Assembly (NCBI RefSeq): GCF_007859635.1
Contig: NZ_CP042306.1
Coordinates: 1,984,001 to 2,048,000 of the forward strand
Length of the DNA: 64,000 nt
Direction of reading: 5' to 3'
Source of the DNA: Sphingomonas panacisoli
Lineage (GTDB): Bacteria; Pseudomonadota; Alphaproteobacteria; Sphingomonadales; Sphingomonadaceae
Below the pieces are notes generated by a model. It made no database searches and had not been told where the DNA came from. It saw only the letters and a program-made list of their open reading frames with translations. Both the position numbers and the translations under genes were made by a program. The first letter of the stretch is position 1. The number at the start of each line of letters is the position of its first letter. This document shows, piece by piece, positions 1 to 64,000 of the stretch.

Positions 1-400
1 CGCCGTCCTCCGTACTAACGAGTTGCAACGTCTGATCCTGACGCCAGCGATCGAAGGTCAGGCTGCCGCCATTGGTCGGCTTGCCGTTCTTCAGTCCGCC
101 GTCGAACACCAGCCCGCCATTCTCGTCACCCTGATCGTTGTAGAAGATCATCCCGGCGTCGGTGCGGTTGGGATTGGGATATTCCCTGCCGCCATAGATC
201 AGGCCGGGGATGCGCGCGTGATTGGAAATCGCTAGACGTAGCGTGCCGTCGGGTTCGCGCACGTTGATCCGCTGGACGTCGATCGTATCGAACCTCGCCG
301 TAGCGGGTGCGACGCCACCCAGCGCCAGCCATATCGTCGCCAGCGTCATCACTGCGGCATAGCCACCCATCGCCCGCGCCCCGTCGATCCGCATGCTCAT
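1..400 (-). CDS. Conserved exported protein, 3' end cut by window edge
   Basis: The frame opens with ATG at 398-400 and runs off the window, giving 133 visible residues. The N-terminus carries a hydrophobic segment (about residues 13-35) ending in an Ala-rich stretch, so it is an exported or membrane-anchored protein. The visible mature part contains 'GREYPNPNRTDAGMIFYND' and 'ENGGLVFDGG', a pattern I recognise from uncharacterised bacterial proteins with no assigned function. It is divergent from dcd with an 88-base gap. Function unknown; its being a real gene is likely from the signal-like start and normal codon use. Confidence 0.7.
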   Translation of the reverse strand, partial: MSMRIDGARAMGGYAAVMTLATIWLALGGVAPATARFDTIDVQRINVREPDGTLRLAISNHARIPGLIYGGREYPNPNRTDAGMIFYNDQGDENGGLVFDGGLKNGKPTNGGSLTFDRWRQDQTLQLVSTEDG

Positions 401-488
401 TCTCCCGATCCATCCACAGCCGCATCAACGCGGGTCTTGCTCCGTCGATGCATTCCCGCGAAAGCTTGGACGCAACAGGGAGTGGTGA

Positions 489-1043
489 ATGTCGATCTTG
501 TCCGACCGCTGGATCCGCGAGCAGGCGCTTGAGCGCGGCATGATCGAGCCGTTCGTCGAGGCGCAGCGGCGCGAAGGGTGCATCAGTTACGGGTTGTCGT
601 CCTACGGTTACGACGCGCGCGTGGCCGACGAATTCAAGATATTCACCAACATCGACAGCGCGGTGGTGGACCCGAAGGATTTTTCCTCGACCAGCTTCGT
701 CGACCGCAAGACCGATTGCTGCATCATCCCGCCCAACAGCTTCGCGCTGGCGCGGACAGTCGAATATTTCCGCGTACCCCGCGACGTGCTGGTGATCTGC
801 CTCGGCAAATCGACCTATGCGCGGTGCGGGATCATCGTGAACGTGACGCCGCTCGAGCCCGAGTGGGAGGGGCATGTCACGCTGGAATTCTCGAACACGA
901 CCCCGCTCCCGGCGAAAATCTACGCCAACGAAGGCGCGTGCCAGTTCCTGTTCCTCCAAGGGAACGAACCGTGCGAGACGAGCTATGCCGACCGCGCCGG
1001 CAAATATATGGGCCAGCGGGGAGTCACGCTGCCGCGTTTGTAG
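489..1043 (+). CDS. dcd: dCTP deaminase
   Basis: 184-residue dCTP deaminase, which converts dCTP to dUTP in the cytoplasm and so feeds dTMP synthesis. The signature block '[20 protein letters not shown]' is at residues 104-123, and the 'TLEFSN' segment that follows (131-136) should supply the catalytic glutamate (Glu133). Length is normal for the family. The ATG at 489 has a GGGAG ribosome site about 5 bases upstream. It appears monocistronic, and convergent with the exbD operon, whose terminator lies about 125 bases downstream. Confidence 0.96.
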
Positions 1044-1165
1044 GATCGGATCGGAAGATTAGCGCTCGTTGATCCGCGTCTCGCAGACCTGATCGCGGCC
1101 AGCCTTGCGACGGTGAAGCCTGGCAACGCGAATTCGCCTCAGCGCCACACATCGTTTCAACCAAC

Positions 1166-1196
1166 GAAAAAGGGCGACCGCTCGCGCGGCCGCCCT
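1166..1196 (-). terminator. Intrinsic terminator of the tonB-exbBDD operon
   Basis: On the minus strand a GGGCGGCCGC / GCGGTCGCCC stem (one mismatch, four-base loop) is followed directly by TTTTT. It lies 21 bases beyond the stop of the last exbD, where the operon should end, and in the convergent gap with dcd. Confidence 0.8.
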
Positions 1197-1216
1197 CTCT
1201 ATCCGACGAGGAAGCG

Positions 1217-1645
1217 TCAGAATTCGTTGGCGTAATATTCGTTGCCGATGAAGCCAAGCTTGGTGATGCCCGACCGTTTGATCACGGCAAGCACCTTATC
1301 GACCTTCTCGTACCGCGCGTCGGGCGACGGCTGGAAGTGAAGCTCGGGCTCGGGGACGATCTGCTTGGTCGCTTCGAGGTACTGCGCAAGTTGATCTTCA
1401 TTGGCGATTTCCGCGCCGTTCCAGGTCATCCGATCATCGGCGTAGATGATGATCTTGTTCTTCTGCGGTTCGACCGGCGGCGGTGCCGACTTGGACTGGA
1501 CCGGCAGGTCGACCTTCACCGCGTGTGTCTGGGCTGGAATGCTCATGATGAACAGGATGAGGAGCACCAACAGGACGTCGATCATCGGCGTCATGTTCAG
1601 ATCCATCATCGGCTGGCCATCATCCCTGCCGCCACTCATTGCCAT
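1217..1645 (-). CDS. exbD: ExbD/TolR-family biopolymer transport protein (second copy of operon)
   Basis: 142-residue ExbD, part of the ExbB-ExbD proton-driven motor in the inner membrane that energises TonB. A single transmembrane helix (about residues 22-40) contains the essential aspartate in 'MTPMIDVLLVLLILF' and is followed by a periplasmic domain. It is the last gene of the tonB-exbB-exbD-exbD operon, 31 bases behind the other exbD. The two ExbD copies differ clearly in their periplasmic parts, so they are unlikely to be simple backups. Two exbD genes in tandem are common in Sphingomonadales and Xanthomonadales. Confidence 0.92.
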   Translation of the reverse strand: MAMSGGRDDGQPMMDLNMTPMIDVLLVLLILFIMSIPAQTHAVKVDLPVQSKSAPPPVEPQKNKIIIYADDRMTWNGAEIANEDQLAQYLEATKQIVPEPELHFQPSPDARYEKVDKVLAVIKRSGITKLGFIGNEYYANEF

Positions 1646-1676
1646 GATTCAAAACTCCGTAATGTCGCGGGGGCGG

Positions 1677-2159
1677 TCAGGAAGCCGACTGGCTCTTGGG
1701 CGGCGGCTGCGAAATGAAGCCGACCTTGATGAAGCCCGCGCTCTGCATCGTGTAGATCGCACCGCCGACGCACTTGTAAGGCACGTTGACGTCGCCGCGA
1801 ATGTGCACCTCGGGAATCTGCTCGGGGTCGATCGGCCCGGCCGCCTGCAGCCGTTCGATATCGGCCTTCATCTTCTTGCTGGCCCGGTCGAACAGCTCCT
1901 GGTGGCCCATCCGAGTCATGCCCCAATAGACCGCGCAGGCGCCCTTGTCGTCCTCGACGATCGAGAGCGAGACGTTCTCCGGCTTGGTCGTTGTCGGATC
2001 GTACTTCACGTCGGGCAGCTTCAGCTTAATGTTCTGCACGATAACGGGAACAGCGATGAGGAAGATGATGAGCATCACCAACATCACGTCCACCAACGGC
2101 GTGGTGTTAATGTCCGACATCGGAGTGTCGTCGGAGCCACCTCCGGAACTGAACGCCAT
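1677..2159 (-). CDS. exbD: ExbD/TolR-family biopolymer transport protein (first copy)
   Basis: 160-residue ExbD homologue. The membrane helix (about residues 20-42) contains 'NTTPLVDVMLVMLIIFL' with the conserved proton-path aspartate. The periplasmic domain is longer than in the downstream copy and contains two cysteines, which could form a disulphide. It lies 83 bases after exbB; that gap holds two hairpins. Role: partner of ExbB and TonB in energising TonB-dependent receptors. Confidence 0.92.
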   Translation of the reverse strand: MAFSSGGGSDDTPMSDINTTPLVDVMLVMLIIFLIAVPVIVQNIKLKLPDVKYDPTTTKPENVSLSIVEDDKGACAVYWGMTRMGHQELFDRASKKMKADIERLQAAGPIDPEQIPEVHIRGDVNVPYKCVGGAIYTMQSAGFIKVGFISQPPPKSQSAS

Positions 2160-2185
2160 TTAGCTTTCCTATCCTTAATTCATGT

Positions 2186-2237
2186 CCCCCCGCCATATCG
2201 GCGAGGGGTGTGGGCGGGAGGAGAAACCCCTCCCGCC
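2186..2237 (-). promoter_or_regulatory. Hairpins in the exbB-exbD gap
   Basis: A perfect 9-bp stem (2213-2221 with 2229-2237, seven-base loop) begins five bases after the exbB stop. A second, bulged stem (CCCC-GCC / GGC-GA-GGGG) follows at about 2186-2207. Neither is followed by a T-run, so they look like mRNA stabilisers or partial attenuators rather than full terminators. Confidence 0.5.
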
Positions 2238-2242
2238 GATCA

Positions 2243-3049
2243 TCACGAACCCGGCTTGACGGGCACGCCGCCGGTCTGGCCGGCAGTGGTGGTCGCCGGC
2301 TTCGCCGCCGTGGTGGCCGGAGCGGCCGCCTTGGCGCGCGCCGCCGTGGTCGGACGCACCGCGCCGTTCGAAGCGAGGTAACCGAGCACGTCGTTCGAGA
2401 AGGCGTTGAGGTCTTCGGCGATCGACTTGTTGCGGCGCTGCAGCCAGTTGTAGGCAAGCACCGCGGGGACGGCGACGACCAGACCAAACGCGGTCATGAT
2501 CAGCGCCTCGCCGACCGGGCCGGCGACCTTGTCGATCGACGCCTGGCCTTCCGACGCGATCTTGATCAGCGCGCGGTAAATACCGATAACCGTACCGAAC
2601 AGACCGATGAACGGCGCGGTCGCGCCGACGGTCGCGAGGAAGGCGAGACCGCCGCCCAGCTGCGAATTGATCGTGTCTTCCGAACGACGCAGCGAACCGT
2701 GCAGCCAGTCGTGCGCTTCGACCGGATCGGTCAGGCGGCTATGCTGTTCCTGCGCCGAGAGGCCGTCGTCGACGAGCTGCTTGTAGGCGGTGTTCTTCTC
2801 GAGCTTCGCGGCACCTTCGCGCAGCGAGTTCGAATTCCAGAAGCCGGCGCGGACGCGCTTCGCCTGGTTCATGATCTTCTGCTGTTCGAACAGCTTGGTG
2901 AACATGATGTAGAGCGAGAAGAACAGCATGATCGTCAGCGTGCCGGCCACGATGTACGAAATCGGCGCACCCTGCTGAAGGGCGTTGAACAGACCGAACT
3001 GTTCGGCGGCGCCTCCCGCGGCGCCTGCATTAAGGATGGAGATGCTCAT
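2243..3049 (-). CDS. exbB: MotA/TolQ/ExbB proton channel protein
   Basis: 268-residue ExbB, the pentameric inner-membrane channel subunit that converts proton flow into work on TonB. One membrane helix near residues 32-52 follows a periplasmic N-terminus. After a cytoplasmic loop, two further helices contain 'LGGGLAFLATVGATAPFIGL' and 'GEALIMTAFGLVVAVPAVLAYN', the two diagnostic blocks of the family. The C-terminal tail is Ala/Thr-rich and low in complexity (about 240-268). Gene order tonB-exbB-exbD-exbD supports the call. Confidence 0.95.
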   Translation of the reverse strand: MSISILNAGAAGGAAEQFGLFNALQQGAPISYIVAGTLTIMLFFSLYIMFTKLFEQQKIMNQAKRVRAGFWNSNSLREGAAKLEKNTAYKQLVDDGLSAQEQHSRLTDPVEAHDWLHGSLRRSEDTINSQLGGGLAFLATVGATAPFIGLFGTVIGIYRALIKIASEGQASIDKVAGPVGEALIMTAFGLVVAVPAVLAYNWLQRRNKSIAEDLNAFSNDVLGYLASNGAVRPTTAARAKAAAPATTAAKPATTTAGQTGGVPVKPGS

Positions 3050-3089
3050 TCGATGCTTCCTCTTTAGATCGTCTTCAATTCAGTAATGT

Positions 3090-3116
3090 GCCGGACGCGG
3101 ATGGCCCGCGCCCGGC
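3090..3116 (-). promoter_or_regulatory. Hairpin between tonB and exbB
   Basis: In the minus-strand RNA an 11-bp stem (3106-3116 with 3090-3100, one G-U pair, five-base loop) starts seven bases after the tonB stop codon and 41 bases before the exbB start. No T-run follows. It could protect the upstream message or reduce read-through. Confidence 0.45.
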
Positions 3117-3122
3117 GATGGC

Positions 3123-3791
3123 TCACTCGTCTTTCAGTTCCCAACGAATGCCGGGAATCGGGTAGGTCGATTCGATCGGATTGCCAGCGGCGTCCTTCGC
3201 CGGGTCAAACCGTCCGTTACGCAGAGCGAGCCGGCAGGTCGTATCGTCGAGATCGGAGTTTCCGCTCGATGCCGTCACCTGACAGTTCGTCACGCGCCCG
3301 TTCGTACCGATGACGATACGGATCGACACACGACCCTGCGCACCGGCGCGCTTGGCAGCCGCCGGATACGAATCCTGCGGGAACCAATTACCGATCGATC
3401 CCTTTGGCTTCACCGGCGTCGCGACGCGCGGCGGAGCCGGCGGCGCGGGCGGCTGCGGCGGTGCCGGCGGCTGCGGCGGCGCCAACGTCGGCGGCTGCGG
3501 CGGCTGCGGCGGGAACGTCACCGGCGCGGGGACCGGCGTGTTGAACACCGGCGGCGCGGTGGGCGGCGGCGGCAGATTCGGCTGGTCGGGCGGCGGCGGC
3601 GGCGGCTTGTCAGGCGGCGGCGGCGGCGGCGGCGGCGCAACGTCGAATGTATTCAGTTTTTCCGTAACCTTCTTGGCGATGCTCGACGCCAGGCCGGTCA
3701 CGAACGCGTAGCCGAACAACGCAACGATCAGCGAACAGACGATGATCGCTGTGATGCGGCTGCCGGTAGTATCACGATCAGCATATGCCAT
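3123..3791 (-). CDS. tonB: Energy transducer TonB
   Basis: 222-residue TonB. A membrane anchor at about residues 13-35 is followed by a long Pro-rich periplasm-spanning segment (about 52-125), almost entirely Pro with Gln, Ala and Lys. The C-terminal domain (about 135-222) contains 'YPAAAKRAGAQGRVSIRI', the typical TonB fold that contacts receptor TonB boxes. It has two cysteines in the C-domain (within NCQV and TTCR). First gene of the operon with exbB and two exbD. The upstream gap with the divergent gene (3792-4005) contains the AT palindrome AATAATTATT at 3958-3967, a possible promoter or iron-regulator site, not proven. Confidence 0.95.
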   Translation of the reverse strand: MAYADRDTTGSRITAIIVCSLIVALFGYAFVTGLASSIAKKVTEKLNTFDVAPPPPPPPPDKPPPPPPDQPNLPPPPTAPPVFNTPVPAPVTFPPQPPQPPTLAPPQPPAPPQPPAPPAPPRVATPVKPKGSIGNWFPQDSYPAAAKRAGAQGRVSIRIVIGTNGRVTNCQVTASSGNSDLDDTTCRLALRNGRFDPAKDAAGNPIESTYPIPGIRWELKDE

Positions 3792-4005
3792 TCAGAAACC
3801 CAACTCCCTCATCCCGACCCACGATGTGCGGCCGTTAACGATAAATGCGGCGCACCCGTCGGCTAGCGCCGGATCGGGCAGAACGCGAGTCCTATCGCCA
3901 CGTACGGAACGACGCAAACGCTTTGTCGGACGCAACAAACGAACAAACGCATTGACGAATAATTATTTCTGTTTCGAGACGATCTCTTCGCCTAACCCTT
4001 TCGGC

Positions 4006-4842
4006 ATGTCGAGTGTTCCCGTGATGCGAATCTTTGCGCTGCTCGCCCTGGCGACGGGGCTGTCCGATATGGCCGTTGCGGCCCCTGCCACCACAGCCGT
4101 GCCGCCGCCCGTGTATCGCTATGCGAACCTTGCCGATCTCGCGATCGGGGCGCCGATGGTGATCGACGGAACCGTTCGCGACGTAGTAAAAATCAAGGGA
4201 CCGGAGGCAGGAAACGTCCCGGCCGGCTACGTCCGGTTGTATGTGACGGTCGATGTCGTCGCCTTGATCCGCGGCCCTGGCGCCGTACCGCCTAGAATTG
4301 GCTATCTCTATGATGCCAAGCTGGATTTGCGCGGCAGCCCGCCCAAATTGAAGAAGCAGCGCGTCCTGCTGTTCGCCCGACCGGTGGCCAGTGCCGCGGA
4401 TCAGGTCCAACTGATTTCCAGCAACGCGCAATTGATCTGGAGCCCCGCGACCGAAGCGACGACGCGCCGAATCGCGAGCGACTTCACCGCCGCCGATTCG
4501 CCGCCCGCGATCACGGGAATCGCCAATGCTTTCCACGCGGCGGGGACGCTGCCCGGCGAGGGCGAAACCCAGATTTTCCTCAAGACCAACGGTCATCCGA
4601 TCTCGCTGTCGATCATGCGCAAGCAGGACCAACCGCCCACCTGGACGGTGTCGCTCAGCGAAGTGGTCGATGATGCCCTGCCCCCGCCGCAGCGCGACAC
4701 TTTTCTGTGGTACCGCCTGGCTTGCGGCCTGCCCGCCGAATTGCCCGCCGACGTCCTGGCCGGTCTCGATTCGGGTGATGCGGCAGCGGTGCGTGACGAT
4801 TATCGGTTTGTGCAGAACGGCTTGGGCGCCTGCCGCGGCTAG
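4006..4842 (+). CDS. Hypothetical exported protein
   Basis: 278 residues from the ATG at 4006; an in-frame ATG at 4024 is equally possible, and longer upstream starts would cross the tonB promoter. Residues 7-26 form a signal peptide ending 'MAVAAPA'. The mature part has the segments 'PMVIDGTVRDVVKI' and 'GYLYDAKLDLRG' with beta-rich character and ends in 'GLGACRG'. I do not recognise a characterised family; similar proteins of unknown role occur in sphingomonads. Its stop overlaps the convergent folB stop by 4 bases. Confidence 0.7.
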   Translation: MSSVPVMRIFALLALATGLSDMAVAAPATTAVPPPVYRYANLADLAIGAPMVIDGTVRDVVKIKGPEAGNVPAGYVRLYVTVDVVALIRGPGAVPPRIGYLYDAKLDLRGSPPKLKKQRVLLFARPVASAADQVQLISSNAQLIWSPATEATTRRIASDFTAADSPPAITGIANAFHAAGTLPGEGETQIFLKTNGHPISLSIMRKQDQPPTWTVSLSEVVDDALPPPQRDTFLWYRLACGLPAELPADVLAGLDSGDAAAVRDDYRFVQNGLGACRG

Positions 4843-5210
4843 CGGCGGTTGCGCACCAAGGTGATGCCGATCGATTCGCCGGCTTCGGCGATCGCCAGCT
4901 TGATGATCTCCACCTCGACCCGCGCGACTCGCTTGTCCTGCAGGAACAACGTTTCGCAGATGTGCTCGGCGACTGCCTCGACCAGCTTGAAATGCACGCC
5001 GGCCGGTAGCGCGGTCGTCGCGGCGTGCTTCAGATCGAGATAGTTCTTCGATTCGGTCAGCGGCGAATCGGGGCCGAATCGGCCCGGCAGGTCGAGATCG
5101 ACCGTCACCGACATCTTGAGCGGCTGGGGCAGATGCGTTTCTTCGGAATATATTCCGGTCAGCACCATCACTTCGAGGTCGCGGACATGGAGTTGCAGGC
5201 GGTCGGTCAT
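4839..5210 (-). CDS. folB: Dihydroneopterin aldolase
   Basis: 123-residue FolB, which cleaves dihydroneopterin to 6-hydroxymethyl-dihydropterin and glycolaldehyde in folate synthesis. Recognisable blocks are 'VLTGIYSEE' (substrate-binding Glu), 'LTESKNYLDL' (Tyr) and 'VEIIKLAIAEAGESIGI' (catalytic Lys). Length is typical. No other folate gene is adjacent. It converges with the gene on its left (4-base overlap) and is divergent from the acetyltransferase gene on its right. Confidence 0.93.
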   Translation of the reverse strand: MTDRLQLHVRDLEVMVLTGIYSEETHLPQPLKMSVTVDLDLPGRFGPDSPLTESKNYLDLKHAATTALPAGVHFKLVEAVAEHICETLFLQDKRVARVEVEIIKLAIAEAGESIGITLVRNRR

Positions 5211-5324
5211 CGCCCGCGCCCCTGCCCGTCCCGCTGCTCGCGATCAAGCCTTCTCCTTGCGTTCAGGCGTCATGGCGTTAAACGCGCCCGCCCCGGGTAT
5301 CCCGCCTGGACAGAGGAGACCGAA

Positions 5325-5837
5325 GTGCTGGAGTTCGTGCCGATCGCAACCGTCGATCCCGCCGCCGTCGAGGCGTTGCTGGACCGCGCGTTCGGGCGAG
5401 ACCGGCATTCGAAGACGGCGTATCGCCTTCGCGAAGGGGTGGCGCCGGTCGCGGAACTGAGCTTCGCTGCGATCGAGAACGGCGCATTGATCGGGACGAT
5501 CCAGTGCTGGCCGGTGCAGATCATTGGCGATTACGGCGCCACCCATGCTCTCGTTCTGGTCGGTCCGGTCGCCGTCGAGCCATCGCGGCAGGGTGGCGGG
5601 CTGGGCAAGGAGTTGATGCACCAGGCGTTGGACGCCGCGGTCGAACTCGATCTCGACAGCGCAATGATGCTGGTCGGCGACCCGGACTATTATAGCCGCT
5701 TCTGGGGTTTCAGCGCTGACGCGACGGGCGGCTGGCGCTTGCCGGGCCCGGTCGAACGCCATCGTCTGCTCGCGCGCGGCCGCGATGTTCCTGCGATCGC
5801 CGGGACGGTCGGTCCACGCGTCGCGGTTGCGGCGTAA
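5325..5837 (+). CDS. GNAT-family N-acetyltransferase
   Basis: 170 residues from the GTG at 5325, chosen because GAGGAGA lies six bases upstream; longer in-frame starts would run across the folB promoter. The acetyl-CoA-binding block 'GPVAVEPSRQGGGLGKELM' (motif A, R/QxxGxG/A) and the following 'LVGDPDYYSRFWGF' are characteristic of YhbS-like acetyltransferases. The substrate cannot be told from sequence. The DUF1285 gene starts 24 bases downstream and may be cotranscribed. Confidence 0.87.
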   Translation: MLEFVPIATVDPAAVEALLDRAFGRDRHSKTAYRLREGVAPVAELSFAAIENGALIGTIQCWPVQIIGDYGATHALVLVGPVAVEPSRQGGGLGKELMHQALDAAVELDLDSAMMLVGDPDYYSRFWGFSADATGGWRLPGPVERHRLLARGRDVPAIAGTVGPRVAVAA

Positions 5838-5861
5838 CGCCCGCTAGCCTAGCGGTTCGGC

Positions 5862-6428
5862 ATGCCGATGGAGCCGCCGCCCGATCTCGCCAGCCTGTCG
5901 CTCGCCGATATCGCGCGGTTGGCGAGCGAGAAGCGCTTGCCGCCGGTCGATAAATGGCACCCGACACATTGCGGCGACAGCGACATGCGGATCGCGCGCG
6001 ACGGCACGTGGTTCCACATGGGCTCGCCGATCGGCCGGCAGGAAATGGTGCGGCTGTTCTCGACCATCCTGCGCCGCGAGCCCGACGGCGGTTACGTGCT
6101 GGTGACGCCGGTCGAAAAGCTCGACATCGCGGTGGAGGACGCGCCGTTCGTCGCGGTCGAGATGAAGACGGAAGGCGATGGTAGCGACGCCAAGCTGGCG
6201 TTTCGGCTCAATACCGGCGATCTCGTTACCGCCGGCGCGGATCATCCGTTGCGGTTCGTCCAGGCCGACGACGGCCCCCGCCCCTATCTCCATGTGCGGG
6301 GCGGACTTGAGGCGCTGGTCGTGCGGAGCGTCTATTACGACATCGCCGAACGAGCCTTGTCCGGCGACGACGATCCCGCCGGCGTGTGGAGCGACGGCGC
6401 GTTCTTTCCGCTGGAACCGGCGGTATGA
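5862..6428 (+). CDS. DUF1285 domain protein
   Basis: 188 residues. The whole protein matches the DUF1285 pattern: an N-terminal 'PPVDKWHPTHCGDSDMRIAR' block, then 'GTWFHMGSPIGRQEMVRLFS', then a beta-rich C-terminal half ending 'WSDGAFFPLEP'. The molecular role is not established. It overlaps the NUDIX gene by ATGA and sits in a DUF1285-CoA pyrophosphatase-CCA transferase unit, an order I recognise from other alphaproteobacteria. Confidence 0.88.
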   Translation: MPMEPPPDLASLSLADIARLASEKRLPPVDKWHPTHCGDSDMRIARDGTWFHMGSPIGRQEMVRLFSTILRREPDGGYVLVTPVEKLDIAVEDAPFVAVEMKTEGDGSDAKLAFRLNTGDLVTAGADHPLRFVQADDGPRPYLHVRGGLEALVVRSVYYDIAERALSGDDDPAGVWSDGAFFPLEPAV

Positions 6429-7015
6429 CGCTGGCGGAGCGGCTGCGCGCCGCACTGATGGCGGACGATCATGCGCCGGTCCTGTTGCCGGGCGACAACG
6501 CCGAAACGTTCAGCCACGGAGCGGCGCCGGCGGCGGTGCTCGTCGCGATCACCGACCGGCCTGAGCCAGGGGTCATCCTGACGCAGCGCACCGACACGAT
6601 GCGCCGCCATGCCGGGCAGGTCGCCTTCCCCGGCGGACGGATCGATCCCGAAGACGCGGACGCCACCGCCGCGGCGCTGCGCGAAGCCGAGGAAGAAATC
6701 GCCCTGCCCCGCGACGCGGTCGAAGTGGTCGGAGCGGCCGACCTGTATCTCACCGTCACCGGCTATGCGGTGACGCCCGTGATCGGCGTGATCGCGCCAG
6801 ACCTGGACTATCACCCCAACGAGGCCGAGGTCGCCGACGTGTTCGAGGTCCCGTTATCCTTCGTGCTCGATCCCGCGAATCAGGTCCAGGCGAGCGCCGA
6901 GTGGCAGGGCCGCACGCGCACCTATTACGAGATCAACTGGCGCGACCGCCGCATCTGGGGTGCGACGGCGGCGATGATGGTCAATCTGTCGCGGCGGCTG
7001 CGATGGGTGGCGTGA
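6425..7015 (+). CDS. NUDIX hydrolase, CoA pyrophosphatase type
   Basis: 196 residues from the ATG at 6425 (ATGA overlap with the preceding stop). The segment 'RTDTMRRHAGQVAFPGGRID' followed by 'AALREAEEEI' combines the CoA-pyrophosphatase signature (LRxHxGQVAFPGG) with the Nudix box metal-binding glutamates. Expected reaction: hydrolysis of CoA or its derivatives to 3',5'-ADP and 4'-phosphopantetheine. Translationally coupled to both neighbours. Confidence 0.9.
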   Translation: MTLAERLRAALMADDHAPVLLPGDNAETFSHGAAPAAVLVAITDRPEPGVILTQRTDTMRRHAGQVAFPGGRIDPEDADATAAALREAEEEIALPRDAVEVVGAADLYLTVTGYAVTPVIGVIAPDLDYHPNEAEVADVFEVPLSFVLDPANQVQASAEWQGRTRTYYEINWRDRRIWGATAAMMVNLSRRLRWVA

Positions 7016-8208
7016 TCCTGCCCGCCGCCGCGTGGCGCGACCATCCCGGTTTGAAGCGCGTGGTCGATGCGCTCGGGCCGGGCAATGCGCGGATCGTCGG
7101 CGGGGCCGTACGGGACACGCTGCTCGGAATCGACACCGCCGATATCGATCTGGCGACGACGCACGCGCCGGATGCGGTCGTCGATCTGCTCGAGGCCGCG
7201 AGGATCAAGGCCGTCCCCACCGGCATTAAGCACGGGACGATCACGGCCGTCGCCAGCGACGCGGTGTACGAAGTCACGACGCTTCGCCGCGATCTCGAAA
7301 CCGACGGGCGGCACGCGACCGTGGCCTTCACCGACGACTGGCGCGAAGACGCCGCGCGTCGCGATTTCACGATCAATGCACTGTACGCCGATCCGGTAAG
7401 CGGCGACGTGTTCGACTATTTCGACGGCATCGCCGACCTGGAAGCACGGCGCGTGCGCTTCATCGGCGATCCGCTGACTCGAATCGCGGAGGACCACCTC
7501 CGCATCCTGCGCTTCTTCCGCTTCCTCGCGCGGTTTGGCGACGAACCCGATCCGGATGGACTGAAAGCCTGCACCGATCGCGCCAACGACCTGATGGCCT
7601 TGTCGCGTGAGCGAATCGCCAACGAACTGCTCCGCCTGCTCGTCGCGCCGCGCGCGCCCGAGGTCGTTGCCCTGATGCTGGAGCGCGGAATTTTCGCGCC
7701 GGTCCTGCCTGAAATCGGCAATCTGGATCGCTTTGTCAGAACGGTGCGCCGCGAAGAACGTACGCAAAGACTGTATAATGCCTTGCTGCGGTTGGTGTCG
7801 TTGGTGCCGACGAACACGGTCGAATCCGTCGGGGCGCGGCTCAAGTTGTCGAATGCCGATCGCAAGCGCATGCTGACCGCCGCCGAGCCGCTAAAAACAG
7901 CGAACGCGAAGGAACTGCGCTACCGCCTTGGCGCTGTCGGAGCGCACGACCAGATCCTGCTAGCCGATCTTACGGAGGGTGCAGTCGATCGCATGCTGGC
8001 GGAGATAGATGCCTGGACCGTCCCGACCTTTCCGATGTCGGGCGGCCAATTGGTCGCCAAGGGCCTGACCGCCGGCCCTGACGTCGCGCGCACGCTGCAC
8101 AAGATCGAAGACCGCTGGATCGCCGAAGGTTTTCCCGATGCCGATCGCGTCGCGGCGATCGCCGACGATGAAGTCGCTCAGCTGTTGGCCGACATCAGGA
8201 AGTCGTAG
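7003..8208 (+). CDS. cca: CCA tRNA nucleotidyltransferase
   Basis: 401 residues from ATG 7003; a GTG at 7012 would give a GTGA overlap with the preceding stop and is an alternative. A class II nucleotidyltransferase: 'RIVGGAVRDTLLGIDTADID' carries the GG motif and the catalytic DxD, 'RRDFTINALYAD' is the ribose-binding motif, and 'DPLTRIAEDHLRILRFFRF' the nucleotide-selecting region. It adds or repairs the 3' CCA end of tRNAs. The 3' end overlaps the convergent GGDEF-EAL gene by 31 bases. Confidence 0.93.
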   Translation: MGGVILPAAAWRDHPGLKRVVDALGPGNARIVGGAVRDTLLGIDTADIDLATTHAPDAVVDLLEAARIKAVPTGIKHGTITAVASDAVYEVTTLRRDLETDGRHATVAFTDDWREDAARRDFTINALYADPVSGDVFDYFDGIADLEARRVRFIGDPLTRIAEDHLRILRFFRFLARFGDEPDPDGLKACTDRANDLMALSRERIANELLRLLVAPRAPEVVALMLERGIFAPVLPEIGNLDRFVRTVRREERTQRLYNALLRLVSLVPTNTVESVGARLKLSNADRKRMLTAAEPLKTANAKELRYRLGAVGAHDQILLADLTEGAVDRMLAEIDAWTVPTFPMSGGQLVAKGLTAGPDVARTLHKIEDRWIAEGFPDADRVAAIADDEVAQLLADIRKS

Positions 8209-9890
8209 GCGGCGTCGGCTTCGAGCGGCTTGGCGTAGACGTACCCCTGACCGAACGTGCAGCCCAGCGCGGTCAGCGTCTGCGAGAGTTCGTTGGTCTC
8301 GATGCCCTCCGCGGTCGTATCCAGCCCCAGCGCCTGCGCCAGGCTCAGGATCGCGCGAACGATCGCTATCTTGTCGCGGTCGGCGAGCATGCCGGTGACG
8401 AAGCTGCGATCGATCTTGAGCACGTCGATGGGCAGTTTCTGCAGATAGGCCAGGTTCGAATAGCCGGTCCCGAAATCGTCCATCGCCAGCGTCGTGCCGA
8501 GTTGTTTCAGGGCGTGCATCGTGTCGGCGACGCGCTGCGGATCGGCGACCAGCGCGCTTTCGGTGAGTTCGAGCGTGAAGCGGCTTCCGGCCAATCGATG
8601 CGCCATCAGCGCGCTTTCGACCGCCGGCGCGATGTCGTCGCGATGCAACTGGATCGCCGACAGATTGACCGCGAACTTGACGCCGCAGCCGCCACCGGCG
8701 CGAACGTCCCATGCCCGCAACGTCTTCGCCGCTTCGTCGAGCGCCCAGCGGCCGAGCGGCACGATAAGGCCTGATTCCTCTGCGACAGGAATGAAGTCGT
8801 TCGGTGAGTGCTCGTGACCGCTTTCGCTGGTCCAGCGCGCCAGCGATTCGAACGCAACGACCCGACCCGAAGCGAGATCGCAGATCGGTTGATAGGTCAG
8901 CCGCAGCGCGCCTTGCTCGATCGCGCGGCGCAGTTCGGTCTCGATCCCGAACGCGGCGCGGGCGGCGTCCAGCGCGCGCATCTGATAATGTTCGGCGTGG
9001 CCCGACGTCTTCGACCGCTTCACCGCGAACTGGGCGTGACGGATCAAATCCTCGGCGTCGTCGATCTCGTCGCTGCCGAACGCGACGCCGATCGAGCATG
9101 CGACGCGGATTTCGAAGTCCGACATCCGGAACGGCGTAGCGAGCGCCGCCTCGATCCGGCTGGCGACATGATCGGCCTCCGCCGCATCGGCTTCGAGGGT
9201 CAGCAGGATACCGAATTCGTCACCGCCCGTCCGGGCCAGCGCATCGACCGCCCGCAACGCGCCCTTCAACCGGCGCGCGACGGTGATCAGCAGCTCGTCG
9301 CCGGCCATCGACCCCATGCACGCGTTAACGCGGCTGAACCGATCGAGATCGACGATCAGCACGGCGTAACGCGCAGCACCGTCGCCGGCGGCGATGCGCT
9401 CTTCCAGCAATTCGCTGAACGCGGCGCGGTTGGGCAACCCGGTAAGGCTGTCGGTCATCATCTCGCGGCGCAAGTTGCGCTCGGTGCGTAACTCGCCGGT
9501 ATGATCGGTCAGCGTGACGAAACAGTGGCTCGATTTGGATGTACGGCGCGCGAGCATGACGCGGAAGTGGCGGCAATCGACGGCGCTGCCGAACTCCCAG
9601 GAAAACTCTTCGCGGTCGCGATCGCTGGTCAGGAACTGAGCCAGGCGATCTCCGAGGTGCTGGATCAGGGGTGCTTCCCCCTCGGCATTGCCCAGCCCGG
9701 CCTGGCGAAATGCGCCGTTCGCTGCGGTAATCTCGACGCCCCCGTCGCCGGGGCCGACCAGCGCCAATGCCACCGGTATCAATTCGATCGATGCCGCGAT
9801 CCCGGGAATTTGGCTCGGCAACAGCGCGCCTTCCACCGGCTCGGCGGAAACACGTGGGATGGTCTTCACACGGGAGAATCCGAGCGGCAT
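8178..9890 (-). CDS. GGDEF-EAL cyclic-di-GMP signalling protein
   Basis: 570 residues, no membrane helix, so cytoplasmic. An N-terminal PAS-like region (about 30-150) precedes a GGDEF domain with intact 'RTGGDEFGILL' and an EAL domain in which the signature reads 'FESLARW' (Glu kept). 'DDFGTGYSNLAYLQ', 'IDVLKIDRSF' and 'TAEGIET' are the metal- and substrate-binding blocks of active EAL phosphodiesterases. By motifs both diguanylate cyclase and phosphodiesterase activities are possible; which dominates cannot be told. The stop region overlaps the convergent cca gene by 31 bases. Confidence 0.93.
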   Translation of the reverse strand: MPLGFSRVKTIPRVSAEPVEGALLPSQIPGIAASIELIPVALALVGPGDGGVEITAANGAFRQAGLGNAEGEAPLIQHLGDRLAQFLTSDRDREEFSWEFGSAVDCRHFRVMLARRTSKSSHCFVTLTDHTGELRTERNLRREMMTDSLTGLPNRAAFSELLEERIAAGDGAARYAVLIVDLDRFSRVNACMGSMAGDELLITVARRLKGALRAVDALARTGGDEFGILLTLEADAAEADHVASRIEAALATPFRMSDFEIRVACSIGVAFGSDEIDDAEDLIRHAQFAVKRSKTSGHAEHYQMRALDAARAAFGIETELRRAIEQGALRLTYQPICDLASGRVVAFESLARWTSESGHEHSPNDFIPVAEESGLIVPLGRWALDEAAKTLRAWDVRAGGGCGVKFAVNLSAIQLHRDDIAPAVESALMAHRLAGSRFTLELTESALVADPQRVADTMHALKQLGTTLAMDDFGTGYSNLAYLQKLPIDVLKIDRSFVTGMLADRDKIAIVRAILSLAQALGLDTTAEGIETNELSQTLTALGCTFGQGYVYAKPLEADAAYDFLMSANS

Positions 9891-9909
9891 TCCCCGCTGA
9901 CTAGCTTCG

Positions 9910-9938
9910 ATTAGTTAAAGCCGCCTGAAGCTTGTCAC
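9910..9938 (-). promoter_or_regulatory. Possible promoter of the GGDEF-EAL gene
   Basis: On the minus strand GTGACA (9933-9938) and ACTAAT (9910-9915) are separated by 17 bases, a plausible sigma-70-like pair about 20 bases before the start codon at 9890. The match is moderate only. Confidence 0.3.
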
Positions 9939-9950
9939 GAAATCAGCCAC

Positions 9951-12200
9951 TTAAAACCTGTTGTCGCGCGGGAATCCGGTGGGCGGCATGCGGCCTGCGG
10001 CGCCGCGCGCGGTCCGCCATGGCTGCAGATCGGTTTCGGTCCGCGTCCGTCCGCTCTCGCCGCCCATCGCCCAGCTCAGGCCGTCCGCGAACTTGAACGT
10101 GATCGCATCGGCCAGTCCGCCATCGCGATAGCGCTGCAACTGCACCCCCTGCCCTTTTGCAAGTTCGGCGACTTCCGCGAGCGGGAACACCAGCATCTTG
10201 CGGTTGTCGCCGATCGCCGCGACGTAATCGTCCTCGACGCCGATCGGCTTGACCAGTTTGAGCTTCGCGCCGGGCCGCGGGTTGACGACCGCCTTGCCCT
10301 TGCGGGTCTCGGCGATCGCGTCCGCGGCCTTGAGGACGAATCCGCGCCCATCGCTCGCCGCGACCAGCAACCGCTCGGCTTCGCTCGCGCGGAACAGAGC
10401 CGTGATCGGCACCTCACCGTCGAGGTCGATCATCAGCCGCACCGGCTCGCCGAACCCGCGCCCGCCGGGAAGCTTGTCGGCGGCGAGCGTGTAGAATCGC
10501 CCGGTCTCCGCCGCAAGCAGCAGCTTGTCGGTAGTCTGCGCATGGAAGGCAAAACGCGGACCATCGCCTTCCTTAAACTTCATCGCGTCGGCGCTGGCGA
10601 GTTCGACATGGCCCTTCATCGCGCGGATCCAGCCGCGCTGCGACAGGATGACGGTGATCGGCTCACGCTCGATCATCGCCTCTAGCGGGATGTCGCGCGC
10701 CGGCGCCGCTTCCTCGATCATCGTGCGGCGACGGCCGAGCGCCGTTTCCGGGCCGTAGCGATCGCGGATCTTGCCGAGGTCGCGCTTCAACCGCGTGCGT
10801 TGCCGCGCATCGCTCGATAGCAGCAGTTCGAGTTCGCCTTGCTCTTTCTCCAGCGCGTCGCGTTCCTTGCGGATCTCCATTTCCTCGAGCCGGCGCAAGC
10901 TGCGCAGCCGCATGTTCAGGATCGCCTCCGCCTGGCGGTCGGTCAGCCCGAACTCGGCCATCATCACCGGCTTCGGTTCGTCCTCGGTGCGGATGATCTC
11001 GATCACGCGGTCGAGGTTGAGGAACGCGATCAGATAACCGCCGAGCAGTTCCAGCCGGTCGGCGATCTTGTCGAGCCGATGCTGCGAGCGGCGACGCAGC
11101 ACGACGAAATGATGATCGACCCACGCCTGCAACGCTTCGCTCAGGCTCATCACGCGCGGCGTGCGCATGGCGTCGAGCACGTTGAGGTTCAGCGGCACGC
11201 GCGTTTCGAGGTCGGACAGCCGATAGAGGCTGTGCATCAGGTCGTCGGCATCGACGGTGCGGCTGCGCGGTTCGATGACGATGCGCAGGTCTTCGGCGGA
11301 TTCGTCGCGCACGTCGCCCAAGATGGGCAGCTTCTTGTCGTTGATCAGGTCGGCGATGCCCTCGATCAGCTTGCCCTTCGCGACGCCGTACGGAATTTCG
11401 GAAACGACGATGTGCCAGCCGCCGCCCTTCTCGACGACCTTCTCCATTCGCGCGCGCACCCGGAAGGACCCGCGCCCGGTGGCATAAGCTTCGGCGATCG
11501 CAGCCGGGCTATCGACGACGATCCCCGCGGTCGGGAAATCGGGCCCCTTCACATAGTCGAGTACGTTGGCCTGGCCGTTGTCGATCAGCGCGATGGCGGC
11601 GTCGAGCAGTTCGGCGGCGTTGTGCGGCGGAATGCTGGTCGCCATGCCGACCGCGATTCCCGCCGCGCCGTTGGCGAGCAGATTGGGGAACAGCCCGGGC
11701 ATCAGCTCCGGTTCCTGTTCCTCGCCATTGTAGGTGGGACGAAAACCGACCGCGTCCTCGTCGAGCCCGTCCATCAGGTCGATCGCGACCTGCGTCAGCC
11801 TGGCTTCGGTATAACGATAAGCCGCAGCGTTATCGCCATCGATGTTGCCGAAGTTCCCCTGCCCATCGACGAGCGGGTAGCGGAGCGAGAAATCCTGCGC
11901 GAGGCGGACCATCGCGTCATAGACCGACTGGTCGCCATGCGGATGATACTTGCCGATCACGTCGCCGACGACACGCGCCGACTTCTTGTACGCCGCCGCC
12001 GGATCCATCCGCAGCAATCGCATTGCCCATAGCAGGCGGCGATGCACCGGCTTCAGTCCATCGCGGACATCCGGCAGCGACCGCGCGGTGATCGTCGATA
12101 GCGCGTAGACGAGATAGCGTTCGCTGAGCGCGCTATCGAACGGCGCGTCGAGCACGCCGATTGGCGGATTGTCGGGCAGGTCGGTGATGTCGGAAGCCAT
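9951..12200 (-). CDS. parC: DNA topoisomerase IV subunit A
   Basis: 749-residue ParC, the DNA-breaking subunit of topoisomerase IV, which separates daughter chromosomes together with ParE. The breakage-reunion core is complete: '[19 protein letters not shown]', '[19 protein letters not shown]' and the catalytic Tyr130 in '[11 protein letters not shown]'. The C-terminal region lacks a GyrA box (QRRGGKG), which argues for ParC rather than GyrA. The positions equivalent to the quinolone-related Ser80 and Glu84 of E. coli are Gln91 and Asp95. The LysR gene ends 32 bases upstream on the same strand. Confidence 0.94.
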
Positions 12201-12232
12201 GGCGCGCGGTTAATGCGGTTTGTGCGAACAGG

Positions 12233-13129
12233 CTAGACCGGGCTTGGCAAATCGCGCGCGAGCTCCGCCAGCAGCCACTCGCGGAACCTCTTGATCTTGG
12301 CGATGCCGCGCCGCGCTTCGGGATACACCAGCCAATAGGCATAGCCGCGCGTCGAGACTTGATCGAACGGCCGCACAAGCCGCCCTTCGGCCAGATCGTT
12401 CCGCCAAAAGAAGGGTGTCAGCATCGCCACCCCCTGCCCGGCCATCGCGGCGTGCCCTTCATGCGCCTGGCTATCGAGCCGGACGCCGGGGCGCGGGGGG
12501 CCTTCCGGGATATCGACGCCCGCCTCGCGCAGCCAGAACGGCCACCAGGGATCATGCGGACTGATCTGAGGCACATGCAGCAGATCGGCAGGACTAAGCG
12601 GGCCGTGCCGCCGCATGAATCCCGGCGAGCACATCGGCGTGAAATCGATCGGGACGAGCAACTCCTCGTGCGCGCCTTCCCACCCGCCGAGCCCGGCACG
12701 GATCGCGATATCGACGTCATCGGTGATGAAGTCCGCGAGCGCGTCGCTGGTCGACAGCCGCACCGCCATCTCCGGATGGTGCATCTGGAAGCTGCCGAGC
12801 CGCCAGGCGAGCCACGTATTGGCGAAGGTATTCGACGTGGACACCGTCAGCACACCCTCGTCATCCGCGCGGATCGCACCGAACGCCTGATCGATCGCGT
12901 CGAACGCCCGGGTAATCTGCGGTGCGGCGCGGCGGCCGGCGTCGGTGAGCACCACGCGACGCTTTTCGCGGCGAAACAGCGGCGCGCCAAGCCGCTCTTC
13001 CAATAACTTGATCTGATAACTGACCGCCGCCTGGGTCATGCCCAGTTCACTGGCGGCGCTCGTGAAGTTCTCATGGCGCGCGGCGGCTTCGAACACGCGA
13101 ACGGCGGCGAGGGGCGGCAAACGGCGCAT
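12233..13129 (-). CDS. LysR-family transcriptional regulator, GcvA-like
   Basis: 298 residues. The winged-helix DNA-binding domain covers about residues 1-65 ('LAAVRVFEAAARHENFTSAA', 'GMTQAAVSYQIKLLEERLG'), followed by a LysR substrate-binding domain with the 'DVDIAIRAGLG' and 'LVPIDFTPMCSP' blocks seen in GcvA-type regulators. Target genes are unknown. A small gene starts 117 bases away in the divergent direction, the usual arrangement for a LysR target, but the partner is too small to suggest a pathway. Confidence 0.9.
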   Translation of the reverse strand: MRRLPPLAAVRVFEAAARHENFTSAASELGMTQAAVSYQIKLLEERLGAPLFRREKRRVVLTDAGRRAAPQITRAFDAIDQAFGAIRADDEGVLTVSTSNTFANTWLAWRLGSFQMHHPEMAVRLSTSDALADFITDDVDIAIRAGLGGWEGAHEELLVPIDFTPMCSPGFMRRHGPLSPADLLHVPQISPHDPWWPFWLREAGVDIPEGPPRPGVRLDSQAHEGHAAMAGQGVAMLTPFFWRNDLAEGRLVRPFDQVSTRGYAYWLVYPEARRGIAKIKRFREWLLAELARDLPSPV

Positions 13130-13136
13130 GCGTCAT

Positions 13137-13155
13137 TGATAAGCGGTACTTGTCG
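13137..13155. promoter_or_regulatory. Possible LysR operator
   Basis: An imperfect inverted repeat, TGATAAG then five bases then CTTGTCG, lies eight bases upstream of the LysR start in the divergent intergenic gap. Size and place suit LysR autoregulation; sequence support is modest. Confidence 0.25.
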
Positions 13156-13246
13156 ATCATGTCCAACGATTTGTTGGCGCCCGTCGGCGGCTTCGCGCAT
13201 ATCGCAATGGCTAGCGACACCCCTCTGACCGAAGAAGGAATTGACC

Positions 13247-13432
13247 ATGCGTGACGATTTCCTGAGCGGCGACTGGGCCGCCAACCGCCATCACCTCAGC
13301 GCCGGCATCGATAAGCTGGCCGGCAACGTTGCCCGCATCGTCGGCGACACGTTCGACGCGCTGACTCGCCAGCAGTTCGACGCGCCGTGGCGCCGGCATT
13401 GGCGCCACGTGAAGATCGGCACCCCGCGCTGA
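13247..13432 (+). CDS. Small hypothetical protein
   Basis: 61 residues from the ATG at 13247, preceded by the strong ribosome site GAAGGAA at good spacing. The protein is helical and charged ('GIDKLAGNVARIVGDTFDAL') and ends in a basic Trp/His-rich tail ('WRRHWRHVKIG'). No signal peptide or membrane helix. No family recognised. It is divergent from a LysR gene and followed by a strong hairpin, which makes it look like a self-contained transcript. Confidence 0.65.
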   Translation: MRDDFLSGDWAANRHHLSAGIDKLAGNVARIVGDTFDALTRQQFDAPWRRHWRHVKIGTPR

Positions 13433-13435
13433 TCT

Positions 13436-13472
13436 AGCGGGCCGATCGTCGCTCCCTCGCGGTCGGCCCGCT
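13436..13472 (+). terminator. Hairpin after the 61-residue gene
   Basis: A perfect 10-bp stem (AGCGGGCCGA at 13436-13445 with TCGGCCCGCT at 13463-13472) has a 17-base loop and begins three bases after the stop codon. No clear T-run follows, so termination strength is uncertain. Confidence 0.5.
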
Positions 13473-13491
13473 CCCTTGCTATCGTGCGGCG

Positions 13492-14373
13492 ATGATCCGG
13501 CTTGCCTTCATCGCCGCGCTGGCGTCTTTCGCGATCATGCCGAGCGCCAGCACGCCTTTCACGCCCATGACCTGGGGCGATCTAACCAGCCGCCCGCGCC
13601 CCTCGCCGCAAGCGACGATCACGTATGGGCCGGACGACTATCAAAAGGTCGATCTCTGGCTGCCCGCCGGCCTAGGCCCGTTCCCCGTCGTGCTGATGGT
13701 CCATGGCGGCTGCTGGACGACCAGCATCGCCGACCGCACGCTGATGAACTGGGCGGCCGACGACCTGCGCAAGGCGGGCTATGCGGTCTGGAATATCGAT
13801 TATCGCGGCGTCGACCGGCCCGGCGGCGGCTATCCGGGGACGTTCCAGGATGTCGCCAAGGCGGCAGACCTCTTGCGCGCGACCGCCGCAAAGTACCGGC
13901 TCGATTTGAGCCAGGTCATCGCCGTTGGACATAGCGCAGGCGGCCACCTTGCGCTGTGGCTCGCCGCGCGGCCGAAGCTCCCCTCTAACAGCGCGCTGCG
14001 CGCACCCGATCCACTACCGATCGCGCGCGTCATCAGCCTGGGCGGTCTTCCCGATCTCGAAGCGACGGCGGCCAGCCCGGACAATGGCTGCGGTACCGAC
14101 GTCGTTCAAAAACTGGTCGGTAACGGTCGCACCGAACGCTATGCCGACACTTCCGTCCCACGCCTGTTTCCGCTCGGGGTCCCGCAGGACCTGGTCAACG
14201 GTCGCGAAGACGCGATCATCCCCTACCGACTCGCGACAGATTACATCGCCAAGGCCAAGGGTGAAGCGACGCTCCATACCGTCCCCAACACTGGCCATGT
14301 CGAACTCATCACACCCGGTACCGCCGCCTGGACCGAGACGAAACGCCTCATCGCCAAAGCATTTCGTCGCTGA
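13492..14373 (+). CDS. Exported alpha/beta hydrolase (esterase-like)
   Basis: 293 residues with a signal peptide (about 1-19). The oxyanion motif 'VHGGCW' and the nucleophile elbow 'AVGHSAGGHLALW' mark an alpha/beta hydrolase of the BD-FAE/esterase group; an acid residue in 'GREDAIIPY' and His in 'PNTGHVELI' complete the expected Ser-Asp-His triad. Substrate not predictable. Single gene by spacing. Confidence 0.87.
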   Translation: MIRLAFIAALASFAIMPSASTPFTPMTWGDLTSRPRPSPQATITYGPDDYQKVDLWLPAGLGPFPVVLMVHGGCWTTSIADRTLMNWAADDLRKAGYAVWNIDYRGVDRPGGGYPGTFQDVAKAADLLRATAAKYRLDLSQVIAVGHSAGGHLALWLAARPKLPSNSALRAPDPLPIARVISLGGLPDLEATAASPDNGCGTDVVQKLVGNGRTERYADTSVPRLFPLGVPQDLVNGREDAIIPYRLATDYIAKAKGEATLHTVPNTGHVELITPGTAAWTETKRLIAKAFRR

Positions 14374-14401
14374 AAACGCTCGTCTTGACGTAATACCCTA
14401 T

Positions 14402-14425
14402 CGATGAGATGGTGTATTATCATCG
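14402..14425. promoter_or_regulatory. Inverted repeat upstream of the DUF4349-like lipoprotein gene
   Basis: CGATGA (14402-14407) and TCATCG (14420-14425) form a perfect 6-bp inverted repeat around the AT-rich TGTATTAT, 16 bases before the start codon at 14441. TTGACG lies upstream at 14385-14390. It could be an operator or leader hairpin. Confidence 0.3.
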
Positions 14426-14440
14426 GACGGGAGAGCTTCC

Positions 14441-15334
14441 ATGCGGTACGTGTTGATGGCAACGGTTGGTGCGACGGCGCTTGTTCTCGCCGGATGTTCC
14501 AAATCCCAAAATTCCTACGGCAATAACAATTTCAGCGCACCGCAGTCGCAATCCGCCGCGTCCGCACCCTCTGCCGAGGTATCGCGCTACGCCGCCGAGG
14601 ACGCGGCGCCCGGCATCAACGTCACCGCCGCACCCGGCGTCGCCTTCACCTATCGCTACGCATTCCGCCTGCCCGCCGAGAAACTCGCCGCCGCGCAGGA
14701 GGCGCATGCTCAAGCGTGCGAAGCGCTCGGCGTCGCGAAGTGCCGGATCACCGGCATGCGGTACCGGGTGCTCGGCGAGAACAGCAACGAAGGCGTATTG
14801 TTGTTCAAGCTCGACCCCGCCCTCGCCCGCGCGTTCGGCAAGAAGGGGATCGACGCGATCACCGCCGCGCAGGGCAAATTGGTCGATGCCGAGATCACCG
14901 GCACCGATGCCGGCGCGGAAATCGCCAAGCTCCAAGCGTTGAAGGCGCAAGCGACCGCGGAATTGCAGCGGCTCGACCGCGAACTCGCGCGCAAGGATCT
15001 GAAGGACGACGAACGCAGCGAATTGCAGAACCAACGCCAGGCGATCGCAACGCAACTCGCCGACAACAAGACCAATACAAGCGATCAGCAGGAATCGCTC
15101 GCCAACACGCCCATGGAATTCGATTATCAGTCCGGCCCCGCGGTCCAAGGCTTCGACGGCAGCGCGCCGATCACCAGCGCGGGGAACGTCTTCGTCAATT
15201 CGGTCAGCGTCACGATCGGCGTGGTCCTGACCGTGCTGGCGGCGCTCGCGCCTCCCGGCGTCATCGTGCTCGCGCTGTTCCTGCTCTGGCGCCGCTTCCG
15301 CCCGCGCCGAAAGGCAACGGAGACGCCGGCCTGA
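14441..15334 (+). CDS. DUF4349-like membrane lipoprotein
   Basis: 297 residues. The lipobox 'LVLAGC' gives a lipidated Cys at residue 19. The middle part contains 'YRYAFRLPAEKLAAAQEAHA' and 'GEAL/RITG'-type segments, then a long coiled coil (about 165-215, many Lys/Glu/Leu heptads), and a C-terminal membrane helix (about 253-285) followed by basic residues. This order matches DUF4349 proteins, whose role in the envelope is unknown. The ATG has GGGAGAG upstream. Confidence 0.8.
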   Translation: MRYVLMATVGATALVLAGCSKSQNSYGNNNFSAPQSQSAASAPSAEVSRYAAEDAAPGINVTAAPGVAFTYRYAFRLPAEKLAAAQEAHAQACEALGVAKCRITGMRYRVLGENSNEGVLLFKLDPALARAFGKKGIDAITAAQGKLVDAEITGTDAGAEIAKLQALKAQATAELQRLDRELARKDLKDDERSELQNQRQAIATQLADNKTNTSDQQESLANTPMEFDYQSGPAVQGFDGSAPITSAGNVFVNSVSVTIGVVLTVLAALAPPGVIVLALFLLWRRFRPRRKATETPA

Positions 15335-15375
15335 TTGCACGTGGTGGCGCTTTCCTGTAACGGCCACAGCTTCTC

Positions 15376-15406
15376 CGCCCCGGCGCGCGCCAGCGTTGCC
15401 GGGGCG
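15376..15406 (+). terminator. Hairpin between the lipoprotein gene and purC
   Basis: A perfect 9-bp GC stem (15376-15384 with 15398-15406, 13-base loop) is followed by ATCATTT. It most likely terminates the lipoprotein transcript 26 bases before the purC start, although it would also lie in the purC leader if transcription starts upstream. Confidence 0.5.
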
Positions 15407-15432
15407 ATCATTTCAAAGGGTATGCGCCGACC

Positions 15433-16212
15433 ATGGCACGCCGCCGCCAGATCTACGAGGGCAAGGCCAAGATCCTCTACGAGGGTCCCGAACCCGGCAC
15501 GCTGATCCAGTATTTCAAGGACGACGCGACCGCGTTCAACGCCCAGAAAAAGGGCACGATCAACGGCAAGGGCGTGCTCAACAACCGGATTTCGGAGCAC
15601 ATCTTCACCCTGCTCGGGCTGATCGGCGTACCGACGCACTTCATTCGCCGTCTCAACATGCGCGAACAACTCATTCGCCAGGTTGAGATCGTGCCGATCG
15701 AGGTGATGGTCCGCAATGTCGCGGCCGGTACGCTGTCGAAGCGCCTGGGGATCGAGGAAGGCACGCAACTCCCGCGCACGATCATCGAATATGCCTACAA
15801 GTCGGACGAACTCGGTGACCCGATGATCACCGACGAACACATCGCCGCGTTCGGCTGGGCCAGCCAGGAAGAGATGCACGACATCGCCGACTTGGCGATC
15901 CGCATCAACGATTTCCTGTGCGGCCTGTTCGCCGGAATCGGCATCCGCCTGGTCGATTTCAAGCTCGAGTTCGGGCGTATCTGGGACAATGATTACGGCC
16001 GGATCATCTTGGCCGACGAGATCAGCCCCGATTGCTGCCGCCTGTGGGACATCAAGACCAACGAGAAACTCGACAAGGACCGCTTCCGCCGCGACCTGGG
16101 GGGTGAGGCGGAGGCCTATCAGGAGGTCGCACGTCGGCTTGGCCTGCTGCCCGAAGGCGAGGATTCGGCCGTGCTCGACCTCGAACAGCACCGGCGCGAC
16201 CGCGGCAAGTAA
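15433..16212 (+). CDS. purC: Phosphoribosylaminoimidazole-succinocarboxamide synthase
   Basis: 259-residue PurC (SAICAR synthetase), the ATP-dependent ligase joining aspartate to CAIR in purine synthesis. Diagnostic blocks: '[12 protein letters not shown]' (ATP loop), '[20 protein letters not shown]' and 'LVDFKLEFG', '[15 protein letters not shown]'. Length is normal. Not next to purL, which lies 15 kb away. The downstream convergent esterase gene is only three bases from its stop. Confidence 0.96.
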
Positions 16213-16215
16213 CCG

Positions 16216-17109
16216 TCAGCGGCGCGCCGGCATCGCGCGGTCGAGGAAAACGACGCTGTCGGCGAGCACCGGCGCCTTGCCGCGAAACGGCTTGGACAAC
16301 GCCATGGCGACGTCCTCGTGGCTCAGGGCCGGATAGTCGATCATCGTCACCGGCGCGCCGAGCTGCTTGAGCCGGGCGGTCAGGTCATAGGCGTTGTGCG
16401 GTTTGACCTCGGTATCCTTGGTCGAGGTGACGAGCAGCATCGGCGGCGCGTCCCTGCGCGCGAAGGTGATCGGCTGAGTCGCTTTCGGATCGGCGGCGTT
16501 GCCCAACGCGTCGACCGCGCGCTTCGAGGTGAAGGGGTAGAAGTTGTACGGCCCCGACAGGCCGACGACCGCCTTGATGATCCCCGGATCGACACCCTCC
16601 GCCCGCAGCCAGCGTTCGTCGAGCGCCAGCATCGCGACGGTGTACGCGCCCGCCGAATGCCCGGCGATCGCGATGCGGCTCGGGTCGCCACCATATTCGG
16701 CGATGTGATCGCGCGTCCATTTGACCGCCTGCGCGCCGTCCTGAAGCATGGCGGGAAAGCGGATCGCCGGCACCTTGCGATAATCGGGCATCACCACGAT
16801 GAACCCGGCTTTGGCATAGGCCCGCGCCGCGAACGCATAAGCGCGACGATCGCCCTTTACCCAGCCGCCGCCATACCAGAAGATCAGCACCGGTCGCGGC
16901 CCGGTGGCTTTGGCCGACGGCGTCCACACGTCGAGCGTTTGACCGGTCGTCCCGAACGCAATGTCGCTCCCCGGCCGGCTCGCGCCCCAACCGCCGCCCA
17001 TCACACCGTCCAGGATGCTGAGCAAGCCGGGCGGTGAAACGGTCGCGACCATGATTCCCAACCCTGCCAGCAGACCGACGATTCCGACGATCAGCCAGCG
17101 CCGAATCAC
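16216..17109 (-). CDS. Membrane-anchored or exported alpha/beta hydrolase
   Basis: 297 residues with an N-terminal hydrophobic segment (about 5-25) that may be an uncleaved anchor. The motif '[10 protein letters not shown]' replaces the usual HGGG oxyanion motif, and '[15 protein letters not shown]' holds the nucleophile Ser; 'SHEDVA' near residue 265 carries the expected His. Related to carboxylesterase/kynurenine formamidase-like hydrolases. It overlaps the scoB stop by ATGA, so it is the last gene of the CoA-transferase operon. Confidence 0.85.
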
Positions 17110-17753
17110 GCCGTCGTCAGCGCTTCGTATTTGGCGGTCGTCTTCGCCGCAACCTCATCCGCCGTCACGCCCGGCGCAATCTCGATCAGCCGGAACGGCG
17201 AACTGTGATCGGGGCGATGAAACACCGCGAGGTCGGTGATGATCATGTCGACCACGTTCTTGCCGGTCAGCGGCAGGGTGCAGGCCGGAATGAACTTGGG
17301 GTCGCCGTTCTTCGACGTGTGCTCCATCACGACGATGATCTTCTTGACGCCCGCGACCAAATCCATCGCGCCGCCCATGCCCTTGATCATCTTGCCGGGG
17401 ATCATCCAGTTGGCGATGTCGCCATTTTCCGCGACTTCCATCGCGCCGAGCACGGTCAGGTCGATATGGCCGCCGCGGATCATCGCGAAGCTCTGTTCCG
17501 ACCCGAAATAGACCGATTGCGGCAGCTCGCTGATCGTCTGCTTGCCGGCGTTGATCAGGTCGGGGTCCTCCTCGCCCGCGAAGGGGAACGGGCCGATCCC
17601 GAGCATGCCGTTTTCCGACTGCAGCGTAACCTCGACGCCCGCCGGGATATGGTTGGCGACGAGCGTCGGGATACCGATGCCCAGGTTCACGTAATAACCG
17701 TCGCGCAATTCCTTCGCGGCGCGCGCGGCCATGTCGTCGCGGGTCCAGGGCAT
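17106..17753 (-). CDS. scoB: 3-oxoacid CoA-transferase subunit B
   Basis: 215 residues from the ATG at 17751-17753, which overlaps the preceding stop as TGATG. The '[13 protein letters not shown]' and '[14 protein letters not shown]' blocks identify the B subunit of succinyl-CoA:3-ketoacid CoA-transferase; the Glu in SENG is the residue that forms the covalent CoA thioester. It works with ScoA (19170-19880) to activate acetoacetate or other 3-oxoacids using succinyl-CoA. Unusually, the two subunit genes are separated by two other genes. Confidence 0.94.
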
Positions 17754-18073
17754 CAGTCGTCCTTTCTGGCAACCGCTACGGGGAGCGGCAGATCGTTGGT
17801 CGGGGCGGTTCGCTCGGCGTCGAACCCTTCCCAGATGCGGGCGAGCATCTCGTCCTGCGAATGGCCGAGCGCTTTGCCCCACGCGGCGGCGGCGTGGCGT
17901 GCGGCATCGACCAATGCGATGCCGAACAAGGCCGGGTCGGCGCCGAGCGCCTTCGGGTTGACGAAATAGCTGGCCGGTCCGCCTTCTTTCGCCCAGGCGC
18001 GCAGGAATTCCCGCCCGCCGTCGAGCATCTCGGCGAACGGAACGAGGTCGATCGGGATCGGTTTGTCGGTCAT
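17753..18073 (-). CDS. DUF5076 domain protein
   Basis: 106 residues, soluble. The pattern '[19 protein letters not shown]' followed by '[18 protein letters not shown]' and a C-terminal '[11 protein letters not shown]' corresponds to DUF5076, a small family I know mainly from Sphingomonadales and relatives. Function unknown. It lies between the acid phosphatase gene (4-base overlap) and scoB (1-base overlap), so it must be cotranscribed with both. Confidence 0.8.
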
Positions 18074-19173
18074 TTCTTTTCCGTCGGCGTAGGCGCTGGA
18101 GCGGACACGGGAGCTACGGGCGTTGGCCCCGGGTCGGTCCAGCGCTTGTCACGCGGGAATATGGTGTCGAGATCGCCCTTCAATCCCGACCCGTAGACTG
18201 GGTTAGGCAAGATGAACCAACCATGCCCCCACAGCATCTTGACCGCCCTGCCCTGCGCCAATCCGCGGCGCGCCACCGGGTCGAGACCGGACGCGTTGAA
18301 CAGATCGCTGAAATCGCCGAGTTGGTCGCCCGCCATCGCGATCACGCAATATTGCGCCGCGATCGCCGCGCGCCGCGGGTCCTTCGCGCTGCCGGTGCCG
18401 GCATCGCCCTGGAGCCAGAGATTTTTAAGATGCTCTACCGGGCCCAGCCCCGCGCCGGTCAATGCCGCTTCGGTCTCCTTGGCATTCGTCGCCATGCGAT
18501 TGGAATTGAATACCAGCGTCACGCCTGACGCCTTGGACACGCGCGCGAGTTCGATCATGCCCGGCGTCGCGGCAACCGCGCCGGCACCGGTCTTCTCCCA
18601 GCGTTCCCAGCGGGACTGGTCGTACGGTCCGCCGCGTTGGCTGTCGTCGGCCTCGTAACCGAGGTTAAGCAAAGCCGTCTCGTCGATGTCGAGTACGACC
18701 GCGAGCGGTTTTTTGTCGCAGCTTTCGAACTTCGGAGCGTCCAGCGTCGCGCCGGGTGCGAGCACGACCGAGAATACCGCCTGGCCCACCGCGCGGTCGC
18801 TCGACTTGGCGATGATCGTATCGATCACGCCCAGATAGGCCTGATAGCTCAGCGCCGCCGCCTCGCCCGAGCCGTAGAGATACTGCATCCCCGGCGGCAC
18901 CTTGCCTGCGGCCGGAGCCGCTGGTGCGGGCGCAGCAACGCTGCCGTCGGGCGCCGGAAGCGCGGTCATGTTGGTCAACACGACTGCCTGCCCGTCCGCA
19001 GTCTTGACGGGAGCACGCTTCGCTTCTTCGCGCGCGGCCTTCTTCGCGCGACGTTTGTCGGCGATCTTGTTCTTGCCCGCGATCGCTGCATAGCCGACCG
19101 GCAGCGCCGCCACGCCGATACAGCCCGACAGCGGCACCGCGCCGATCAACAAATACGGTAAGGCTCGCTTCAC
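18070..19173 (-). CDS. HAD-family acid phosphatase lipoprotein (class C/e(P4)-like)
   Basis: 367 residues. The lipobox 'VPLSGC' places the lipidated Cys at 18, so the protein is membrane-anchored in the envelope. After a Lys/Arg-rich and Ala/Pro-rich linker (about 35-92) the catalytic domain starts; '[16 protein letters not shown]' has the two aspartates (162, 164) of the DxDET motif of class C acid phosphatases. '[18 protein letters not shown]' and '[14 protein letters not shown]' are the later HAD motifs. Likely a periplasmic nucleotidase or phosphomonoesterase. It overlaps scoA and the DUF5076 gene by 4 bases each. Confidence 0.88.
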
Positions 19174-19880
19174 GCGGCGGCCCGCTCACGCACGGTGCGG
19201 AATTCGATCTTCTTGTCGTACGGCGCACCGACGATCATCCGCTTCACGTAGATGCCGGGCAGATGGATCTGATCGGGATCGAGGCTGCCGACCGGCACCA
19301 CCTCCTCGACCTCGGCGACGCAGATCCTGCCCGCGGTCGCCATCGGCTGGTTGAAATTGCGGGCGGTCTTGCGGAACACCAGGTTGCCGCTTTCATCGGC
19401 CTTCCAGCCCTTGATGATCGACAGGTCGGCGCGAATGCCGCGTTCGAGGATGTAGTCCTCGCCGTCGAAATTCTTGACCTCTTTGCCGTCGGCGACCTGC
19501 GTTCCGACGCCGGTCTTGGTGTAGAAACCCGGGATGCCCGCCCCGCCCGCACGGCAGCGCTCGGCCAGCGTCCCCTGCGGACAAAATTCGACCTCCAGTT
19601 CGCCCGACAGATATTGCCGTTCGAACTCCTTGTTCTCGCCGACATAGGACGAGATCATCTTCTTCACCTGCCGCGTCCGCAGCAGCTTACCGAGCCCCTC
19701 GCCGTCGATCCCGGCATTGTTGCTGGCGATCGTCAGTCCCGTCGTGCCGGCATCGCGGATCGCATCGATCAGCCGCTCCGGAATGCCGCACAGGCCGAAC
19801 CCGCCGGCGCAAATCGTCATGCCGTCGAACAACAGGCCGTCGAGCGCCGATGCGGCGTCGGAATAAAGCTTGCGGGCCAT
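19170..19880 (-). CDS. scoA: 3-oxoacid CoA-transferase subunit A
   Basis: 236 residues from the ATG at 19878-19880, which has AAGGAGTATCC upstream. 'ICAGGFGLCGIPERLIDAI' is the CoA-transferase family 1 signature near the N-terminus, and 'NNAGIDGEGLG' and 'ELEVEFCPQGTLAER' follow as in all ScoA proteins. First gene of a five-gene, fully overlapping operon: scoA, acid phosphatase, DUF5076, scoB, hydrolase. The 284-base gap to the divergent gene at 20165 should contain its promoter; I see no clear operator there. Confidence 0.95.
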   Translation of the reverse strand: MARKLYSDAASALDGLLFDGMTICAGGFGLCGIPERLIDAIRDAGTTGLTIASNNAGIDGEGLGKLLRTRQVKKMISSYVGENKEFERQYLSGELEVEFCPQGTLAERCRAGGAGIPGFYTKTGVGTQVADGKEVKNFDGEDYILERGIRADLSIIKGWKADESGNLVFRKTARNFNQPMATAGRICVAEVEEVVPVGSLDPDQIHLPGIYVKRMIVGAPYDKKIEFRTVRERAAA

Positions 19881-20164
19881 GGATACTCCTTGGGTTTGAA
19901 GAGCGAATAGAAGCGCGCGCTTGCCGGGGCAAGACGCTCGCCGGCGCAAATGGCCGCACCGGCCCAACGCGCCGCACGTCCGGCAAAATCAAGGCGCGGG
20001 CTGATCGCATCGGCCCAAAAGCGGCCAAATATCGCGGCGAAACCTCAGCTCGACCGCGGCTTGTTGCGGTCGTGTAACCGCTCGCGAGGAGCAATGCGTA
20101 CCGACGACCAAATGCCGGCTATCCCCTTGGCCGGCGGTCCCCACCATGAAATGGAGTAACCCTC

Positions 20165-20737
20165 ATGCGACTTTTTGCCGCATCTCTACTGCTGTCCGCG
20201 TTTGCCACCCCGGCATTCGCTCAGGACAGCGACAAGCCCTTCGAGGGTGCATCGGCCACCGCGATCACGGGCGTCGATTTCACCAGCGAACCGGGCAACA
20301 ACGCCACGGGCGTGATCTATGGCGGCCAGCTTGGCTATGACGTGCAACGCGGCAAGACCGTATTTGGCGTCGAAGGCGAAGTGACGGGTTCGTCGAGTAA
20401 GGGCTGCGGCGGGAGCGCGATCTTCAGCTACTGCTCCAAGCAAGACCGCGACCTCTATGTCGGCGGTAAGATCGGCCGCGTGGTCGGCGACTCTACGTTG
20501 CTGTATGCCAAGGTCGGCTACACCAACAACCGCCTCACCGGCAGTTACGTCGACAATACGACCACCCCCGCCACGTCCGGCAGTGGCAGCAACGTCCTCG
20601 ACGGCGTGCGCGGTGGCGTCGGTGTCGAACAGAAGCTCGGCAAAAGCCTCTCACTCAAGGCCGAGTATCGCTATTCGAACTATGAGGGCTCCTATAGCCG
20701 CAACCAGGGCGTGGTCGGGCTTGGCTTCCACTTCTGA
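20165..20737 (+). CDS. Small outer-membrane beta-barrel protein
   Basis: 190 residues with a clean signal peptide (cleavage after about residue 19, 'TPAFAQ'). The mature protein alternates polar and hydrophobic residues, has repeated 'GGKIGRVVGDSTLLYAKVGY' and 'RGGVGVEQKLGKSLSLKAEY' strands and ends in '...VGLGFHF', a terminal Phe typical of BamA-inserted barrels. It belongs to the OmpA-like/Omp25 porin-type beta-barrel group. Role (structure or adhesion) not predictable. Monocistronic, with a strong terminator. Confidence 0.88.
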   Translation: MRLFAASLLLSAFATPAFAQDSDKPFEGASATAITGVDFTSEPGNNATGVIYGGQLGYDVQRGKTVFGVEGEVTGSSSKGCGGSAIFSYCSKQDRDLYVGGKIGRVVGDSTLLYAKVGYTNNRLTGSYVDNTTTPATSGSGSNVLDGVRGGVGVEQKLGKSLSLKAEYRYSNYEGSYSRNQGVVGLGFHF

Positions 20738-20746
20738 ACGTTCAGG

Positions 20747-20777
20747 GCCGCGCGGGGAAACTCGCGCGGCTTTTTTT
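20747..20777 (+). terminator. Intrinsic terminator after the beta-barrel gene
   Basis: A perfect 8-bp stem (GCCGCGCG at 20747-20754 with CGCGCGGC at 20763-20770) followed by seven T residues. The last T is the first base of the complementary stop codon of the convergent HAD gene. Confidence 0.93.
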
Positions 20778-21433
20778 CAGGCGAGCGTTCCGGCGGGCAA
20801 CGCGAGCACCGCTTCCAGATCGGTCAGCGCTTGATCCCCGCTCGCCACCTTGATCGCCGCCATCCCAAGCTCGGCGGCGGGTTTGCAGTTGATGCCGAGG
20901 TCGTCGAGATAAACGCATTGCGCCGGCGCCACGCCGAGCTGCTCGCATGCCAGGTGGTAGATCGCTGGGTCCGGCTTGCGAATGCCGACCTTCGAACTTT
21001 CGACCACGCAGTCGAACCGGGCCAGGATCGCCGTGATCGCCGTCGCCTTATCCGCCGTCCGCGCCATCCCGGCGCCGCTGCCCGTCGGCACGTTGTTGGT
21101 GATGCAGCCGATCCGGTAGCCGTTGTCTTTCAGCCAATCGAGCGCCGCCACCATCCGCGGCCGGATGTCGCCGGCCAGGACCGCCAGGACATCCTCTCCG
21201 CGCAGATCGTGTCCCAACGCTTTCGCTTCATCGGCAAAGATCGCATCGAAGGTCGCGGCGTCGATCTCGGCCCGCTCGAACCGCGCCCAGGCATTGCCGT
21301 CGCGCTCGAGCGCGTTGACGCGGCGGATAAAGTCGCGGGGGATGCCGCGCTCGTCCTCCAGCCGGTTGAACGCCTCGAACGGCGACGAGGTGATCACCCC
21401 GCCAAAATCGAAAATGACGGTGTCGCGGGTCAT
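20777..21433 (-). CDS. HAD-superfamily hydrolase (subfamily IA)
   Basis: 218 residues from the ATG that overlaps the SMP-30 stop as ATGA. Motif I 'VIFDFGGVITSSP' has the usual first aspartate but Gly instead of the second one (DFGG), a variant seen in the DFGGV group related to soluble epoxide hydrolase N-domain phosphatases and ACAD10-like proteins. 'CITNNVP', 'SSKVGIRKPDPAIYHLA' and 'YLDDLGINCKPAAELGM' supply motifs II-IV. Likely phosphatase; substrate unknown. Cotranscribed with the lactonase gene. Confidence 0.88.
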   Translation of the reverse strand: MTRDTVIFDFGGVITSSPFEAFNRLEDERGIPRDFIRRVNALERDGNAWARFERAEIDAATFDAIFADEAKALGHDLRGEDVLAVLAGDIRPRMVAALDWLKDNGYRIGCITNNVPTGSGAGMARTADKATAITAILARFDCVVESSKVGIRKPDPAIYHLACEQLGVAPAQCVYLDDLGINCKPAAELGMAAIKVASGDQALTDLEAVLALPAGTLA

Positions 21434-22350
21434 CCGTTGTAATTCAGTTTCAACCCCGGTCGCGGCCAGCGCATCTTGGCCAGCCGTCCGCTGCCCGACA
21501 GGCAGATGTACGCGTCCATCATGTCCGCCCCGCCCCAGCAGATGTTGGTGGTGAAGATGTCGTCGGTCGGCACGAATTCGACCAGCTCGCCGGCCGGCGA
21601 GATCACGCTGATCCCACACTCGCCGATCGTCGCGACGCAGATGTTGCCGTTTTCCTCGATGCCCAGCGAATCGAAGAATTTGTAGCCGGCGGGTCGATAG
21701 AGCGGGATACCGGGACCGCCCGGACCCGACGTGCCATCGACCTTACCGGGCGCGATCACGTTGAATGCCATCAGCCGGCACGTATAGGTCTCCGCCGCAT
21801 AGAGCCGCTTGCCATCCGGCGACAGGCCGACCCCGTTGGGGTTTTCGCTCGGGAAGATCACTTCCTCGAGGTGACTGCCATCCGTCTTCGCGTAGAAAAT
21901 CCCGACGACGTCACGCTCGCGCGGACGCGTCTTGCCGTGATCCGTGAACCAGAATCCGCCGGCATCGTCGAACACGATGTCATTCGGACCGCGCAGCACG
22001 CAGCCGAAATCGCCATCCTTATAGAGGATCTTGACCGCACCGGTATCGATGTCGATACGCTCGATCCGACCACCCGAATAATCGTCGGCCTGGCCGTGCG
22101 GCGCGAGATAGCCGTTGGCGTCGATATAGTTGAACCCGCCGTTATTGCAGCAATACAGCTTCCCGTCCGGGCCGATGGCGAGGCCGTTGGGACCACCGCC
22201 GGGTTCCGCGACGGTCTGTTTGGTACCGTCGGGCAGTACACGGGTGATGCGACCGGCCGCGATCTCGACCAAGATGACGCTGCCGTCCGCCATCGCGACC
22301 GGGCCTTCGGGAAAACGCAGGCCCGTTGCGACGATTTCCATGTCCGGCAT
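21430..22350 (-). CDS. SMP-30/gluconolactonase-family protein
   Basis: 306 residues covering one six-bladed beta-propeller. 'GLRFPEGPVAMADGSVILVE' provides the metal-binding Glu; 'GGGPNGLAIGPDGKLYCCNN' and 'ENPNGVGLSPDGKRLYAAET' are the Asn and Asp ligand loops of SMP-30/Gre lactonases. No signal peptide. It probably hydrolyses a sugar lactone or similar ester. Paired with a HAD hydrolase by a 4-base overlap. Confidence 0.9.
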   Translation of the reverse strand: MPDMEIVATGLRFPEGPVAMADGSVILVEIAAGRITRVLPDGTKQTVAEPGGGPNGLAIGPDGKLYCCNNGGFNYIDANGYLAPHGQADDYSGGRIERIDIDTGAVKILYKDGDFGCVLRGPNDIVFDDAGGFWFTDHGKTRPRERDVVGIFYAKTDGSHLEEVIFPSENPNGVGLSPDGKRLYAAETYTCRLMAFNVIAPGKVDGTSGPGGPGIPLYRPAGYKFFDSLGIEENGNICVATIGECGISVISPAGELVEFVPTDDIFTTNICWGGADMMDAYICLSGSGRLAKMRWPRPGLKLNYNG

Positions 22351-22437
22351 TTGCCCCTCCCGTCCGTACCGTATCTTCGAACCTTATCGCGTGGTGTCGG
22401 GTCAAAGAAAAGAGGGTTTGGTGCGCCGCGCGGCGTG

Positions 22438-22468
22438 AAAAAGGGGCCGTCCGGTACCAGACAGCCCC
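22438..22468 (-). terminator. Terminator of csbD
   Basis: On the minus strand an 11-bp stem (22468-22458 with 22453-22443, two G-U pairs, four-base loop) is followed by TTTTT at 22442-22438. It lies 39 bases beyond the csbD stop and 88 bases before the SMP-30 start. Confidence 0.85.
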
Positions 22469-22506
22469 CCTCATCAGCCCAATGACGGCGTCGAGCTAGA
22501 CGGCGA

Positions 22507-22689
22507 CTAGATGTCGTCGCCCAGCGCGCCCTTCACCTTGCCGACAAGCTTTTCGACCTTGCCTTTGCCTTCCTGTGCGAGACCTTCGTTGTGCAGTTCG
22601 GCGTCGCCCTGATGGCCGCCGATCGCCTGCTTGGCCTTGCCGACCGTCTCATCGACGGCGCCTTTGATTTTGTCGGTCAATTCACCCAT
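22507..22689 (-). CDS. CsbD-family stress protein
   Basis: 60 residues. The sequence 'MGELTDKIKGAVDETVGKAK' followed by 'GDAELHNEGLAQEGKGKVEK' is the CsbD pattern, a small hydrophilic helical protein induced by general stress in many bacteria. The biochemical role is unknown. A GGAAC-N16-CGTT promoter lies 40 bases upstream, which fits control by an EcfG-type sigma factor. Confidence 0.93.
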   Translation of the reverse strand: MGELTDKIKGAVDETVGKAKQAIGGHQGDAELHNEGLAQEGKGKVEKLVGKVKGALGDDI

Positions 22690-22728
22690 CGTACCTACTC
22701 CATACCAAGCGAAATTAGTATGGATCAG

Positions 22729-22753
22729 AACGACCGGACCGGCACCCGGTTCC
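22729..22753 (-). promoter_or_regulatory. EcfG-type general-stress promoter of csbD
   Basis: Reading the minus strand, GGAAC (22753-22749) and CGTT (22732-22729) are exactly 16 bases apart, matching the GGAAC-N16/17-CGTT consensus of the alphaproteobacterial general stress response sigma factor EcfG. The expected transcript start is about 35 bases before the csbD ATG. Confidence 0.75.
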
Positions 22754-22762
22754 CGCCGATCG

Positions 22763-23548
22763 TCAGGGGAAAACGCGTTTCAGAAACGCGAGAACGGCGG
22801 TCCAATTTTCGTCCGCGCCTGCCGGGTTCTTCGTCGCGTTCAGCGTCGAAGATCCGTGGATGCCGGTGCGCGGAATATATAGCTGGCGGTCGGTCGACGT
22901 CGTCGCCGATACGATTGCTTTGGCTTCACCCTCCTCTTCCAACGTGTTGGCGGAGGTGACGAACACGGGCACCGCAATCTTGGCGGCGGCGGCTTCGACC
23001 ATTTTCTTGTCGTTGAAATATTCGCCGGGAGAAAACGCCATGATCGCTTTGACGCTACCCTTCGCATCGGCGGCGTTGCCGAGCAGGAAGACGAGGCTCG
23101 CCGAATAGCTCGATCCCCACAGCACGATCGGCTTGTCCTTCGCCTTGGCCCAGGCCAGCGCGGCTTCGAGGTCGGGAAGCGCGCCGAGATAGTCGGTCTT
23201 GTCCTGCGCCGCGGCCATGGTCCGATTGGCGCCGTACAGATTGCCGCCAACGCGCTGATCGATCGCCAGCGCGGCGAAGCCCTCGCGCTGCAATCGCGGG
23301 GCGATGTCGGCATATTCGCCCGACGACGATCCGGCCTGATGAAACAGCAGGATCAGCGCCCGGGGCGCGGCGTTGGGATAATACGTACCATAGACGGTGA
23401 CGCCGTCAGGCGCCTTCAACTCGACCGGCTGCGGCGTTTGCACTTTGGCGGCTGCGGTTTCGTTCGCCAACGCATCCTTATTGTCGACCTTGGGCGCGGC
23501 ATGGCAGGCCGCGAGGGTAATCGCGCTGGCGATGACGAAACGGCGCAT
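22763..23548 (-). CDS. Dienelactone-hydrolase-like alpha/beta hydrolase, lipoprotein
   Basis: 261 residues from the ATG at 23546-23548. The N-terminus 'ASAITLAACHA' is a lipobox with Cys15. 'LILLFHQAGSSSGEYADIA' is the oxyanion region and 'VLWGSSYSASLVF' the nucleophile elbow (Gly-x-Ser-x-Ser); 'RTGIHGSS' holds the catalytic His. Probably an envelope esterase or thioesterase. It lies 11 bases after thiG and may be cotranscribed with the thiamine genes although no functional link is obvious. Confidence 0.83.
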   Translation of the reverse strand: MRRFVIASAITLAACHAAPKVDNKDALANETAAAKVQTPQPVELKAPDGVTVYGTYYPNAAPRALILLFHQAGSSSGEYADIAPRLQREGFAALAIDQRVGGNLYGANRTMAAAQDKTDYLGALPDLEAALAWAKAKDKPIVLWGSSYSASLVFLLGNAADAKGSVKAIMAFSPGEYFNDKKMVEAAAAKIAVPVFVTSANTLEEEGEAKAIVSATTSTDRQLYIPRTGIHGSSTLNATKNPAGADENWTAVLAFLKRVFP

Positions 23549-23559
23549 GCGGTTTCCCT

Positions 23560-24354
23560 TCAGATCAACCCGGCGAGCGGACTGGATGGATCGGCATAGC
23601 GCCGCAGCCCCATCCTCCCGGCCAGATACGCCAAACGCCCACTTTCGACCGCGAGTTTCATCGCGCGCGCCATCATGATCGGGTCCTTGGCCTCGGCGAT
23701 CGCGGTGTTCATCAGCACGCCGTCGCAGCCCAGCTCCATCGCCACGCCCGCGTCGGACGCCGTACCGACGCCCGCATCGACCAGCACCGGCACCTTCGCG
23801 CCTTCCACGATCAGGCGGATCGTCACGCGGTTCTGGATACCCAACCCCGACCCGATCGGCGCTCCGAGCGGCATGATCGCGACCGCGCCCGCCTCTTCCA
23901 ACTGCTTCGCCGCGATCGGATCGTCGACGCAATAGACCATCGGCTTGAACCCGTCTTTCACCAGGGTCTCGGTGGCTTTCAGCGTTTCGCGCATGTCCGG
24001 ATAAAGCGTTCGCGCCTCGCCCAGCACCTCCAGTTTCACCAAGTCCCAGCCCCCCGCCTCGCGTGCCAGCCGTAAGGTGCGCACCGCACTGTCGGCATCG
24101 AAGCAACCGGCGGTGTTGGGCAGATAGGTGATCTTCTTCGGATCGATGAAATCGGTAAGCATCGGCGCCTTGGGGTCGCTAACGTTGACGCGGCGCACCG
24201 CGACGGTGACGATCTCCGCCCCCGACGCTTCGACCGCTGCCGCGTTCTGCGCGAAGTCCTTATACTTGCCGGTCCCGACGATCAGGCGCGAGCGGAACGT
24301 CCGACCAGCGACGGTCCAGCTATCGTCGGCGACGACGGGGGTGGCGATATTCAT
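23560..24354 (-). CDS. thiG: Thiazole synthase
   Basis: 264 residues. ThiG builds the thiazole phosphate of thiamine from deoxyxylulose phosphate, dehydroglycine and the ThiS thiocarboxylate. '[15 protein letters not shown]', '[19 protein letters not shown]' (with the Schiff-base Lys in LVKLEV) and '[20 protein letters not shown]' are diagnostic. ThiS is encoded upstream with one small gene between. No TPP riboswitch could be seen in the 54-base gap upstream of thiS. Confidence 0.96.
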
Positions 24355-24384
24355 TACGGGTCAGCCTTTACGATCGGTCGTGAA

Positions 24385-24660
24385 TCAGCGCGTCGGCTTC
24401 CTAGAACCTTTGCGGCGCGGTGTCGCGGGCTTGCGTTTTCGCTTCTGGGTCGGAGGTTCGATGCGTTGATCCTGCAGGCGGAGCGGTCCGTGCAGGCGAT
24501 CGAACAGTTCCTTGCGCACGCGCGTCAGGATCGCCCAGGCACGCCATCCTTTTTCCGATTTGATACGCTGAGACCGGCGGTCGAGCATGAAGCCCGCGCA
24601 GACGATGGCGATCGTGCCCAAGACGCCGACCGCGATCAGCGCAATGTCGCCCGCGTCCAT
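24385..24660 (-). CDS. Small membrane protein between thiS and thiG
   Basis: 91 residues from the ATG at 24658-24660; a GTG at 24672 would overlap the thiS stop. A single membrane helix (about residues 6-26, '[20 protein letters not shown]') is followed by a basic cytoplasmic tail ending in a Lys/Arg/Pro-rich stretch. I do not recognise the family. Its place inside the thiS-thiG unit suggests cotranscription. Confidence 0.65.
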
Positions 24661-24664
24661 CGCC

Positions 24665-24892
24665 TCACCCACCGCCGACGAAATGGACGATCTCGAGTTC
24701 GTCGCCGTCCTCGATCATGACCTGCGCCAGCGTCGATCGCGGCACGATCTCCAGATTGCGCTCCACCGCGACCTTTTCCGGCACCAGCCCAAGCTCCTCC
24801 GCCAATTGCGCGATGCTGAGCCCCGCGGCGACGCGGCGGTGCTCGCCATTGACGCGGATCGAAACGGTGCCGTCGGTGTGCATGGTATTCAT
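24665..24892 (-). CDS. thiS: Sulfur carrier protein ThiS
   Basis: 75 residues from the ATG at 24890-24892 (an in-frame ATG at 24883 is possible). The ubiquitin-like fold is shown by '[20 protein letters not shown]' and '[13 protein letters not shown]', and the protein ends in 'HFVGGG', the Gly-Gly tail that becomes the thiocarboxylate used by ThiG. Divergent from aroQ with a 54-base gap. Confidence 0.93.
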
Positions 24893-24946
24893 GAGAAATC
24901 GCGATATAGGGGCGCGAGCGTAAGCGCCACAACCGAAAGGCCAAGG

Positions 24947-25381
24947 GTGACCGAAACGATCCTGGTGCTGAACGGCCCGAACCTCAACATGCTGGGGACG
25001 CGCGAGCCGGAAATCTACGGCGCCGACACGCTGGACGACATTGCCGGCCGGCTGACCGAGCGCGGCAAGGAATTGGGCGTCGCGGTCGATGTCCGCCAAT
25101 CGAACCATGAAGGGCATCTGGTCGATTGGCTGCAGGACTCGCAAGGCTGGGGCGTCAAGGCGATCCTGCTCAATGCGGGCGCGCTGACGCACACATCGGT
25201 CGCGCTGTACGACGCGATCAAGGCGATCAATGTACCGGTGATCGAGGTGCATCTGTCGAACCCGCTGGCACGCGAGGATTTCCGCCACGCGAGCTTTGTC
25301 GGTCGTGCCGCTCGCGGAACTATTTCCGGGTTCGGCGCGCTGTCGTATATGCTCGCGCTTGAAGCCGCCGCCAGTCTCTGA
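24947..25381 (+). CDS. aroQ: 3-dehydroquinate dehydratase, type II
   Basis: 144 residues from the GTG at 24947 (AAGG seven bases upstream). Type II dehydroquinase of the shikimate pathway. '[19 protein letters not shown]' holds the active-site Tyr and Arg, '[13 protein letters not shown]' the His/Glu pair, and '[19 protein letters not shown]' the substrate loop. It is followed by accB and accC on the same strand, a gene order common in alphaproteobacteria. Confidence 0.96.
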
Positions 25382-25424
25382 CAGACGGCTCGCCCCATCA
25401 TAAGGGGCAGATAAGAAGGGTTGC

Positions 25425-25907
25425 ATGGCAGACGAGAAAGAAGGGGCAATGCGGATCGACGTCGAACTGGTACGCCAGCTCGCGGCGTTGCTCGACGATA
25501 CCAACCTGACCGAAATCGAGGTCGAGGACGCCGATCGCAAGGTACGAGTCGCGCGCAAGGCGCCTCAAGTCGCGGCGGCAGTACAGTACGCGCCCGCGCC
25601 CGTCGCGGCACCGGCGGCCGCTCCCGCTACTGGCGCGGCTCCCGCCGCCGAACCGGCCGCGGCGCCGAGCACCGCCAACGCCGTGAAGTCGCCGATGGTC
25701 GGCACTGCCTATCTCGCCCCCAATCCCGAAGCGAAGCCGTTCATTGCGGTCGGGCAAAAGGTTGCCGCCGGCGATACGCTGCTGATCATCGAGGCGATGA
25801 AGGTCATGAACCCGATCACCGCGCCCGCCGCCGGCACCGTTGCCGCGATCCTGGTCGGTAGCGGCCAGCCGGTCGAGTTCGACCAGCCGCTCGTCGTCGT
25901 CGAGTAA
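25425..25907 (+). CDS. accB: Biotin carboxyl carrier protein of acetyl-CoA carboxylase
   Basis: 160 residues. N-terminal part '[20 protein letters not shown]', an Ala/Pro-rich linker (about 48-85) and a C-terminal biotinyl domain with '[11 protein letters not shown]', where Lys126 is the biotinylation site. It carries carboxybiotin from AccC to the carboxyltransferase in fatty-acid synthesis. AAGGG lies just upstream of the ATG. accC starts five bases after its stop. Confidence 0.96.
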
Positions 25908-25912
25908 GTCGC

Positions 25913-27280
25913 TTGCCCGAGATCAAGAAGCTCCTGATCGCCAATCGCGGCGAGATCGCGCTGCGCATTCACCGCGCCTGCCACGAAATGGGGATCAAGA
26001 CGGTCGCGGTGCATTCGACCGCCGACGCCGACGCGATGCATGTCCGCCTCGCCGACGAAGCGATCTGCATCGGCCCGCCGCCAGCGACCGAGTCGTACCT
26101 CAACATCCCGAACATTATCTCGGCGGCTGAGATCAGCCATGCCGACGCGATTCACCCGGGCTACGGCTTCCTGAGCGAGAACGCCAAGTTCGCCGAGATC
26201 ATCGAGGCGCATGGGATCATCTTCGTTGGTCCCAAGCCCGAACATATCCGCACGATGGGCGACAAGATCGAGGCGAAGCGCACCGCGGGCGCGCTCGGCC
26301 TGCCGCTCGTCCCGGGATCGGATGGCGCGATCGAGGACGTCGAGGAAGCCAAGAAGATCGCGGAGGCCGCCGGCTATCCGGTGATCATCAAGGCCGCGTC
26401 CGGCGGCGGCGGGCGCGGCATGAAGGTCGTGTACGATCCGCAGGAACTCGAAACGCAGATGCAGCAGGCCGGTAGCGAGGCGAAAGCCGCGTTCGGCGAC
26501 GCCACCGTCTATCTCGAAAAGTATCTCGGCAACCCGCGCCACATCGAAATCCAGGTGTTCGGTGACGGCAACGGTAACGCGATCCACCTCGGCGAGCGCG
26601 ATTGTTCGCTACAACGGCGCCATCAGAAGGTGTTGGAGGAAGCTCCCTCGCCCGTGCTCTCCGCCGAGGAACGCGCGCGGATCGGCGGCGTCTGCGCCAA
26701 GGCGATGGCCGACATGGGCTATCGCGGCGCGGGAACGATCGAGTTCCTGTGGGAAGACGGCGAGTTCTACTTCATCGAGATGAACACGCGCCTGCAGGTC
26801 GAGCATCCGGTGACCGAGGCGATCACCGGTCTCGACCTCGTCCGCGAACAGATCCGCGTCGCCGAAGGTCACGGCCTGACGTTGCGCCAGGAGGACGTGC
26901 ATTTCCGCGGCCACGCCATCGAATGCCGCATCAATGCCGAGGACCCGCGCACCTTCGCCCCCTCGCCCGGCCTGGTGAAGCAGTATCACGCGCCCGGCGG
27001 CATGAACGTACGCGTCGATAGCGGACTTTATGCCGGCTATCGCGTGCCGCCTTACTACGACTCGATGATCGCCAAGCTGATCGTCTACGGCACGACGCGT
27101 GCCGGCGCGATCCGTCGCCTCCGTCGCGCGCTCGAGGAATTCGTGGTCGAGGGCATGAAGACCACGATCCCACTCCACCGCGCGCTGATCGAGGATCCGG
27201 AGTTTCTCGAGGGCCAGTACACGATCAAGTGGCTCGAAGAGTGGCTGGCGCGGCAGGAAGAAGGCGACGGCGACGCGTAG
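25913..27280 (+). CDS. accC: Acetyl-CoA carboxylase biotin carboxylase subunit
   Basis: 455 residues, most likely starting at the TTG at 25913, since the conserved N-terminus '[20 protein letters not shown]' begins only two residues later. An ATP-grasp enzyme: '[15 protein letters not shown]' is the Gly-rich ATP loop, and '[16 protein letters not shown]' holds the metal and bicarbonate residues. It carboxylates AccB-bound biotin. Cotranscribed with accB. Confidence 0.97.
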
Positions 27281-27315
27281 CGCGCGCCGACTAGCGCCCT
27301 TGTCACGTTTCGCAT

Positions 27316-27340
27316 AACCCTCCCGGTCGACGGGAGAGTT
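27316..27340 (+). promoter_or_regulatory. Hairpin covering the ribosome site of the MFS gene
   Basis: AAC-C-CTCCCG (27316-27325) pairs with CGGGAG-A-GTT (27331-27340) around a five-base loop. The 3' arm contains GGGAG, the only good ribosome site for the ATG at 27343. In the folded form the site would be hidden. Confidence 0.45.
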
Positions 27341-27342
27341 GG

Positions 27343-28569
27343 ATGGCGCTGGCGACCGAATTGAAGGGGCTCAACCGCAAGCAGGTCCATTCGATCTGGG
27401 CGAGCTATCTCGGCTGGACGCTCGATGCGTTCGATTTCTTCCTGCTCGTGTTCATGCTGTCGGCGATCGCCAAGGAGTACGGCACCGACGTGAAGACGGT
27501 GGCGGAGGCGACTTTCCTGACGCTCGCCGCGCGGCCGTTCGGCGCGTTCGCGTTCGGGTGGCTGGCGGACCGGTTCGGGCGACGACCGATCATGATGATC
27601 GTGATCCTGTTGTTCTCGGTCTTCTCCTTCGCCTCGGCGTTCGCGTGGAGCCTGACCAGTCTGTTCGTCATCCGCACCCTGTTCGGGTTTTGCATGGGCG
27701 GCGAATGGGGGATCGGCGCGAGCCTGGTGATGGAATCGATCCCGGCCAAATTGCGCGGCCCGGTGTCCGGACTGCTCCAGTCGGGCTATCCGTCGGGCTA
27801 TTTCCTGGCGAGCCTGGTCTATTTCCTGCTGTTCGACACGATCGGCTGGCGCGGCATGTTCATGGTCGGTATCGCGCCCGCGATCCTCGTCTTCCTGATC
27901 CGCATGCATGTCGACGAGAGCCCGGCGTTCGAGGCGCGGCGCGACAAGCCGCAGGTCAATCCGCTCGCCGTTCTGGCGGAGAACTGGAAGATCGCGCTCT
28001 ACCTCGTCGTGCTGATGACGTGCTTCAACTTCTTCAGCCACGGCACGCAGGACCTCTATCCGACCTTCCTCAAGGAACAGCACAAGTTCGACACGCACAC
28101 GGTCGGCTTGCTGGCGATGATCGGCAATGTCGGCGCGATCGTCGGCGGGATCGGGTTCGGGATATGGTCGGAGACGATCGGTCGCAAGCGGGCGATCGTC
28201 ATCGCCTCGCTGCTCGCGCTGCCGATCATCCCGCTCTGGGCGTTCAGCACCACACCGTTGATGCTCGCGGCGGGCGCTTTCCTGATCCAGGTCGCGGTGC
28301 AGGGCGCGTGGGGCATCGTGCCGGTGCATCTGAACGAACTGTCGCCGGCGCTGGTGCGCGGGCTGTTCCCCGGTTTTGCCTATCAACTCGGCAATCTGAT
28401 CGCGTCGCGTAACGGCCCGATCCAGGCGAGCATCGCGGAGGCGCATGGCGGAAATTACGGCTTCGCGCTGGCGCTGGTCGCGGGGATCACCGTGGTCGTG
28501 CTGGTGATCTGGACGTTACTCGGACCCGAGCGGCGCGATGTGGATTTCGTGGCGGAGGCGAAGGCGTGA
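27343..28569 (+). CDS. MFS transporter, sialate/lactate:H+ symporter type
   Basis: 408 residues with 12 predicted membrane helices. 'IWASYLGWTLDAFDFFLLVF' and 'GWLADRFGRRPIMM' (loop 2-3 motif) followed by 'GFCMGGEWGIGASLVMESIP' are characteristic of the metabolite:H+ symporters that move carboxylates such as lactate or sialate. The exact substrate is open. Its ribosome site is within a hairpin. The ArsC-family gene overlaps its stop by GTGA. Confidence 0.87.
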   Translation: MALATELKGLNRKQVHSIWASYLGWTLDAFDFFLLVFMLSAIAKEYGTDVKTVAEATFLTLAARPFGAFAFGWLADRFGRRPIMMIVILLFSVFSFASAFAWSLTSLFVIRTLFGFCMGGEWGIGASLVMESIPAKLRGPVSGLLQSGYPSGYFLASLVYFLLFDTIGWRGMFMVGIAPAILVFLIRMHVDESPAFEARRDKPQVNPLAVLAENWKIALYLVVLMTCFNFFSHGTQDLYPTFLKEQHKFDTHTVGLLAMIGNVGAIVGGIGFGIWSETIGRKRAIVIASLLALPIIPLWAFSTTPLMLAAGAFLIQVAVQGAWGIVPVHLNELSPALVRGLFPGFAYQLGNLIASRNGPIQASIAEAHGGNYGFALALVAGITVVVLVIWTLLGPERRDVDFVAEAKA

Positions 28570-28901
28570 AGGCGACGATCTGGCATAATCCCCGCTGCTC
28601 GAAATCCCGCGAGGCGTTGGCGATCCTGCAGGATGCGGGCGCCGATATCGAGGTCGTCGATTACCTCCACCACCCGCCGAGCCGCGACCAGCTTGCCGCG
28701 TTGTACGCTCGCGCCGGGCTGACCCCGCGCGACGGGCTGCGCACGGGCGAAGATGCCGCCAAGCCGCTCAAGGTCGCGAGTGACGACGCCATCCTGGACG
28801 CGATGATCGCCGACCCGATCCTGATCGAACGCCCCTTAGTCGAAACGGCGAAAGGCGTCGTGCTCGGCCGACCGCCGGAAAAGGTCCGCACGATCCTGTG
28901 A
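28566..28901 (+). CDS. arsC: Arsenate reductase (glutaredoxin type)
   Basis: 111 residues from a GTG that overlaps the MFS stop. The active-site Cys11 lies in 'IWHNPRCSKSREAL', and 'ILIERPLVETAKGVVLGRPP' is the ArsC-family anion-binding arginine region. This subfamily couples to glutathione/glutaredoxin. There is no ars operon around it, so an arsenate role is by family only. Confidence 0.88.
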   Translation: MKATIWHNPRCSKSREALAILQDAGADIEVVDYLHHPPSRDQLAALYARAGLTPRDGLRTGEDAAKPLKVASDDAILDAMIADPILIERPLVETAKGVVLGRPPEKVRTIL

Positions 28902-28964
28902 CCCGTTCAGCGCCGGTTTAGCGGCAGACGCTCATTCTTCCGGCGAAACGATGGGAGAATGTAC

Positions 28965-29444
28965 ATGGCCCCCCTGCTGCTGCTCGGCGCAATGCTGGCG
29001 GCCGATACGCCGCCGGCCAACCCACAGATCGACTATCCGGCGTTTGCGAAACTCGCCCGCGATCTGCAGCCGATCCGTGATCGTCACCGCCTATCGCTCG
29101 CGCAATTCCAGGCGATGGCGGCGAGCGGCAAAGCGGTGATCCTCGACGCGCGCTCAGCCGATGCCTTCGCCGCGGGACATATTGCGGGCGCGATCAATTT
29201 GCCGTTGACCGACTTCACGGCGGAGGCGCTCGCCGAGAAGCTGCCCGACCGTTCGCGGCCGGTGCTGATCTACTGCAACAACAATTTCGTGAACAACGTG
29301 CGGCCGGTCGTGCTGAAGTCGGCGCCGGTATCGCTGAACATACAGACGTTCATCAACCTCCACGCCTATGGCTACACCCAAGTGTGGGAGTTGGCGGACC
29401 GAGTCGATTTCGCCGATCCCGCCGTGCGCTGGGTCCGGAGCTGA
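28965..29444 (+). CDS. Exported rhodanese-like domain protein
   Basis: 159 residues from the ATG at 28965, chosen because GGGAGA is six bases upstream; the in-frame ATG at 28959 abuts that site. A short signal peptide (about 1-14) suggests export. The rhodanese fold is clear in 'KAVILDARSADAFAAGHIAGA' and 'RPVLIYCNNNFVNNVRP'. The Cys is present but the loop is Asn-rich and longer than the usual CxxGxR pocket, so classical thiosulfate sulfurtransferase activity is uncertain. Confidence 0.82.
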   Translation: MAPLLLLGAMLAADTPPANPQIDYPAFAKLARDLQPIRDRHRLSLAQFQAMAASGKAVILDARSADAFAAGHIAGAINLPLTDFTAEALAEKLPDRSRPVLIYCNNNFVNNVRPVVLKSAPVSLNIQTFINLHAYGYTQVWELADRVDFADPAVRWVRS

Positions 29445-29465
29445 TCGGCCCCGGACCCATCCGAC

Positions 29466-30119
29466 TTAGTTGGTTTTCGTTGTTACCGTCGTAGTCGTCT
29501 TGGCAGCCGGTGCAGGCGCCTTGCGAACCACCGTCCGCTTCACGACGCGCTTGGCAGGCGCGCGTTTCACCACCGTACGCGTCGCCGGGACCGGCGTCGT
29601 CGTGGAGGTCGTCACCGTCGTCTCGGTCGGTGTCGGAGCGGGCGGCGGCGCGGGCGGCGCGGCGATGATCACCGGGGCGGGCGGCGGGGCGTTGCGCGCG
29701 GCCTGAGCGTCGGCTTCAGCGGCGCGAGCGCGGGCTTCGGCATCGCTGGCGGCGCGCGCGGCGTCGGCAGCCTGGGCGTCGGCCGCTGCCTTATCCGCTG
29801 CTGCCTTGTCCGCTTGCGCGCGCTGCGTTTCGTTGAGCGCGAGATCGGCGAGGCGCGACGCGTTCTGCGCATCGACGATCGCCTGATCCTTCCGGCTGGC
29901 CTTCAGATCGTCCTCGGCGGCACGGAGCGAAGCCTGAGCATCGGTCAGCGCGCGCGGCGCGACCTGCCCGGTCCCGGCGCGGGCCGCGGCATCGACCTTA
30001 CCGCGCGCTTCGGCGACGGCGGCGCGCGCACGGTCCATCTTGCCGTCGGCCATTGCCGATGTCGATGCGAGCATAAGGCCGAGCGCCGAGGCACAGGCCA
30101 GCAATCGAGTAGAACGCAT
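29466..30119 (-). CDS. DUF4398-like periplasmic coiled-coil protein
   Basis: 217 residues from the ATG at 30117-30119, which has a strong AGGAGGAG site. Signal peptide about 1-24 ('STSAMADG'). A helical segment (about 25-140) with 'ALTDAQASLRAAEDDLKASR' and Ala/Lys/Asp repeats resembles DUF4398, followed by a Pro/Thr/Val-rich low-complexity tail with basic 'KRAPAKRVVKRTVVRKAP'. It may bind the cell wall. A GGAAC-N17-CGTT promoter upstream suggests general-stress control. Confidence 0.78.
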   Translation of the reverse strand: MRSTRLLACASALGLMLASTSAMADGKMDRARAAVAEARGKVDAAARAGTGQVAPRALTDAQASLRAAEDDLKASRKDQAIVDAQNASRLADLALNETQRAQADKAAADKAAADAQAADAARAASDAEARARAAEADAQAARNAPPPAPVIIAAPPAPPPAPTPTETTVTTSTTTPVPATRTVVKRAPAKRVVKRTVVRKAPAPAAKTTTTVTTKTN

Positions 30120-30149
30120 GATACTCCTCCTGAACTGGAACGGCCGCAC

Positions 30150-30175
30150 AACGATCGTTTCTCAAAAGAAGTTCC
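30150..30175 (-). promoter_or_regulatory. EcfG-type general-stress promoter of the DUF4398-like gene
   Basis: On the minus strand GGAAC (30175-30171) and CGTT (30153-30150) are 17 bases apart, matching the EcfG consensus. The predicted start of transcription is about 25 bases before the ATG at 30119, leaving room for the AGGAGGAG ribosome site. Confidence 0.72.
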
Positions 30176-30179
30176 GCGC

Positions 30180-30932
30180 TCACCGACGCCTGGGACCGCT
30201 ATCCTCGAAGTTCCATGTGTGGTTTTCGACGATCCACGATTTGATCGGGTTGCGATCCTCGTCCAGCGCCGGGCGATAACGGAACTTCTGCTCGATCAAG
30301 TCGCAGGTCAGCCGGTCGAGCCTTGCATTGCCGCTCGATCGCGTGATCCGGCAATCGGTGACGCGCCCGTCCTCCTCGACCGCATATTTGACGCCGACAA
30401 CCAGATCGATCCCAGCCGTAAGATTGTAGGCGAGGTCGTCGGGCAGATCGGACGGTTTGATCCGCCCGCCGACCCGCCGCGGCGGCGTATCGCGACCGTC
30501 CCCCGCGCCGTCGCCGTCGCCAGCCCCGCCGCTGCCGAAGCCGTTACCGACGCCGCCCGCGCCATATCCCGGCCCTTCGACCGGTGCCGCACCCTGCGTC
30601 GGTTGAACGCCGGTGTTCGCGATCGGCGCCGCCGCGATCGGTTGCGGCGGGGGCGGCAGGACCGGTTTGGGCGCGACGACCTCGGTCGCGGTCGAGCGGA
30701 GGTTGGCCGGCGACGCCGCGCCTTCTTTCGAACTGTTCTTCTTCGGTTGCGGCGGCGGTGGCGGCGGTGTCGGTTGATCAGGTGCCAAGGCGAACGACGC
30801 GATCTTGTCGCGCAGCACCGGCGAGTTGCTGACCGCCAATCCGGCAATCAGCAGCCACAAGAGCGTGCCTTGTACGAGCACCGCCCCGACCGCACCCTTC
30901 CACCGACCCGTATTGCCGAGATAGCCTTCCAT
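30180..30932 (-). CDS. Second TonB-family energy transducer
   Basis: 250 residues. Membrane anchor about 13-36, Pro-rich stretch (PTPPPPPPQPKK, 54-65), then an unusual Gly/Ala/Asp-rich linker (about 118-150) and a C-terminal TonB domain with 'GVKYAVEEDGRVTDCRITRS' and 'LIEQKFRYRPALDEDRNP'. No ExbB or ExbD is next to it, so it must share the motor encoded at 1.2-3.0 kb or another one. Divergent from purL. Confidence 0.87.
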   Translation of the reverse strand: MEGYLGNTGRWKGAVGAVLVQGTLLWLLIAGLAVSNSPVLRDKIASFALAPDQPTPPPPPPQPKKNSSKEGAASPANLRSTATEVVAPKPVLPPPPQPIAAAPIANTGVQPTQGAAPVEGPGYGAGGVGNGFGSGGAGDGDGAGDGRDTPPRRVGGRIKPSDLPDDLAYNLTAGIDLVVGVKYAVEEDGRVTDCRITRSSGNARLDRLTCDLIEQKFRYRPALDEDRNPIKSWIVENHTWNFEDSGPRRR

Positions 30933-31012
30933 CGCGCCATAAACGCATAACTCGCCTGAATGGGAGCTTGAGCACGTGACGTTTCGCGCCCGTCTCGCTA
31001 AGGGCGCGAGGC

Positions 31013-33226
31013 ATGAGCGGAATCACTCCCGAGATCGTCGCCGAGCACGGCTTGTCCCCCGAGGAATATGACCGCGTCCTGCACGCGATGGGGCGCGAGC
31101 CGAACCTGACGGAACTCGGCATCTTTTCGGTGATGTGGTCCGAACACTGCTCCTACAAATCCAGCCGTATCCATTTGAAAAAGCTGCCGACGACGGCGCC
31201 GTGGGTGATCTGCGGCCCGGGTGAGAATGCCGGCGTGATCGATATCGGCGACGGCCAGGCGGCGATCTTCAAGATGGAGTCGCATAACCACCCCAGCTAC
31301 ATCGAACCCTATCAGGGCGCCGCGACCGGAGTCGGCGGCATCCTGCGCGACGTGTTCACGATGGGCGCGCGGCCGGTCGCGAATCTCAACGCGCTGCGTT
31401 TCGGATCGCCCGATCACCCCAAGATGCGCCACCTGATCGCGGGCGTCGTTCACGGCATCGGCGGCTACGGCAACTGCGTGGGCGTGCCGACCGTCGGCGG
31501 TGAAGTGAATTTCCACAGCGCCTATGACGGCAACATCCTGGTCAATGCGATGACCGTCGGCGTCGCGCAGACCGACAAGATCTTCTATTCGGCCGCGTCG
31601 GGCGTCGGCAATCCGATCGTCTATGTCGGCTCCAAGACGGGGCGCGACGGCATCCACGGCGCGACGATGGCGTCGGCGGATTTCGGCGAGGACAGCGACG
31701 AAAAGCGCCCCACCGTCCAGGTCGGCGACCCGTTCACCGAGAAATTGCTGATCGAAGCATGCCTCGAACTGATGGCGTCCGACGCGATCGTCGCGATCCA
31801 GGACATGGGCGCGGCCGGCCTCACGTCCTCCTCGGTCGAGATGGCATCGAAGGGCGGCGTCGGGATCGAACTGATCATGGACGACGTGCCGCAGCGCGAG
31901 ACCGGCATGACGCCGTACGAAATGATGCTGTCGGAGAGCCAGGAGCGCATGCTCATGGTGCTGAAGCCTGGCCGCGAGGCGTTTGCCGAAGCGATCTTCC
32001 GCAAATGGGAACTCGACTTCGCGGTGATCGGCACGGTGACCGATACCGGTCGCATGATTCTGAAATGGCAGGGTAATGTCGTCGCCGATATCCCTCTCGC
32101 CCCGCTGGCCGACGAAGCGCCGCTCTACGATCGCCCGCACGTCCCGACGCCCAAGCCGGCCGAGCTGAGCGACGAGCCGGAAACGGCCGACCTCGCCGCC
32201 GATCTACTCAAGCTGATGGGCTCGCCGGACATTGCCAGCCGGCGCTGGATCTGGGAGCAATACGACCAGCAGGTCGGCGCCGACACCGTGCAGCGCCCCG
32301 GCGGCGACGCCGCGGTGGTACGCGTCCACGGCACGCAAAAGGGCCTGGCGATCACCACTGACTGCACCCCGCGTTACTGTTTCGCCGATCCCGTCGAGGG
32401 CGGAAAGCAAGCGATTGCAGAGGCCTGGCGCAATCTCTCCGCAGTCGGTGCGAAGCCGCTCGCCGTCACCAATTGCCTCAACTTCGCCAATCCGCAGCGG
32501 CCCGAAATCATGGGCCAGGTCGTCGGTTGCCTGGAGGGGATGAGTGAGGCGTGCGTCGCGCTCGACTTCCCGATCGTGTCGGGCAACGTGTCGCTCTACA
32601 ACGAAAGCAAGGCGACCGGTGGCGGATCGGCGATCCTGCCCACGCCCGCGATCGGCGGCGTCGGGCTGCTCGACGACTGGTCGAAATCCATCACTATCGG
32701 CTTCAAGAACACCGGCGACGCGATCATCGCGGTCGGCGAACGCAGCGGCCATCTCGGCCAGTCGATATGGCTACGCGAAATCCACGGCCGCGAGGAAGGC
32801 CCGCCGCCCCCGGTCGATCTGCGCGCCGAACGCCGCACCGGCGATTTCGTCCGCAGTTGTATCGCCAAGGGCGCAATCAGCGCGTGCCATGACGTGTCCG
32901 ACGGCGGGATGGCTGTCGCGCTCGCCGAAATGGCGCTGGCATCGGGCATTGGTGCAATGATCAATGAAGCGCAGCCGTTCGGCGTCGCCGGCTCGTTCTT
33001 CGGCGAGGACCAAGGCCTGTATCTAGTGACAGTACCCGACGACCACCTCGCCGAATTCCTCGCGGACGCGGCCGCGGCCGACGTCCCCGCCGATCCGATC
33101 GGGCGGACGATCAAGGACCGGCTGATCTTCGAACTCGACGAGGGCGATTGGTGCGTGCCGCTCACCGACCTGCGCGCCGCGCACGAAGGATTCTTCCCCG
33201 CGCTGATGGGCGACACGATCGCCTAG
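31013..33226 (+). CDS. purL: Phosphoribosylformylglycinamidine synthase subunit PurL
   Basis: 737 residues, the short PurL form that works with separate PurQ and PurS. It makes FGAM from FGAR, ATP and glutamine-derived ammonia. Diagnostic blocks: '[15 protein letters not shown]', '[20 protein letters not shown]' (ATP/metal), '[18 protein letters not shown]' and '[20 protein letters not shown]'. purQ and purS are not in this window. Confidence 0.97.
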
Positions 33227-33297
33227 TCTTGTCCGCTGCGAGGATCGGCTTAGGTTGTTCCACCTGTGGCGAAACTGCGCCGCTCAAGGGAGGGACT

Positions 33298-33738
33298 ATG
33301 GGACAGTCGGTTTCGCGCCGCGTGGTCACGGCGACGTTGGTCGCGGGCACGCTCGATATCCTGTCGGCGGTGGTCTACACACTGATCGCCGGCAAGCAGC
33401 CGATTAACATGCTCAAGGGCCTGGCAAGCGCGGTGCTGGGCGACGACGCGGTCAAGGGCGGGTCGGAAATCGCGCTGGCCGGGCTCGGCATCCACTTCGC
33501 GATCATGGCCGTGATGGTGGCGTTCTTCGTGATCGTCGCGGATCGCCTGCCGGTGCTCAAGACGCGTTGGGTGATGGCGGGGATCGGGTACGGCATCGGT
33601 CTGTGGGCGATAATGAGCTTGGTTGTGCTGCCGATGCGGTACGGCTTCCATCCGTTCAAGCCGCTGGGCCTTGCTGAGCAATTCTTCAGCCATATCGTGC
33701 TGGTCGGCCTGCCGATCGCGTGGTTCGCGCGGAAGTGA
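33298..33738 (+). CDS. Small integral membrane protein
   Basis: 146 residues from the ATG at 33298 with GGGAGGGA just upstream. Four hydrophobic helices (about 10-30, 62-82, 93-113, 124-143). No catalytic motif. Family not identified; similar four-helix proteins of unknown role are common in sphingomonads. Overlaps the DUF418 gene by GTGA. Confidence 0.75.
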   Translation: MGQSVSRRVVTATLVAGTLDILSAVVYTLIAGKQPINMLKGLASAVLGDDAVKGGSEIALAGLGIHFAIMAVMVAFFVIVADRLPVLKTRWVMAGIGYGIGLWAIMSLVVLPMRYGFHPFKPLGLAEQFFSHIVLVGLPIAWFARK

Positions 33739-34991
33739 CCGACGCCGCGCCGCGCCTGCGGACACTCGACGCAGTGCGCGGAGTCGCGGTGATGGGCATC
33801 CTGCTGCTCAACATCAACGGGCTCGCGATGCCCGATTATGCCGAGATCGACCCGAGCCATTACGGTGGAGCGACCGGCGCGAACTGGTGGGTCTGGGCGA
33901 TCGCCTACGCTGTCGGCGACGGCAAGATGCGCGGACTGTTCACGATGATGTTCGGCGCATCGACTGTGTTGATCGCCGAGCGCGCGGTCGCGAACGACGA
34001 AAGCCCGGTACGGGTGCATTACGCGCGGATGGCGACCTTGATCGTTTTCGGCATGGTTCACGCCTATCTGATCTGGGCCGGGGACATCCTGGTCCTCTAC
34101 GCGCTGACCGGCATGATCGCGTTCGTTGGCTGGCGCGCGAAACCGCGAGTTTTGTTGCTGATCGGTATCGCTTTGCTCGGCCTCAAGGCGGCGGACGGAC
34201 TTAGCGCCTGGTATCATCTGGACAGCGGCCGGGTCGCCGCCGCGCGCGGTGCGGATTATGCCCAGGCGGCCGATTGGCGCGCGTTCGAACGGGCGACCGC
34301 GCCATCGCCCGACGCCGCGGCAAAGGAAGTCGCGGCATATCGCGGCAGCTACGCCGACGCACTGAAATCGCGGACGGAAACCGCCATCTTCTTTCAGACG
34401 GTGATCAACCGCATCGCGTTCGTCGATACGCTGGCGCTGATGCTGATCGGCATGGCGCTGTTTCGCTGGGGGTTCTTCTCGGGCGCATGGTCGCGCCGCG
34501 CCTATTGGCTGGCGGCGGCGAGCGTACCTGTATTGTGGACGTGCTATATCCCGTTGGTCGATTGGCTCAGCGCGACGCGATGGTCGCCGCTCACAATGAC
34601 CGCGACCGAGGCGATCCAACTCACCGTGCTGCGTCCGCTGCTTAGCCTCGGCTATGCCGCGCTGGTCATCCTGTTCGTCCGGTCCGGCCGGGTCGCATGG
34701 CTCGCCGATCGTCTCGCCGCGACCGGGCGCATGGCGTTCTCCAACTATCTGGGCACCAGCATCGTGCTGACGCTGTTCTTCAACGGCTACGGCTTCGGCT
34801 GGTACGGCTATCTTCAGCGCTGGCAGTGCCTGATCGTCGTCGCGGCGATGTGGGCGGTCATGCTCGCGTGGTCGGAACCCTGGCTCGACCGATTCGCCTA
34901 CGGGCCGTTCGAATGGCTGTGGCGCAGCGCGGCGCGCTTTAAGCTCCAACCCTTCCGCCGCCGCCAAGAAATTGCAAACGCCTCGCAATAG
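33735..34991 (+). CDS. DUF418 family membrane protein
   Basis: 418 residues from the GTG at 33735. 'LRTLDAVRGVAVMGILLLNI' at the N-terminus and 'TGRMAFSNYLGTSIVLTLFF' near the C-terminus are the two marks of DUF418 proteins, which have about nine or ten membrane helices and resemble acyltransferase-3/YeiB-type proteins. The substrate is unknown. Translationally coupled to the small membrane protein before it. Confidence 0.88.
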   Translation: MTDAAPRLRTLDAVRGVAVMGILLLNINGLAMPDYAEIDPSHYGGATGANWWVWAIAYAVGDGKMRGLFTMMFGASTVLIAERAVANDESPVRVHYARMATLIVFGMVHAYLIWAGDILVLYALTGMIAFVGWRAKPRVLLLIGIALLGLKAADGLSAWYHLDSGRVAAARGADYAQAADWRAFERATAPSPDAAAKEVAAYRGSYADALKSRTETAIFFQTVINRIAFVDTLALMLIGMALFRWGFFSGAWSRRAYWLAAASVPVLWTCYIPLVDWLSATRWSPLTMTATEAIQLTVLRPLLSLGYAALVILFVRSGRVAWLADRLAATGRMAFSNYLGTSIVLTLFFNGYGFGWYGYLQRWQCLIVVAAMWAVMLAWSEPWLDRFAYGPFEWLWRSAARFKLQPFRRRQEIANASQ

Positions 34992-34994
34992 TCT

Positions 34995-35009
34995 TGCGAA
35001 TCACTCTCA
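34995..35009. promoter_or_regulatory. Candidate Fur box upstream of bfd
   Basis: TGCGAATCACTCTCA matches the 7-1-7 Fur consensus TGATAAT-N-ATTATCA at 11 of 15 positions. It lies 45 bases before the bfd start, directly after the DUF418 stop, in front of two iron-storage genes. Confidence 0.5.
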
Positions 35010-35054
35010 CTAACGCTAACTCCATCGTAACGGGCGAGAGGGATAATCGTTCTC

Positions 35055-35225
35055 ATGATGGTATGCGTCTGCAATGCGATCCGTGAACGCGAAGTGCGCG
35101 AAGCCGCTCGCTCGGGATCGATGACCGCGTGCCAAGCCTATCGCGCGATGGGCATGCAGCCCAAATGCGGTCAGTGCGTGCCGTTCGCGCGAGCCATTAT
35201 CGACGAGGAACGTGCTGCTGCGTAG
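35055..35225 (+). CDS. bfd: Bacterioferritin-associated ferredoxin
   Basis: 56 residues, too short to show up in a coarse scan. The start 'MMVCVCNAIREREVREAA' and the later 'KCGQCVPFARAII' give the four Cys (4, 6, 38, 41; CxC...CxxC) that bind the [2Fe-2S] cluster of Bfd. Bfd reduces bacterioferritin so that stored iron can be released. The bfr gene follows 104 bases downstream. A Fur-like site upstream fits iron control. Confidence 0.93.
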   Translation: MMVCVCNAIREREVREAARSGSMTACQAYRAMGMQPKCGQCVPFARAIIDEERAAA

Positions 35226-35329
35226 CGTTCGCAGCCGCTGAAACCCGCAGAAATCCGCCATTTTTGGGACTGTCGCGATGCGGCGGTCGGCTCTATGATG
35301 TCCGCCATCCATAGCAATAGGCGGGCATC

Positions 35330-35815
35330 ATGAAGGGCGACCCCAAGGTCATCGAATTCCTCAACACGGCGCTCAAGAACGAGCTGACCGCGATCAACCA
35401 ATATTGGTTGCACTACCGGTTGTTCGACCATTGGGGCGTCAAGAAGCTCGCCGAGTTCGAGCGCCACGAATCGATCGACGAGATGAAGCATGCCGACTGG
35501 CTGTCGGAGCGCATCCTGTTCCTCGACGGCCTGCCCAACTTCCAGCTGCTCGGGCGGTTGCGCATCGGCGAGACGGTCGAGGAAGTGCTCAAGGCCGATC
35601 TCGAGCTCGAGATGGAGGCGCTGCCCCTGCTCCGCGATGCGATCGAGCATTGCGAAAAGGTGCGCGATTACGTCAGCCGCGACCTGTTCCGCCGCATCCT
35701 CGACAGCGAGGAAGAGCATGTCGATACGCTCGAACGCCAGTTCGAGATGATCGAGCGGATGGGCATCGAAAATTACGTTCAGTTGAACGCGAAGGCCGAA
35801 GAAGGGGACGGCTGA
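35330..35815 (+). CDS. bfr: Bacterioferritin
   Basis: 161 residues. Haem-containing iron-storage cage subunit. All ferroxidase ligands are present with the same numbers as in E. coli Bfr: Glu18, Glu51, His54, Glu94, Glu127 and His130; Met52 is the haem ligand ('HESIDEMKHADWLSE'). Together with bfd it forms an iron storage and release pair. Confidence 0.97.
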   Translation: MKGDPKVIEFLNTALKNELTAINQYWLHYRLFDHWGVKKLAEFERHESIDEMKHADWLSERILFLDGLPNFQLLGRLRIGETVEEVLKADLELEMEALPLLRDAIEHCEKVRDYVSRDLFRRILDSEEEHVDTLERQFEMIERMGIENYVQLNAKAEEGDG

Positions 35816-35821
35816 CCGAGT

Positions 35822-35906
35822 GGATTAGCCACGCTAATCCGCGTCGCGCGGTCAGCCTCGGCCGGCCTCGCATAGCGAGGACCGACGGCGCGGCTTTGCC
35901 GCGCCG
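35822..35906. repeat. Cluster of three perfect hairpins (REP-like)
   Basis: Three stem-loops follow one another after bfr: GGATTAGC/GCTAATCC (35822-35840, three-base loop), CCTCGC/GCGAGG (35866-35880, three-base loop) and CGGCGCGGC/GCCGCGCCG (35886-35906, three-base loop). Each stem is perfect. No T-run follows. The compact form and the flanking GGAATGACG look like an intergenic repeat family rather than a plain terminator, though it may also end the convergent bfr and hpt transcripts. Confidence 0.6.
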
Positions 35907-35915
35907 GAATGACGT

Positions 35916-36326
35916 TTAGCCCGCGCGGCGCCCAAATTGCGGACGGCGCTCGACCAGCGGATTGGCCTCCCGCTCGAGCATCGTCAGCGTCGCTTCGAAA
36001 CAGGGGCGCAGTTTGACGACATGCTCCAGCGCTTGGTCGGGTGCGTCGCGCGTTTCCACGCACTGGCGCGCGATATGCTCGATCTCTTCGGCGAGGTGCG
36101 ACAGCGGCTCCGCGCCGAACTGGCGCGATTCGCCCTTCAGCGTGTGCGCCGGCAGGACGAGCGCGGCGGCATTGCCGTTGCGCATCGCGTCCTCGATCGC
36201 CGCCACCGACTTGGTGCCGTCTTCACGGAAATATCCCAGGATGCGCACAAACCCTGCGCCAAGCTCGCTTCGCGCCGCCTGAAACGCGGTCCAATCGATC
36301 AACTGGTCACCGCCCATCGTCACCAT
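35916..36326 (-). CDS. Histidine phosphotransfer (Hpt) domain protein
   Basis: 136 residues from the ATG at 36326 (GTG at 36323 and ATG at 36317 are alternatives; GGAGG is upstream). A four-helix Hpt domain with the phosphorylatable His in 'LVLPAHTLKGESRQFGAEPL', the family signature AHxLKGxS. No histidine kinase or response regulator is adjacent, so the phosphorelay partners lie elsewhere. Confidence 0.88.
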   Translation of the reverse strand: MVTMGGDQLIDWTAFQAARSELGAGFVRILGYFREDGTKSVAAIEDAMRNGNAAALVLPAHTLKGESRQFGAEPLSHLAEEIEHIARQCVETRDAPDQALEHVVKLRPCFEATLTMLEREANPLVERRPQFGRRAG

Positions 36327-36455
36327 CAACCTCCAACGGTGCCGTGCTTCGCACTGCCCATACCGGGTGTTGTAACGCAGGGGAGTAAACGATGCGTTGA
36401 CGAAAGGTCCGGAATTACGATCTAAGTGCTTGTCGGTACTTCGTTTCCGCGATCA

Positions 36456-37823
36456 TCATTTCTTGTCGCGGTCGAACGGGTTCTTCGGCGCCCGGAACGT
36501 CAACCTGACCGGCACCGCGCCGAAACCCAGATCGCGCCGCATCGAATTGACCAGATAGCGTTCGTAACTTGCCGGCAATTGATCGACGCGCGTCCCGAAA
36601 ATGACGAAGCTGGGGGGGCGCGTCTTGACCTGGGTGACGTAGCGCATCTTCACGCGCTTGCCGCCGGGCGCGGGCGGCGGATTGGCTTCGATCGCGCGTT
36701 CGAACCAGCGGTTCAGCTCGCCGGTGCCGACGCGGCGCGACCAGGCCTCTCGCGTCTCGAACGCCGCGCCGATTAATTGATCGACGCCCTTCCCCGTCGC
36801 CGCTGACACGGTGATGACGGTGACGCCCTTAACCTGGCTCAGGCCGTCCTCGAGCGCTTTCTTGACGCCGTTGAACAGCGAGGAAGCGTTTTCGGCGACG
36901 TCCCATTTGTTGAGCGCGATGATCAGCGCGCGGCCTTCCTCCAGCACGCGATCGGCGATGCGCAGGTCCTGCGCCTCCAGCCCCAGCGTCGCGTCGAGCA
37001 GCAGGACGACCACCTCGGCGAAATCGACCGCGCGCAATGCATCGGCGACCGACAGTTTCTCCAATTTGTCCTGCACCTTGGCGCGCTTGCGCATGCCCGC
37101 GGTGTCGATCAGCCGGACGTCGCGTGGGCCGCTCTTGGGGTCGTTCCATACCCAATCGACCGCGATCGAATCGCGGGTGATGCCCGCTTCGGGCCCCGTG
37201 ATCAGGCGGTCTTCGCCGAGCATGCGGTTGATCAGCGTCGATTTGCCCGCGTTCGGCCGGCCGACGATCGCGAGCTTGAGCGGCGCGTCGGGGCTGTCGT
37301 CATCGGCCTCGAATTCTTCGACTGGCTCGGGGATGTGCGGCAACAACGCTTCGAACAGGTCGCCCATGCCCTCGCCGTGTTCGGCCGAGATCTGTACCGG
37401 ATCGCCGAAGCCGAGCGACAGCGAATCGAGGATGCCCGCTTCCCCCGCTTTGCCCTCGGCTTTGTTGGCGATCAGGATCACCGGCGTCGCCGACCCGCGG
37501 AGCCACCGCGCAATCTCTTCGTCGAGCGGGACGATCCCGGCGCGGGAATCGAACAGGAACAACGCGACATCCGCCATCGCCACCGCGGCTTCGGTCTGTT
37601 GACGCATCCGGCCGGGCAAGGTCGCGGCGTCGAGGTCTTCGTACCCCGCCGTATCGATGACGCGGAAGTCGAGCCCGATCAGCGACGCATCGCCTTCGCG
37701 CCGATCGCGCGTCACCCCGGGCTGGTCGTCGACCAGCGCCAGCTTCTTGCCGACGAGGCGATTGAACAGCGTCGACTTGCCGACATTGGGTCGGCCGATA
37801 ATGGCAACGGTGGGTAAGGGCAT
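36456..37823 (-). CDS. der: Ribosome biogenesis GTPase Der
   Basis: 455 residues from the ATG at 37821-37823, since the first G-domain begins five residues later. Two GTPase domains in tandem: 'VAIIGRPNVGKSTLFNRL' and 'LAIVGRPNAGKSTLINRM' (P-loops), each with DTAG and NKxD motifs ('IDTAGYED', 'ANKAEG' / 'IDTAGMRK', 'NKWD'), then a KH-like domain. Der is needed for 50S subunit assembly. The first NKxD reads NKAE, as in most Der proteins. Confidence 0.96.
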   Translation of the reverse strand: MPLPTVAIIGRPNVGKSTLFNRLVGKKLALVDDQPGVTRDRREGDASLIGLDFRVIDTAGYEDLDAATLPGRMRQQTEAAVAMADVALFLFDSRAGIVPLDEEIARWLRGSATPVILIANKAEGKAGEAGILDSLSLGFGDPVQISAEHGEGMGDLFEALLPHIPEPVEEFEADDDSPDAPLKLAIVGRPNAGKSTLINRMLGEDRLITGPEAGITRDSIAVDWVWNDPKSGPRDVRLIDTAGMRKRAKVQDKLEKLSVADALRAVDFAEVVVLLLDATLGLEAQDLRIADRVLEEGRALIIALNKWDVAENASSLFNGVKKALEDGLSQVKGVTVITVSAATGKGVDQLIGAAFETREAWSRRVGTGELNRWFERAIEANPPPAPGGKRVKMRYVTQVKTRPPSFVIFGTRVDQLPASYERYLVNSMRRDLGFGAVPVRLTFRAPKNPFDRDKK

Positions 37824-37885
37824 CGGCCGCGTGTAGCGGGGACGGGACACGACGTCACGCCCCCCCCGTCAGCGAGCGATGGTCC

Positions 37886-39214
37886 TCAGCGGTACGCGGT
37901 CAAGCGCCCCCGCACATCGAGGGTGTAGAGCACGTTGTTGGCGACCACGGGGCCGAGGCCGAAGCCTTCCTTGTTGTCGATCACCTGACCGATCGCGCCG
38001 TCGGCGGGCGACAGGAACGTCACTTCGCCGAGCGAATTGGTCAGCACCAGCCGGTTGCCGGCCAGCACCGGGCCGTACCAAGTCAGCGGATCCTTCTTCT
38101 TTTTCTTCTTTTCGACCTTAAATGCGCGGAGCTGGCTGATCCAGCGCACCTTGCCGGTCGAACGCTGCAGGCAATAGACCTTGCTCTCGTCGGTCACGAC
38201 GAAAATCCACTCGCCCGCGAGCCACGGCGTCGAGATGCCTGCGAAATTCTGTTCCCAGATGCGCTGCCCGCTGGCGAGGTCGGCGGCGATCATGCGACCG
38301 CCTTGGCCGAGCGCGTAGACCTGATTGCCGTCGATGACCGGATCGGCGTCGATGTCCGACAGGCTCGACACGCTGGTCGTGATGCTTGTCCGCGACAGCG
38401 CGTCGCCCCACAACGTGCGGCCGTTCTCGTAGCGATAGGCGTTGAGTTCGCCCGACGAGAAGCCGGCGACGATCGTGCTGCGCGCCGAGGCCGGTGCCGC
38501 GACGCCGAACACGCCCTGCGTTTCCAGGCTGCCCGACGAATTCCACTTTTGCGCGCCATCGGCGGTCGCCAGCGCGAACAGCTGGTTGTCCTGGCTCAGG
38601 ACGTAGAGCTGATCGCCGTCCACGGTCGGTGCACCACGCAGCGGTCCGCCCGGCTTGACGCGCCACACTTCGGCGCCGGTCCCGGCATCGAACGCGACGA
38701 CATCGCCCAGCCCGTCGGTCGCGTACACGCGTCCGCTATCGACGCTCGCGCCGCCGCCGAACCGCGCCGGCTTGTTCTCGTCGCCCTTGGCGATCGGCAC
38801 GTTCCATAGCGGCGAGCCGTTGGCCGCATCATATGCGTGGAGCTGCGCGTCGATATCGACCACGTAGAGTTTGCCGCCCGCAATGACTGGCGCGCTCGCC
38901 AACCGCGAGCGGTTCGATCCCGCCGAGATCGTCACGCCCCAGGCGCGCGATACCGTTCCGGCCAGCGCCAGATGCCCCATCGACTTGGCCGCGTTGCCGC
39001 CCGATTGCGCCCACTCGCCGTTGACTTCGGGATTGGGCAACAGGACCTGCAGGCCTGCAATCGCCGGGTCGAGTTTCGCGTCGCTCTCGGACACCAGGAT
39101 CGGGATGCGCTCGCCGACCGTCGGGGTCTTCTTCCCGCCGCCCTTGAACACGCCGCAACCCGCCAGTGCGGTCAACGCCAGCACCGCGATCGGCACACGC
39201 AACTTGCTCGCCAT
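37886..39214 (-). CDS. bamB: PQQ-repeat lipoprotein of the BamB type
   Basis: 442 residues from the ATG at 39212-39214. The lipobox 'LTALAGC' gives Cys20. An eight-bladed beta-propeller follows, with repeated 'W.......G' blades such as 'AYDAANGSPLWNVPIAKGD' and 'AFDAGTGAEVWRVKPGGPL'. BamB supports BamA in inserting outer-membrane barrels. An odd run of six Lys in 'FKVEKKKKKKDPLTW' interrupts a blade. It lies between yfgM-like and der genes, the order found in E. coli. Confidence 0.9.
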   Translation of the reverse strand: MASKLRVPIAVLALTALAGCGVFKGGGKKTPTVGERIPILVSESDAKLDPAIAGLQVLLPNPEVNGEWAQSGGNAAKSMGHLALAGTVSRAWGVTISAGSNRSRLASAPVIAGGKLYVVDIDAQLHAYDAANGSPLWNVPIAKGDENKPARFGGGASVDSGRVYATDGLGDVVAFDAGTGAEVWRVKPGGPLRGAPTVDGDQLYVLSQDNQLFALATADGAQKWNSSGSLETQGVFGVAAPASARSTIVAGFSSGELNAYRYENGRTLWGDALSRTSITTSVSSLSDIDADPVIDGNQVYALGQGGRMIAADLASGQRIWEQNFAGISTPWLAGEWIFVVTDESKVYCLQRSTGKVRWISQLRAFKVEKKKKKKDPLTWYGPVLAGNRLVLTNSLGEVTFLSPADGAIGQVIDNKEGFGLGPVVANNVLYTLDVRGRLTAYR

Positions 39215-39218
39215 GCTT

Positions 39219-39908
39219 CTACTTGCCCTTCTGGTCGGTCGTGCCGACGTCCACAGCATCCATCCCTTGAACCGCACGTTGACGGATCGATTCGGGCACG
39301 GTTTCGGTCCCGGCGATCTTCTTGAACATCGCGCGGGCCTCGTTCGGTTTGTTGAGGCGCAGATACGCCATCGCCACCATCTCGCCGGCGCTACCCAGCC
39401 ACGCCGAGTCCGCGGCCGCCAAGGGCTTGAGCCGGTCGATGATGATCTGCGGGGCGAGACCGTCGAACTCGATGCTGGTCTGGCGGATCAACGCATAGTC
39501 GCGAGCCGGCTTGCCGAGCGCGGTATCGCCGGCAATCGCGGCGAACTTGGCCGCGGCCTCCTTGGTCTTGCCGGCATTGAACAGCTGGTTGGCCTCGGTC
39601 ATCCGAGCAACCGCGCTGTAGCCGGGCGCGCCCGACGTATCGAGGTCGGTCAGCGCCGCCGACGCTTCGGCCGGCTTGTTCGCGGCGATCGAATCGAGCG
39701 CGGTCTGCAGCTTGACCGCCTGCCCTTCGGCCTTGCTATTGCTCCAATAGCGCCAGCCCAGCACCGCGGCGAAGATCAGCAATCCGGCGCCGATCGCGCC
39801 CAGGATCAAGCGGCCATGGTTCGTCCACACGCCGACGATCTGGTCGCGGCGCAACTCCTCATCGACCTCACGCAGGAAAGCTTCATCGGTTTTCGGCGGC
39901 ACGGCCAA
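39219..39908 (-). CDS. YfgM-like tetratricopeptide membrane protein
   Basis: 229 residues; TTG at 39908 is the likely start (GGAG nine bases upstream), because the family start 'DEAFLREVDEELRRDQI' follows after a few residues. One membrane helix (about 34-52), then TPR-like helices ('AEASAALTDLDTSGAPGYSA', 'LRLNKPNEARAMFKKIAG'). In E. coli the homologue YfgM associates with SecYEG and periplasmic chaperones. Four bases before bamB, clearly cotranscribed. Confidence 0.83.
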   Translation of the reverse strand: MAVPPKTDEAFLREVDEELRRDQIVGVWTNHGRLILGAIGAGLLIFAAVLGWRYWSNSKAEGQAVKLQTALDSIAANKPAEASAALTDLDTSGAPGYSAVARMTEANQLFNAGKTKEAAAKFAAIAGDTALGKPARDYALIRQTSIEFDGLAPQIIIDRLKPLAAADSAWLGSAGEMVAMAYLRLNKPNEARAMFKKIAGTETVPESIRQRAVQGMDAVDVGTTDQKGK

Positions 39909-39980
39909 GGTGGTAGGCTCCGATTGTGGTGGGAATTTGGTGGCGGACCTTAGCGGCGCACGCCCGAAACGCAACGAGGC

Positions 39981-40853
39981 TTAGGGCTTCGGCAAATAGA
40001 CCTGTTCTTCGCCGGGAAAAGTACGCGCGCGAACTTCTGCCGCGTAACGCGATGCGGCATCGCTGATCCGCCCGGCCATATCGTCGAAACGCTTCACGAA
40101 CCGTGGCGTCCGCTCGAACAGACCCAGCATATCCTCGGCCACCAGCACCTGGCCGTCGCACGCCGCCGACGCGCCGATGCCGATGACGGGAATGTCGCTG
40201 GTCTCGGTGATCTTGCGCGCGAGTGGTTCGACCACGCCTTCGACGACGACCGCGAACGCGCCGGCGTCAGCGACCGCCTTGGCGTCGGACGCGATCTTCG
40301 CCTCTTCCTCTTGGCCCCGTCCGCGCGCGCCATAGCCGCCCAGCGCATTGATCGCCTGCGGGGTCAGGCCGACATGCGCCATCACGGGGACACCGCGCTC
40401 GGTCAGGAACTTGATCGTCGGCGCCATCGCCGCGCCGCCTTCCATCTTGATCGCGGCGCAGCCCGTTTCGGCCAGCAGCCGGCTTGCGCTGGCGAACGCC
40501 TGTTCGGGCGAGCCTTCATAGGTGCCGAACGGCATATCGACGACCACGACCGCGTGATAACTGCCCCGAACCACGGCGGCGCCATGCGCGACCATCATGT
40601 CGAGCGTCACCGGCAGGGTCGACGGCAGGCCATAAACCACCTGCCCCAGCGAATCGCCGACCAGCAGGATGTCGCAGTGCGGGTCGAGCAACTGCGCCAT
40701 CCGCACGGTATAGGCGGTCAGCATCACCAGCGGCTCTTCGGTCTTCCCCTCGACCTTGCGCCGCTGGATCGCCGGCACGGTCAGCCGCTTCATCGGCGCC
40801 GGGGTTGGGTTGGCGCGGCTGGTCGACGTGTCGATGGTGAAGGTCGTGGACAT
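39981..40853 (-). CDS. panB: 3-methyl-2-oxobutanoate hydroxymethyltransferase
   Basis: 290 residues from the ATG at 40851-40853. PanB makes ketopantoate, the first step of pantothenate (CoA) synthesis. '[20 protein letters not shown]', '[20 protein letters not shown]', 'AAIKMEGG' (substrate) and '[14 protein letters not shown]' are characteristic. First gene of the panB-yfgM-like-bamB-der series on this strand (gap 72 bases to the next). Confidence 0.95.
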
Positions 40854-40917
40854 AGGGGCGCTGTAACGCCGGACATCGGCGCGTGCCAGCACACAGCGGA
40901 TCAAGTGCAAAACACTC

Positions 40918-40958
40918 TTGACTAAATGTATGATATTTTTAACATTGCGTTTGTTAAA
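40918..40958 (+). promoter_or_regulatory. Promoter with inverted-repeat operator of the HTH/membrane pair
   Basis: TTGACT (40918-40923) is a good -35 hexamer in an AT-rich island. Just downstream, TTTAACA (40938-40944) and TGTTAAA (40952-40958) form a perfect 7-bp inverted repeat with a seven-base spacer, placed where the -10 region should be. It is a plausible site for autoregulation by the small HTH protein. Confidence 0.5.
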
Positions 40959-40964
40959 CATCAC

Positions 40965-41399
40965 ATGGAGACGATTGTGGCGTTCCGGGAAAAGATCGTG
41001 TGGGCCGCGTTCGTGACGACGCTGCTGGTATGGGGCAGCTACTTCGCGGTGGTGATTTACAAGCTGACGGTCAGCGCGACTCACGACATGCTGCTGTTCT
41101 GGCTGTTCATCGCCGCGACCGTCGCGCAGGCCGCGATGATGGCGGCAACGGCGGCGATTGCCGCGTTAATGGCGCCCGGCGACGCCGCAGCGCCGCCCGA
41201 CGAGCGCGACCGGATGCTCGGCCAGCGCGCGAGCGGGGTCGCCTATTTCGTCGTCTTGCTCGCGATCGTCGCGGTGATCGTGTGGATGCATGTGGGTCTG
41301 CGCGGCGTGAACGTCATCTTCGCGCTCATCGGCGTTTTCATCCTGGGAGAAGCGGTGCGCTTCGGGACGAAGGCGATCGGCTATCGGACCGGGAGCTGA
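40965..41399 (+). CDS. Membrane protein paired with an HTH regulator
   Basis: 144 residues from the ATG at 40965; an upstream ATG at 40926 lies inside the predicted promoter. Four hydrophobic segments (about 10-32, 38-66, 84-105, 110-130) around a central '[20 protein letters not shown]' loop. This layout, followed directly by a small Cro/CI-type regulator, resembles DUF2178-type integral proteins. Function unknown. Confidence 0.75.
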
Positions 41400-41403
41400 G
41401 GAC

Positions 41404-41625
41404 ATGGCCAAGCCGCCCCCCGGCCGCGTGGTCAATCAGATCCGCCTGCTGCGCTTCATGGCCGGCGAGATGACGCAGGCCGAACTCGGCGAGCGGATCG
41501 GCCTGACGCGCCAGACGGTCGCCGCGATCGAGGCGGGGAAATACTCCCCGACGCTGGAAGCCGCGTTCCGCATCGCGCAGGTGTTCGGCAAACCGCTCGA
41601 CGAGGTGTTCCGGTGGGAGGGGTGA
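41404..41625 (+). CDS. Small Cro/CI-type HTH regulator
   Basis: 73 residues, nearly all one helix-turn-helix domain: 'RVVNQIRLLRFMAGEMTQAE' and 'LGERIGLTRQTVAAIEAGKY'. It ends 'GKPLDEVFRWEG', the usual end of YozG-like regulators, which are often paired with a membrane protein. It begins four bases after the membrane protein stop, so both are on one mRNA. Probable autoregulator acting on the inverted repeat at 40938-40958. Confidence 0.92.
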   Translation: MAKPPPGRVVNQIRLLRFMAGEMTQAELGERIGLTRQTVAAIEAGKYSPTLEAAFRIAQVFGKPLDEVFRWEG

Positions 41626-41638
41626 CCCCACTCCCGGC

Positions 41639-42079
41639 CTAGCGCGCGCCGATCCAGCCCTTGCGCGCAGCCATCCCGGCGAACCAGATCTGGAATATCG
41701 CCACCGCCGCAATGAAGGCCGGGAACGGCACGGTGGCCGCGGCGCCCTTGTGCGCAATCAAATCGGTCGCCGCGAAGGCGTAGCCGAACATGACGATAAC
41801 CCCGAGCAGCGATATCCAGAACAGGATGATGGCCCGCCGTTCTTTCAACAACAGCGCCAGCGCGCCCAACAGACCGCCGAATACCGACACGGCATAGACG
41901 TAGTTGTACCAGCTCGGCAGCGCGGCATAATATTTGAGCGACCAGTCATCGACTGGCCCCATGGCGGCTGCGCCCAGCGTGAACTGCATATACCATGCCC
42001 AACACCCCATCGCGCCCCACAGCACGAGCACGATCGCCACGATCCAGAACCAGGCCGGTGGTTTTACGCCTGTCGCCAT
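41639..42079 (-). CDS. Integral membrane protein
   Basis: 146 residues from the ATG at 42077-42079 (GGAGGGG upstream). Four membrane helices with conserved aromatic residues: 'PPAWFWIVAIVLVLWGAMGC' and 'ALPSWYNYVYAVSVFGGLLG'. I recognise the pattern from uncharacterised sphingomonad proteins only. Convergent with the HTH gene (13-base gap). Confidence 0.75.
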   Translation of the reverse strand: MATGVKPPAWFWIVAIVLVLWGAMGCWAWYMQFTLGAAAMGPVDDWSLKYYAALPSWYNYVYAVSVFGGLLGALALLLKERRAIILFWISLLGVIVMFGYAFAATDLIAHKGAAATVPFPAFIAAVAIFQIWFAGMAARKGWIGAR

Positions 42080-42140
42080 GTCACCCCTCCCCAAGCGATT
42101 GATGACGCGAGACTGCGCCGGGGACAAAGCGATGGCAAGC

Positions 42141-42485
42141 CTAGCCGAGCGCCGCTTCCCAAGCGTCGGGCTTGAACCCCGCGAGCAGGACCCCGTCGCC
42201 TTCCAGGATCGGCCGCTTGATCATCGACGGCTGTGCCAACATCAGCGTAATCGCCTTGCCCGCATCCAGATCGGCGCGGTCGGCGTCGGACAACTTGCGG
42301 AACGTCGTGCCGGCACGGTTGAGTACCGTTTCCCACCCTAGCGCCCCGACCCATCGCCGCAGCGACGCCTCGTCCACGCCCGCCTTTTTGTAATCGTGAA
42401 ACGCGTAGCTCGTACCGCGCGCATCAAGCCACGCTCGCGCCTTCTTGACGGTGTCGCAATTGGGGATCCCGTAAAAGGTCAGCAC
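42141..42485 (-). CDS. ArsC/Spx-family reductase-like protein (YffB type)
   Basis: 114 residues from the GTG at 42483-42485 (GGAGTGA upstream). 'LTFYGIPNCDTVKKARAWLD' has a single active-site Cys10; 'LAQPSMIKRPILEGDGVLLA' matches the C-terminal block of YffB/ArsC-like proteins that use glutathione. The GIPNCDT motif separates it from true arsenate reductases (NPRCS at 28566). Substrate unknown. Four bases after the preceding gene on the same strand. Confidence 0.88.
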   Translation of the reverse strand: MLTFYGIPNCDTVKKARAWLDARGTSYAFHDYKKAGVDEASLRRWVGALGWETVLNRAGTTFRKLSDADRADLDAGKAITLMLAQPSMIKRPILEGDGVLLAGFKPDAWEAALG

Positions 42486-42489
42486 GCAC

Positions 42490-43059
42490 TCACTCCACGA
42501 TGCAGGTTTCACCGGAATACATCGACGTGACCTTGGACGTCGGCTTGTTCCCGTCGAGCCAGCCGTTCGGACCGTCGTCCAGCGTGAACCCCGGCCCGAG
42601 CCCGCCCCCTTCTTCGTTGCCGGGATCGACGAACACCTTGGGCAGCAATCGCTGGAGCGTCGTCACGTTGGTGCCGATCCCGACGCCATTGGCCATCCGG
42701 TAATTCTGGCTCCCGCCATCTTCGAGCGTCCAGCCGACGAGCTCGCCGCCGACGAACGACAGTTCGATGCCGCCGCGAAACTTGGCGTAGCCGATCGCGT
42801 GACCGCTGCCACATTCGGGATAGACGCCGGTCTTGGTCGGCGCGCCGAGCCCCGCCGACACGATCTTGATGGCCGCCGCGCGCACCATGCCGAACCGCGC
42901 GGTCTGCGGCGCCTGTCCGCCCGGCCCCGCGACGATTAGCCCGTTCGCGACCAGCGTAACCGGGAAAGTCTTGACCATCGCCGCTTCGGCGACGGACAGG
43001 AATACGGTCGGCAACGCGATCGCGCAGGCGATGGCGGCGGCTGTCGCGAAAATCTTCAT
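42490..43059 (-). CDS. Hypothetical exported protein
   Basis: 189 residues from the ATG at 43057-43059 with GAGGAG upstream. Signal peptide about 1-26 ('FLSVAEAA'). The mature protein is Gly-rich with 'GGIELSFVGGELVGWTLEDG' and 'NGVGIGTNVTTLQRLLPKVF', a pattern resembling small exported proteins with a structural repeat; two Cys could form a disulphide. No function known. Two close neighbours on each side suggest one transcript. Confidence 0.72.
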   Translation of the reverse strand: MKIFATAAAIACAIALPTVFLSVAEAAMVKTFPVTLVANGLIVAGPGGQAPQTARFGMVRAAAIKIVSAGLGAPTKTGVYPECGSGHAIGYAKFRGGIELSFVGGELVGWTLEDGGSQNYRMANGVGIGTNVTTLQRLLPKVFVDPGNEEGGGLGPGFTLDDGPNGWLDGNKPTSKVTSMYSGETCIVE

Positions 43060-43063
43060 ATCC

Positions 43064-43324
43064 CTACTCCTCGACCGCGCGCCGTCGCACGCGCCACAAC
43101 GTGTATAGGCCGATCCCCGCCCACGCCACATTCAGCGTCGCCGACGGAATCGCGCCGTTATAGCCGCTGTTGACGATGAAGCAGGCCGCACCGACCACGT
43201 TCATCCACTGATAGGCGCGTGACCGCCCGTCGATCCGTCCGGTCGACAACAGGACATAGGCGGCGAGGATCAGCAGCATGCCGCCCCAACCGATGATTTC
43301 GATGACGATCCGTTCGCTAGTCAT
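43064..43324 (-). CDS. CBU_0592-like small membrane protein
   Basis: 86 residues, three membrane helices. 'EIIGWGGMLLILAAYVLLST' followed by 'QWMNVVGAACFIVNSGYNGA' matches the CBU_0592-like domain, found in small membrane proteins of unknown role that resemble permease fragments. Four bases before the next gene. Confidence 0.8.
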   Translation of the reverse strand: MTSERIVIEIIGWGGMLLILAAYVLLSTGRIDGRSRAYQWMNVVGAACFIVNSGYNGAIPSATLNVAWAGIGLYTLWRVRRRAVEE

Positions 43325-43342
43325 CGAGTCGTTTTAGAGGCT

Positions 43343-44500
43343 TCAGCGCGGCGCGATAGGCGGGTTAGCCGCGATCCATGCCTTCGCTCGATCGATCGCG
43401 TTGCGGCGAAGGGCGTCGTAGAAGATGCCGTAGTCGTTGAGGTGATAGCTGCCGAAGATCCAGCTGAGCTTGTCGGTGAAGCCCGATGGCGCGCCCCACG
43501 GCACATCGATTTCGAGCAGACTGTTCTTGCATTCCGCGCCGCTCAGGTTGCGAGCCAGCGTGGGCAGCGGCTTGGCCGTGGTCCCGAATGGCGCGACCGG
43601 GAACGGCAGGCTGCCGGCATTGGCACTCGCCGGTGCCGCGCCCTGTTGCTTCCAGTTGAGCGGGTTCACGCAAATCGAATTGGGCTTGCCGTTGGTCACG
43701 AACGTGCCGCGCCACCAATAATTCTTGCCATCGACAATCATCCGCGCGCCGCTGCGTCCGGTCTGGCTGGTATTGTAGGACACGACGCATCCCGTCTGCG
43801 TCGCGTTATCGCAAATCGGCAGCCCCAGTTCGCCGAACGTATCGGGCGTGTAGCCGCCGATCAGATACGCCGCGACAAGATGTGACTTGAGCGGCGTACT
43901 AAGGATTTCCTGTTGCAGCAGATGAATCGCATGGAACGTCCCCTGGCTGTGCGAGGCGATGATGAACGGGCGGCCCTTGTTGAGATATTTGATGTAGTAA
44001 CGGAACGCCGCGACGACATCGTCGAACGCGATCGCCATCGCCTTGGGTTCCTTCAGCGCCGCGAGCGACGCCTGGCGATAGCGCGGCGCGTACATTCGGC
44101 AGCATCCGTTGAACACGCTGACCTGGTCGAGCAGCACCGGTGGGTTGAGCGGCGCGGCCTTGTCGTCCGCATCGAACGGCGCGTTCCACACCGCGCTGCC
44201 CTTGAACGTGGTCGGATGCACGAAGAAGACGTCGACCGGCGCCTGAGCCTCATCGATCGGTGTCATGCCCGGCGGGGTCGAGCGCTCGAGCCCGTTGCGC
44301 CCGGGAAACGCCAGCCACGCGGCGGGCTTGGCATAGTCCGGTGCTGGCGGCGCCTTCGCTTCGGCGAACGGCGTCGATGGACCATGCATGCTCGCGATCA
44401 GATCAAACCCGCCGATCGCCCAGAAGGCGACGATCAAGACGACCAGGATCGCCGCGAGCGACTTCAGCGCGATCCGCCACCAGCGCCGCTTCGGCTTCAC
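43343..44500 (-). CDS. DUF3089 alpha/beta hydrolase
   Basis: 385 residues with an N-terminal membrane anchor (about 10-32). 'VDVFFVHPTTFKGSAVWNAP' and 'FIIASHSQGTFHAIHLLQQE' (nucleophile Ser in SHSQG) are the DUF3089 signatures. It is probably a lipase/esterase-type enzyme facing the periplasm. Overlaps the GH1 gene by ATGA, so the two are coupled and may act on the same substrate, such as an acylated glycoside. Confidence 0.87.
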   Translation of the reverse strand: MKPKRRWWRIALKSLAAILVVLIVAFWAIGGFDLIASMHGPSTPFAEAKAPPAPDYAKPAAWLAFPGRNGLERSTPPGMTPIDEAQAPVDVFFVHPTTFKGSAVWNAPFDADDKAAPLNPPVLLDQVSVFNGCCRMYAPRYRQASLAALKEPKAMAIAFDDVVAAFRYYIKYLNKGRPFIIASHSQGTFHAIHLLQQEILSTPLKSHLVAAYLIGGYTPDTFGELGLPICDNATQTGCVVSYNTSQTGRSGARMIVDGKNYWWRGTFVTNGKPNSICVNPLNWKQQGAAPASANAGSLPFPVAPFGTTAKPLPTLARNLSGAECKNSLLEIDVPWGAPSGFTDKLSWIFGSYHLNDYGIFYDALRRNAIDRAKAWIAANPPIAPR

Positions 44501-45813
44501 AACAGGTTAGCCTTCACGCGCGAGGCGAAATAGCGCGCGCTGGGTTTCAACGTCCGCTTGAATGTCGTGCGATCGACTTCGACCAGGCCGAATTTCTTCG
44601 CATAGCCTGACGTCCACTCGAAATTATCGAGCAGCGACCAATAGAGGTAACCCTTCACGTCGATGCCGTCGTCGATGCACTTCGCGACCTCGGCGATCGT
44701 CGCCTCGATGAACTTCACCCGCGCCGCATCGTCAGTCGTGCCGATGCCGGTTTCGGTCAGATAAACCGGCTTGCCGACATGCTCGGCGGCGTAGCGCAGA
44801 CAGGCGCCGATGGCGTGCGGGTAGTTCTCGTAGCCCATATCGGTCACCGGGACGCTACCGTCGGGCGGCAGCAGCCCCTTGTCGCCGATCCGCAGCCGCG
44901 AATAGGTCTGGACGCCGATAAAGTCCGACTTGCGCGCCGCGTCGATCCAGCCGCCGTACATCGTCGCTTCGGCTTCCTTGGCGCGGTTGTTCGGGCCGAC
45001 GCCCTGGATCTCCTGCATCGACAACGTGACGCCGACCGGCAAATCGGAACGCGCCGCCTTGATCGCGGCATAGCCCTTGGCATGGGCATCGAGCATGACC
45101 GGGTCGATCTTGTCCGGATCGCCGAACAGCATCGAGGAGAATTGCGGCGAATTGGTCCGCCGCCGCGCCGCCGCAATCATATTGCGAGCGTTCTCCGCCG
45201 CTGCGTCGCTCGCGAAGCGCGGCAGGACCCGGCGCAGGCCAAGAATGTTGGCTTCGTTGAACGTGGTCGCCATGCCGATCAGCGGTCCCAGCTTTTCGGT
45301 CGCGCGCCCACAGAAGCGCGCGAACAGATCGGCCCCGTCCGCCACTTCGAACCCGCCGCGCATTGCGAACCACAACGGCACGGTGAAGTGGTTGAAGGTA
45401 ACCATCGGCAGCAGCTTGCGCGCGTGGCACGCCTCCAGCACCTGAACGTAATGGTCGAGCGCAGCCTCGGAGAACATGCCGGGCGCGGGCTCGATCCGTG
45501 CCCATTCGATCCCGAAGCGATAGCAATTGAGACCCAGGCTCGCGGCGATATCCAGGTCTTCCTTGTACCGATTGTAGCTGTCGCACGCATCGCCCGACGG
45601 GTCCTTGAACGCGGTCGGCGTGTTGGTTTCGAGCAGCCAGCTGTCGGAGTTCGTATTGCCCCCCTCGCTCTGGTGCGCGGAAATCGCGGTACCCCACAGG
45701 AATCCCTTGGGCGCACGGCGTCGGGCGGGAAGCGGCATCGCTCCGGCGGCGCCGGTGGCGAGCAATCCTGCGGCGCCGGCGACGACCTGGCGGCGTGTCG
45801 GAGTGATGATCAT
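44497..45813 (-). CDS. Glycoside hydrolase family 1 (beta-glucosidase-like)
   Basis: 438 residues. The N-terminus 'TPTRRQVVAGAAGLLATG' is a likely Tat signal. The (beta/alpha)8 domain has the GH1 entry motif 'GFLWGTAISAHQSEGG', the acid/base Glu187 in 'TTFNEANI' and the nucleophile Glu354 in 'YLTETGIG'. The usual TENG reads TETG, a small departure. Probably splits beta-glycosides in the periplasm. Coupled to a DUF3089 hydrolase and preceded by a carboxylesterase. Confidence 0.92.
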   Translation of the reverse strand: MIITPTRRQVVAGAAGLLATGAAGAMPLPARRRAPKGFLWGTAISAHQSEGGNTNSDSWLLETNTPTAFKDPSGDACDSYNRYKEDLDIAASLGLNCYRFGIEWARIEPAPGMFSEAALDHYVQVLEACHARKLLPMVTFNHFTVPLWFAMRGGFEVADGADLFARFCGRATEKLGPLIGMATTFNEANILGLRRVLPRFASDAAAENARNMIAAARRRTNSPQFSSMLFGDPDKIDPVMLDAHAKGYAAIKAARSDLPVGVTLSMQEIQGVGPNNRAKEAEATMYGGWIDAARKSDFIGVQTYSRLRIGDKGLLPPDGSVPVTDMGYENYPHAIGACLRYAAEHVGKPVYLTETGIGTTDDAARVKFIEATIAEVAKCIDDGIDVKGYLYWSLLDNFEWTSGYAKKFGLVEVDRTTFKRTLKPSARYFASRVKANLL

Positions 45814-45842
45814 GTGCTTTTCCTATCGCGTGGAGTTGCGGA

Positions 45843-47366
45843 TCAGCGAACCGTGATCGTCGCCCATTTGCTGACCGAAAAGGCCATCGTCGCCGCCTTC
45901 GCCTGCTCCTGGATCGGGGTGAGTCGACGCGGCTGCGTCTTCGGGCCGACGTAGAGATACGTCGTCGGCAGGGACGTGACCGCGGGCCAGTTCGGTGCAC
46001 CCCCACCGTTCGGGTTGCCGGTGCGCGCGAAGTTGACCCAGTAATCGCCCATCAGCTTCGACACTTCGGCGTCGCGCGCGTCCCAAGCGTGCTCGACCGG
46101 CTTGGTCCCGAACACATATTCGACCTCGCCGCCATGATCGGTTCCCGCAGCGCCGGCGCGCTGATCGACCGGCACCTGATCGAAATAATAGACGTACGTG
46201 TTGGGATTCACCGCCGCCTGCTTGTCGGCAATCGCGAACGACGGCAGCACGAAGCCGACATCCTCGGCAAGATCGATCACCGCCTTGTCGCGCGGCTTGC
46301 CCGTCATTGCGATATAGCCGTCGAGCAACGGACCGAATTGCTCGCCCAACAAACCCTTCGCCGCCGGCTCGGTCATGCCGCCCAGGCTCGATTCGTTCGA
46401 ATTGCCGCCGATCATCAGCGGGATCTTCATCTGCTCGCCGCGGTAGAACGGGTCGCCCGGACTGCGCGTCACGACCTTGCCGTCGATGAACGGGAACGAG
46501 CGGCCGTTCTTGATGACATCGGCGAGCGGGATCGCGCGGAGCTGGTCGGCGGTCGCATCCTTCAGGCCCAGGCTGTTGGTCCACATCGTGCCCAGCATCT
46601 CGGCATTGATCGCGCCGCCGCGGATCGGGGGCAGCACGCTGCCGCCGGCGCCGGATTCTGAAATCGCTTTCTGGAACAGTCCGCGCGACGCCGGCGAGCT
46701 CATCAGGATCTGCACCGACCCCGCCCCTGCCGACTCGCCGAAGATCGTGACGTTACCAGCGTCGCCGCCGAAGTTCGCAATGTTGCGCTTCACCCATTGC
46801 AACGCCGCGATCTGGTCCATGATCCCGTAATTGCCGAGCAGTCCGTTCGGGTCTTCCTTGGTCAGCCCGGGATGCGCGAAGAAGCCGAGCCGGCCCATGC
46901 GATAATTGATCGTAACGATCACCGCGCCGCGGTTCGCCAGCGCCGTGCCGTCGTACAGCGGCACGCCCGCCGCACCGTACGTGAAGCCGCCGCCATGAAT
47001 CCACAGCATGACGGGATATTTGCCAGGCTTGGCCGGGCGCCAGACGTTGAGGAACAGGCAGTCCTCGCTCTTGGGCCCGACCTGCGCCCAGGGTTCCGTA
47101 TGCGCGTCGTCCTGCGGGCAGGCGAAACCGAATTTGTTCGCGTCGCGAACGCCGGTCCATTTCGGCGCGGGCTGCGGCGCTTTCCAGCGCAACGGACCGA
47201 CCGGCGGCGCGGCATAGGGAATGCCCTTGAACACCAGCAACTTGCCTTCGGCCGCACCCGCCAGCGTGCCGGTATCGATCTTGACCTGAGCCGACGGCCC
47301 CTTCGCCGCCGCCGGCATGACAGCGGCAAGCGCGACCGACATCGCGAGCAACGAACGTAACTGCAT
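45843..47366 (-). CDS. Type-B carboxylesterase
   Basis: 507 residues from the ATG at 47364-47366, chosen because AAGGGAG lies nine bases upstream; it abuts the alternative ATG at 47375. Signal peptide about 1-21. 'GPKSEDCLFLNVWRP' and 'VTIFGESAGAGSVQILM' are the two carboxylesterase type-B signatures (Ser in GESAG). 'GTDHGGEVEYVFG' carries the catalytic His. Substrate likely an ester of an aromatic or sugar compound. 29 bases before the GH1 gene. Confidence 0.93.
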   Translation of the reverse strand: MQLRSLLAMSVALAAVMPAAAKGPSAQVKIDTGTLAGAAEGKLLVFKGIPYAAPPVGPLRWKAPQPAPKWTGVRDANKFGFACPQDDAHTEPWAQVGPKSEDCLFLNVWRPAKPGKYPVMLWIHGGGFTYGAAGVPLYDGTALANRGAVIVTINYRMGRLGFFAHPGLTKEDPNGLLGNYGIMDQIAALQWVKRNIANFGGDAGNVTIFGESAGAGSVQILMSSPASRGLFQKAISESGAGGSVLPPIRGGAINAEMLGTMWTNSLGLKDATADQLRAIPLADVIKNGRSFPFIDGKVVTRSPGDPFYRGEQMKIPLMIGGNSNESSLGGMTEPAAKGLLGEQFGPLLDGYIAMTGKPRDKAVIDLAEDVGFVLPSFAIADKQAAVNPNTYVYYFDQVPVDQRAGAAGTDHGGEVEYVFGTKPVEHAWDARDAEVSKLMGDYWVNFARTGNPNGGGAPNWPAVTSLPTTYLYVGPKTQPRRLTPIQEQAKAATMAFSVSKWATITVR

Positions 47367-47423
47367 CAGGCTCATCTCCCTTGGCGCGGTTCGTCGAGCA
47401 GTGCCCGCGATCCGTTCAGAGCC

Positions 47424-47457
47424 ATTAAGATATTAATTCATTCGCTAGTCAATATCT
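47424..47457 (-). promoter_or_regulatory. Promoter of the carboxylesterase-GH1 operon with overlapping operator
   Basis: On the minus strand TTGACT (47452-47447), 17 bases, then CTTAAT (47429-47424) form a good sigma-70-like promoter. AGATATT (47451-47457 read on this strand) and AATATCT (47428-47434) form a perfect 7-bp inverted repeat whose halves overlap both hexamers, as expected for a repressor site. Confidence 0.6.
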
Positions 47458-47497
47458 GAAGCAGTCGAATGCCCGCCGCAGCAACAGGATGCGCGCG

Positions 47498-48718
47498 TCA
47501 AAGGTCCTTCAAAACGACCTCGGGGTCCGCGAGTTTTGCAGGATCGACGGACAGGCCCTCGACGACCAGTCGGCGTCCCTGGACGTAATCGCGAACCATG
47601 TTGACGCAGTCGAACGCGATGACGCGCCCGTCGCGCAGATAGACGACGCTGAACTTGCGCGTCACCGGGTCGCCGCGGACCACCGTTTGGTCGTGGCCGG
47701 TGGACAGACCGATGGTCTGGAGCTTGAGGTCGTATTGGTTCGACCAGAACCACGGCACCGCGTCGTAGCGCACATCCTCGCCGAGTATCTGTTTCGCGAC
47801 GACGCTTGCCTGGTCGTGCGCATTCTGCACCGATTCGAGGCGGATGACCGCGCCTTGGGCGTAGCCGTTGGGATGCGCAGCGCAGTCGCCGATCGCGTAG
47901 ATGTCGGGCAGCGTGGTGCGACACGCATCGTCGACGACCACGCCGTTGCCGGTCACCGCGCCAGCGTCGGCCAAGGACGAGACCTCCGGCAGGATACCGA
48001 TCCCGACCACAACCATGTCGGCCGCGATCACCGCGCCGTCGGTCAGGTGCACACCGGTGACGTGGCCGCCCTCGCCTTCGATGCGATCGACCGCCGCGCC
48101 GAGCCGGATATCGACGCCGTGCGCGCGGTGCTCCCTTTCGAAGAACCGGGACAGCGGTTCGCCGGCGACCCGGGCCAGCACGCGATCGAGCGCTTCGATC
48201 AGTACGACCTCCTTCCCCGCCTTGGTCAGCACGGCCGCGGCTTCCAGCCCGATATAGCCGCCGCCGATCACGACGGCGCGCCGGACGTCGGGCAATTCGG
48301 CGATCATACGATCGGCATCGGCGCGGTTGCGCATGGTGTGGATGCCGGTCAAATCGTGTCCGGCGCAGGCCAATCGCCGAGGCGTGCCGCCCGCCGCCCA
48401 GATCAATTTGCCGTAGCCGATTTCCCCGCCGTACGCCGTCGTTACCCGATGCGCGGCAGGATCGACCGTCACCACTCGCCGCCCGGCCAGCAGCGTCACA
48501 TCGCGCTCGACCCAGAACGCCAGCGGCCGCAGGCAGGATGCGGTCGAACCTTTTTCGCCCGACAGATACTCCTTCGACAGCGGCGGCCGCTCGTACGGCG
48601 GATCGGGCTCGTCGCCGACGATCGCGATCGATCCGCTATAGCCGCCCTGACGCAGCGCAATAGCCGCCTGCGCGCCGCCATGGCCGCCGCCAACGATAAG
48701 GACGTCGAAACTGCTCAT
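47498..48718 (-). CDS. FAD-dependent NAD(P)H:ferredoxin/rubredoxin reductase-like protein
   Basis: 406 residues. 'VLIVGGGHGGAQAAIALRQG' is the FAD-binding fold, 'PPYERPPLSKEYLSG' the class signature, 'AVVIGGGYIGLEAAAVLTKA' the NAD(P)H fold and 'YAIGDCAAHPNG' the second FAD motif; a reductase C-terminal domain follows. Such proteins (BphA4/ThcD type) pass electrons to a ferredoxin for a dioxygenase or P450. No ferredoxin or oxygenase is adjacent. 49 bases after the LuxR gene. Confidence 0.9.
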   Translation of the reverse strand: MSSFDVLIVGGGHGGAQAAIALRQGGYSGSIAIVGDEPDPPYERPPLSKEYLSGEKGSTASCLRPLAFWVERDVTLLAGRRVVTVDPAAHRVTTAYGGEIGYGKLIWAAGGTPRRLACAGHDLTGIHTMRNRADADRMIAELPDVRRAVVIGGGYIGLEAAAVLTKAGKEVVLIEALDRVLARVAGEPLSRFFEREHRAHGVDIRLGAAVDRIEGEGGHVTGVHLTDGAVIAADMVVVGIGILPEVSSLADAGAVTGNGVVVDDACRTTLPDIYAIGDCAAHPNGYAQGAVIRLESVQNAHDQASVVAKQILGEDVRYDAVPWFWSNQYDLKLQTIGLSTGHDQTVVRGDPVTRKFSVVYLRDGRVIAFDCVNMVRDYVQGRRLVVEGLSVDPAKLADPEVVLKDL

Positions 48719-48767
48719 CTCCGGCCTTTCGTATCGCGATCACAACCGTCGCGATAGGTCGGACGCC

Positions 48768-49874
48768 TCAGGAGCGGTGGAGCAGCAAACGGACCAGGTC
48801 GGCCTGACGGCGCGTGCCGGTCTTGGCGAAGACGGCGCTGAGCTGAGCACGGACGGTATGAACCGACACCCCGATCCGGTCGGCGGCCTCGCGTAGGCTC
48901 TGACCCTCGGCGATCGCGGTCGCCAGTCGCCCTTCGGCAGCGGTAAGATTGAACCGCGCGCGCGCGTCGAGTTCCGCGCCCAGTGCGGGCGGTTGTGCGT
49001 CGTTGACCGACACCAGCATCAGCGGTTCGCTGCTCAGCATCGCCCGGCTGCGCGCACCGACCGGCGACACCGTGACGGCAAACCGCCGCGTCGATCCGGT
49101 ACGGCCCAGCGTCAACGCCGGCGGCATTTCCTTCCCCGCCAACACCGCCGCGTAGAGTCGCTGGAGGTGGGCATCACTCGCCGCGTCCATGGTTCGCAGC
49201 TGGCCGCCGGTAATGTCCAGCGCACCCTCTTCCGACACGAATCGCCGCGCTGCCGCGGTCATCCGCTGCACACGTCCGGCGCGATCGACGAACAGCAGCC
49301 GCTGATCGGTCGTGTCGAGCATCGCGTCGAGATCGTCGCGCGCATTCTGTTCGACGCGCAGCCGCCGCGTAATCGCCGAGGCGCGCACCAGATGCGGTTG
49401 ATATCGCCGCGCGATCGCGATCTCGTCCTTGCTGAACGCACCCCGATCCTCCTGCCGTGCGATGCTGATCGACGAGACCATCGTGCCGTCGAGCCCGAGC
49501 CGTAGGAACATACTCTGTTCGGCGCCGAGCCGGGCGAGGAATTCGTTGAAATAGGGCGTCTTGCGCAGTTCGTCGCGATCCATCCATTCGGCGTCACGCA
49601 CGATCGTCGGCAGCCAGCCGCGCATATACTGGACCGGGTCGTCGACGATCGCGAGCGGGTTGTCCGCCGCCCAGCGCGAAAGATATTCCTCCATCACCGC
49701 CGGATCCTGCCGCACCGGCTGGCCGGCACCTTCTCCGGTTACGATATCGAGTTCGGTCGTCACCGCGGTTTCGGCGCCGATCGCGTCGCACAGCTGCTCG
49801 ATGGCGACGTTCCACGCACCGGGCGTGAACGGCGCATCGTAGATCAGGTCGATCAGTTCGGCCGCTTGCCCCAT
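48768..49874 (-). CDS. LuxR-type HTH transcriptional regulator
   Basis: 368 residues from the ATG at 49872-49874. The C-terminal HTH (about 305-365) reads 'FNLTAAEGRLATAIAEGQSL' and 'IGVSVHTVRAQLSAVFAKTG'. The larger N-terminal part has no recognised sensor domain and lacks the acyl-homoserine-lactone signature (no W..Y..D pattern), so quorum sensing is not implied. It may control the downstream reductase and esterase genes. A GGGGGAGGGG ribosome site lies 9-12 bases upstream. Confidence 0.88.
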   Translation of the reverse strand: MGQAAELIDLIYDAPFTPGAWNVAIEQLCDAIGAETAVTTELDIVTGEGAGQPVRQDPAVMEEYLSRWAADNPLAIVDDPVQYMRGWLPTIVRDAEWMDRDELRKTPYFNEFLARLGAEQSMFLRLGLDGTMVSSISIARQEDRGAFSKDEIAIARRYQPHLVRASAITRRLRVEQNARDDLDAMLDTTDQRLLFVDRAGRVQRMTAAARRFVSEEGALDITGGQLRTMDAASDAHLQRLYAAVLAGKEMPPALTLGRTGSTRRFAVTVSPVGARSRAMLSSEPLMLVSVNDAQPPALGAELDARARFNLTAAEGRLATAIAEGQSLREAADRIGVSVHTVRAQLSAVFAKTGTRRQADLVRLLLHRS

Positions 49875-49906
49875 GTCCGGCGTCGCCCCTCCCCCAAGGA
49901 TAACTT

Positions 49907-49935
49907 TATATATAGCAATGGTATCGTTCGGCCAA
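49907..49935 (-). promoter_or_regulatory. Promoter of the LuxR-type gene
   Basis: On the minus strand TTGGCC (49935-49930), 17 bases, then TATATA (49912-49907) give a credible sigma-70-like pair about 33 bases before the start codon. Confidence 0.5.
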
Positions 49936-50065
49936 TCCCGCGAATGCTCTGGAGGCCCTGTCCCGATCTGGGGCAAAGCGAAAAAATATCGTACGTTTAG
50001 TACAAACGGCTGATGCGAGCCCCCGACGAGCGACCCTAACCAATCGTTAACTTCGAGAGCCGGTG

Positions 50066-50087
50066 CGCCCCCGAGTCGGTGGGGGCG
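50066..50087 (+). promoter_or_regulatory. Leader hairpin of the PEP-CTERM gene
   Basis: CGCCCCC (50066-50072) and GGGGGCG (50081-50087) form a perfect 7-bp stem with an eight-base loop, 35 bases before the start codon. It may stabilise the long mRNA. The remaining 247-base gap to the LuxR gene holds the promoters of both divergent genes; no sigma-54 site is apparent. Confidence 0.4.
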
Positions 50088-50121
50088 ATCGGCGATTGTA
50101 TGGTTCATGAGGGGGTAGTTC

Positions 50122-53100
50122 ATGTCTTCGCTCGCGCTTCGCCGTTTGGCTCTCGCTTCGACCAGTCTCGCCATGGTGGCCGGACTCCCATCCGCCGCCC
50201 ACGCAGCCACGTGCAGCTGGCTGACCGCCGCCGGCAACTGGGCGACCACCGGCAATTGGAGCTGCGGCGTCGTACCCACGGGCGCGGATGACGTGGTCAT
50301 CACCATTGCGGGGGGCACGGTCAGCTTGACCGGCGCGGTCGGACAGGCGTCGACGCTGACGCTCGGCAGCGGCAACACGCTCAACGTTTCGGGGACCGAC
50401 CTCATCGTCGGCAGCACGCTGACGAACAACGGCACGATCACCTTCGGCGGAAACGCGCGGTTCCGCTCGGGTGGCACGCTCAACATCGACGGCACCGGCA
50501 CGATCGCGCTCGACAATAGCGGAGGCTATGCCCGCATCGGCGAGTTCGGCGGCACGTTCAACTTCGGGTCGGGCCAGACGATCCGCGGCCAGGGCGAACT
50601 CGGGTTCGGCCAAGGCACGTTCAGCAACGCCGGATTGGTGTCGGCCGACATTTCGGGCGCGACATTGGTCGTCGATACCGCCGGGGGCAATGGGTCGACG
50701 TCGTTCGTCAACACCGGCATCATGCAAGCGACCGGCGGCGGCATCCTCAGGTTCGACGGCGGCGGCTACGACAACAGCGCGGGCACCATCCGCGCGATCA
50801 ACGGCGGCACCGTCGCGATCGCCAACGACGCCCGCATCATCGGCGGGACGCTCAGCAATAGCACCGGCGGCATGCTGACGACCGCACCCGGCAACACATC
50901 CTATCTGCAGAACGTGACCGTTATGTCGGGCAGCAACCTCGTCATGGGCGCGAATTCGGATATCCTGGTCAACGGCGCGCTGACGATCAACGGCACCCTG
51001 ACGACGGCGGCGGCCACGCGTCTGCGCGCCGAGACGGCGAACGTCACGCTCAACGGCACGGGCGACATTCTGCTCGACAATTCGGTCAGCTATGCGCGCA
51101 TCGGCGAATTCGGCGGCAACTTCACGATCGCGGCAGGCCTGACGGTGCACGGCGCCGGCGAGCTCGGCTTCAACAACGCGAGCTTCACGAACAACGGGCT
51201 GGTGTCGGCGGATGCGTCGGGACGAACGCTTGTCGTCGATAGCGCTGGCAACAACGGCAGCACGTCGTTCGTCAACACCGCAATCATGCAGGCGACCGGC
51301 GGCGGCACGCTGCGGTTCGACGGTGGGGCCTACGACAATAATGCCGGCGTCATTCGCGCGACCAACAGCGGCATCGTGCTGATCAACAATGACGCACGGA
51401 TTATCGGTGGGACCCTGACGGGTAATACGGGCGGTACCATCACGACCAGCGGTACGTCCTTCCTGCAGAACGTGACATTGAGCGCGGGAACGCCGCTCAA
51501 CATGGGGGCGAACTCCGACATCATCATCAACGGCACCCTGACCAACAACGGCACGCTGAACATGGGCGCGAGCACGCGCCTGCGTGCCGAAGGCGGCGGC
51601 GTCGTGACGATCAACGGCACCGGCAATATCGTGATGAATGCGGGTCCCGGCGTCTACTCGCGGATCGGGGAGTTCGGCGGGACCTTCATCTTCGGATCGA
51701 ACCAGAACGTATCCGGATCGGGCGAGATCGGCTTCAACAACGCGCTGATCGCCAACAACAATTTGTTCACCTTCGCGGCGGGCAGTAACGTGAACATCGA
51801 CGGCGCCGGCGGCAATGGCGGCGTCAGCGGCGGACTGGGCGCGGGCGGCAACGCCGGGTTCCTCAACAACGGGACGATTCTGGCCGACAATAGCTCGGTC
51901 CATATTCTCGGCGGCCTGTACGACAACCAAACCGGCGTCATGCGCGCGATCAACGGCGGCACGGTCGAGATCAACAACGACGCGCGCATTGTCGGCGGCA
52001 CGCTGAGCACGGCGACGGGCGGCACTATCACAACGGCCGGAACGTCCTTCCTGCAGAACGCGACACTAGCGGCGGGCAGCAACCTCGTCATGGGCGCGAA
52101 CACGGATGTTCTCGTCAACGGCACGCTGACGACCAACGGCACGTTCCGGATGGCGGCCAGCACGCGGCTGCGCGCCGAGAGCGCCGGCGCCGTCACGCTG
52201 AACGGCACCGGCGACATCATCCTCGATAACAGCGCGCCCGGCTCCTATTCGCGCATCGGCGAATTCGGCGGCAATTTCACGCTCGCGTCAGGCCTGACGA
52301 TCCACGGCCAAGGCGAGATCGGATTCAACAATGCGAGCTTCACCAACAGCGCGTTGATCTCGGCGGACGTGTCCGGCGCGACGCTCGCGATCGATCCGGC
52401 CGGCGGCAACGGCACGGTATCGTTCATCAATAAGGCCATTCTGCAAGCGACCAACAGCGGTACGCTGTCGATCGGCGGCGGCGACTATGACAATGCGACG
52501 GGCATCATCCGGGCGGTCGGCAACGGCACCGTCATCCTGCAGAACGACGCGCGCATCATCGGCGGTTCGCTGACATCCAACACCGGCGGTCTGATCACCA
52601 ACGCGTCGGGCCAATACTTCCTGCAGAACACGACGCTGACCGCGGGCAGCAACTTGACGATGGGGGCCGCTTCCGACCTCCTCATCAACGGGACGCTGAC
52701 GGTCAACGGCACGCTGACGACGGCGGGCTCGACGCGGTTGCGCGCCGAGGGTGCGGGTGCCGTGACGATCAACGGCACCGGCAACGTCATCCTCGACAGC
52801 TCGGCCGGCTATTCGCGTATCGGCGAATTCGGCGGCGCCTTCACCTTCGGGTCGGGGCTGACCGTTCAGGGGTCAGGCGAGATCGGATTCAACAATTCCA
52901 TCCTGACCAACAACGGACTGATTTCCGCCGATGCCGGCACGGGGATGAACCTCGACGTCGCCGGCGGCAGCGGCGGCGTGAGCGGCGGGCTCGGCACCAG
53001 CGGCATTGCCGGATTGTTCAACACCGGCACCATCCAGGCCGCCAACGGCAAGACGATGTCGGTCCAGGGTGGCCTTTACGAAAATAGCGCAACCGGTACG

Positions 53101-54515
53101 ATCGGCGCGATCGGCGCGGACAGCCAGTTCGTGATGAACAACGACGCCAACCTAGCGAACCTGCAGGCGGGCAACGTCCTCAGCCTGGGCAACTACGTCT
53201 CATCGACGACCGGCGCGGCGAGCACGCTGTCGTTGCGCGGCACGGGAGCCAACAGCATCGAGACGATCGGCACGGGTGGTGCGACGACCGACACCATCGT
53301 CACGCTGTCCGGCGCGAATTCAGTGTTCAACGTCACCAACTTCAACACCGGCGTGAACACGACGCTCGACAGCACGCTGACCACGGTTGCTCGCTCGGGT
53401 CGCTTGAACATCCTGGGCGGTCGCGACTTCAACGTCGTCGGCGGGTCGGGCAGCCTGACCAATAACGGCATCGTCCAACTCGGCGGCGGCGCGCTGACCT
53501 CGACGGCGTCGGCCGGCACCAACACCGGCCTGATGACCGGGTTCGGGTCGATCGGGTTCAACATCACCAACAGTGGCACCGTAGAGGCGGCCGGCGGGAC
53601 GCTGGCGACGCGGACCATCACCGGCACGACCGGCACGATGCGCTCGAACGCCGGCGGGACGCTCGACATTTCGGGCGGTGCAGCGGACTCGACCACCGGG
53701 TTTCTGACCAACAACGGCAATCTGACGCTGGGCGCCCGGAGCGTCACCGTCACCAGCGACTATCAGAATGCGAACTTCGGATCGGGCAATGCGTTCGTCG
53801 CGCACTCCAACGTCAGCGGCAGCGGGCTGATCCTCGCCGCCAGCGCGACGATGGATCTGTCGGGACCAGGCTTGAGCGGCAACACGCTCAACGTCGGCAA
53901 CGTTCGCCTGGGCACAACTTCACCTCGACCGACCCCGATCTCGCGCCGGTCGCCCTCGCCGCGCAGCAAGTCAACTATGTCGGCACCGTCACCGAACTGG
54001 CGATCGCGGAAATCACCAAGGCTGCGGGTACGGGAACGCTCAGTGGATCGGCGCAGAACTACATCCTCGACCTCGGCTCGTTCGCCGCGGGGGCGGGATC
54101 GGTCTCGACCGACCTCGGGGTGCGCAACGCCAATCTGGGCCAGTCCTATTCGGAAATGCTGGCCGGCCTGTTCGCCTCGTCGGGTAGCACCGGCTACACC
54201 TTCGCGGACACGCCGTTCTCGGGCCTGACCGGGGGCAGCACCGACACGAACAACCTGCTGACCTTCAACTATACCGGGCTGGGTGCGGGTATCTACAACA
54301 ACACGCTGACCTTCAGCGGCCGCAGCCAGTATGCGGGCCTCAACGACTTCGCGCTGACGCCGATCACCATCACCGTCCGCGCGACGGTGACCGGTACCGG
54401 CCCGGTCGATCCCGGCGCGGTACCCGAGCCCGCGACCTGGACGATGATGATCCTCGGCTTAGGCCTGATCGGCGGGTCGATGCGTCGGCGCACCGCGCAG
54501 CGCACCGCCGCGTAA
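50122..54515 (+). CDS. Giant repeat protein with PEPxxWA-CTERM tail (apparent frameshift)
   Basis: Signal peptide 1-28 ('LPSAAHAATCSW'), then a Gly/Thr/Asn-rich beta-helix made of five long repeats, each containing 'ARIGEFGG' or 'SRIGEFGG'. The first frame continues to 54228 but becomes unlike the rest after 53910. The other frame, from CAC at 53913, continues sensibly ('HNFTSTDPDLAPVALAAQQV') and ends in 'AVPEPATWTMMILGLGLIGG' and 'MRRR', a PEP-CTERM signal for exosortase processing. Joined, the protein would be about 1,464 residues. The break is a missing base near GGG (53910-53912): sequencing error or real mutation. Likely surface or extracellular matrix protein. Confidence 0.85.
50527..52950 (+). 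repeat. Five long tandem repeats inside the PEP-CTERM gene
   Basis: The segment encoding (A/S)RIGEFGG recurs at about 50530, 51093, 51658, 52248 and 52812, giving repeat lengths of about 563, 565, 590 and 564 bases (188-197 residues). Each unit also contains 'NDARI.GGTL' and 'F(L)QN.TL..G..L.MGA.SD'. Units are diverged at the base level, so this is an old expansion and not a recent tandem copy. Confidence 0.75.
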
Positions 54516-54527
54516 GGCAGTCCCTTG

Positions 54528-54558
54528 CGCAGGGTAGGCGCAACATGCCTACCCTGCG
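54528..54558 (+). terminator. Hairpin after the PEP-CTERM gene
   Basis: A perfect 12-bp stem (54528-54539 with 54547-54558, seven-base loop) lies 12 bases after the stop codon and 28 bases before the next start. A short TTTT follows at 54567-54570. It likely terminates or partly attenuates transcription into the two small genes. Confidence 0.6.
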
Positions 54559-54586
54559 TCGTGGCATTTTGAAGGGGGGGTCTTCC

Positions 54587-54928
54587 ATGTCCACCGAAAC
54601 ACCGAACTGGCTCGACCGCACGACGGCGATCGGCGGATTGCTCGTGCTTGTCCTCGTCGTGATGACCGTCGTGGTCGCCAGCCAAAACCGCAGCCTTCAA
54701 CAGCAGGTCGCCGACGGCCAGGCCAAGCTCGCGAGCGCGCAGGCGGCGGGCAACGTCAATTCTACGCTGATCCGAATGCTGGCCAGCGCCGCGGCCGACA
54801 ATAACGACGCCGCGATCAAGGCATTGTTGACCGAAAACGGCATCACCTTCAAATCGAATGCCAAGGCGCCCGATTCCGCCGCCAAGACCGACGACAAGAG
54901 CGGTGACGCCAAGAAGGATGCGAAATGA
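54587..54928 (+). CDS. Small membrane-anchored protein A
   Basis: 113 residues from the ATG at 54587, preceded by GAAGGGGGGG. A membrane helix at about 14-33 ('IGGLLVLVLVVMTVVVASQN') is followed by a coiled-coil-like stretch and 'ALLTENGITFKSNAK' and a charged Lys/Asp tail. No known family. It overlaps the next gene by ATGA and resembles it (membrane helix, helical stalk, 'L..NG[IV]' near the end). Confidence 0.72.
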   Translation: MSTETPNWLDRTTAIGGLLVLVLVVMTVVVASQNRSLQQQVADGQAKLASAQAAGNVNSTLIRMLASAAADNNDAAIKALLTENGITFKSNAKAPDSAAKTDDKSGDAKKDAK

Positions 54929-55206
54929 GCATGCTGTCCGACCGTCGTTGGGGGCTCCTCCTGACGCAGCTAGCGCTGGCGATATTACTGGTGAGTGAGC
55001 TCGTTCAACTCTGGGCAGCCAACGGCAAATTGTCGCAGGCGATCAGCCAGCAAGCCGGCAATGACGAGACGATCAAGCGCATCAACGCGCAGCTCGATTC
55101 GCTGGCTCGCGGGACGCAACGGCTGGCGCAGGGCGGGAACGCCAACGCGCAGAAGATCGTCGATCAGCTCGCCGCCAACGGCGTCCAGATCAACGCCAAG
55201 CAATAA
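54925..55206 (+). CDS. Small membrane-anchored protein B
   Basis: 93 residues. Membrane helix about 9-31 ('LLLTQLALAILLVSELVQLW'), then a coiled coil ('TIKRINAQLDSLARGTQRLA') ending in 'QLAANGVQINAKQ'. Similar in plan to protein A, which suggests a duplicated pair. Coupled to A (4-base overlap) and separated from the permease start by one base, so all three are probably made together. Confidence 0.72.
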   Translation: MSMLSDRRWGLLLTQLALAILLVSELVQLWAANGKLSQAISQQAGNDETIKRINAQLDSLARGTQRLAQGGNANAQKIVDQLAANGVQINAKQ

Positions 55207-55207
55207 T

Positions 55208-56581
55208 ATGGAGCCGGGCGCGGCCGCCGACGACCGCGCTAATCGACGATTGCCGCGCATTCTCAGCGGCGCGATGGTCGTCGGGCTGACGCTATCGGCG
55301 CTATCGCCTGCGGCGTCGGTCTACGTGACGGGGTCGGAGATTCTCAAGCTCGCCGGGACCGGCGCGGCACTCGCGGTGCTGATCGGCGGTGCCGTTGCGG
55401 TGCTCGCCTCGCTGATCTACGCGGAATTGGGCTCGGCCTATCCGCGCGCAGGCGGCATCTACCCCGGCATCGATGCGATCCTCGGCCGCGGATGGGCGCT
55501 CGCGGTCATCGTCCTGACGCTGGTGACCTCGCCCGCTCTGCTGGCGTTCATTTCCCTCGGCCTGGCCAATTATATCGGCATCTATGCGCCGACCTGGCCC
55601 AAGCCGATCATCGCGCTCGTGCTGATCGTAGCCGCTGCGCTCATCGCCGCCACCAAGCTGAAGACGAGCATGCGCGTGGCCACGATCCTGCTGATGATCG
55701 AACTCGTCGCGGTCGGCGCGCTAGTCGCGATCGGCGTGTTCGATCACGCGCGCGGCGTAGGCGACGTGCTGCTGACGCCGGTATTGCCCGACAAGGCCGG
55801 CGGGCTGATGGCCACGCCCGTGGCAACCATGCTGATCGCCACCCTGTCGGGCGCCTATGCCTGCTCGGGCGCGGGCCTCGCGCTGTATTTCGCGGAGGAC
55901 ATGAAGGGACCCGCGCAAGCGATCGGCAAGCTCGTCGTCATCACCGGTGTGGTGACCGTCATGCTGGTCGCGGGCGCAGTGCTCGCGGTGTCGATGGGCG
56001 CGAGCGACCTTCCAGCCACGCTCGGCTCGGACAGCCCGATCGGGACGTACCTGGCCGCCGCGCTCGGCCCGCGTGTCGCGCCCGTGGCGCTCACAGTCGT
56101 CGTCCTCGCCATCTTCAACAATTTGATCGCGGGAATGCTCGCGTTCAGCCGCTTCCTCTTCTCGTCCGGCGTCGATCAGATCTGGCCGCACGGACTAAAC
56201 GTACGGCTGTCCGCCTTGCATCCGCAGTCGGGATCGCCCGTCTATGCGGTGCTTGCGCTATCGCTGGTCGCGGCGGCGATGCTGGTCATCGGCCAACGCA
56301 ATCTGCTTACGCTGCTCACGGCGGAACTCTTCAGCCCGCTTTCGGTCACGCTGGCGGTGATCGTCGGCCGGTGGCGGCGATTGACGGGCGTCGGGACATT
56401 CAGAGCACCGCTATTCCCACTGACGCCTCTTCTGATCCTCGCCGTGCTCGCCTGCTATTTCACGCTCAACTGGCTCGACCACGACCACGGCCGGATCGCA
56501 CTGATCTGTTTCGGCGTCATCGCGATCGCCTGCTACGCCGGCCACGCTATCCAGGCCCGCATAAACACACGCAGATCCTGA
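55208..56581 (+). CDS. APC-family amino-acid permease
   Basis: 457 residues from the ATG at 55208. About 12 membrane helices. 'LSALSPAASVYVTGSEILKL' (the G-S/G-E helix-1 break) and 'AELGSAYPRAGGIYPGIDAI' match the amino acid-polyamine-organocation family. Substrate unknown. It is in one transcript with small proteins A and B directly after the PEP-CTERM gene, an unusual setting. Confidence 0.87.
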   Translation: MEPGAAADDRANRRLPRILSGAMVVGLTLSALSPAASVYVTGSEILKLAGTGAALAVLIGGAVAVLASLIYAELGSAYPRAGGIYPGIDAILGRGWALAVIVLTLVTSPALLAFISLGLANYIGIYAPTWPKPIIALVLIVAAALIAATKLKTSMRVATILLMIELVAVGALVAIGVFDHARGVGDVLLTPVLPDKAGGLMATPVATMLIATLSGAYACSGAGLALYFAEDMKGPAQAIGKLVVITGVVTVMLVAGAVLAVSMGASDLPATLGSDSPIGTYLAAALGPRVAPVALTVVVLAIFNNLIAGMLAFSRFLFSSGVDQIWPHGLNVRLSALHPQSGSPVYAVLALSLVAAAMLVIGQRNLLTLLTAELFSPLSVTLAVIVGRWRRLTGVGTFRAPLFPLTPLLILAVLACYFTLNWLDHDHGRIALICFGVIAIACYAGHAIQARINTRRS

Positions 56582-56584
56582 TAT

Positions 56585-56605
56585 CCTCGGGCGACGCATC
56601 CGAGG
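56585..56605 (+). terminator. Weak hairpin after the permease gene
   Basis: CCTCGG (56585-56590) and CCGAGG (56600-56605) form a 6-bp stem with a nine-base loop, four bases after the stop. No T-run, so only a possible terminator. Confidence 0.3.
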
Positions 56606-56627
56606 CCCTATCGAAAACGATTGCGAT

Positions 56628-56641
56628 TGTTATCGATGTCA
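56628..56641 (+). promoter_or_regulatory. LacI-type operator in front of the metallohydrolase gene
   Basis: TGTTATCGATGTCA has the central CG and the near-palindromic arms of LacI-family sites. The surrounding 17 bases (56627-56643) are identical to those at 62709-62693 upstream of the trehalase gene, with the same orientation towards the gene. A possible -35 (ATGTCA, 56636-56641) overlaps it and a -10 (CATAAT, 56658-56663) lies 16 bases on, so binding should block transcription. Confidence 0.7.
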
Positions 56642-56683
56642 TTTATCTTTGTTTCTGCATAATTACACCGAGAGGATGACACG

Positions 56684-57736
56684 ATGCGCAGATCGCGAAC
56701 GCTTTTCCTGGCTGCGCTAGCCGTCACCACGCTGACGGCCGGGACCAGCGGCATCGCCGCCCCCGCGACCGACATCCCCACGCTCGCGACCCAAACGACC
56801 GAGGAAGGCCAGACGGTCATCTACGATCGCTATACTTGGCAACGGCGCGAACTCGACAAGCGGCTGCCGGTCACCGAGCCGTGGCCGGACGATTTCAAGA
56901 TCGGCGCGACCCTGCAACGCTACAAGCTCGACACGCCACCGATCCCGGCCACCCTTCCCCTCCCCGCACGCATCATGACCGACGTGTATCTGGTCAATGC
57001 CGAGCCCAATCTGGTCTATCTGATCGATGCCGGCGCCGATGGTCTGGTACTGGTCGATCCCGGACTGACCATGACCGTGCCGGCGATCCTCAAAAACGTG
57101 GAGAAGCTCGGCTTCTCGCCCAGCCAGATCAAATGGGTGATCAACACCCACGCGCATTTCGACCATTCGATGGCCGACGCCGCATTCCAGAAACTCGGTG
57201 CCAAGATCCTGGTCGGACGCCCCGACGTCGCTGCCGTCGAGAAAGGCACATACGTCACCGGAAAATACGCATTCCCCGCGCTGACGAAGGGCGTTTATCC
57301 GACGCTGAAGGTCGATTGGCCGGTGGACGACGGTGAGGAACTCAAACTCGGCAACAAGACCTTCGTCGCGATCGCCACGCCCGGGCACACGCCGGGTTCG
57401 ACCTGTTATTGGCTGACGATCGACGGAAAGAATATCCTGTTCGGCGGCGACACGATCCTGTTCGATTATCGGCTGGGTGCCAATTTGCCGAGCTTCGCCG
57501 ACGCGCAGGCTTATTTCACGTCGCTCAAGAAGCTCGCTTTCTACGGGCTCTATCCCAACACGACACGGTGGGACGTGCTGCTGCCCGGGCACGGCACGAT
57601 GGTGCTCGACCGCGCTTATATGGACGTGCTGAAGGGCTATCAGCAGGTCGAGCTCAACATGACCGACAACACTCAGGTCCAGGCGCTGCCGTTCGCCACC
57701 GACAATTATCGAAAGCTGATGTTCGGCCGTCCGTGA
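56684..57736 (+). CDS. Secreted metallo-beta-lactamase-fold hydrolase
   Basis: 350 residues with a signal peptide (about 1-25). Zinc ligands are intact: His156, His158, Asp160 and His161 in 'INTHAHFDHSMAD', a later His in 'ATPGHTPGSTCYW' and 'LLPGHGT'. The spacing resembles subclass B3 metallo-beta-lactamases, but the 60-residue extra N-terminal part and the sugar-locus setting argue for a different substrate. GAGAGGA is upstream. Followed 40 bases later by the oxidoreductase gene. Confidence 0.87.
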   Translation: MRRSRTLFLAALAVTTLTAGTSGIAAPATDIPTLATQTTEEGQTVIYDRYTWQRRELDKRLPVTEPWPDDFKIGATLQRYKLDTPPIPATLPLPARIMTDVYLVNAEPNLVYLIDAGADGLVLVDPGLTMTVPAILKNVEKLGFSPSQIKWVINTHAHFDHSMADAAFQKLGAKILVGRPDVAAVEKGTYVTGKYAFPALTKGVYPTLKVDWPVDDGEELKLGNKTFVAIATPGHTPGSTCYWLTIDGKNILFGGDTILFDYRLGANLPSFADAQAYFTSLKKLAFYGLYPNTTRWDVLLPGHGTMVLDRAYMDVLKGYQQVELNMTDNTQVQALPFATDNYRKLMFGRP

Positions 57737-57776
57737 TCGGGTTGCGTGCCGGCTCCGGACCGGGAAGGGACGGCGC

Positions 57777-58727
57777 ATGAGAATCGGTCTGCTCGGCGCA
57801 TCGGCGATTGCACCTGACGCCGTGATCCGTCCCGCGTCGGGGCGCGACGACGTGACGGTATCGACGGTCGCGGCGCGCGATCCCGACCGTGCGAGCGCCT
57901 ACGCAGCCGAGCACGGCATTCCAGCCGTCGCCGCCGACTATGCGGCACTGGTCGCGCGCGACGACGTCGACCTCGTCTATTGCGCGTTGCCGCCTGTCGC
58001 GCATCGGGCGGCGGTGAAGCTCGCTCTCGACGCGGGCAAGCCCGTGCTGCTCGAAAAGCCCTATGCGATGCACGCGGCCGACGCGCGGGCGATCGTCGCG
58101 ATGGCGGACGCCGCCGGGCTGCCGGTGATCGAGGCCTTTCATTATTTCTTCCACCCGCAATTCCAGCGCGCGCTGTCGCTCGTCGCCGATGGCGCGATCG
58201 GTACCGTCGTGAACGCCACGGCCTCGTTCGACGCCGCGATCCCGGACGAGCCGGGTCAGCTACGCTGGGACGCGGCACAGGGCGGCGGCGGGATGATGGA
58301 TCTGGGCTGTTATTGCGTCCACGCGCTGCGGTCCCTGCTCCGTGTCGAGCCGACCATACGTAGCGCTGGAGGTGTATTCCGCCACGGCGTCGATGCCACC
58401 TTGACGGCGCAGCTGGACTTCGCCGGCATACCTGCGACCGTCCATTGCTCGATGCTGGGCGGCACCGATCGCGTGCTCCGGCTTGAAGGAAACTCGGGTC
58501 GCCTGACGCTCGACCTGTTCATTGCGCCACACCGGGGCGGCCGGCTGGTACTCGAAACGGCGGCGGGGACGATCGTCGAGCCAGGCGACGCTCGCTCGAC
58601 CTACGACGCGCAACTCGACCATGTGATCCGCGTGTTTCGCAACGAAGAGGCGCCCAGGACCGGTGGCGCCGATGCGATCGCCAACATGGTGGTGATCGAC
58701 GCCTGCCGCGCGGCTGCGCACACCTAG
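57777..58727 (+). CDS. Gfo/Idh/MocA-family NAD(P)-dependent oxidoreductase
   Basis: 316 residues. 'MRIGLLGASAIAPDAVI' is the nucleotide-binding start, and 'VLLEKPYAMHAADARAIV' holds the catalytic EKP motif of the family. The C-domain ('GGGGMMDLGCYCVHALRSLL') is the substrate part with the His/Asp-type catalytic region. Acts on a sugar or sugar derivative, e.g. oxidising a hydroxyl. Its stop overlaps the convergent MFS gene by 4 bases. Likely cotranscribed with the metallohydrolase gene. Confidence 0.92.
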   Translation: MRIGLLGASAIAPDAVIRPASGRDDVTVSTVAARDPDRASAYAAEHGIPAVAADYAALVARDDVDLVYCALPPVAHRAAVKLALDAGKPVLLEKPYAMHAADARAIVAMADAAGLPVIEAFHYFFHPQFQRALSLVADGAIGTVVNATASFDAAIPDEPGQLRWDAAQGGGGMMDLGCYCVHALRSLLRVEPTIRSAGGVFRHGVDATLTAQLDFAGIPATVHCSMLGGTDRVLRLEGNSGRLTLDLFIAPHRGGRLVLETAAGTIVEPGDARSTYDAQLDHVIRVFRNEEAPRTGGADAIANMVVIDACRAAAHT

Positions 58728-59995
58728 GCGACGAGGTCCGGCGACAGCGGTTCGATCGACGCGAGCGGCGTGCGGCGCAGCATGCGCTCGAACACGATCG
58801 TCGCGACCAGCAGCAAAGCAAGCGGCGGCAGGATCGCGAGGAATGCCGCCTTCCCGCTCAACGCCGCGAAGATATGCCCGGTAATGAACGACCCGATCGT
58901 CCCGCCCAGCGCCGACGAAATCAGGATCAGCCCGGTCATCGCCGCATGCCGGTTTTGCGGCAGGCCGCTCAGCACCGACGAACACAGCGCAGGGTAGATC
59001 GGCGCGAGCAACAGGCCGACCACCGGCACGGCGAACGCCGCCGGCGGCAGGTCGAACCAGCCGGCGCGCAGCCCCGCTGCGCTCGGTTGCGTCAGGGGCA
59101 CGACGACCGCCAGAATGACGACCGACAGCGTCATGCCCACGCCCGTGGTCCACACCCACGGTACGCGTCGCAGCACCAGCCCTGCTCCAAGCCGACCGAC
59201 CGCGAGACCAGTCGCCCACAGGCTGGCAAGCTGCACCGCCAGCGCCGCCGGCAAGTTCATGACTTCACGGTTGAAGGTCGGCAACCAACTGCCGATGCTC
59301 TGTTCGACCAGCACGTCGATAAACGCGCAGACGATGAACGCGACGACGAACGGCCGCGCCAACAATCGCGGCATCGCAAGCCATTGCTCGCCGAGGCTCT
59401 GCGTATCGTTTTCCGCCAGACGCTCGTCGAGCGGCGCGAACGCGATCGCCGCGGCGACCAAGAGCGAGGCAATGCCCAGCACCCAATAGACGCCGAGCCA
59501 AGTCGGCCGCGCCGGATCGGCGGAATCGATGAACGCGCTGAACAGCCAATAGCTCGACAGCACCCCGATCATGAACATGCCCTCCAGGGCAGAGGTCATG
59601 CTGGCATGCTGCTTGCGGCTCTCGGTGATCAGCCCGACGATGACGTAGACCGACGTCTTGGCGATCGCGAACGCCGCGCCGACCACGACGAATTGCAGTT
59701 CGAGCAGCCAGAAAGCCGGCGCCAGCGGTACGGCGAAGCACGCCGCCGCGACCGCCAGCAATCCGAGCGCCGTCCCACGCCGATAGCCCAACCGCGCGAG
59801 CAATAGCACGACGACGAACGACGCCGCTGCCGCCGACAGATCCTTGCACCCCTCCAGCAACGCCGCCTGGGTCTTGGGCACCTGAAACGTCAGCACCGAC
59901 TGCAGGATCACCGCCCCGACGCTGTTCATCAGGATCGCGAACAGGAAGAAGGTCAGCGTGATCGCGCCGACGATGGGGAGGTGGCGGCGGTCCAT
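58724..59995 (-). CDS. MFS sugar transporter
   Basis: 423 residues, about 12 membrane helices. 'IVGAITLTFFLFAILMNSVG' opens helix 1 and a second Gly-rich half contains 'IYPALCSSVLSGLPQNRHAA' and 'SALGGTIGSFITGHIF', as in FucP/GlcNAc-type sugar transporters. Probably moves the sugar freed by trehalase or the esterase into the cell. Five bases after the esterase gene, so cotranscribed. Confidence 0.87.
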   Translation of the reverse strand: MDRRHLPIVGAITLTFFLFAILMNSVGAVILQSVLTFQVPKTQAALLEGCKDLSAAAASFVVVLLLARLGYRRGTALGLLAVAAACFAVPLAPAFWLLELQFVVVGAAFAIAKTSVYVIVGLITESRKQHASMTSALEGMFMIGVLSSYWLFSAFIDSADPARPTWLGVYWVLGIASLLVAAAIAFAPLDERLAENDTQSLGEQWLAMPRLLARPFVVAFIVCAFIDVLVEQSIGSWLPTFNREVMNLPAALAVQLASLWATGLAVGRLGAGLVLRRVPWVWTTGVGMTLSVVILAVVVPLTQPSAAGLRAGWFDLPPAAFAVPVVGLLLAPIYPALCSSVLSGLPQNRHAAMTGLILISSALGGTIGSFITGHIFAALSGKAAFLAILPPLALLLVATIVFERMLRRTPLASIEPLSPDLVA

Positions 59996-60000
59996 TCGCC

Positions 60001-61029
60001 TTATCTACCGAGGTGGCCGAGCAGGAATCGCGCCTGTATCTTGAAGGCGCGATCGGATTCGGGCGCGTCGATATATGCCCAGAACGCATGCGGCAGGCCG
60101 TCGAACGACACGAGCTTGTTCTCGACCCCCGCTTCCTCGAGCGCGAGGCAGAAGTTCGACGTAGAGCTCACGAAGACATCGCGCGAGCTGGTCATGCACA
60201 TGGTAGGCGGAAAGCCCTTCAGGTCGCCCAGGATCGGCGAGACCATGGGGTCCGCCGCCGACTGGCCTTTGGGCAAGTAAAACGCATTGAGTAGCCCGGC
60301 CAGCATCTCGTAGCTTTTGTTCGCCAATATCGAATCGCCGCGCCGCGACAGATCGAGGTCACCCGAAAATACCCCGAGGACGCTCGGCATCGGTAGCTTC
60401 GCGGCGCGGATTCGCATCAGCAGTTCCGGCCCCAAGATCGCCCCGGCCGACGTCCCGTAAATGCCGATATCCTTCGCCGCATGCGTCTTGAGCAACTCGC
60501 GATAGACCGCCAGCGCATCGTCGGCCTGGGCGGGAAACGGGCTTTCCGGCGCTTGGCGATAGAGGACAGCCACGACGGGCACGCCGGTCAGCGCCGCGAT
60601 CGGGATATTCTCCGTCAGCGAACCGGAATCGGTGACGAACCCGCCGCCGTGGAGGTTCAAGAAAACGCGCTTCGACGTGGCGGGCGTGCCCGCCTTGCGG
60701 ATGAGGCGGACCTTGACCCCACCCATCGTCGATTCGCTGATATCGACAGCATATTTCTTGCGCTGGAGCGCGCCGAAGGTTTGTTGATACTGGTCGATGA
60801 ACTTACGTTGATCGGCGAGCGACGGCATCTTGTTCGGATTGTCCGTGCTGCCGGTCGTGATCGCGGTGCGCGCCTGTTCGGACAGCGTTGCCGGCAAAGG
60901 CTGCATCGTCGGCGCCGGCGTCGGCATGGGGATGGGCGCTGCCGGCGCGGTCGATTGCGCCACGGCGTAGCTCGACATCGCGATCATCGGCAACAACGGC
61001 GCCGCGCGCCGAATCCAAGCCTTGGCCAT
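60001..61029 (-). CDS. Secreted HSL-family esterase
   Basis: 342 residues from the ATG at 61027-61029; the ATG at 61035 abuts the ribosome site AGAGGAG, which fits the later start. Signal peptide about 1-24. 'VFLNLHGGGFVTDSGS' (oxyanion) and 'IGIYGTSAGAILGPELL' (nucleophile) mark a hormone-sensitive-lipase-type esterase; 'DGLPHAFWAY' holds the His. Pro/Ala-rich linker near residues 30-45. It lies between trehalase (two-base gap) and the MFS gene, so it probably de-esterifies the sugar substrate. Confidence 0.88.
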   Translation of the reverse strand: MAKAWIRRAAPLLPMIAMSSYAVAQSTAPAAPIPMPTPAPTMQPLPATLSEQARTAITTGSTDNPNKMPSLADQRKFIDQYQQTFGALQRKKYAVDISESTMGGVKVRLIRKAGTPATSKRVFLNLHGGGFVTDSGSLTENIPIAALTGVPVVAVLYRQAPESPFPAQADDALAVYRELLKTHAAKDIGIYGTSAGAILGPELLMRIRAAKLPMPSVLGVFSGDLDLSRRGDSILANKSYEMLAGLLNAFYLPKGQSAADPMVSPILGDLKGFPPTMCMTSSRDVFVSSTSNFCLALEEAGVENKLVSFDGLPHAFWAYIDAPESDRAFKIQARFLLGHLGR

Positions 61030-61031
61030 CG

Positions 61032-62561
61032 TCATCTCCTCTGTTTGTCGCGCTCGGCCAGCAACGCCTTCACCACGCCGTTGGTCCAGCCAAACCCTTG
61101 CTGGTTGGGGTATTCGCCGCCGCTGGCCGGGCGGCCGTGTTCGATATCGTATTTCTCGAACAGCGCGCCGGTCTGGTCGTAAAACGCTTCGACCGTCGAT
61201 AGCCATCGATCGGCGATCATGTCCGCCAGCGCATCGTGTCCGTAACGCCGAAGCCCGGCGACCGCGATCCATTGCAGCGGCGCCCAGCCGTTCGGAGCAT
61301 CCCATTGCTGCGCCGTTTCGACCGTGGTCGTCCGCAGACCGCCCGGTGCGAGCAGATCGCGCTCGGCCGTGCGCGCGACGTCCGCTGCTTGTTCGGGCGT
61401 CGCAATACCGGCGAACAGCGGATATAGTCCGGCAGCGGTCGCGCCGGCGGTCGGCCGCCGTTCGATCCAATGCCAATCGCCGAACCGGCGCTCTTCCGCG
61501 ATCCAGCAATAATGCAGGATTGCCGCCGCCCGCTGATCGGCGCGTCGACGATAGTCGGCGGCCGTCGTCGCGTCGCCCAACGCCGCACTTTCTTCGGCGA
61601 TGTGGCGTTCACTGAGATACAGCAGGCAATTGAGATCGACCGGCACGATCGCGCAGGTATCGATCGTCGCCAGACTTGCAGCATCGCGCAGCCAGCGCGA
61701 ACTGAAGTCCCAGCCGCTTTCGGCAGCGGCGCGCAGGTCACGATACACATCGGCGGTCGGACGATCGGCACCGGCGGCGACCGCGACGTCCTCGGCATAC
61801 GCCTCGGGCCGCGGCGTGTCGGACGCGTCCCAATATCGATTGAGCACGGCGTCATCGGACAGCCGGACCACATGCGCGCTCGCACCCGGTGCGGCGAGAT
61901 GGTTCTCGCCTTGCATCCAATAGTCATGTTCGCGGCGTAGTGCCGCGAGACGGCGGCGATGCACGTCGGGCGCCGGATCGCGTGACAGTTGCGTCATCAG
62001 CGCGAGGAACGGCGGCTGCGATCGCGACAGGAAATACGACCGCGTGCCGTTGGGGATATGTCCGTACCGCTCGATCAGGGACACGAAATTGTCGAGCATC
62101 GACTCGACCAGCGCATCCCGCCCGTCGATCGCCAGCCCCAGCATCGTAAAGTAGCTGTCCCAGTAATATATCTCGCGAAACCGCCCGCCGGGGATGACGT
62201 ACGGCGACGGCAGCGGAAGCGCGGACGACCATGGCCCACCCGGTTGCGCGGTGACGACGAGATCGTCCCACAACGCGGCGATATGGTCGCCGATGCTTGC
62301 CTGATCATCGGGTGGATCGAGCCGAGGTGGTGGTGGCGGATCGAAATTCCGTTCGACGAACGCGCGAAGTTCATCGTCGCCTTGCGGCCGTTGCGCGTCC
62401 CATGCCGCCATGATGTCGGCCGGCGCGCGGCGCGGCTCCATGTCGGGAAAGGTCTTGCCGTCGCCGAACAACCGCCGCTGCTGTACCGCGACGAACAGAT
62501 CGCCGAAGAGTTCGTCGGGTCCGGGCGGCACGGAATTAGCAACAGGGACGTGACGATTCAT
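61032..62561 (-). CDS. treF: Trehalase, glycoside hydrolase family 37
   Basis: 509 residues from the ATG at 62559-62561 (a TTG at 62582 would add seven residues). Both trehalase signatures are present: 'PGGRFREIYYWDSY' (124-137) and 'QWDAPNGWAP' (419-428). Expected catalytic residues: Asp285 in 'ESGWDFSSRW' and Glu469 in 'ALFEKYDI'. It cuts alpha,alpha-trehalose into two glucose molecules. No signal peptide, so probably cytoplasmic (TreF type); the symbol is by function only. First gene of the minus-strand unit, with two LacI-type sites upstream. Confidence 0.93.
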   Translation of the reverse strand: MNRHVPVANSVPPGPDELFGDLFVAVQQRRLFGDGKTFPDMEPRRAPADIMAAWDAQRPQGDDELRAFVERNFDPPPPPRLDPPDDQASIGDHIAALWDDLVVTAQPGGPWSSALPLPSPYVIPGGRFREIYYWDSYFTMLGLAIDGRDALVESMLDNFVSLIERYGHIPNGTRSYFLSRSQPPFLALMTQLSRDPAPDVHRRRLAALRREHDYWMQGENHLAAPGASAHVVRLSDDAVLNRYWDASDTPRPEAYAEDVAVAAGADRPTADVYRDLRAAAESGWDFSSRWLRDAASLATIDTCAIVPVDLNCLLYLSERHIAEESAALGDATTAADYRRRADQRAAAILHYCWIAEERRFGDWHWIERRPTAGATAAGLYPLFAGIATPEQAADVARTAERDLLAPGGLRTTTVETAQQWDAPNGWAPLQWIAVAGLRRYGHDALADMIADRWLSTVEAFYDQTGALFEKYDIEHGRPASGGEYPNQQGFGWTNGVVKALLAERDKQRR

Positions 62562-62694
62562 CGCGCCGCCGCTCCGAGGCAAGTCACGATGACGCTGAAA
62601 CGGAACATCGACGGCGTCACGCGCAAGGTACCGGCCCCTCCTGCATCGGCCAGCCAGTGCGGCTCGCCAATGACGGGACAGAGCTACTCGCGAA

Positions 62695-62708
62695 TGACAT
62701 CGATAACA
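62695..62708 (-). promoter_or_regulatory. LacI-type operator 1 upstream of the trehalase operon
   Basis: Read on the minus strand this is TGTTATCGATGTCA, identical to the site at 56628-56641; 17 consecutive bases (62693-62709) are shared. It lies 132 bases upstream of the trehalase start. A minus-strand TTGTTA (-35-like) overlaps it. Confidence 0.7.
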
Positions 62709-62718
62709 AGAGCGATAA

Positions 62719-62732
62719 TGATATCGATACCA
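62719..62732 (-). promoter_or_regulatory. LacI-type operator 2 upstream of the trehalase operon
   Basis: TGATATCGATACCA is a second near-palindrome with the same ATCGAT core. Its start is 24 bases from that of operator 1, so both may be occupied together on one side of the helix. It lies just downstream of the LacI stop. Confidence 0.6.
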
Positions 62733-62748
62733 ACGAACTGATAAAGCG

Positions 62749-63771
62749 TCAGTCGGCTTGCGTGGAAGCTCGAACGATCAGTTCGACGGGCAGCGTTTCG
62801 GGGTTAGGTTGGGTACCCTCGACCCACGCGAGCATCGTCTCCCCCAACAACTCGCCGGCGCGCTGCCAATCCTGCCGGACCGTCGTCAGCGGGATGGCGG
62901 CGTTCGCCGCTGCCGGAATGCCGTCATAGCCGATCACCACCATGTCATCGGGGATCGCGATATTCCGCGCGATCAACGCATCCATCGCGCCGAGCGCGAT
63001 CATGTCGCTTGCGCCGACGATCGCATCGCCGCGCCAGCCGCCCTCGATCGCCGCATCCACGGCGGCGCGCCCGGCGAGCATCCCGAACTCGCAGGCGCGC
63101 GCGGTCACGCGCATCGTTGCGCCACCGCCCTGCTCGAGGCCGGTCAACCGGTCGGCGACTTCCTGATGTTCCTGGTCGCCCAGAAACAGCACGTCGCGAC
63201 GACCCAGCGCCGCAAGATGCTGTCCGATCAACGCGCCGCCCCGACGATTGTCGCTGCCGATCGTGATCCAGTCGCCGTCGGTCGCCCGCCGCGCACCCCA
63301 GACGACGAACGGCAGGCCCATTTCGCTGACCTGGCCGAGCAGTGTATCGTCAGTCCCCTGCCCCAGAAAGATGATGCCGTCGGAATCATGGTCGCCCGAT
63401 GCCAACACCTGATCCGCGGTCGTTAGAACCAATCGGTAATTCGCCGCCGTCAGGCATTGCAGCAGTCCACCGACCAGCCCCAAGAAGATCGGGTCGGACA
63501 TCGTGCGGTCGGCGGTCGGGGTCATGTTGATGACCACCGTGACGCTATGATTACGCCGCAGCCGCAGATTGCGCGCCGCGGTGTTAAGCCGATAACCGTG
63601 CGTCCGAGCCAATTGCTGGATCTGTTCGCGCACCGGCGCGCGAACCAGCGCGCTGTCCTTCAACGCGCGCGACACCGTGATCTTGGACACACCCGCCAGT
63701 TCGGCCAGGTCATCCATCGTCATGCGGCGGCCCGTCCCTGCGAGCTCACTGGCCGATACGCGTTTCGTCAT
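62749..63771 (-). CDS. LacI-family transcriptional regulator
   Basis: 340 residues. DNA-binding domain about 17-66: 'TMDDLAELAGVSKITVSRAL' and the hinge region 'LNTAARNLRLRRNHSVTVVI'. The rest is a periplasmic-binding-protein-like sensor domain with 'DGIIFLGQGTDDTLLGQV' and 'IVGASDMIALGAMDALIARN'. Likely represses the neighbouring units until the sugar (trehalose, glucose or a derivative) binds. Located between the trehalase operon and a TonB-dependent receptor, the standard arrangement of sugar loci in sphingomonads and relatives. Confidence 0.93.
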   Translation of the reverse strand: MTKRVSASELAGTGRRMTMDDLAELAGVSKITVSRALKDSALVRAPVREQIQQLARTHGYRLNTAARNLRLRRNHSVTVVINMTPTADRTMSDPIFLGLVGGLLQCLTAANYRLVLTTADQVLASGDHDSDGIIFLGQGTDDTLLGQVSEMGLPFVVWGARRATDGDWITIGSDNRRGGALIGQHLAALGRRDVLFLGDQEHQEVADRLTGLEQGGGATMRVTARACEFGMLAGRAAVDAAIEGGWRGDAIVGASDMIALGAMDALIARNIAIPDDMVVIGYDGIPAAANAAIPLTTVRQDWQRAGELLGETMLAWVEGTQPNPETLPVELIVRASTQAD

Positions 63772-63863
63772 GAGGTGGTTCTAGCCAAATCCGTCCCGCC
63801 GCCAAGTGCGCGCAGAACGACCGGCCGCGCGTCATGGGACACGCGCCCGGCGGCCGTCACATG

Positions 63864-64000
63864 CTAGAAGCGCGCGCGGAGCGACACGCCGTACATCCGC
63901 GGCTCACCGAAGATCGCCGTACTGTACCCCGTGGCGTTGTATTGCTGGATCACGTTGGTGCGATAGGTCTTGTTGGTCAGGTTGGTGGCAAACACCGACA
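63864..64000 (-). CDS. TonB-dependent receptor, C-terminus only
   Basis: The last 45 residues of an outer-membrane receptor. The minus strand encodes 'VFATNLTNKTYRTNVIQQYN' and ends 'FGEPRMYGVSLRARF' with stop at 63864-63866. The pattern 'N.LT...Y....' followed by 'G.PR.YG..L...F' is the canonical end of TonB-dependent receptor barrels, including the terminal Phe. The rest lies outside the window. It likely imports the sugar or oligosaccharide handled by the locus. Confidence 0.9.
   Translation of the reverse strand, partial: SVFATNLTNKTYRTNVIQQYNATGYSTAIFGEPRMYGVSLRARF

What the first reader, a model, noticed from the sequence alone, without database searches (positions are those of the whole stretch)
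56627..62732. Identical 17-base operator at two promoters of a trehalose locus
Seen: the 17 bases at 56627-56643 (upstream of the metallohydrolase/oxidoreductase pair) are the same as those on the minus strand at 62709-62693 (upstream of trehalase), in the same direction relative to their genes. A second site with the same ATCGAT core lies at 62719-62732. Known: LacI-family sites are near-palindromes with a central CG. Inference: the LacI protein at 62749-63771 represses both convergent units, so metallohydrolase, Gfo/Idh, MFS, esterase and trehalase form one regulon flanked by its operators.
Basis: partly seen in the sequence, partly recalled or inferred. Interest (0 to 1): 0.72.

Follow-up and report, generated by a model that had tools for sequence, protein, structure and literature searches.

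The report
LacI operators of a trehalose regulon
A sugar-responsive repressor in a Sphingomonas bacterium appears to control a small gene cluster through six near-identical DNA sites, and related clusters suggest that the cluster feeds on trehalose carrying chemical decorations such as acyl groups, which would be an undescribed nutrient route.

Summary
In detail: TTGTTATCGATGTCATT lies at 56627-56643(+) and 62709-62693(-), with a related palindrome at 62719-62732. A shared 17-mer in 64 kb is weak evidence alone; comparative data make it strong. The palindrome TGNYATCGATRNCA has 7 exact sites in 3.40 Mb, 6 of them within 10.9 kb here, before four units: MBL-Gfo, treA-est1-MFS and, beyond the window end, a TonB-dependent receptor (TBDT) and a second esterase. 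A PWM trained without this locus ranks these six first (23-30 bits; next 12.7). Orthologous LacI loci carry the same sites (57 exact in 44 loci, 0.25 expected).

Gene content points beyond plain trehalose: 16 of 17 loci with GH37 trehalase also encode HSL-type esterases, two add a sulfatase, one a GH106 rhamnosidase with its own operator. I infer a regulon for decorated trehalose. Tandem-operator spacing is nearly fixed per lineage: 22-24, 66-67 or 14 bp. Binding, expression and substrate are untested.

The parts
56628..56641 (+). Operator O1 (TGTTATCGATGTCA), 42 bp before the MBL start codon
   Evidence: Exact; PWM 30.3 bits; site at the same promoter in L114
56684..57736 (+). MBL-fold metallohydrolase gene, signal-like N terminus
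   Evidence: PF00753 84 bits; subclass B3 beta-lactamase model 120 bits, below its cut-off of 240; N terminus
57777..58727 (+). Gfo/Idh/MocA oxidoreductase gene
   Evidence: PF22725 and PF01408 above cut-off
58724..59995 (-). MFS transporter gene
   Evidence: PF07690 79 bits
60001..61029 (-). est1: HSL-type esterase (GTSAG subfamily), signal-like N terminus by eye
   Evidence: NF058649 411 bits, cut-off 380; sequence
61032..62561 (-). treA: GH37 trehalase, no evident signal peptide
   Evidence: PF01204 475.5 bits; PDB 2jf4 E. coli periplasmic trehalase E 7e-141; N terminus
62695..62708 (-). Operator O2 (TGTTATCGATGTCA toward treA)
   Evidence: Exact; PWM 28.6 bits
62719..62732 (-). Operator O3 (TGGTATCGATATCA toward treA), 24 bp from O2; degenerate in L114
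   Evidence: Exact; PWM 28.8 bits; spacing; L114 alignment
62749..63771 (-). LacI-family regulator gene, 92 bp behind the TBDT gene
   Evidence: PF00356 and PF13377 above cut-off; L114 orthologue 83%
63864..64000 (-). 3' end of the TBDT gene; it goes on to L069:14233 (window-equivalent 66233). Beyond it lie operators at window-equivalent 66315 and 66338 (TBDT) and 67508 (est2), and est2 at about 66380-67471
   Evidence: PF00593 133.9 bits for the TBDT, PF07859 114.5 bits for est2; est2 NF058650 468 bits, cut-off 410; sites

Best explanation
The repeated 17-mer is an operator of the adjacent LacI-family protein. Six operators control a local regulon of four units over about 11 kb: MBL-Gfo; treA-est1-MFS; the TBDT gene with lacI behind it; and est2. 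Most likely the LacI dimer sits on the TGNYATCGATRNCA palindromes and represses until a sugar inducer releases it, with a second dimer helping at the tandem sites of treA (24 bp) and TBDT (23 bp). Proposed physiology: the TBDT imports a trehalose derivative across the outer membrane, exported esterases (in relatives also a sulfatase or a rhamnosidase) strip its decorations, the MFS protein carries the sugar inward and the trehalase, which lacks an evident signal peptide, cleaves it to glucose. Shown by computation: sites, clustering, conservation, protein families, orthologous gene content. Inferred: binding by this LacI, repression, inducer, substrate, order of steps. The confidence below is for the operator/regulon part; I put the decorated-trehalose substrate at about 0.4.
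For: 6 of 7 exact genomic palindromes within 10.9 kb; a PWM trained on other loci ranks the six first, 23.4-30.3 bits, next 12.7, best of 100 shuffles 22.1; L114 has exact sites at the same four promoters and keeps the TBDT double site with its spacer; 57 exact sites in 44 orthologue loci against a shuffle mean of 0.25, and 0 in 12 paralogue-LacI loci; in 12 same-genus genomes with this LacI 29 of 34 exact sites lie at its locus, against 6 sites in 20 genomes without it. Substrate: 16 of 17 GH37 loci carry HSL-type esterase, 2 a sulfatase, 1 a GH106 gene with an operator, 7 of 17 a CoA-transferase or acyl-CoA ligase.
Against: No binding or expression data. In G233 (L159) no exact site was found, though near-matches occur. 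At PWM threshold 12, 4 of 12 control loci have hits, and L074 and L076 have tandem sites just before their own lacI gene, so the motif is shared with related LacI proteins; the host has at least six other LacI-like genes. Substrate: L138 has GH37 but no esterase; the L159 trehalase looks exported; 3 of 23 GH65 loci also have an esterase; GH65 relatives may act on kojibiose or maltose; roles of MBL and Gfo are unexplained; loci are related, so counts are not independent.
Confidence: 0.9

Rival explanations
1. The regulon is real but serves plain trehalose or another alpha-linked diglucose; the esterases are passengers or act on unrelated esters.
For: GH37 trehalase close to E. coli TreA; class C loci with the same LacI clade and motif use GH65 enzymes and mostly lack esterases; L138 has GH37, MFS and a site but no esterase.
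Against: Esterase in 16 of 17 GH37 loci, with two to four per class B locus; sulfatase in two loci; 5 of 11 same-genus genomes with the GH37-type cluster have a further GH37 match.
Confidence: 0.45
2. The six sites are bound by a different LacI-family protein of the genome rather than by the one encoded here.
For: The host has six other LacI-like matches, the best at 37% identity; related LacI proteins have related sites in L074 and L076.
Against: Sites track this LacI: 29 of 34 exact sites at its locus in 12 genomes, 6 in 20 genomes without it; sites sit next to its orthologues across genera.
Confidence: 0.07
3. The shared 17-mer is a chance match.
For: Two other inverted 18-base pairs exist in the window.
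Against: Clustering, conservation and the independently trained PWM.
Confidence: 0.01

Closest known systems
Local LacI-family sugar regulons as reviewed by Ravcheev et al. 2014 (PMC4052901; abstract and passages seen)
   Same: Even palindromes with a central CG, several operators over a small sugar gene cluster, tandem sites with a preferred spacing near 22 bp
   Different: No match in the main text for sphingo-, Novosphingobium, Dyella, TonB or esterase; spacings of 14 and 66-67 bp in sister lineages; supplement and RegPrecise not seen
ThuR trehalose regulon of Rhizobiales
   Same: LacI-family, trehalose use in alphaproteobacteria
   Different: Motif natcnAAAnCGnTTTngatt and an ABC transporter operon (PMC4052901 passage); here TGNYATCGATRNCA, MFS and TBDT
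E. coli TreR
   Same: LacI-family, trehalose (function recalled)
   Different: TIGR02405 scores 47.9 bits, cut-off 357.35
Carbohydrate loci built on TonB-dependent receptors in Xanthomonas (PMC1790865; search listing only; layout recalled)
   Same: TBDT, inner-membrane transporter, hydrolase and local regulator
   Different: Trehalase with esterases as the enzyme set

Membership tests
LacI-family regulator | LacI HTH plus periplasmic-binding-like domain | tested here: met
   PF00356 44 bits (27) and PF13377 76.3 bits (26.5)
LacI-family regulator | Palindromic operators with central CG near its gene | tested here: met
   criterion from PMC4052901
LacI-family regulator | Specific DNA binding released by an effector | not testable with these tools
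   Needs experiment
TreR (E. coli type) | Score above the TIGR02405 cut-off | tested here: not met
   47.9 against 357.35 bits
ThuR | ThuR motif | tested here: not met
   Motifs differ by inspection
GH37 trehalase (treA) | Pfam Trehalase above cut-off; motifs PGGRFRE and QWDxPNGWAP and the catalytic-region stretches SGWD and GGEYP (roles recalled) | tested here: met
   475.5 bits; alignment to 2jf4
HSL-type esterases (est1, est2) | NCBIfam subfamily cut-off | tested here: met
   est1 411 (380); est2 468 (410)
Subclass B3 metallo-beta-lactamase (MBL gene) | NF033105 cut-off | tested here: not met
   120.2 against 240 bits
TonB-dependent receptor | Plug and beta-barrel domains | tested here: met
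   PF07715 38.5 and PF00593 133.9 bits

The most novel reading that the evidence does not exclude
This LacI clade governs a widespread, undescribed route by which sphingomonads and relatives use decorated trehalose (acyl esters, in some lineages sulfate or rhamnose), for example actinobacterial-type trehalose glycolipids (source recalled): TBDT import, stripping of decorations, then trehalase, with freed acids activated by CoA enzymes in some loci. The regulator kept its half-site while three lineages fixed different tandem-operator spacings (22-24, 66-67 and 14 bp).
Probability: 0.4. Interest if true: 0.65.

Novelty: new member of a known kind. Interest (0 to 1): 0.45.

Why it matters
It gives a well-supported operator motif and gene set for a LacI clade found in alpha-, beta- and gammaproteobacteria whose members bear only generic names where the 120 listed hits show one. 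If the substrate inference holds, decorated trehalose becomes a recognisable nutrient class with a marker gene set. Three nearly fixed operator spacings around one half-site would make a compact natural comparison of how LacI dimers cooperate at 14, 22-24 and 66-67 bp.

Tried and rejected
Considered and rejected or left open: (1) Coincidence or dispersed repeat: rejected by clustering and conservation. (2) TreR or ThuR membership: score and motif do not fit. (3) Promoter overlap as the reason for the constant orientation of the 14-mer: scans gave one weak match in each of two regions and none in the third, in no common register; left open. (4) Rfam elements in L069:4400-15700: none at gathering scores. 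(5) A second operator beside O1: no other place with a positive PWM score in the stretch printed, about 56544-56692. (6) The seventh exact palindrome (G000:C1:790200) lies inside an ORF that I read by eye as an arylsulfatase (no family search run on it): treated as chance. (7) Beta-lactamase reading of the MBL gene: below cut-off.

Literature: searches (open-access library; two searches found no paper) showed no title or abstract describing this regulon or a decorated-trehalose route; the listings were capped. Of one paper (PMC4052901) I saw the abstract start and passages; of all others the listing only.

Errors and limits: the TBDT query was read in the wrong frame (9 stops), so that call cannot show TBDT; corrected. 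One search lists only part of its places and misses three of the four exact 14-mer copies; one search shows them. In one search the est1 line shows only upstream starts, so its signal-like N terminus is judged by eye. L074 was used as a paralogue control but has near-matching tandem sites. L162 and L163 were left out of the gene-content counts. Some loci are short contigs (L125, L129, L139, L140, L144), so missing genes there mean little. The 20 LacI-negative genomes are the 20 listed of 48 without a match at E 1e-60. The 12-bit threshold was my choice. The tree has long rows and an arbitrary root; I base no claim on it. Gene content outside the loci given to Pfam rests on tblastn matches. No structure prediction was run.

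Full report
OBSERVATION. The 17-mer TTGTTATCGATGTCATT is at 56627-56643 on the plus strand and, reverse-complemented, at 62693-62709; both copies read toward their genes. A related palindrome sits at 62719-62732. By itself a 17-base match is not remarkable in 64 kb: outside an internally repetitive ORF and a GCC run, two other inverted pairs of 18 bases occur in this window.

GENOME-WIDE. In the host genome (one contig, 3,403,025 bases) the palindrome TGNYATCGATRNCA has seven exact sites. Six lie between 2040628 and 2051521: window 56628, 62695 and 62719, plus 2050315, 2050338 and 2051508 beyond the window end. I drew the pattern after seeing four of these; 2050315 and 2051508 are independent of it. 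The seventh lies inside an ORF that reads by eye as a sulfatase, 1.25 Mb away. The 14-mer TGTTATCGATGTCA occurs exactly four times, all here, each time reading toward the downstream gene.

ANATOMY. Colinear on the minus strand run est2, TBDT, lacI, treA, est1 and MFS, with operators before est2 (one), TBDT (two, 23 bp apart) and treA (two, 24 bp apart). Convergent with them run MBL and Gfo with one operator. lacI lies 92 bp behind the TBDT gene with no exact site of its own, so autoregulation by read-through is likely (inference). Families: TonB-dependent receptor; HSL-type esterases above their subfamily cut-offs; GH37 trehalase close to E. coli TreA; MFS_1, Gfo/Idh/MocA and an MBL-fold protein below the beta-lactamase cut-off. 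est2 and MBL have signal-like N termini, est1 and TBDT likewise by eye; treA has none evident.

CONSERVATION. Four unnamed same-genus genomes have contigs of the same length as named Sphingomonas records, so the host is a Sphingomonas (inference). A Sphingomonas MAG locus (L114, LacI 83%) keeps all eight genes, has exact sites at the same four promoters and a fifth before a GH106 gene upstream of MBL. Its TBDT double site keeps the 23-bp spacing and the spacer ATTTTCTG, though one of the two sites has a mismatch; its distal treA site is degenerate. Across 44 further non-redundant orthologue loci there are 57 exact sites, 36 loci with at least one, against a mean of 0.25 (maximum 2) in 20 shuffles of 856 kb; 12 paralogue-LacI loci have none. 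A PWM from those 44 loci gives the six sites 23.4-30.3 bits; the next best place in 88 kb scores 12.7 and the best of 100 shuffles 22.1. In 12 same-genus genomes with this LacI, 29 of 34 exact sites lie at its locus (one genome, G233, has none); 20 genomes without it have 6. Against exclusivity, at 12 bits 4 of 12 control loci have hits, and L074 and L076 hold tandem sites just before their own lacI. G227 (L158, LacI 41%) shares 21 consecutive bases, CGATTGTTATCGATGTCATTT, with operator O1.

ARCHITECTURES (46 loci after dropping duplicates and two distant ones). A: this locus and L114. A': L158, L159 and L161, with LacI, TBDT, esterase, MFS and GH37; L158 and L161 also have a sulfatase between TBDT and esterase, related to N-sulphoglucosamine sulphohydrolase and keeping a CSSSR motif (catalytic meaning recalled). 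B: 13 loci from Sphingomonas, Sphingobium, Novosphingobium, Sphingopyxis, a Caulobacter MAG and Paraburkholderia, with two to four esterase genes each; GH37 in 11 of 13 (L144 is a short contig; L134 instead has a GH15 protein with a trehalase-like N-terminal domain). C: 23 loci of Dyella, Rhodanobacter, Oleiagrimonas, Pseudoduganella, Hankyongella and others with GH65, mostly with HAD, TBDT and MFS genes. Five loci are unassigned. Esterase: 16 of 17 GH37 loci, 3 of 23 GH65 loci, 2 of 6 others; CoA-transferase or acyl-CoA ligase: 7 of 17 and 0 of 23. The Fisher p of 3e-7 treats related loci as independent and overstates the case.

OPERATOR SPACING. With leave-one-out PWMs, 43 of 46 loci have a hit above 12 bits. 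A tandem pair is spaced 14 bp in 21 of 23 GH65 loci (L143: 21 bp; L145: none within 80 bp), 66-67 bp in 12 of 13 class B loci, and 22-24 bp in 4 of 5 class A/A' loci. In class B the weaker site of the pair sits in the divergent gap between esterase and TBDT genes. Ravcheev et al. 2014 report family-wide peaks at 13, 22 and 32 bp (PMC4052901, passage), so the 22-24 bp class is ordinary; near-fixation of three spacings around one half-site is the part I find notable.

FUNCTION. The operator/regulon reading is well supported short of experiment. The substrate is inferred: trehalase fixes the core sugar, and recurrent esterases, a sulfatase in two loci and a rhamnosidase in one fit a decorated trehalose; the CoA enzymes fit activation of released acids. 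In 5 of 11 same-genus genomes with the GH37-type cluster a further GH37 match exists, so the cluster may not be for plain trehalose. Against this: L138 has no esterase; the L159 trehalase looks exported; GH65 relatives may act on kojibiose or maltose; MBL and Gfo have no assigned role.

VERDICT.

Noticed in passing
window 62558-62626, minus strand: A 22-codon TTG-start reading frame runs into treA and overlaps its start codon as ATGA; L114 has a frame of the same length at the same place, with little amino-acid similarity. Possible translational coupling; two sequences cannot show it.
   Followed up: partly
window 58724-58727: The convergent Gfo and MFS genes overlap by 4 bases (ctag) at their stop codons; the L114 pair overlaps by 4 as well.
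   Followed up: no
window 50122-54228: Long repetitive, autotransporter-like ORF (by eye); 55 of the 63 shared 17-mers of the window lie within 50000-54300. Its last part reads like an out-of-frame tail.
   Followed up: no
L124 and the other GH65 loci, about 200 bp before lacI: Two abutting palindromes 14 bp apart in 21 of 23 GH65 loci, close to the 13-bp class that PMC4052901 calls hard to reconcile with known dimer structures.
   Followed up: partly
L074 9009 and 9031; L076 7492 and 7515: Weaker tandem sites (22 and 23 bp) just before the lacI genes of more distant relatives.
   Followed up: no
L134 13096-14925: The Paraburkholderia locus lacks GH37 but has a GH15 protein with a trehalase-like N-terminal domain beside the esterases.
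   Followed up: no
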